Position numbers and translations under genes: made by a program | In this document: one piece after another, positions 1 through 21,687 of the stretch | Layout of the letters: each line of letters starts with the position of its first letter | How positions within the stretch are numbered: position 1 is the first letter of the stretch | Source of the DNA: Anaeromyces robustus | Lineage: Eukaryota; Neocallimastigomycota; Neocallimastigomycetes; Neocallimastigales; Neocallimastigaceae | Length of the DNA stretch: 21,687 nt | Reading direction: 5' to 3' | Assembly: GCA_002104895.1 (NCBI GenBank) | Contig: MCFG01000608.1 | Location: 2,501 to 24,187, forward strand | The notes under the pieces: generated by a model | Databases searched by the model: none | The model's input: only the letters and a program-made list of their open reading frames with translations | Told to the model about the DNA's origin: nothing

Positions 1-640
1 TATGTCCTTTCCTATTGTATATTAAATGAAAAATAAAGTTTATATTAATTTTTTTTTCTTATATTTACTTTTTCACTAATAATTATATTAGTCATAATTT
101 TATTCAATTATACTTTTAACAAAATAATTAAAAATAAATTAGTTAATTAAATTAGGAAATAATTAAAATATACAATATTAAAGGTATTAAAGGTAATTAA
201 TTAAATAGGAAAAACTGTTTTTAAAATTAGTCATTAAAAAAAAACAAAAAATATATGATTTAATTAAAAAAAATATAAAGTAATATTTAATTTTATTATT
301 AATTAATTATTTAATCATTTATTTATTTATATTTATTTATTTATTATAAATAAATTATTATTATTATTGTTGTTGTTGTTGTTTAATTTGAATTTAAAGT
401 ATAAAAGCAATAATATTTTCCATTTTTTTAATTATATTCAAAAAAAATATCTTCAATAGATCATAAATATCATAAACCAATATTGGTATATAGTAAGAAA
501 AATTTAGTAGATCTCTATTTTACTCACCCAAAAAAAAAAAATTGTTAAATGGAATAGAATTCGCTGTAAGGTAATGAAAGACGATTTAATTAATAAATTT
601 ATTGATTTATTGATTTATTAATTCATTTATTTCAATTGCA
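1..640. other. AT-rich intergenic DNA, no gene recognised
   Basis: This stretch is almost entirely A/T with short poly-A/T and TTTA/TTG runs (for example around 300-380). No open frame of useful length is visible. The only discrete structure is a perfect 12-bp palindrome, ACCAATATTGGT, at 476-487. The part after about 540 is slightly less AT-biased and leads into the decayed retrotransposon. Confidence 0.7.
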
Positions 641-770
641 GACGATCCAGGAATTACCTCTTCTACTGAAATTAGGAAGTCAATGTTCCGAATATCACTG
701 TAATATTTACTGTCTTCAAAGAATCAAAAGCTTGAAATATCGCCAAATTAAAAAAGAGCCACTTGGATGA
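600..770 (+). pseudogene. Short decayed coding-like stretch upstream of the RT fragment
   Basis: From about 605 a frame of roughly 55 codons stays open to a TGA at 768-773, and base composition rises above the surrounding DNA. The encoded peptide is Leu/Cys/Gln/Lys-rich and I do not recognise a domain. Its position directly 5' of the reverse-transcriptase fragment, in the same orientation, suggests it is a further part of the same degraded retroelement, but no diagnostic motif supports this. It could equally be unrelated sequence. Confidence 0.25.
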
Positions 771-773
771 TGA

Positions 774-1278
774 ACCTATATCTATCTTCCAAAGCTTTGG
801 TTAAAAGTTAATGGTCAATTTTCTGATTCATTCAGTATACTTAAAGGAGTTCGACAAGGATGTCCTTTATCTCCTATACATTTTAATCGGTCTATCAATG
901 ACTTCTTCAACGATTGCTTGAATAATAGTGTGAAAATTGATACTGAATATTGTTGTGGTGAACTATTTGCAGATAATATTGTTTTTTGTACTCCTAGTAG
1001 TTCTTGTATGAATAAACTTCTTCGCTCAGTTGGTAAATGCGCTAAGGACAATATGACGACTTTTGGAATTAATAAATGTACCACATTTGCTGTTGAACAT
1101 GAAAAGTCGAAATTTATTCATAGAGAAGACTCTACCTTTTATTTATCAGGAATTGCAATTTCTAAAACAGATAGTTATACTTACCTTGGTTATTCCTTTT
1201 CACAAAACTCTTGATTTAAAATTTATTATTAATAAAATGAAAAATAAAGTTAATGAGGCTTTGTTTTCAATTCAAAGT
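774..1278 (+). pseudogene. Non-LTR (LINE-type) reverse transcriptase fragment, inactive
   Basis: The + strand encodes a central piece of a LINE-type RT. In order there are PKLWLKVNG (about 789-815), GVRQGCPLSP (846-875), a CCG-x-x-FAD catalytic motif (FADN at 966-977), FGINKC and YLG (to about 1190). The frame then breaks: after YLG an extra T near 1191 moves the thumb region (IPFHKTLDLKFIINKMKNKV) into the next frame as far as about 1278, where it runs into a poly-T/A tract. Upstream the frame is closed by TGA at 771-773. The catalytic FADD has become FADN, replacing the second metal-binding Asp. Truncation at both ends, a frameshift and a mutated active site make this a dead copy. It is the same family as the minus-strand element at 12614-14115; both keep the unusual CCG just before FAD. 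Confidence 0.85.
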
Positions 1279-1446
1279 TTTTTTTTTTTTAATAAAAAAA
1301 TAAAAATAAAATAAAAATAAATAAAAAAAATAAAAAAAATAAAAAAAAATAAAAATAAAATAAAAATAAATAAAAAAAAAAAGTTTTTTATAAAAGAAAA
1401 ACTTTATAAAAAAGAAAAATATGATTTTAAATCTATTTTTCTTTTT

Positions 1447-1850
1447 CATATTTTTTTCCCACTTTTTTTTTAGATGGAATAAATAAAAGTGGTAAAAAAA
1501 AAATTTGGCAACTTTTTTTTTTATAATTTTTTTTTTTCGAAATGCCAAATTCTCCTAAAGGAGTTTAATTTAAAAAAAATTCATATTTTTTTTCCCACTT
1601 TTTTTTTAGATGGAATAAATAAAAGTGGTAAAAAAAAAATTTGGCAACTTTTTTTTTTATAATTTTTTTTTTCGAAATGCCAAATTCTCCTAAAGGAGTT
1701 TAATTTAAAAAAAATTCATATTTTTTTTCCCACTTTTTTTTTAGATGGAATAAATAAAAGTGGTAAAAAAAAAATTTGGCAACTTTTTTTTTTATAATTT
1801 TTTTTTTCGAAATGCCAAATTCTCCTAAAGGAGTTTAATTTAAAAAAAAT
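1447..1850. repeat. Three tandem copies of a 135-bp satellite rich in inverted repeats
   Basis: Copies begin at 1447, 1582 and 1717 with a constant 135-bp period and near identity, differing only in poly-T length. Each unit contains three internal inverted pairs. CCACTTTT pairs with AAAAGTGG, flanked by matching T and A runs. AATTTGGCA pairs with TGCCAAATT around a T-rich loop. CTCCT-AA-AGGAG forms a tight hairpin. The array follows an A/T-rich stretch (1279-1446) directly downstream of the truncated RT fragment. No plausible protein is encoded. Confidence 0.9.
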
Positions 1851-2030
1851 TAAATAGCTATTTAAATTATTAAAATATTTAAATAGCTATCATTATAAAA
1901 TTAATAATTAAAATTTTTTAATAAAAAAATATTAAATAAATATTTTTAAAAAAAAAATAAATATAAAATTTGTTTATATTATTAATTAATTTAAGTGTTA
2001 AGTGTTCAAAAATTAGTATTTTTTATTTGT

Positions 2031-2031
2031 T

Positions 2032-2070
<39 letters not shown>

Positions 2071-2074
2071 TTTT

Positions 2075-2125
<51 letters not shown>

Positions 2126-2126
2126 C
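2031..2126. repeat. (TTTA)n microsatellite
   Basis: About 24 TTTA units with one short T-run interruption near 2072. Confidence 0.9.
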
Positions 2127-2387
2127 TAAAATGATGTATTTTTTTTTATATATATATTTACTAAAGTAGTTTATTCAAAGTGGTATATTTAAAATATTTT
2201 ATTTACTTATTTTCTTTATTATTATAATAATTTATTTATTAAAATAGTTTATATTTACTTAATTACTTACTTTAAATTATACAAACGTTTACTAATGTAC
2301 ATCCATATTTATATTAATTGAAGAAGAAAAAAAATTATAAAAAACTATTAAGGGTTAGTTTAATTATTATATAAAATTAAAAAATAA

Positions 2388-2510
2388 ACAAATAAATAAT
2401 AAATAATAAATAATAAATAATAAATAATAAATAATAAATAATAAATAATAAATAATAAATAATAAATAATAAATAATAAATAATAAATAATAAATAATAA
2501 TAAATAAATA
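2388..2510. repeat. Heptanucleotide (AAATAAT)n array
   Basis: About 16 copies of a 7-bp AAATAAT unit, decaying into TTAA/AAAT steps after 2500. Confidence 0.85.
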
Positions 2511-2598
2511 ATTAAATAATTAATTAATTAATTAATTAATAAAATAAATAAACAAATAAATTAATAATAAAAATAAATTTAATTAAAATAACAAACAT

Positions 2599-2965
2599 GA
2601 TAAAATGAAATAAAACAAATATTAATCCCGATTTAATAACAATAATAATAGCGTTTTAATAGGCTTAAATGTACTAATAAAAATTATATTATAAGAAATT
2701 AAAATATATTATAAATAATAAATAAGTAGTAAAATAGTATAAATGTTAAATAAATAGTAAAGTATTATAAATATTAAATAAATAGTAAAGTATTATAAAT
2801 ATTAAATAAATAGTAAAGTAAAATTAGATAAAATAACAGATAAAATAAAATGAAATGAAACAAATATTAATCCCTATTTAATAACAATAATAATAAACGT
2901 TTTAATAGGTTTAAATGTAATAATTAAAATTATGTTATAAGAAATTAAAATACATTTTAAATAAT
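2599..2965. repeat. Diverged direct duplication of a roughly 120-bp block
   Basis: The block at about 2599-2720 recurs at about 2845-2965. Both contain ACAAATATTAATCCC, then TTTAATAACAATAATAATA, CGTTTTAATAGG and TATAAGAAATTAAAATA, with scattered substitutions. The copies flank the 28-bp tandem repeat at 2740-2822. No coding function is apparent. Confidence 0.8.
2740..2822. repeat. 28-bp tandem repeat, about three copies
   Basis: The unit AAATAGTAAAGTATTATAAA plus about 8 bp recurs; TAGTAA begins at 2755, 2783 and 2811, giving a constant 28-bp period. Confidence 0.8.
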
Positions 2966-3095
2966 AAAGAAATCGTGATAAAAAAAAAGGTATTTTAAAT
3001 ATTATATTTTTTATACTTATTATTAATGAAATATTATAAGAAATTAAAAATAATATATTTCTTTTATTATTTAAGACTATAACTCTATAAGTTAA

Positions 3096-3162
3096 AAATA
3101 AACTAACCCTGTATAAAGGGTTATGGCAGTATTATAGTTGGTTTAGTTTATTTATTAAATGA
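3096..3162. other. Nested hairpin-forming sequence
   Basis: TAACCCT and AGGGTTA (about 3104-3123) form a perfect 7-bp stem around a 6-nt loop. An outer pair, AATAAACTAACC and GGTTTAGTTTATT, brackets it with one bulge, so two mutually exclusive folds are possible. The left arm also carries the 12-bp inverted-repeat end shared with 2351-2362. The 3162-3440 region after it is plain A/T sequence with TATAT stretches. Confidence 0.5.
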
Positions 3163-3439
3163 AATAAAGTATTTTAAATGTAATAAAATGTAATGTATTA
3201 TATATAATGTATGACCCACATTGTATATATATGTAATAGATATAATTTAAATATTATATATTTTTATTATATAATATTATATAATATAATAATATAATAA
3301 AAAAATTGATATAATTATAAAAACGAAATTTATCAATATATTTTCTAAAGAGGACTATCTATATTATTTCAGTTAACAACTTACTTTATAATATTATATT
3401 AATTTAATAATTATTATAATTATAATATTATAATTATCA

Positions 3440-3545
3440 TTTTATTATCATATTATTATTATCATATTATTATTATTATTATATTATTATTATTATTATT
3501 ATATTATTATTATTATTATATTATTATTATTATATTATTATTTTA
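3440..3545. repeat. (TTA)n microsatellite with ATATTA interruptions
   Basis: Repeated TTA units interrupted by ATCATATTA and ATATTA. No other content. Confidence 0.85.
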
Positions 3546-3689
3546 CATTTTTAAAAGTATATATTACTTCAATATAAAATATCATTTATTAATTTGAAAT
3601 ACTATTAAAATATAATTATAAATAATACAATATTTTTGAATAAAACCTGTAATTAAAATTATAATAAGATAATATAAACCAGTATAATT

Positions 3690-3870
3690 ACTTTATTTTA
3701 AATATAATATAATATAATATAATATAATATAATATAATATAATATAATATAATATTATATAATATAATATAAAATAAAATAAAATGAAATAATATAAAAT
3801 AAAAATGAAATAATATAATATAATATAAAATGAAATAATATAATATAATATAAAATGAAATAATATAATA
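3690..3870. repeat. (AATAT)n and AATGAAATAATAT repeat block
   Basis: About 14 AATAT pentamers (3702-3775) give way to AAAATGAAATAATATAAT units repeated four times up to about 3870. Confidence 0.85.
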
Positions 3871-3947
3871 TCATAATTAATAATTTGAAATTATTAGTTA
3901 AAAAACATTGAAAATTATAATTTATATTTGATGTATCTTAAATTTTA

Positions 3948-3949
<2 letters not shown>

Positions 3950-4020
<71 letters not shown>

Positions 4021-4060
4021 TATAATAATAATAATTATAATAATAATAACAACAACAATA
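3950..4060. repeat. (AAT)n trinucleotide microsatellite
   Basis: About 30 uninterrupted or nearly uninterrupted AAT units, directly continuous with the AAC-containing minisatellite that follows. Reverse-strand frames through it are poly-Ile or poly-Tyr artefacts. Confidence 0.9.
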
Positions 4061-4386
4061 TATAATAACAACAACAAATAATAATAACAACATATAATAA
4101 CAACAACATATAATAACAACAACATATAATAACAACATATAATAACAACATATAATAATAACAACAACATATAATAATAACAACATATAATAACAACATA
4201 TAATAACAACATATAATAATAACAACAACATATAATAATAACAACATATAATAACAACATATAATAACAACATATAATAATAACAACAACATATAATAAT
4301 AACAACATATAATAAAAACAACATATAATAACAACATATAATAATAACATATAATAATAACAACAACATATAATAATAACATATAA
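4061..4386. repeat. Variable minisatellite built from AAC and ATATAAT modules
   Basis: About 20 units of CAACATATAATAA with alternating 13-, 16- and 18/19-bp lengths, created by one versus two AAC triplets and one versus two AAT triplets. A longer cycle recurs near 4151-4320 (long unit, short, short, long). One unit carries AAAAACAAC instead of ATAACAAC (about 4310). The six-frame translations are low-complexity artefacts. Confidence 0.9.
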
Positions 4387-4389
4387 AAA

Positions 4390-5160
4390 AAAGAGGTTTC
4401 GATAAAAAAATAAATAATAAAAATAAAATTAAGTCGTATTCAAATAAAAACATATTGTAAATGTGTATATGAATATGTTTTACATATATTAATTAATACT
4501 AATATAAAATATTAATATAAAAAATTTTAATAAATTAATATATATTATATATTATTAATACTATCATAACTAATGTATTATATTTTAATAATGGATATTC
4601 TATTTAGTATTATTCATTAAGACTTTGTAAATATTTTAAATAAGCATATATACAAATTAGGAAAAAAAAAATTTTAATTTATTAATAATTTGCTAAAGTA
4701 AAGTAAAACCTTATTTTTTACAATTACAAATAATAATATGCAATATAATAATATATTATTACATATATATATAATTAATAATTAAATACAATATTATATA
4801 AAAATAATTAAATGAAACGATATAAAAGTAAAACAACGTTATATTCAATTATAATATAACAAAATTAAACGTTAAATTATTTTTATCTATTAATTTTTAC
4901 TATTGTTCTTTTTATTTTATTTAATTCGATTATTTCATAGTATTTCCTTTTTAATGTGAAAATGGAAATAAAGTCAAAATAAAATTAAACGTTATAGATT
5001 TAAATAATACTTTTAAATCAGTATATAAAATATTAAATTTTATAAAATAATTATAATATTTTAATACATAATTTAAATAATAATAAACACAAGAAAATAT
5101 AATTAATAATTTAAAAGATTTTACTTATTATAGTAAAATATATTTTGTAGGTTTTATTAA
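4390..5160. other. AT-rich intergenic DNA, no gene seen
   Basis: Unique but almost purely A/T sequence. The longest open frames are short and none shows a recognisable motif on either strand. A few more complex stretches (4840-5000, with AAATTAAACGTTA occurring twice, near 4861 and 4982) do not resolve into coding sequence. Confidence 0.7.
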
Positions 5161-5164
5161 TTAT

Positions 5165-5335
5165 TTTTTATTTATTTATATAAATATATATTTATTTATT
5201 TATTATTAAATATATATATAAATATATATTTATTTATTTATTATTAAATATATATATAAATAAATATTTATTTATTTATTATTAAATATATATATAAATA
5301 TATATTTATTTATTTATTATTAAATATATATTTAT
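5165..5335. repeat. 38-bp tandem repeat, about four copies
   Basis: TTATTAAA starts at 5203, 5241, 5279 and 5317, giving an exact 38-bp period. Units consist of TATTTATTTATTATTAAA followed by alternating TA. Confidence 0.9.
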
Positions 5336-5885
5336 TTTTTTATATTAATTTTTATATTTATTATATATTTATTATATATTTATTATATTTATATAAAATT
5401 TAATATATAATCTAATAGAATGTATTATATATATATTATGCTTTTTAATTAAAAACTAGAAAGAGTCATCTCACTTTTTCTTTTTTTTAATTTTTATTAT
5501 TATATTCAAGTATATATATTTTCTATATTATAATATATTATTATTAAGAATGATAATATAATAAAAATATTTTAATATAATAAAAATATTTTAATATAAT
5601 AAAAATATTTTAAATAATATTATTTTTAGTTAAATTAAATATCCTTTCTTTCTTTTAAATTACTTTATTATTAATAAATAATATAAACATACGCCATAGA
5701 TTAATGTAAAGTTTTAAAATAGAAAAAAAAAATTTATATTTAATCAATATATATCATACTCTGTATCAATTGAATTTTTTATAGTTTACAAGTAGAATTA
5801 AAATATATTTATTAATTTATTTATTTTAGTAATAAAATATAATAACATTATAATAATAATATAAGTATTTTATCGATAAAATCTT
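5336..5885. other. AT-rich intergenic DNA with a small 19-bp repeat
   Basis: No gene is seen. Three copies of a 19-bp unit (AAAAATATTTTAATATAAT) lie at 5563-5612. The rest is unique A/T DNA. Confidence 0.7.
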
Positions 5886-5889
5886 TACA

Positions 5890-5937
5890 AATAGTAAATA
5901 AATAATAAATAAATAAGTAAATAAATAAATAAATAAG

Positions 5938-5973
<36 letters not shown>

Positions 5974-5995
5974 AAATAAATAAATAAATAAATAA

Positions 5996-6054
<59 letters not shown>

Positions 6055-6057
6055 GAG
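5890..6057. repeat. (AAAT)n microsatellite
   Basis: About 40 AAAT units with occasional AAGT or AAT interruptions. The reverse-strand Leu/Ile/Tyr frame is an artefact of this repeat. Confidence 0.9.
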
Positions 6058-6440
6058 TAAATCAAAAAAAAATAATAAAATAATTTTTTTTTTTTTTTTT
6101 GTTACAAAAGCATAAAAAAATAAATTAATAATTTATTTTTTTTTTTTTTATGAAAAATGATGCCATAATTGATATTAAATCATTAAAAAAAGTAATCAAT
6201 TATTAATATATTATAATAATACATTATTATATATTTAAAGTATAAATTTATATATTGTGATTTCTTTTAATATATGAAAAGAATTAATATGTTTAATATG
6301 TTTATAATATATTAATTTAATTTATCATTTAATTTTACTTGGGAATTTCTTTAAAAAAATTTAGAATTTCTAAAAATTAAAATTTTATTATATTAAAAAA
6401 TTTATTTTTAAAAAAAATAAATATTAAAAATACCAAAAAT
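6058..6440. other. AT-rich intergenic DNA with homopolymer runs
   Basis: Two T-runs of 12 or more (about 6087-6100 and 6136-6149) and unique A/T sequence. No gene or RNA motif is seen. Confidence 0.65.
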
Positions 6441-6735
6441 GGATAAATGAAAATGAAAATGAAAATAAAATAAAATAAAATAAAATAAAATAAAATAAAA
6501 TAAAATAAAATAAAATAAAATAAAATAAAATAAAATAAAATAAAATAAAATAAAATAAAATAAAATAAAATAAAATAAATTAAAATAAAATAAAATAAAA
6601 TAAAATAAAATAAAATAAAATAAAATAAAATAAAATAAAATAAAATAAAATAAAATAAAATAAAATAAAATAAAATAAAATAAAATAAAATAAAATAAAA
6701 TAAAATAAAATAAAATAAAATAAAATAAAATAAAT
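6441..6735. repeat. (TAAAA)n pentanucleotide microsatellite, about 53 units
   Basis: A nearly perfect TAAAA array about 270 bp long (from about 6464), introduced by TGAAAA units and broken only once near 6577-6583 (TAAATTAAAAT). The near-perfect state suggests recent expansion. The flank 6736-6940 is plain A/T DNA. Confidence 0.95.
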
Positions 6736-6940
6736 GAAATAAAAAATGACTAATTAAATAAAAATATTTTTTTATAATAATTAAATAATTAATTTATATA
6801 TTTATAATAATATAATATTTTAATTGAACGCTTTAAACTTATTAATATTATATTATTATATTATTAAGTAAAGAAATAAATTTATTTTTTAATAATTTTT
6901 TTGTTCTTTTAATTTAAATTAATTTAAAAATTTTAGTTTA

Positions 6941-7000
6941 CTATTATTATTATTATTATTATTATTACTATTACTATTATTATTATTATTATTATTATAA
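6941..7000. repeat. (TTA)n microsatellite
   Basis: About 19 TTA units with two CTA variants. Confidence 0.9.
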
Positions 7001-7039
7001 TATTAATAATTTACTTACCATAACTAAAATAAATTCATA

Positions 7040-7075
7040 AAATAAATAAATAAAAACAATAAATAAAAAAATTAA

Positions 7076-7118
<43 letters not shown>

Positions 7119-7182
7119 GTAAATAAATAAGTAAATAAGTAAATAAATAAATAAGTAAATAGATAAATAAGTAAATAAACCA
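7040..7182. repeat. (AAAT)n microsatellite with AAGT variants
   Basis: About 27 AAAT units, the distal half alternating with AAGT. No coding content. Confidence 0.9.
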
Positions 7183-7249
7183 ATAAATATCTAATTATTA
7201 TAATTGTTATAATATTAATTATAAAATAAAATATTTTATTTGAAAATAT

Positions 7250-7660
7250 ATTATATATAAATTTAGATATATAACTATGCTGTTCTTCCTAGGAAGGAAT
7301 TTTATCCATAGAATGCCTGAGTGTAATAAGATAAGCAAATATGGATGCCATGATGTTACACTATTGTATGTGTAAAATATTAAATTGAGTATTATTTTGC
7401 AATGATAATGCTTGTTTAATTTCTAAGTGTATTTTTAATCGAAAAAAAAAACTCAAAATGATTTCTGGAAAGGAATCACTCTTCTTTTCGTTAGGTACAA
7501 CTGCTGATTTATATATTAAGCTGATTTTTAGATATTATTTAGGGTAATAATGTTTGGAAAAGTTAGGAAATATACACAATGGTAATGCTTGCAAAAATTC
7601 TCAGTATTATATTTTTATAGATTTCTTTTATATTTTATTTATTAGATAAATCATTAAATT
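7250..7660. other. Compositionally complex island of unknown nature
   Basis: This 400-bp stretch is clearly richer in G/C than the thousands of bases around it, and it lacks simple repeats. It contains the palindrome TTCCTAGGAA (about 7287-7296), an AATGCTTG motif found twice (near 7405 and 7582), and a 32-residue open frame at 7277-7375 (+) starting MLFFLGRN and containing two Cys. I recognise no protein or RNA family. It may be a decayed gene or transposon fragment or an uncharacterised RNA. Confidence 0.3.
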
Positions 7661-7679
7661 AAAATTTATTTATTTAAAT

Positions 7680-7818
7680 CAGTAGTAAATATTTCATTTA
7701 TAAATATTTAAGTAGTATAAATATTTCATTATTATAAATAATATTTCATTTATAAATATTTAAGTAGAATAAATATTTCATTATTATAAATAATATTTCA
7801 TTTATAAATATTTAAGTA
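7680..7818. repeat. 52-bp minisatellite, left part of an interrupted array
   Basis: TAAGTAG/AAG marks units at 7709, 7761 and 7813 (52-bp period). Each unit contains ATAAATATTTCATTATTATA and ATAAATATTTAAGTA. The same elements build the 49-bp array at 8230-8530. Confidence 0.85.
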
Positions 7819-8225
7819 AGGAGTGTTCCATTTCACAATGTTGCATCACACAATGGGGCGCATAATTACAAAAATAAATTAAATAAATAGTTAAATAAAT
7901 AATTAAATAAATAATTAAATAAATAAAAATATAAATAATAAAGTAATAAAATTATTTAATAATATTTTTTTTTATTTAATATTTTAATAATTAAAGAATA
8001 AAAAAAAAATATTTATTTATTTTGTTTCTTTTCTATTCATTTATTTATATATATATTTTTATTTTATTTATATATATATTTTTTATTAATTTATTTTATT
8101 TCTTAACGTGGCTTTCATAATTTGTGTTAAAAAAAAAAAAAAATTATTTTTTAATTTATTTATTAGGCGCCTCATTACAAAAATTTAATATGCGGCCCAT
8201 TTCATATTGCAAAATGCAACACATT
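7819..8225. mobile_element. Candidate foldback/MITE-like insertion with inverted ends
   Basis: AATGGGGCGCATA at 7852-7864 matches the reverse complement of 8189-8201 at 12 of 13 positions. TTGCAT (7841-7846) also has its inverted partner near 8214-8219 on the outer side, so G/C-containing inverted ends lie about 340 bp apart around an A/T interior with poly-A/T runs. The segment sits between two halves of what looks like one minisatellite family. It has no transposase, so it would be non-autonomous. Exact ends and target-site duplication are not clear. Confidence 0.4.
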
Positions 8226-8229
8226 CATT

Positions 8230-8530
8230 TAAATAGAATAATTATTTATTATAAATACTTTATTAATAAATATTTAAGTAATATAGATATTTCTTTATTA
8301 TAAATACTTTATTAATAAATATTTAAGTAATATAGATATTTCTTTATTATAAATACTTTATTAATAAATATTTAAGTAATATAGATATTTCATTATTATA
8401 AATACTTTATTAATAAATATTTAAGTAATATAGATATTTCATTATTATAAATACTTTATTAATAAATATTTAAATAATATAAATATTTTTAAATAATATA
8501 AATACTTTTAAGTAATATAGATATTTCATT
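8230..8530. repeat. 49-bp minisatellite, right part of an interrupted array
   Basis: TAGAT recurs at 8284, 8333, 8382 and 8431, an exact 49-bp period. Units read ATAGATATTTC, TTATTATAAATACTTTATT, AATAAATATTTAAGTAAT. The array becomes degenerate after 8460. Confidence 0.9.
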
Positions 8531-8559
8531 AATAAATATTTCATTATTAAATACTTCAT

Positions 8560-9290
8560 TTATTAAAAAACACCGTCAATTAAAAAAGTATTAAGTTAAT
8601 ATTCTTATTAAAGGATCATTTAATATGTAAATGAAAAAAAAAAAATAAAATAAAATAAAATAAAATAATATAAAATAAAATAAAATAAAAATAAAAAACA
8701 TTATATTACATACTAAATTCTTTAGTTTTATCTTTTCTTCAACTAAATTTATAATAAGCTTATCTTATTTTTAATATTATTCAGTTTTTTATTTATAATG
8801 ATATTTAATTTTTACTTTTCTTTTTATTATTATCTCTTTTATTGATATAACGTTTTTCTATTATTTCTAATGTCTCTCAACATTGGACTATTATTATTGA
8901 CATGATTGGAAAAAATTTTATTGTTCCTCTGTATCTTTTATTACTTATATTCATTTTAGATTTTTTTTGTATTATGTATTCTTTATTTAAATAAATTTAT
9001 AATTCACATGTACGTTTACCTTTAAATTAATTATTTCAAATAAATATTAATCCTACTTTTAAAAATAAAAACATTTTTCTGTGTCAATATTTAATAAGAA
9101 AAATATTTTATATAGTTTAATGAAGAATTAGATGGAAATTAAAAATATTCTGAATGTGGTTGAATTAATATTTTATATTTATTAATCATATTAGAGCAAT
9201 ATTTTAATATATTTATTAATCTTTATTATTTAAAAAAAAAAAAAAAAGTATCAAATATTAATAATTCTAAGAATAATTAATTAATTGGTT
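8560..9290. other. AT-rich intergenic DNA, possible decayed sequence at 8720-9000
   Basis: An AAAAT microsatellite lies at 8637-8692. The part 8720-9000 is pyrimidine-rich and less repetitive. One + strand frame (about 8845-8993) is open for nearly 50 codons and encodes a hydrophobic peptide with HWTIIIDMIG, but it has no start and no recognisable family. I cannot support a gene here. Confidence 0.5.
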
Positions 9291-9485
9291 ATGAAAGTAA
9301 ATATAATTTTATCAATCATTATGAAAGTATAAGTTATAAAAGTAAATAGAAGTTTTTATTAATAATTATGAAAGTATAAATTGTAAAAGTAAATATAAGT
9401 TTTTATTAATAATTATAAAAATAAATAAAAATTTTATTAATAATTGTAAAAGTAAATAAAAACTTTTATTAATGATTATTTACAT
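9290..9485. repeat. Degenerate tandem repeat of about 45-60 bp
   Basis: Four or five imperfect units of AAAAGTAAATA, AGTTTTTATTAATAATTAT and GAAAGTATAA, with length variation between units. Confidence 0.65.
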
Positions 9486-9679
9486 TATTAATAAAAATTT
9501 GGAAATATTAAAATATACTTTATAATCATAATAATTTATAAAATTAATATTATATAATTTTTACTTATTTAAAAAGAATAGTAATATATAATATATGGAA
9601 TTAAAAATAAAAAGATTTTTATTTTTTTTTATTAATATTATTAGAATTATTGACTGATATAAAATGTTTGTTTAATTTA

Positions 9680-9701
9680 AATAAATAAATAAATAAATTA
9701 A

Positions 9702-9788
<87 letters not shown>

Positions 9789-9870
9789 ATAGATAAATAA
9801 ATAAATAAATAAATAAATAGATAAATAGATAAATAGATAAATAAATAAATAGATAAATAAATAAATAAAT
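9680..9870. repeat. (AAAT)n microsatellite with AGAT variants
   Basis: About 45 AAAT units, the distal third interspersed with AGAT. Confidence 0.9.
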
Positions 9871-10392
9871 TATTTAATTAATTAATAAATTAATTAATCT
9901 ATGATAGATTTTTATATAATATTTTATTGTGTAAAAGAAAATCTTTACAAATTTTTTTAATTAAATTTTTATTTGAAATAATAACTATATTTTTCCATGA
10001 TTAATTAACAAAACTAATATTAAATATATGACATTAAATTTTTTATAAATAAATTATTAATAAATAAAGTTTATACATTAAAAAAATATATTTCTATTTG
10101 GTATTATAATATTAAATAATTAATAATTTTTCTATTTTTTTTATTTTTTTTTTTTTTATTTATTTTTTTATTTATTTATTTTTATTTTTTTTTTATTTTA
10201 TTGGTTTTCCTTTAATTAAAGAAGTTCTATTATTATTTTATTAAATAATTTAAATATAATATAATATTTAAATTAAGGACTTTAAACAAATCAAAATAAA
10301 AAAAAATAAATATTAATATTATTAATAAATAATTAAGAAAAAAAAATTAATATAATAAATAAAAATAATAAATATTTATTATATTAAAAAAA
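9871..10392. other. AT-rich 5' flank of the ankyrin gene
   Basis: No gene is seen. A T-rich block at 10133-10200 and an A-rich leader directly before the start codon (10381-10392) are the only discrete features; they may belong to the promoter and 5' UTR of the gene starting at 10393. No specific promoter motif can be singled out at this base composition. Confidence 0.4.
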
Positions 10393-11290
10393 ATGGATAA
10401 TGAACAAAAAAAGATAGAAAATTTCTCCAAAACTATTAAATCACTTGAAAACTGGATATATAATGAATTTCCATATCCAGAAGATAATAATTGGATGATA
10501 GAACCATTTGAATCACCTGATTCAAGTTGGTGTAGAGTTACATTAACAAAAGAAGAAAGAGAAGAAAAAGAAAATGAAAAAGAAGACAAAGAAAATGAAA
10601 AAGAAGAAAATGAAAAAGAAAAAAAAGAAAAAGAAAAAGAAAATGAAGAAAATGAAAATGAAAAAGAAGAAAAAGAAAAAGAAAATGAAAAAGAAGAAAA
10701 CAAAAATGAAAATGAAGAAAATGAAAAAGAAAAAGAAGAAAATGAAAAAGAAAAAGAAGAAAATGAAAAAGAAAAAGAAGAAAAAGAAAATGAAAAAGAA
10801 GAAAATGAAAATGAAAAAGAAGAAAATGAAAATGAAAAAGAAGAAAATGAAAATGAAAAAGAAGAAAATGAAAATGAAAAAGAAGAAAATGAAAATGAAA
10901 AAGAAGAAAATGAAAATGAAAAAGAAGAAAATGAAAATGAAAAAGAAGAAAAAGAAGAAAAAGAAGAGGAAGAAAGAGAAGAAGAAATAATAAAATCTAC
11001 CCCGTTAGAAGAAATACCAAAAAGATTTTCACTTTTCGGGGATAATCTTAAAAAGTATAAAAGAATAAAAGAAGAAGAAGAAGAAGAAGAAATAATAAAA
11101 TCTACCCCGTTAGAAGAAATACCAAAAAGGTATTCACTTTTCGGGGATAATCTTAAAAAGTATAAAGGAATTAAAGAAAAAGAAGAAAAAGAAATAATAA
11201 AATCTACCCCGTTAGAAGAAATACCAGAAAGGTATTCACTTTTCGGGGATAATCTTAAAAAGTATAAAGGAATTAAAGAAAAAGAAGAAA

Positions 11291-11321
<31 letters not shown>

Positions 11322-11961
11322 AGAAGGTGATGATGATGATGAAATATTTTCTACTTCCACAGATGTAGAAAATGAAGAAGAAAAAGATAATAATATAAAA
11401 AATTTGGTTTTATTAAATATAATAGAGAGATCTCTTCCCTTATATTTTTTACACAATAGAATAGATTTAATTATACAATCTATTTATTTAGGAATAGATA
11501 TAAATAAAGAAGATATTAATGGTGAAACACTAATTTTCCATATATGTAAAATATGTAAAATTAGAAAAGAAGATTTCAAAATAAAATTAAAAGTAATCAA
11601 ATATTTAATTGATAAGGGGAGTAATATTAATAAAACAAATATTCAGGGAGAAACACCTTTATTTATAGCTGTAAAAAATAATAATTTTAAATTATTGAAA
11701 TTGCTAGTAAATAATGGTGCAGATATAAATATTAAGAATAAAAAAGTGGAAACTGTAATTGATCTTGCAAGAAAACAAAATAGCAAGTTAATTACAAATT
11801 ATTTAGAGAAAAAAAATAATTTGAAAAATCAGTTTCCATTTAAAGATCAAAATGTTTCTTTTACCAAACCAGATGTCCGTAAAAGAAAACATTCAACGAA
11901 TTTTGAAAGAGACAACATTTTGGATTCAATTCCTAGGAAGAGAATCAATAAAAATTCTTAA
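10393..11961 (+). CDS. Acidic repeat and ankyrin-repeat protein, 522 aa
   Basis: An uninterrupted 522-residue frame begins at an ATG after an A-run (good context for AT-rich fungi) and ends TAA. Residues 1-52 are a non-repetitive head rich in Trp (NWIYNEF, NNWMIEPFE, SSWCRV). Residues 53-197 are almost only E, K and N, probably charged helix or disordered, with seven ENENEKE heptads at 137-185. Residues 198-297 hold three near-identical 34-35-residue repeats with core STPLEEIP and SLFGDNLKKYK. Residues about 298-335 are acidic (E-run, then GDDDDE). Residues about 373-475 form ankyrin repeats: NGETLIFHI with an inserted CKIRKEDF, the canonical GETPLFIAV...LLVNNGADIN, and a weak third. The C-terminus has two basic clusters (RKRKH 496-500; PRKR 514-517), a possible bipartite nuclear signal. 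No signal peptide or membrane segment is seen. Ankyrin repeats mediate protein binding; the partner and function are unknown. Ankyrin assignment is firm, the nuclear role is inference. Confidence 0.9.
10801..10947 (+). repeat. 21-bp coding minisatellite, seven copies
   Basis: Seven back-to-back 21-bp units, each encoding ENENEKE, are almost perfect at the DNA level inside the ankyrin-protein gene. They lie within a longer E/K/N-coding tract starting near 10550. The purity implies recent slippage or unequal exchange, so copy number probably varies between strains. Confidence 0.9.
10984..11280 (+). repeat. Three tandem coding repeats of about 102-105 bp
   Basis: Units start at 10984, 11089 and 11191 and are nearly identical in DNA, including the rare G/C clusters CTACCCCG and TTTTCGGGG. 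Each encodes EIIKSTPLEEIP-x-R-[FY]-SLFGDNLKKYK followed by a variable E/K spacer. Differences are few: F or Y before SLF, K or E before R, and spacer length. Confidence 0.95.
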
Positions 11962-12397
11962 TTTTTATTTTTTTTAATATTATAAATGTAGTAATTTTAA
12001 AATTTAAAATAATTATAATAAAAATTTAATATTTTTTTTTTAAATGTATGTATAAATATAAATATAAATAAAAAATACAATTAATGGATAATAATATACT
12101 AAAAAGTCTTTTAACTAGACAATTTTACCTTTCTTATATACTTTTTTATATTGAAATTTTATTAAGAATTTATCTATTAATAATTTTTCTTATACAATTT
12201 AAAAGACTCAACCGAATTATTGATATAACGTACATTATTATAAAAAAATTTGAAATATTTAATATTTTAAATTTTCAATTTTGTACATATATATATATAT
12301 ATGTACAAATATATATTATCATTAAATAAATAACCTTTTATTATGAAAATATTTCTATTATCTAAAATTAAATAAAATATTTTATTTATTTATATAT

Positions 12398-12428
<31 letters not shown>

Positions 12429-12610
12429 TATAATATTTATTTATTTATATGTTTATTTATATAATATTTATTTATTTTAATTTTTTTTTTTTTAGACTAA
12501 AGGAAGAGAATACACTTCCATGTTTTTTATTTATTATAAAATAGTTATTAATACATTTAGATTAAGTACATTAATAAAATAGATAAAAAGAAAAATTTCT
12601 ATCTAAAAAA
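11962..12610. other. 3' flank and AT-rich spacer, no gene supported
   Basis: A/T-rich sequence follows the ankyrin gene. (TTTA)n runs occupy 12370-12425 and a related TATAATATTTATTTATTTAT motif recurs to 12475. An alternating TA stretch flanked by TGTACA lies at about 12283-12306. An open frame at 12084-12329 has no recognisable features and is treated as chance. Confidence 0.6.
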
Positions 12611-12613
12611 AAT

Positions 12614-14115
12614 CTACAACATAAATTTAATATAAAGAAAAATATAATAAATTTCTGAAATAATTATAATTTCAGTGTAGGGTACTGTTCGGATTTCACT
12701 CCTCTCTAAATGGTAAAATAATATAAAGCAAAGAAGTAACATCTGAATTAAAGATAGTGTGGTGTCCACTAAACTCTCCCTTGGGCAATCTTCATCATTT
12801 CTAGTAAAAGAAGATGACTCCGAAGGCCCTGTGGTAGAAATAACATCGCGATTCGAGATATTATTATTATGTCTTATCGATTCGACGTCGACGCTCTTGG
12901 TAATAATGGGTGTTGATTTATACCGATCAAATAACAACTCCAAAAAGCTGCATATGACTGGTACTGTTTTTGTTAGATATTCAGCCAACCCCACAAAGTA
13001 TGGAACAGGAAACTCTTTTGAACTTTTATAAAGATGTTCAATTAAATGCTTCCGTTCCCCTTTATCGAAATGCAGCTCTTCTAGAGCTGAAGTTCCACCA
13101 AGAAGGAATAGATATATTTTATGGTTGATATATTTTTTTCATACTCTAAGATTGAGGTGTAATTGTTATATAAAGAGTGTCTCTTTATTTTGTCTGCAAA
13201 TGTGATGAAGAGGTCATTGATGAAATCTAGTGAATTCCATCTAATAAGAGAAAAGAAAGGGCAGTCAAAGATCCAATGTTCAAAGGATTGCTCTCCTTGT
13301 TGACAGCAGGGGCAATAAGAAGGGCATTCTTTTGAAACCTTTCCACTCTTATAGGCTATTTTCGAGTTATATACATATCCACAGCGTAAACGTATTATCC
13401 ATTTGATACCTAGATTAATATGAGGGTATTCATAACCCAACATAATAATATGTTTAGAATCACAAAATTTATATTTATCATAGTTTTTACCTTTAATTCC
13501 TTGTTTTTTAGCAAGATCATTCCAGTACCAATTTTTAATTTCTCTGTATTCACTAATTGACACATTTAGGAGTCTTTCCACTAATGAACTAGATTTAACC
13601 GCTCAAGAAGAGAATCTATTAATTCTTTCATAATGTAAAACAAGATCTTTAATAATACAATGTGAAATTTTCCATTTTTTGAAGCACTTAACTTGTCTAG
13701 CAGCGTAAACTCCTGCGATATGAGGTATCTGAAGGTTTCGAGAGAGAGCATAAGTACTCATATAGCTATACCTTTTATCCAAGGAGACTTTAGGAATTAC
13801 ATACATATTAAGATAGAAGGTAGGTTTTAAATAATCAGGAGGTTCTGTAAAAGACATAGGTTTGATTACCATAGTAACACATTTTTGAATACCAAAAGAC
13901 ATTTCATTTAGATCAGCCCATTTTAAAACTCTTTTTAAAATTTTTTGTAATCTTTTTTCAGAAGGTGCTTAAAGGACGATGTCATCAGCAAAAAATCCAC
14001 CACAGCAGTGTTTATCACCAATTTTAACACCGAGATTTTCACAATTATTTAAAATATCATTAATAAAAAGATTAAAAAGAATGGGTGAAAGAGGACAGCC
14101 TTGTCGAACACCTCT
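12614..14115 (-). pseudogene. 5'-truncated LINE-type retrotransposon (RT, zinc motif, C-terminal module)
   Basis: Reading from 14115 downwards, the frame enters abruptly in RT motif B (RGVRQGCPLSPILFN) and passes CCG-x-FFADD (FADD at 13981-13992, catalytic Asp pair intact). It then meets TAA at 13969-13971, continues in the same frame through a thumb-like MSFGIQKC region, and meets TGA at 13603-13605. It continues in the same frame to 13081 with the Cys/His cluster CPCCQQGEQSFEHW...C (about 13260-13330) typical of the zinc region after LINE RTs. Near 13081-13099 the coding frame shifts by one base into LGGTSALEELHFDKG and runs on to a stop at 12614. That tail has a hydrophobic segment (VPVICSFLELLF) and a VDVESIRH motif. 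Endonuclease and upstream RT are missing, as expected from 5' truncation during target-primed reverse transcription. Two stops and a frameshift make it inactive as assembled. Confidence 0.88.
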
Positions 14116-14310
14116 ATTTATATTATTAATCTTTATTTATATTATTAATTTAAAAGAACATATATGTGACATATATATTACATTAAAGAAAGAAATATAT
14201 AATACATAAAATGTAAATTAAATACAAGTAATAAAAGATACAAAAAATAAATAAAATTTATTACAGATATTAATCAAATTAAAATATTAAATAAAAAAAA
14301 AGGAAAGAAG

Positions 14311-14583
14311 TTAAACTTCTAACTTCTCCCATTCAACGAATGAGATGTCATTCGAATCCGTATCGGAATAAATTCCATGCCTTATCTTTTCGACGTCGAC
14401 GCCCTTGAAGCCGCCCGGAGTGTTCTTATTGTTATTATACCAATTGAGAAGAATCAGAAAGGATATACTCACAATTGGCATAACAACAGTAAGAAAGTAC
14501 GACAGACCCACAATATACGGAACAGGAGACTCAGATGAACCTTTGAAAAGTTGTCCATGCCATTGTCTCCAGAGGACTAAAAA
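14311..14583 (-). pseudogene. Second copy of the LINE C-terminal module
   Basis: The minus-strand frame from 14580 to the stop at 14311 matches the tail of the element at 12614-13099. Compare SPVPYIVGLSYFL with FPVPYFVGLAEYL, a following hydrophobic segment (MPIVSISFLILL), and VDVEKIRH with VDVESIRH. It ends with an acidic tail (SDTDSNDISFVEWEKLEV). The DNA block around VDVE (TTCGACGTCGACGC) is nearly identical in both copies. No RT precedes it: upstream is A/T DNA, so this is a shorter 5'-truncated copy of the same family, or a fragment of a host gene captured by it. The spacer 14116-14310 is featureless A/T. Confidence 0.7.
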
Positions 14584-14649
14584 ATGATAAAATATTTTTT
14601 AAAAATATTGATCAAATTAAAAAGGTTAAATAAATAAAAAAGAAAGTAG

Positions 14650-14720
14650 TCAAACTTTTAACCTCCAATTCAACGAATGGAATACCATTTGAACCCATGT
14701 CAGAATAAATTTATGTCTAT
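14650..14720 (-). pseudogene. Third, minimal copy of the same C-terminal tail
   Basis: The minus strand reads IYSDMGSNGIPFVELEV, clearly the same as IYSDTDSNDISFVEWEKLEV of the neighbouring copy. Both are followed by a similar A/T-rich 3' region containing TTTAATTTGAT. Upstream it stops at a T-run near 14720. Only about 70 bp of coding-like sequence remain. Confidence 0.65.
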
Positions 14721-14797
14721 TTTTTTTTTTTTACTTTCACACTATTGAACAGATATAAATAACATAAATATATATATATATATTTAATTTTTACAAA

Positions 14798-15110
14798 ATT
14801 AAATATTTATTATTTTTATTATTATTTTTATTATTATTTTTATTATTATTTTTTATTATTTTTTATTATTTTTATTATTTTTATTATTTTTATTAATAGA
14901 TTTTTTCATATTACATATTACTAGTATACTGTTTCAAAATTTTTATTATAATTATCAATTAAAATTACTTGTTTAAAAAATTTTTTTTCCATTTTTTATG
15001 CAAAATGATAATTATAATAAAAATTATGCAAAATGATAATTATAATAAAAATTATAATAAAAATTATGCAAAATGATAATTATAATAAAAATTATAATAA
15101 AAATTTTTTT
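14798..15110. repeat. (ATTATTTTT)n tract and ATGCAAAATGATAATTATAA minisatellite
   Basis: Positions 14798-14895 are ATTATTTTT-type repeats. ATGCAAAATG starts at 14998, 15026 and 15066, within units of 28 bp, the second extended by a 12-bp ATTATAATAAAA insertion. This lies downstream of the 3' end of the LRR gene. Confidence 0.85.
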
Positions 15111-15227
15111 TCTTTAAGTAACTCTTGAAAGAATTTATACAAATAATATTTAATTTTTATAATTTTAAAAAAAAAATTAATGTTGTAAATTGATTTTTAA
15201 TTTATCATTAGCAATAGATATTACACT

Positions 15228-15401
15228 TTATAAATTTTCATAATAACCTGTAAGAATTTCTATACCACTATTTTCAAATTTTGAAGGAATTGATTTAATA
15301 TCTTCATTATTTCTTAAATCTCTATAGAACAAATTAATTATAATATGAAAATTAATTAAAATATAATTATTATTATTATTTATTATTATTATTATTTATT
15401 A

Positions 15402-15437
<36 letters not shown>

Positions 15438-17975
15438 AGTTATTATATTATAAAATAATATTATAAATTAGTTATTATAAGTAATATATATTTATTTAAA
15501 TATTTACATTAAGTTTTTTAAGTTTCATAATTCCAGATGGAATATCTGTAATTTTGTTGTTATATAATATTCTATATATTAATTTGATTATTTAATTTTT
15601 TAAAACAAAATACAAGAATATTATTTAAGGAAATATTAAATTATTATAAAATGTAAATGACGAAAATATTTTAATTAATTTATTAGTTTATCAATATTAT
15701 TAACTAATTATTATTATTCGTTTTTATAAATATATAAATATTTACAATTCTTGAAGATTATAAAATTTCAAAAATCCTGTAATTTTAGATAAGTTATTAT
15801 TACTTAAATCACTGTATATTGTAATGTGTTGAGTTGATTTTTTCATTTTTTATTATAAAAATTAGAATAAATATAATAAAATAAATATAAAAATTAGAAT
15901 AAATATAAAAAATAAATATAAAAATATTTTAAATGGAAAAATAAATTTAAAAAATAAATATAAAAATATTTTAAATGGAAAAATAAATTTAAAAAATTAA
16001 TTATTATAATTATCAATATTTACAGTGATTTAAGATTTTTAAGTATATTTAATGGATATGGCATAGTAGAAAATGAATTTTTACCTAATAATCTATATAT
16101 TAATTTAATTAATTTTTTAAAAGAAAATACAAAAAAAAATATATTTAAGACAATATTAAAATATTAGAAAATTGTAAATGATAATAATATTTTTAAGTGT
16201 ATTTTCTCTTTTTTTAATTTATTAATATTACTAACTAATTATTAGAATTCGTTATATAAATATTTACAATACTTCAAGATTACTTAAATCGTCAAGTCCT
16301 TTAAAATTTTCTAAACCATTATCACTTAAATCTCTGTATATTGCAATGAGTTGAGTTGATTTTTTCATTTTTTATTATAAAAATTAGAATAAATATAATA
16401 ACATGAAAATAAAAATATTTTAAAAGGAAAAATAATTTCTATTAAAAAATTAATTATAACTATAAATATTTACAATGATTTAAGTTGTGTAAGTTTCAAA
16501 AGTTCAGATGGTACTGTAGATAATTTATTTCCACTCAGTATTCTATATATTAATTTAATTAATTTTTTAAAATAATATACATACAAAAACATATTTAAGA
16601 TAATATTAAAATATTAAAAAATTATAAATGAAAATAATATTTTAATTTTATTTTATTCTTTTTTTTAATTTATCAATATTATTAACTAATTATTAATATT
16701 CTATTTATTATAAATATTTACAATACTTCAAGACTTCTAAGTTTCCAAATATCTTCAAGGTTAATTGAAATATTATTACTTAAATTTCTGTAAAATGATG
16801 TTTATTGATTTAATTAGTTCATTTTTATAATAAAATTTAGAATAAATAATAAAATAAAAATAAAAATTATTTTTATTTGAAAAAAATTTTTTATTAAAAA
16901 ATTAATTATTATAATTTATCAATATTTACAATGATCTAAGTTTATTAAGTTGCTCAAGTCCAGAAGGTATTTCAGATAATTTATTTCCACTCAATGATCT
17001 ATATATTAATTTGATTAAACAATTTTTTAAAAGAATATACAATAATATATTTAAAATATTTGAAAATTGTAAATTAAATAATATTTTGAACTTTATTTTT
17101 TTTTGTTAAAATTTATCAATATTAATTAATTATTAATAGTCATATTTATAAGTAATTTACAGTTCTTGAAGTTTACTAAGTTTATTAATTTCAGAAAATT
17201 TAACTAACATATTATTATTTAAATCTCTGTATAATGAAGCATATTGATTTTATTATTTTATTTTTTATAATAAAAATAAGAATAAATAATAAAATAAAAA
17301 TAAAAATATTTTAAATTTAAAAGTAATTTTTATTAAAAAATTAATTATTATAATTATCAATATTTACAATGATTTAAGTTTATTAAGTTGTACAAGTCCT
17401 GACGGTATATCAAATAATCCATTTCCACTCAATGATCTATATATTAATTTGATTAAATAATTTTTTAAAAGAATATACAATAATATATTTAAGACAATAT
17501 TAAAATATTAGAAAATTGTAAATTAAATAATATTTTGAACTTTTTTTTTGTTAAAATTTATCAATATTAATTAATTATTAATAGTAATGTTTATTAATAA
17601 TTTACAATTCTTGAAGATTACTAAGTTTCTCAATATTTGGAAAGTCATCTAATCTATTATTACTTATATCTCTGCATAATGAAGTATATTTATTTGATTA
17701 TTTTATTTTATAAAATAAAATTTAGAATAAATTTAGTAGATTAAAAATAAAAATATTTTAATTTGAAAAAAATAAATTGGTTTAAAAATAATTAATTATT
17801 TTATTTATAAATATTTAATCGTTAATATTCATATCTATATGTACTTACAATTTCAAAAGGTTTGTCAAATTAGTAATCCCGGTTACATCTTTAACATAAC
17901 AATCTTTTATTGTTCTTCATAATGTAATGCATTAAATTTATTTATTTGTATTTCAAATAAAAAATAAATATATTA

Positions 17976-18055
<80 letters not shown>

Positions 18056-18762
18056 ACAATTATTATTTTTTTTTTTGTGATTTTTAAATGTAATGAATAT
18101 ATATTTAAAAATATAAAAATCAAATAAAAATATAACAATATATATCTATACAAAACTAATTAAAAATGACTATTATATTATGATTAACAAAAATTTTCTT
18201 TATTTTTCTTTTATTTACAATTCTTCTAAAGTAATTATTTTACTAATAATAGATGGAATTCCACTAGTATAATCTTGATCATGAATTTCTCTGTAATAAA
18301 TAAAAATTAGTTATATATTAATATATATAATATTCTTTATTTCAATTAATATAAATTCTTTATATATATTTACTTACAAACTATATATATTATTTTCACT
18401 ATTCATTTTACATATAAAATTATTTGATTCACAATTTTTACAAACTTCCTCTTTTAATTTATCACATGTCAAGCATTTATTAATATTATTTTGTTCATAT
18501 GAACTTTTATGATAATTAAATAATATATTATATTATATTATATATTATATATTTGAATATATCAATTATTAAATTATTTATTATATTCTATTTTTAATTT
18601 ATAATTATAAATTTATAATAATAATTTAATTATATAATTACACTGAAACATTTTCATTATCAATTGTATTCGGAATAGACTCCAGACAATTATAAAAAAT
18701 AAAAAAAGTTTTTTTATAATTAGTAATAACAAAAATTATTAATATTAATATTATTATTATTA

Positions 18763-18803
<41 letters not shown>

Positions 18804-18820
18804 TATTATTATTATTATTA

Positions 18821-18858
<38 letters not shown>

Positions 18859-21100
18859 TATTATTTATTTTATTTTCATTTATCTTTATTAATAATTAAT
18901 TATTGATTATTGATTTTGAATAATATATTATTCTTTTATATACTAACAATCTTTTAAGATTAATAAGATTTCCAATTGTTTCAGGAATTGAAGAGATTTT
19001 ATCATTTAGTAAATATCTTTATAATATTATCAGTTAATTGACAAAATATTAAAATATAATAATAATATAAAAAAAATGTAATATATTTATTTTATTTAAG
19101 TATATAAGTATATATAATAAAATTAATAGTATAAACATAAAGAAATATGATATTTTTATTATTTATTATAATTTACAATTCTTTTATGGATGTTAACTCA
19201 AAAATAACATCTGGAATACCCGAACTAAAATCTTGATTATTAATTTTTCTATAATATACAATTATAATGAATCATTTTTAATATAAATATTATATTTTTT
19301 TTTTGTCTTTCAAGTATAATAATTTATATAAATATATATAATCTTTAATATTTATCAATTAAACATAATAATAAAACAAATTTACAAGTGATATATTTTG
19401 TCACTACTATTAACTACACATTCAAAGTCATCGCCATTACATGAAGGACATATTTGATTTTTTAATTCATCACACGAATAACAATAACTTTTATTATTGT
19501 TTTCGAAGGATCTATTAAAATAATTCATTTATAGGTATAATTGATATAATTGATATAATTGACATATATATATATAGGAATATATTTTTTAATTAAATTA
19601 ATTATAATTAAATGATGTATTTGATTTAATAAAAATTTTAGTAGTTTTCTTAAAAAATATCTTACACATATGTTTTCCCAACAAGTTTTGATGGTAATTC
19701 ATTTATACAATTATTATCTAAAACTCTTTAATAAAGATTTTTTAAAATAGTTTTTTTACAAAATTTAATTTAATGAATAAATAATGTATCATTAATACAA
19801 TATTTTATGTATTAAAAATAAAAATATATTATATTCAAAAAAATTATATAATAAAACTTTTTACTTACAATTCTTTTAATTTTTTTAAATTTCCAATTTC
19901 ATTAGGAACTATATAATAAAACTTTTTACTTACAATTCTTTTAATTTTTTTAAATTTCCAATTTCATTAGGAACTGACTTTAAATTATTTTTTTTTAATA
20001 ATCTGTAAATTAACACAATAAAAAAATATAAAAAATTTAATGCATAAATAAAAAAATAACAAAGTATTCATATTAATAATTTTAATTAATAATATGAAGT
20101 ATTTCAACTATATATTTATGATTCTATTATCATTTTTAATGTTTTTTTATTAAATATACTAACAAATTTTCAAGATTAGAAAGATTTCCAATTGATGTAG
20201 GAATTGATGTTAATTTACAATTAGTTAAATATCTATTATATATAATATAATATATGTTCGATTTGACGATAACATAATAAATATATATTATATTATTAAT
20301 TAATAAATTTATTAATATTAAATTTATTATAATATTAAATATATTAAATAATAAATTTAAAAATTTAAATAAATATTCATATATGAAAATTATTAAATCT
20401 ATTCTTTTTATTTAATAATTATTTTGTATTATATATATATTTTCTTACAAACTAATAAGTGCTTTAAGATTTCCAATGGATGAAGGAAGAGAACTTATAT
20501 CATTATTACTTAATTTTCTAAATATAAAGTGTATTACATAAAAAAAAATAGTAATAAGTTTAATTACATTTAAATTAAAAAAAAAATTAAAATAATAGAA
20601 AAATAAAATATTAACGAATTATATTATTATTTTTAAAAATTTTAAATTTTATTTCATCAATAACTTACAAATATTTGAGATTATTGAGTTTTCCAATATC
20701 CTTAGGAATAGTTGTTAATTTATTTGTTCTTAGATCTCTATTTATAAATATAAATATATTATTTTTATGGATTATTCAGTAATTTGTTTTTATTTTTATC
20801 ATTATTCAATTTAAAATAATATACTCTAATATATTTTTCTAATGATGAATTATTAATATTAATTATAAATGTTATATTTTATTTTTTAATAAACTTACAA
20901 TCTTTTAAGTTTCTTAAGATTTACGATTTTTTGAGGAATTGATGAAATTTTATCATTAATTAAATATCTTTTTGTATTATTAATTAGAAAATTTAAAAAT
21001 ACAAAAAAAATAATAATAAATTTAATTATATATTATTTAAATAAAATAATTTAAATATATGTATAATTTAAATTATAAACACTTATTTATTTATCATAAC

Positions 21101-21152
<52 letters not shown>

Positions 21153-21533
21153 TTATTATTATTATTATCGATTTATTATATATAAACATACAAATCCTTT
21201 AAAGAAGTTATACTGAAAATATTATCTGGAATACCACTACTAAAATCTTGATTATTAATTAATCTATATATAAAAATAATTTATAAAAAAATTAATGATC
21301 CATTTTAATTATAGATATAAATTAAATAATTGAAATATATTTAATAATTATTAAGAAATATTTATATTATTGATTACTAACAAAGAATATATATTTCCAT
21401 TTTCATCAGTTTTACATTGAAAATTATCATTACCACATGAACTGCAAATTTGTTTTTCACTTTGTTACATGTAAGAGTTGCTGCAAGAGCAACTGAAATA
21501 TATGATAAAATAAATAATAGAATTTTTATTCAT
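15228..21533 (-). CDS. 26-exon secreted leucine-rich-repeat protein, one LRR per exon
   Basis: Exons, in reading order: 21533-21382, 21263-21192, 20967-20899, 20737-20669, 20517-20449, 20232-20164, 20002-19934, 19725-19666, 19511-19386, 19248-19177, 19016-18948, about 18707-18642, 18503-18378, 18290-18219, 17914-17849, 17671-17606, 17436-17368, 17226-17161, 16998-16930, 16787-16722, 16542-16474, 16333-16268, 16092-16024, 15811-15746, 15571-15508, 15321-15228 (TAA). Lengths are mostly 66, 69 or 72 bp, each one LRR such as DLRTNKLTTIPKDIGKLNNL. Clear borders are GT(A/T)A...AG, with the intron inside a Leu codon (TT|A or TT|G), phase 2. Exons 1, 9 and 13 encode Cys modules; exons 2, 10 and 14 a special first LRR with DxxSGIP; exons 8 and 12 short LRRs. 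Exon 1 has a signal peptide ending ALA. There is no C-terminal membrane segment, so the product (about 660 residues) is probably secreted; the ligand is unknown. As assembled, exon 1 has two compensating A indels, exon 12 lacks an AG acceptor, and exon 25 ends out of phase, so assembly error or pseudogenisation must be considered. Confidence 0.82.
15365..15436. repeat. (TTA)n microsatellite in the last LRR intron
   Basis: About 22 TTA units with TTTATTA variants between exons 25 and 26. Confidence 0.85.
15508..17671 (-). repeat. Five-fold tandem duplication of a two-exon LRR unit
   Basis: Exons 16-25 alternate strictly: type A, 66 bp, 22 residues, mostly DLSNN-type without the IP motif and ending LQEL or LEVL; type B, 69 bp, 23 residues, SLSGNKLSEIPSGL-type ending LKSL. 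B exons begin at 17436, 16998, 16542, 16092 and 15571, giving periods of 438, 456, 450 and 521 bp. The introns are homologous too: the one preceding each B exon ends in TTAATATATAG and contains related ATATTCTTTTAAAAAATT and ATTTTAATATT sequences. The copies have diverged, so the amplification is not very recent. Confidence 0.9.
17975..18053. repeat. (AAAT)n microsatellite in LRR intron 14
   Basis: About 19 perfect AAAT units in the 304-bp intron between exons 14 and 15. The long hydrophobic reverse-strand frame here is a repeat artefact. Confidence 0.9.
18378..18503 (-). other. Exon 13: third Cys module
   Basis: This is another 126-bp, 42-residue exon with the same Cys spacing (CLTC, CKNC, FIC) and ENNIYSL before the first LRR of block 3. 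The N-terminal part (SYEQNN) parallels SFENNN in exon 9, showing that the module was duplicated together with the neighbouring short LRR exon. Confidence 0.85.
18745..18857. repeat. (TTA)n microsatellite in LRR intron 11
   Basis: About 35 TTA units with ATATTA interruptions, located in the intron before exon 12, whose acceptor is missing. Confidence 0.9.
19386..19511 (-). other. Exon 9: second Cys module
   Basis: This 126-bp exon encodes 42 residues with C-x2-C-x7-C-x2-C-x6-C (CYSC, CPSC, FEC), then NSSDKIYHL leading into the first LRR of block 2. It starts after AATAG and ends at GTAAAT, phase 2 on both sides. The preceding short LRR exon ends in GT| so the junction codon is Val. Confidence 0.85.
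19845..19975 (-). repeat. Perfect 65-bp tandem duplication across an exon-intron border
   Basis: Two identical copies (19846-19910 and 19911-19975) contain the last 40 bp of LRR exon 7 plus its GTAAGT donor and adjoining intron. The exon copy next to the full exon (ending 19934) is functional. The extra partial copy is preceded by TATATAG, which could act as an acceptor, but its inclusion would shift the frame and give a stop. Identity over 65 bp indicates a very recent event. Confidence 0.9.
21102..21168. repeat. (TTA)n microsatellite in LRR intron 2
   Basis: About 21 TTA units between exons 2 and 3, with one TTTTATTA interruption. Confidence 0.85.
21382..21533 (-). other. Exon 1: signal peptide and first Cys module
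   Basis: The ATG at 21533-21531 is followed after four codons by a stretch that, in the next frame, reads ILLFILSYISVALAATLTC, a convincing signal peptide. The original frame then resumes at QICSSCGNDNFQC. The switch corresponds to one A too many in the run at 21523-21527 and one A too few in the run at 21453-21457. The two cancel, leaving 152 bp (50 codons plus 2 bases), exactly right for the phase-2 donor GTTAGT. As assembled, the ATG frame stops at ATG-TAA. The module lacks the first of the five Cys. Confidence 0.75.
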
Positions 21534-21687
21534 TCTTTTTACTTTTTAAATAATTTATTATAAATTATATATATATAAAATACAAATAAACGAAAAAGAA
21601 AAAATATAATAAAAAAAAATGAAAAAAGAAAAAAAAAAAGAAAGAAAGAAAAATAAAATTATTGAGCTAAATAATAAAGATTTATAT
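21534..21687 (-). promoter_or_regulatory. Presumed 5' flank of the LRR gene
   Basis: This lies upstream of the inferred start codon. On the coding strand it is strongly pyrimidine-rich (C/T runs with CTTTCTTTCTTT at about 21640-21653), followed by A/T sequence. Pyrimidine tracts are common near fungal transcription starts, but no defined element can be identified and the window ends here. Confidence 0.3.

Follow-up and report, generated by a model that had tools for sequence, protein, structure and literature searches.

One leucine-rich repeat per phase-2 exon in a probable gene of Anaeromyces robustus, a fungus of the herbivore gut

Does the minus strand of positions 15228-21533 in the window (the whole 21,687-nucleotide stretch of Anaeromyces robustus DNA analysed here), along which runs a chain of short coding blocks bordered by AG and GT, belong to a real gene, and if so, what kind of protein would it encode and how did its exons come about? 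Our analysis indicates that this region is very probably a real gene, coding for a likely secreted binding protein assembled from exon cassettes, with the splicing of this copy among the things that we infer. This reading draws on open phase-2 exons, an exon structure common to paralogs, constraint between loci, the duplication of exon-intron units and the existence of fusion proteins.

The core of the chain comprises 22 consecutive internal exons (21263 to 15746, minus strand), 20 of them coding for leucine-rich repeats (LRRs) and two for Cys-rich segments, all open and bordered on both sides in phase 2. Their sizes are 60 bp (one), 66 bp (six), 69 bp (ten), 72 bp (three) and 126 bp (two), such that 19 of the 20 LRR exons measure 66, 69 or 72 bp, the remaining one being the 60-bp exon. 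In order, they are: exon 2 (21263-21192, 72 bp); exons 3 to 7, each of 69 bp (20967-20899, 20737-20669, 20517-20449, 20232-20164 and 20002-19934); the module-ending exon 8 (19725-19666, 60 bp); exon 9 with the second Cys segment (19511-19386, 126 bp); exon 10 (19248-19177, 72 bp); exon 11 (19016-18948, 69 bp); exon 12 with the third Cys segment (18503-18378, 126 bp); exon 13 (18290-18219, 72 bp); exon 14 (17914-17849, 66 bp); and exons 15 to 23, in which 66 and 69 bp alternate (17671-17606, 17436-17368, 17226-17161, 16998-16930, 16787-16722, 16542-16474, 16333-16268, 16092-16024 and 15811-15746). The 21 introns between them are all of the GT-AG type, range from 87 to 444 bp and have a GC content of 8.8% as against 22.1% in the internal exons. 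In the joined translation, the codon split at the 3' end of the exon specifies Leu in 20/22 cases; the exceptions are exon 8, with Val, and exon 11, with Phe, the latter being followed by a Cys exon.

A regular-expression scan for LRR exons (an AG, phase 2, 57-78 bp without a stop, an LRR-like start and end, and a GT) recovered 19 matches on the minus strand of the region versus one on the opposite strand; 200 dinucleotide shuffles gave a mean of 0.025 matches with a maximum of one, and the rest of the window yielded none on either strand. As to its off-target matches, the same scan hit the plus strand of the window once and likewise C29 once, gave two antisense matches each on C89 and C171, and produced one stray plus-strand match on C89 at 122209. 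The preliminary description of this DNA had judged such agreement very unlikely to arise by chance, which these counts bear out. Its 26 blocks of 66, 69 or 72 bp, with Cys exons of 126 bp, are too tidy a picture, which fits the 22 regular internal exons, apart from the one of 60 bp, and does not extend to a 64-nt late exon, a 94-nt terminal exon, a relic block and a disrupted exon 1; one first exon, 22 regular internal exons and one each of late, terminal and relic blocks do sum to 26, which may be how that count was reached. Similarly, phase 2 throughout with borders inside a Leu codon describes the internal exons, with the two exceptions above, and fails for the late exon, which is out of frame, while the splice sites said to flank every block are present at all 21 introns and incomplete at the relic.

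The joined exons matched LRR_4 (E 7.7e-46) and LRR_8 (E 1.9e-39) in Pfam, far above the cut-off, as expected of the multi-exon LRR gene with one repeat per exon that had been proposed for this gut fungus; LRR_4, LRR_14, LRR_8 and LRR_1 exceeded their curated cut-offs and no family other than those of LRRs did so. At E up to 0.001, the Pfam scan detected neither a kinase family nor CBM_10 (fungal dockerin, PF02013) in the joined exons, and Rfam (at gathering scores) and ARAGORN found nothing in the window. The product would comprise up to three modules, each a Cys-rich segment followed by LRRs, and would probably be secreted. Each LRR would be specified by a single exon, and the first Leu of LxxLxLxxN is where the internal exons start and stop, in phase 2; with the borders at this point, the duplication, loss or skipping of an exon would preserve both the reading frame and the register of the solenoid. 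A solenoid fold is seen in a structure model of the paralog P0002, the high-ranking solved folds being Leptospira LRR proteins, SHOC2, RSU1 and the lamprey variable lymphocyte receptors (VLRs), a likeness of modelled fold only, which does not imply a common function. In lamprey VLRs, Cys caps go together with LRR cassettes, and assembly is somatic; the latter process is without a parallel shown in the family of the window gene.

Eight deposited 'L domain-like' or 'RNI-like' proteins of A. robustus (P0001, P0002, P0003, P0005, P0018, P0019, P0034 and P0079; 8 of 120 listed rows) come from the same genome as the window gene, and regular expressions detected the module-ending motif in seven of these and the Cys pattern in four. 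Three of these proteins, P0001, P0003 and P0018, deposited under the name 'L domain-like protein', align exactly with loci on C358 and C171 that have like exons, and thus the exon structure is already present in public gene models. In these three and in P0005, both the exon lengths and the phase-2 introns are mostly the same as in the window gene: P0001 has the same 60-bp exon as exon 8 (C358:34823-34764), and P0001 and P0003 both have 126-bp counterparts of exon 9. The deposited models also include irregular exons (45, 51, 78, 96, 23 and 31 bp), and that of P0001 extends into reverse-transcriptase sequence. Hence, the expectation that gene callers would miss or fragment such genes is contradicted by these three and agrees with the window gene itself, for which no near-identical deposited protein was found among the 120 listed of 2114 matches (candidates of about 341-1085 aa), nor, with exons 9-19 as the query, among three matches (candidates of about 159-505 aa). 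The suggested search for gut-fungal proteins with like exons succeeded within A. robustus through the same three proteins; outside this species, the start of P0002 as the query retrieved no other named gut fungus (nine matches, 166 candidates).

Unlike the window gene, 2/8 of these relatives carry a CotH domain, which is enzyme-like and lies behind the repeats, and 3/8 have C-terminal regions without a Pfam match; in one of the former kind that was read on the DNA, the joint between LRR and CotH is a phase-2 intron, with exon shuffling as the presumed route. The C-terminal part of P0034 had no solved-structure sequence match at E up to 1 and no non-LRR Pfam match at E 1e-5. Since similar modules occur in relatives ahead of other domains, namely CotH or GH1, the Cys-LRR module is most likely an exchangeable extracellular binding part, whose partners might be proteins or glycans at the plant or cell surface. 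An identity as LRR effectors, prompted by NCBIfam matches of P0002, P0004, P0019 and P0034, was rejected, these matches being far under the curated cut-offs and reflecting generic LRR similarity. Contamination by plant or bacterial DNA was likewise rejected, since this genome gave 150 CBM_10 matches (150 scored of 683 candidates), as against none across 14 control genomes.

Certain parts of the locus are irregular. A second copy of the gene on C29 is 98.7% identical to that of the window. Exon 1 (21533-21382), which corresponds to a leader and the first Cys segment, is not open in the window contig and differs from C29 at 21529, 21523, 21521 and 21457; its indels are absent from the C29 copy, where exon 1 (149367-149213) is open, 155 nt long, and encodes a hydrophobic leader (judged by eye) and a Cys segment. 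The relic (about 18691-18642), not counted as an exon, is that of a module-ending exon with a 63-bp counterpart in P0001 (C358:32966-32904), and is without an AG acceptor on its 5' side. The late LRR exon (15571-15508) has 64 nt, 5 nt below its C89 counterpart (69 nt), and fails to keep the frame in the window and on C29 alike, with no difference listed between the two. The terminal exon (15321-15228, 94 nt) contains the stop codon, is the same on C29 and has counterparts on C89, C171, C358 and C345. A half-exon copy at 19937-19869 was not counted: it lies inside a perfect 65-bp tandem copy and, as read, has a donor and no usable acceptor. The relic, the out-of-frame late exon, the exon 1 indels, the near-identical copy and the relatives with CotH or GH1 had all escaped the preliminary description.

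These irregularities raise the possibility, unlikely in our view and still a serious one, that this member of the family has recently begun to decay into a pseudogene, which would have inherited its exon structure and no longer make the full protein. The relic lacking an AG, the frame disruption shared by the window and C29 in the late exon, and the exon 1 differences of the window contig would fit such a fate, as would the failure to find a deposited protein and a second module shorter than that of P0001. However, exon 1 is open in the C29 copy, 22/22 internal exons remain open and in phase, the frame survives the loss or skipping of phase-2 exons, and dN/dS between this and other loci is 0.28-0.35, though this value averages over their whole history.

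Within the functional gene that we favor, the 3' part appears to have grown by tandem duplication of exon-intron units. TRF identified a tandem unit of about 445 bp, consisting of two exons and two introns (15951-17817 on the minus strand; period 445, 4.2 copies, 77% matches), shifted self-matches were also seen, and the introns of this part sort by similarity into two classes that track the 66- and 69-bp exons, with alternate introns being alike. Both the intron classes and the tandem unit are directly explained by duplication of exon-intron units, and, as judged from the sequence, the 3' array expanded via duplication of this ~445-bp two-exon unit. It is improbable that the exons instead stem from an LRR array, intronless at first, into which introns were inserted again and again at one favored site: the location of all introns at a single codon position, and the failure of introns i3, i6, i8, i9 and i12 to match any of the gene's other introns at E 1e-6, would be consistent with such an origin, whereas the parallel between intron classes and exon lengths and the tandem unit itself run counter to it. 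That the pattern is an artefact, due to chance or to the low complexity of a tandem repeat rich in AT, can be set aside as negligibly probable, for even though exons 15-23 lie within or beside the repeat and the region is very AT-rich, the 19 scan matches against 0.025 in shuffles, the constraint in the proposed reading frame and the deposited proteins with like exons all contradict it.

Between neighboring 66-bp exons of the 3' array, the amino-acid-changing differences (pN 0.24-0.38) are greater than the divergence of the following introns (0.04-0.18, three comparisons); in the 66-bp exons, such differences exceed silent ones (Fisher p 0.02, uncorrected), with p 0.70 for the 69-bp exons. A speculative and rather doubtful extension is that of an exon-cassette system, in which LRR exons and Cys segments, both with symmetric phase-2 borders, might multiply by duplication, diverge and perhaps undergo alternative splicing, thereby yielding changing extracellular binding solenoids, with whole modules being shuffled onto other domains via the phase-2 boundary.

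A strict correspondence of exons and repeats is known in some animal LRR genes. In their available text, four papers dealing with receptors of animals and with insulin-like peptides (PMC4561518, PMC8286064, PMC7357564, PMC11863921) do not state the phase of LRR exons. In plants, for which this correspondence had also been claimed, it is documented for the rice LRR-kinase genes: according to PMC3050792, phase-2 introns lie between the LRRs and interrupt the codon for the first Leu of xxLxLxx, the short exons are read as a sign of exon duplication, more than half of the genes have one or two exons, the complex ones have mainly 72-nt exons, and kinase domains are present. The window gene displays this plant-type architecture, in that each LRR has its own exon and a phase-2 intron falls within the first Leu of xxLxLxx, and differs from those rice genes in its mainly 66- and 69-bp exons and lack of a kinase match. 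It also resembles, in having tandem LRR exons between phase-2 introns, the LRR genes of the ciliate Tetrahymena, in which tandem, uniform 90-bp exons arose by successive expansions, and whose describers knew of nothing equally uniform in any other eukaryote (PMC6564038); the exons there are exactly 90 bp, in contrast to 60-72 and 126 bp in the window gene, and the accessible part of that account mentions no Cys segments or enzyme fusions. As for fungi, a survey with 49 fungal genomes reports LRR receptors to be almost absent and counts 15 LRR proteins that are secreted, spread over 10 species (PMC2939053), and a table of PMC12421816 includes one protein with an LRR and two CBM10 domains. Our searches found no literature joining Anaeromyces robustus with leucine-rich repeats and no description of the plant-like gene architecture in a fungus, in line with the preliminary description, which knew of none.

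A gut-fungus family of Cys and LRR modules with one repeat per exon, two members of which also carry CotH, would represent an independent case beside those of rice and Tetrahymena. Such a family would make it possible to test how these arrays grow and whether plant material, microbes or other proteins of the fungus serve as ligands of their repeats.

On the minus strand of the window (C566:2501-24187 of the searched Anaeromyces robustus genome, G000; 70.17 Mb, 769 contigs), the interval from 21263 to 15746 resolves into 22 exons, all of which are open, preceded by AG, followed by GT and bounded by phase 2 at both ends. Twenty of these each carry one leucine-rich repeat (LRR) and measure 66 bp (six), 69 bp (ten), 72 bp (three) or 60 bp (one), while the other two are Cys exons of 126 bp each; a terminal exon lies at 15321-15228 on the same strand. 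The codon split by the intron encodes Leu after 20 of the 22 exons, Val after exon 8 and Phe after exon 11. In all 20 LRR exons the second residue is L, I or V and the fifth N, D, Q or C; the seventh is hydrophobic in 18. The introns (87-444 bp) have 8.8% GC, the exons 22.1%. A strict exon scan returned 19 matches on the gene strand, where 200 shuffles averaged 0.025 and never gave more than 1; it returned a single match on the opposite strand and none in the remaining window outside the gene.

Exon 1 (21533-21382, minus strand) is closed in C566; in a near-identical copy on contig C29 it is open and starts with a hydrophobic leader. The two copies share 98.7% identity over 9252 aligned columns (51 mismatches, 45 gap openings), and represent either an uncollapsed haplotype or a recent duplication. 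From window position 15100 upwards 29 differences are listed, 21 of them single-base indels, with four falling in exon 1 and none in the other listed exons. Substitutions are few among the differences listed for the gene region, as against the 51 mismatches of the whole alignment, most of which appear to fall beyond its downstream end (12482-15100). A late exon (15571-15508, minus) is 64 nt long and out of frame; its counterpart on contig C89 has 69 nt, and no difference between C566 and C29 is listed there. Further repeats in the window include a perfect tandem duplication (19845-19975), whose 65-bp unit takes in half of an LRR exon and its donor site, and an AT-rich minisatellite (3948-4386) in which periods of 13, 45 and 61 bp interlock. 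A single-frame ankyrin-repeat ORF of 522 aa on the plus strand (10393-11961; Ank_4, E 3.8e-14) is preceded by a long Glu/Lys-rich repeat region with periods of 21 and 102 bp.

Gene models of this kind are already public for A. robustus. Three deposited proteins can be placed on paralogous loci with every residue matching (P0001, 1053/1053 aa; P0018, 346/346; P0003, 573/573), with phase-2 introns in 30 of 34, 14 of 15 and 20 of 22 cases, respectively. The exceptions in P0001 are all in the tail past residue 747, that of P0018 comes after a 23-bp exon, and those of P0003 are its final two. Irregular exons of 45, 51, 78, 96, 23 and 31 bp also occur in these models. The mapper allowed GT-AG introns of 25-900 bp and accepted the first exact path, and individual exon borders could therefore slide; the mapping is concordance with public gene models and not proof of splicing. 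At G000:C358:29332-27922 the deposited model of P0001 continues beyond the LRR gene with reverse-transcriptase sequence (RVT_1, residues 752-853) and is likely mis-joined. By eye, two ORFs of 166 and 99 aa in the window (13081-13902, minus) resemble this tail, and neither gave a Pfam match. For the first module shared by the window gene and its C358 paralog, dN/dS is 0.346 (152 codons; 20 silent and 30 other differences); over five exons it is 0.282 for window-C358, 0.275 for window-C345 and 0.368 for C358-C345 (few differences). These values show constraint in the proposed reading frame.

A Cys-exon query found Cys-part matches on 12 contigs (counted by eye across 55 rows), including the two copies on C566 and C29. 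Nine relatives were compared, namely P0001, P0002, P0003, P0005, P0018, P0019, P0034 and P0079 from A. robustus and the further relative P0004. By regular expression, the module-ending motif is present in eight, being absent from P0079, and the Cys pattern in five (P0001, P0002, P0003, P0004, P0018); the remaining four (P0005, P0019, P0034, P0079) have a similar N-terminal Cys segment by eye that the expression missed. P0005 and P0019 carry an additional CotH domain by Pfam, and P0004 a GH1 domain. The 908 aa of P0004 are encoded on contigs no longer than 3043 bp; it is therefore without the usual introns, and its record may be a transcript. In P0034 and P0079 an LRR module is joined to a C-terminal region of about 700 aa; the C-terminal parts of both, and of P0002, had no Pfam match at E 1e-5, and that of P0034 had no sequence match among solved structures. 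In P0005 all ten introns across the mapped residues 77-467 are in phase 2, and the exons measure 69 and 72 bp (LRR; the first is clipped by the start of the mapping at residue 77), 60 and 63 bp (module ends) and 129 bp (Cys). Past the last of these introns the sequence continues uninterrupted for at least 451 nt up to the locus end, with the CotH match starting within this stretch at residue 379; the LRR-CotH joint is thus at a phase-2 intron in the one fusion gene read on DNA. Used as a query, the beginning of P0002 retrieved 9 proteins of 166 candidates, only P0002 and P0005 being named as gut-fungal; P0121 and P0122, putative contaminant records labelled Menopon gallinae, also match it. The genome has at least 150 CBM_10 (fungal dockerin) matches, all scored ones over the cut-off, of 683 candidates, and 14 control genomes have none.

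The 3′ part of the array retains traces of its growth. Introns ahead of 66-bp exons (i14, i16, i18, i20, i22) are similar in 10 of 10 pairs and those ahead of 69-bp exons (i15, i17, i19, i21) in 6 of 6, at 77-94% across the matched parts, with no match between the classes at E 1e-6 with the low-complexity filter off. These two classes, and the 445-bp unit that TRF reports in 4.2 copies (15951-17817), are explained by duplication of a two-exon, two-intron unit. The remaining introns are less alike, five having no match to any other. Phase-2 symmetry leaves the frame unharmed by any exon gain or loss. A block at about 18691-18642 (minus) resembles a module-ending exon without the preceding AG; this relic, like the second module with its short length, suggests exon loss. 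Comparison of adjacent 66-bp exons gave 70 amino-acid-changing differences over 208 sites and 7 silent differences over 44 (Fisher p 0.02 without correction, with neighbouring pairs sharing exons); for 69-bp exons the figures are 38 over 151 and 10 over 47 (p 0.70). Such counts are a hint at most of diversification in these exons.

Comparable architectures occur in other lineages. Rice LRR-kinase genes share the intron site and phase of the window gene, and 72-nt exons are prominent in the complex ones (PMC3050792); Tetrahymena has phase-2 LRR exons of 90 bp (PMC6564038). A survey depicts fungi as nearly devoid of LRR receptors and counts 15 secreted LRR proteins, spread over 10 species (PMC2939053). 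Our literature search, with most subscription papers outside its scope, yielded no account of such exon architecture in a fungus.

The predicted model of the paralog P0002 (mean pLDDT 72.7, pTM 0.54) is confident over residues 21-410, where two LRR strand/helix runs each stand behind a Cys segment. Among solved folds, Leptospira LRR proteins, SHOC2, RSU1 and lamprey VLRs rank high, the long alignments having an rmsd near 10 and many one-module alignments 2-3; these matches inform on the fold and not on the binding partner. The leader, together with the Cys segments and the fusions, leads us to infer that the product of the window gene most likely has an extracellular binding role.
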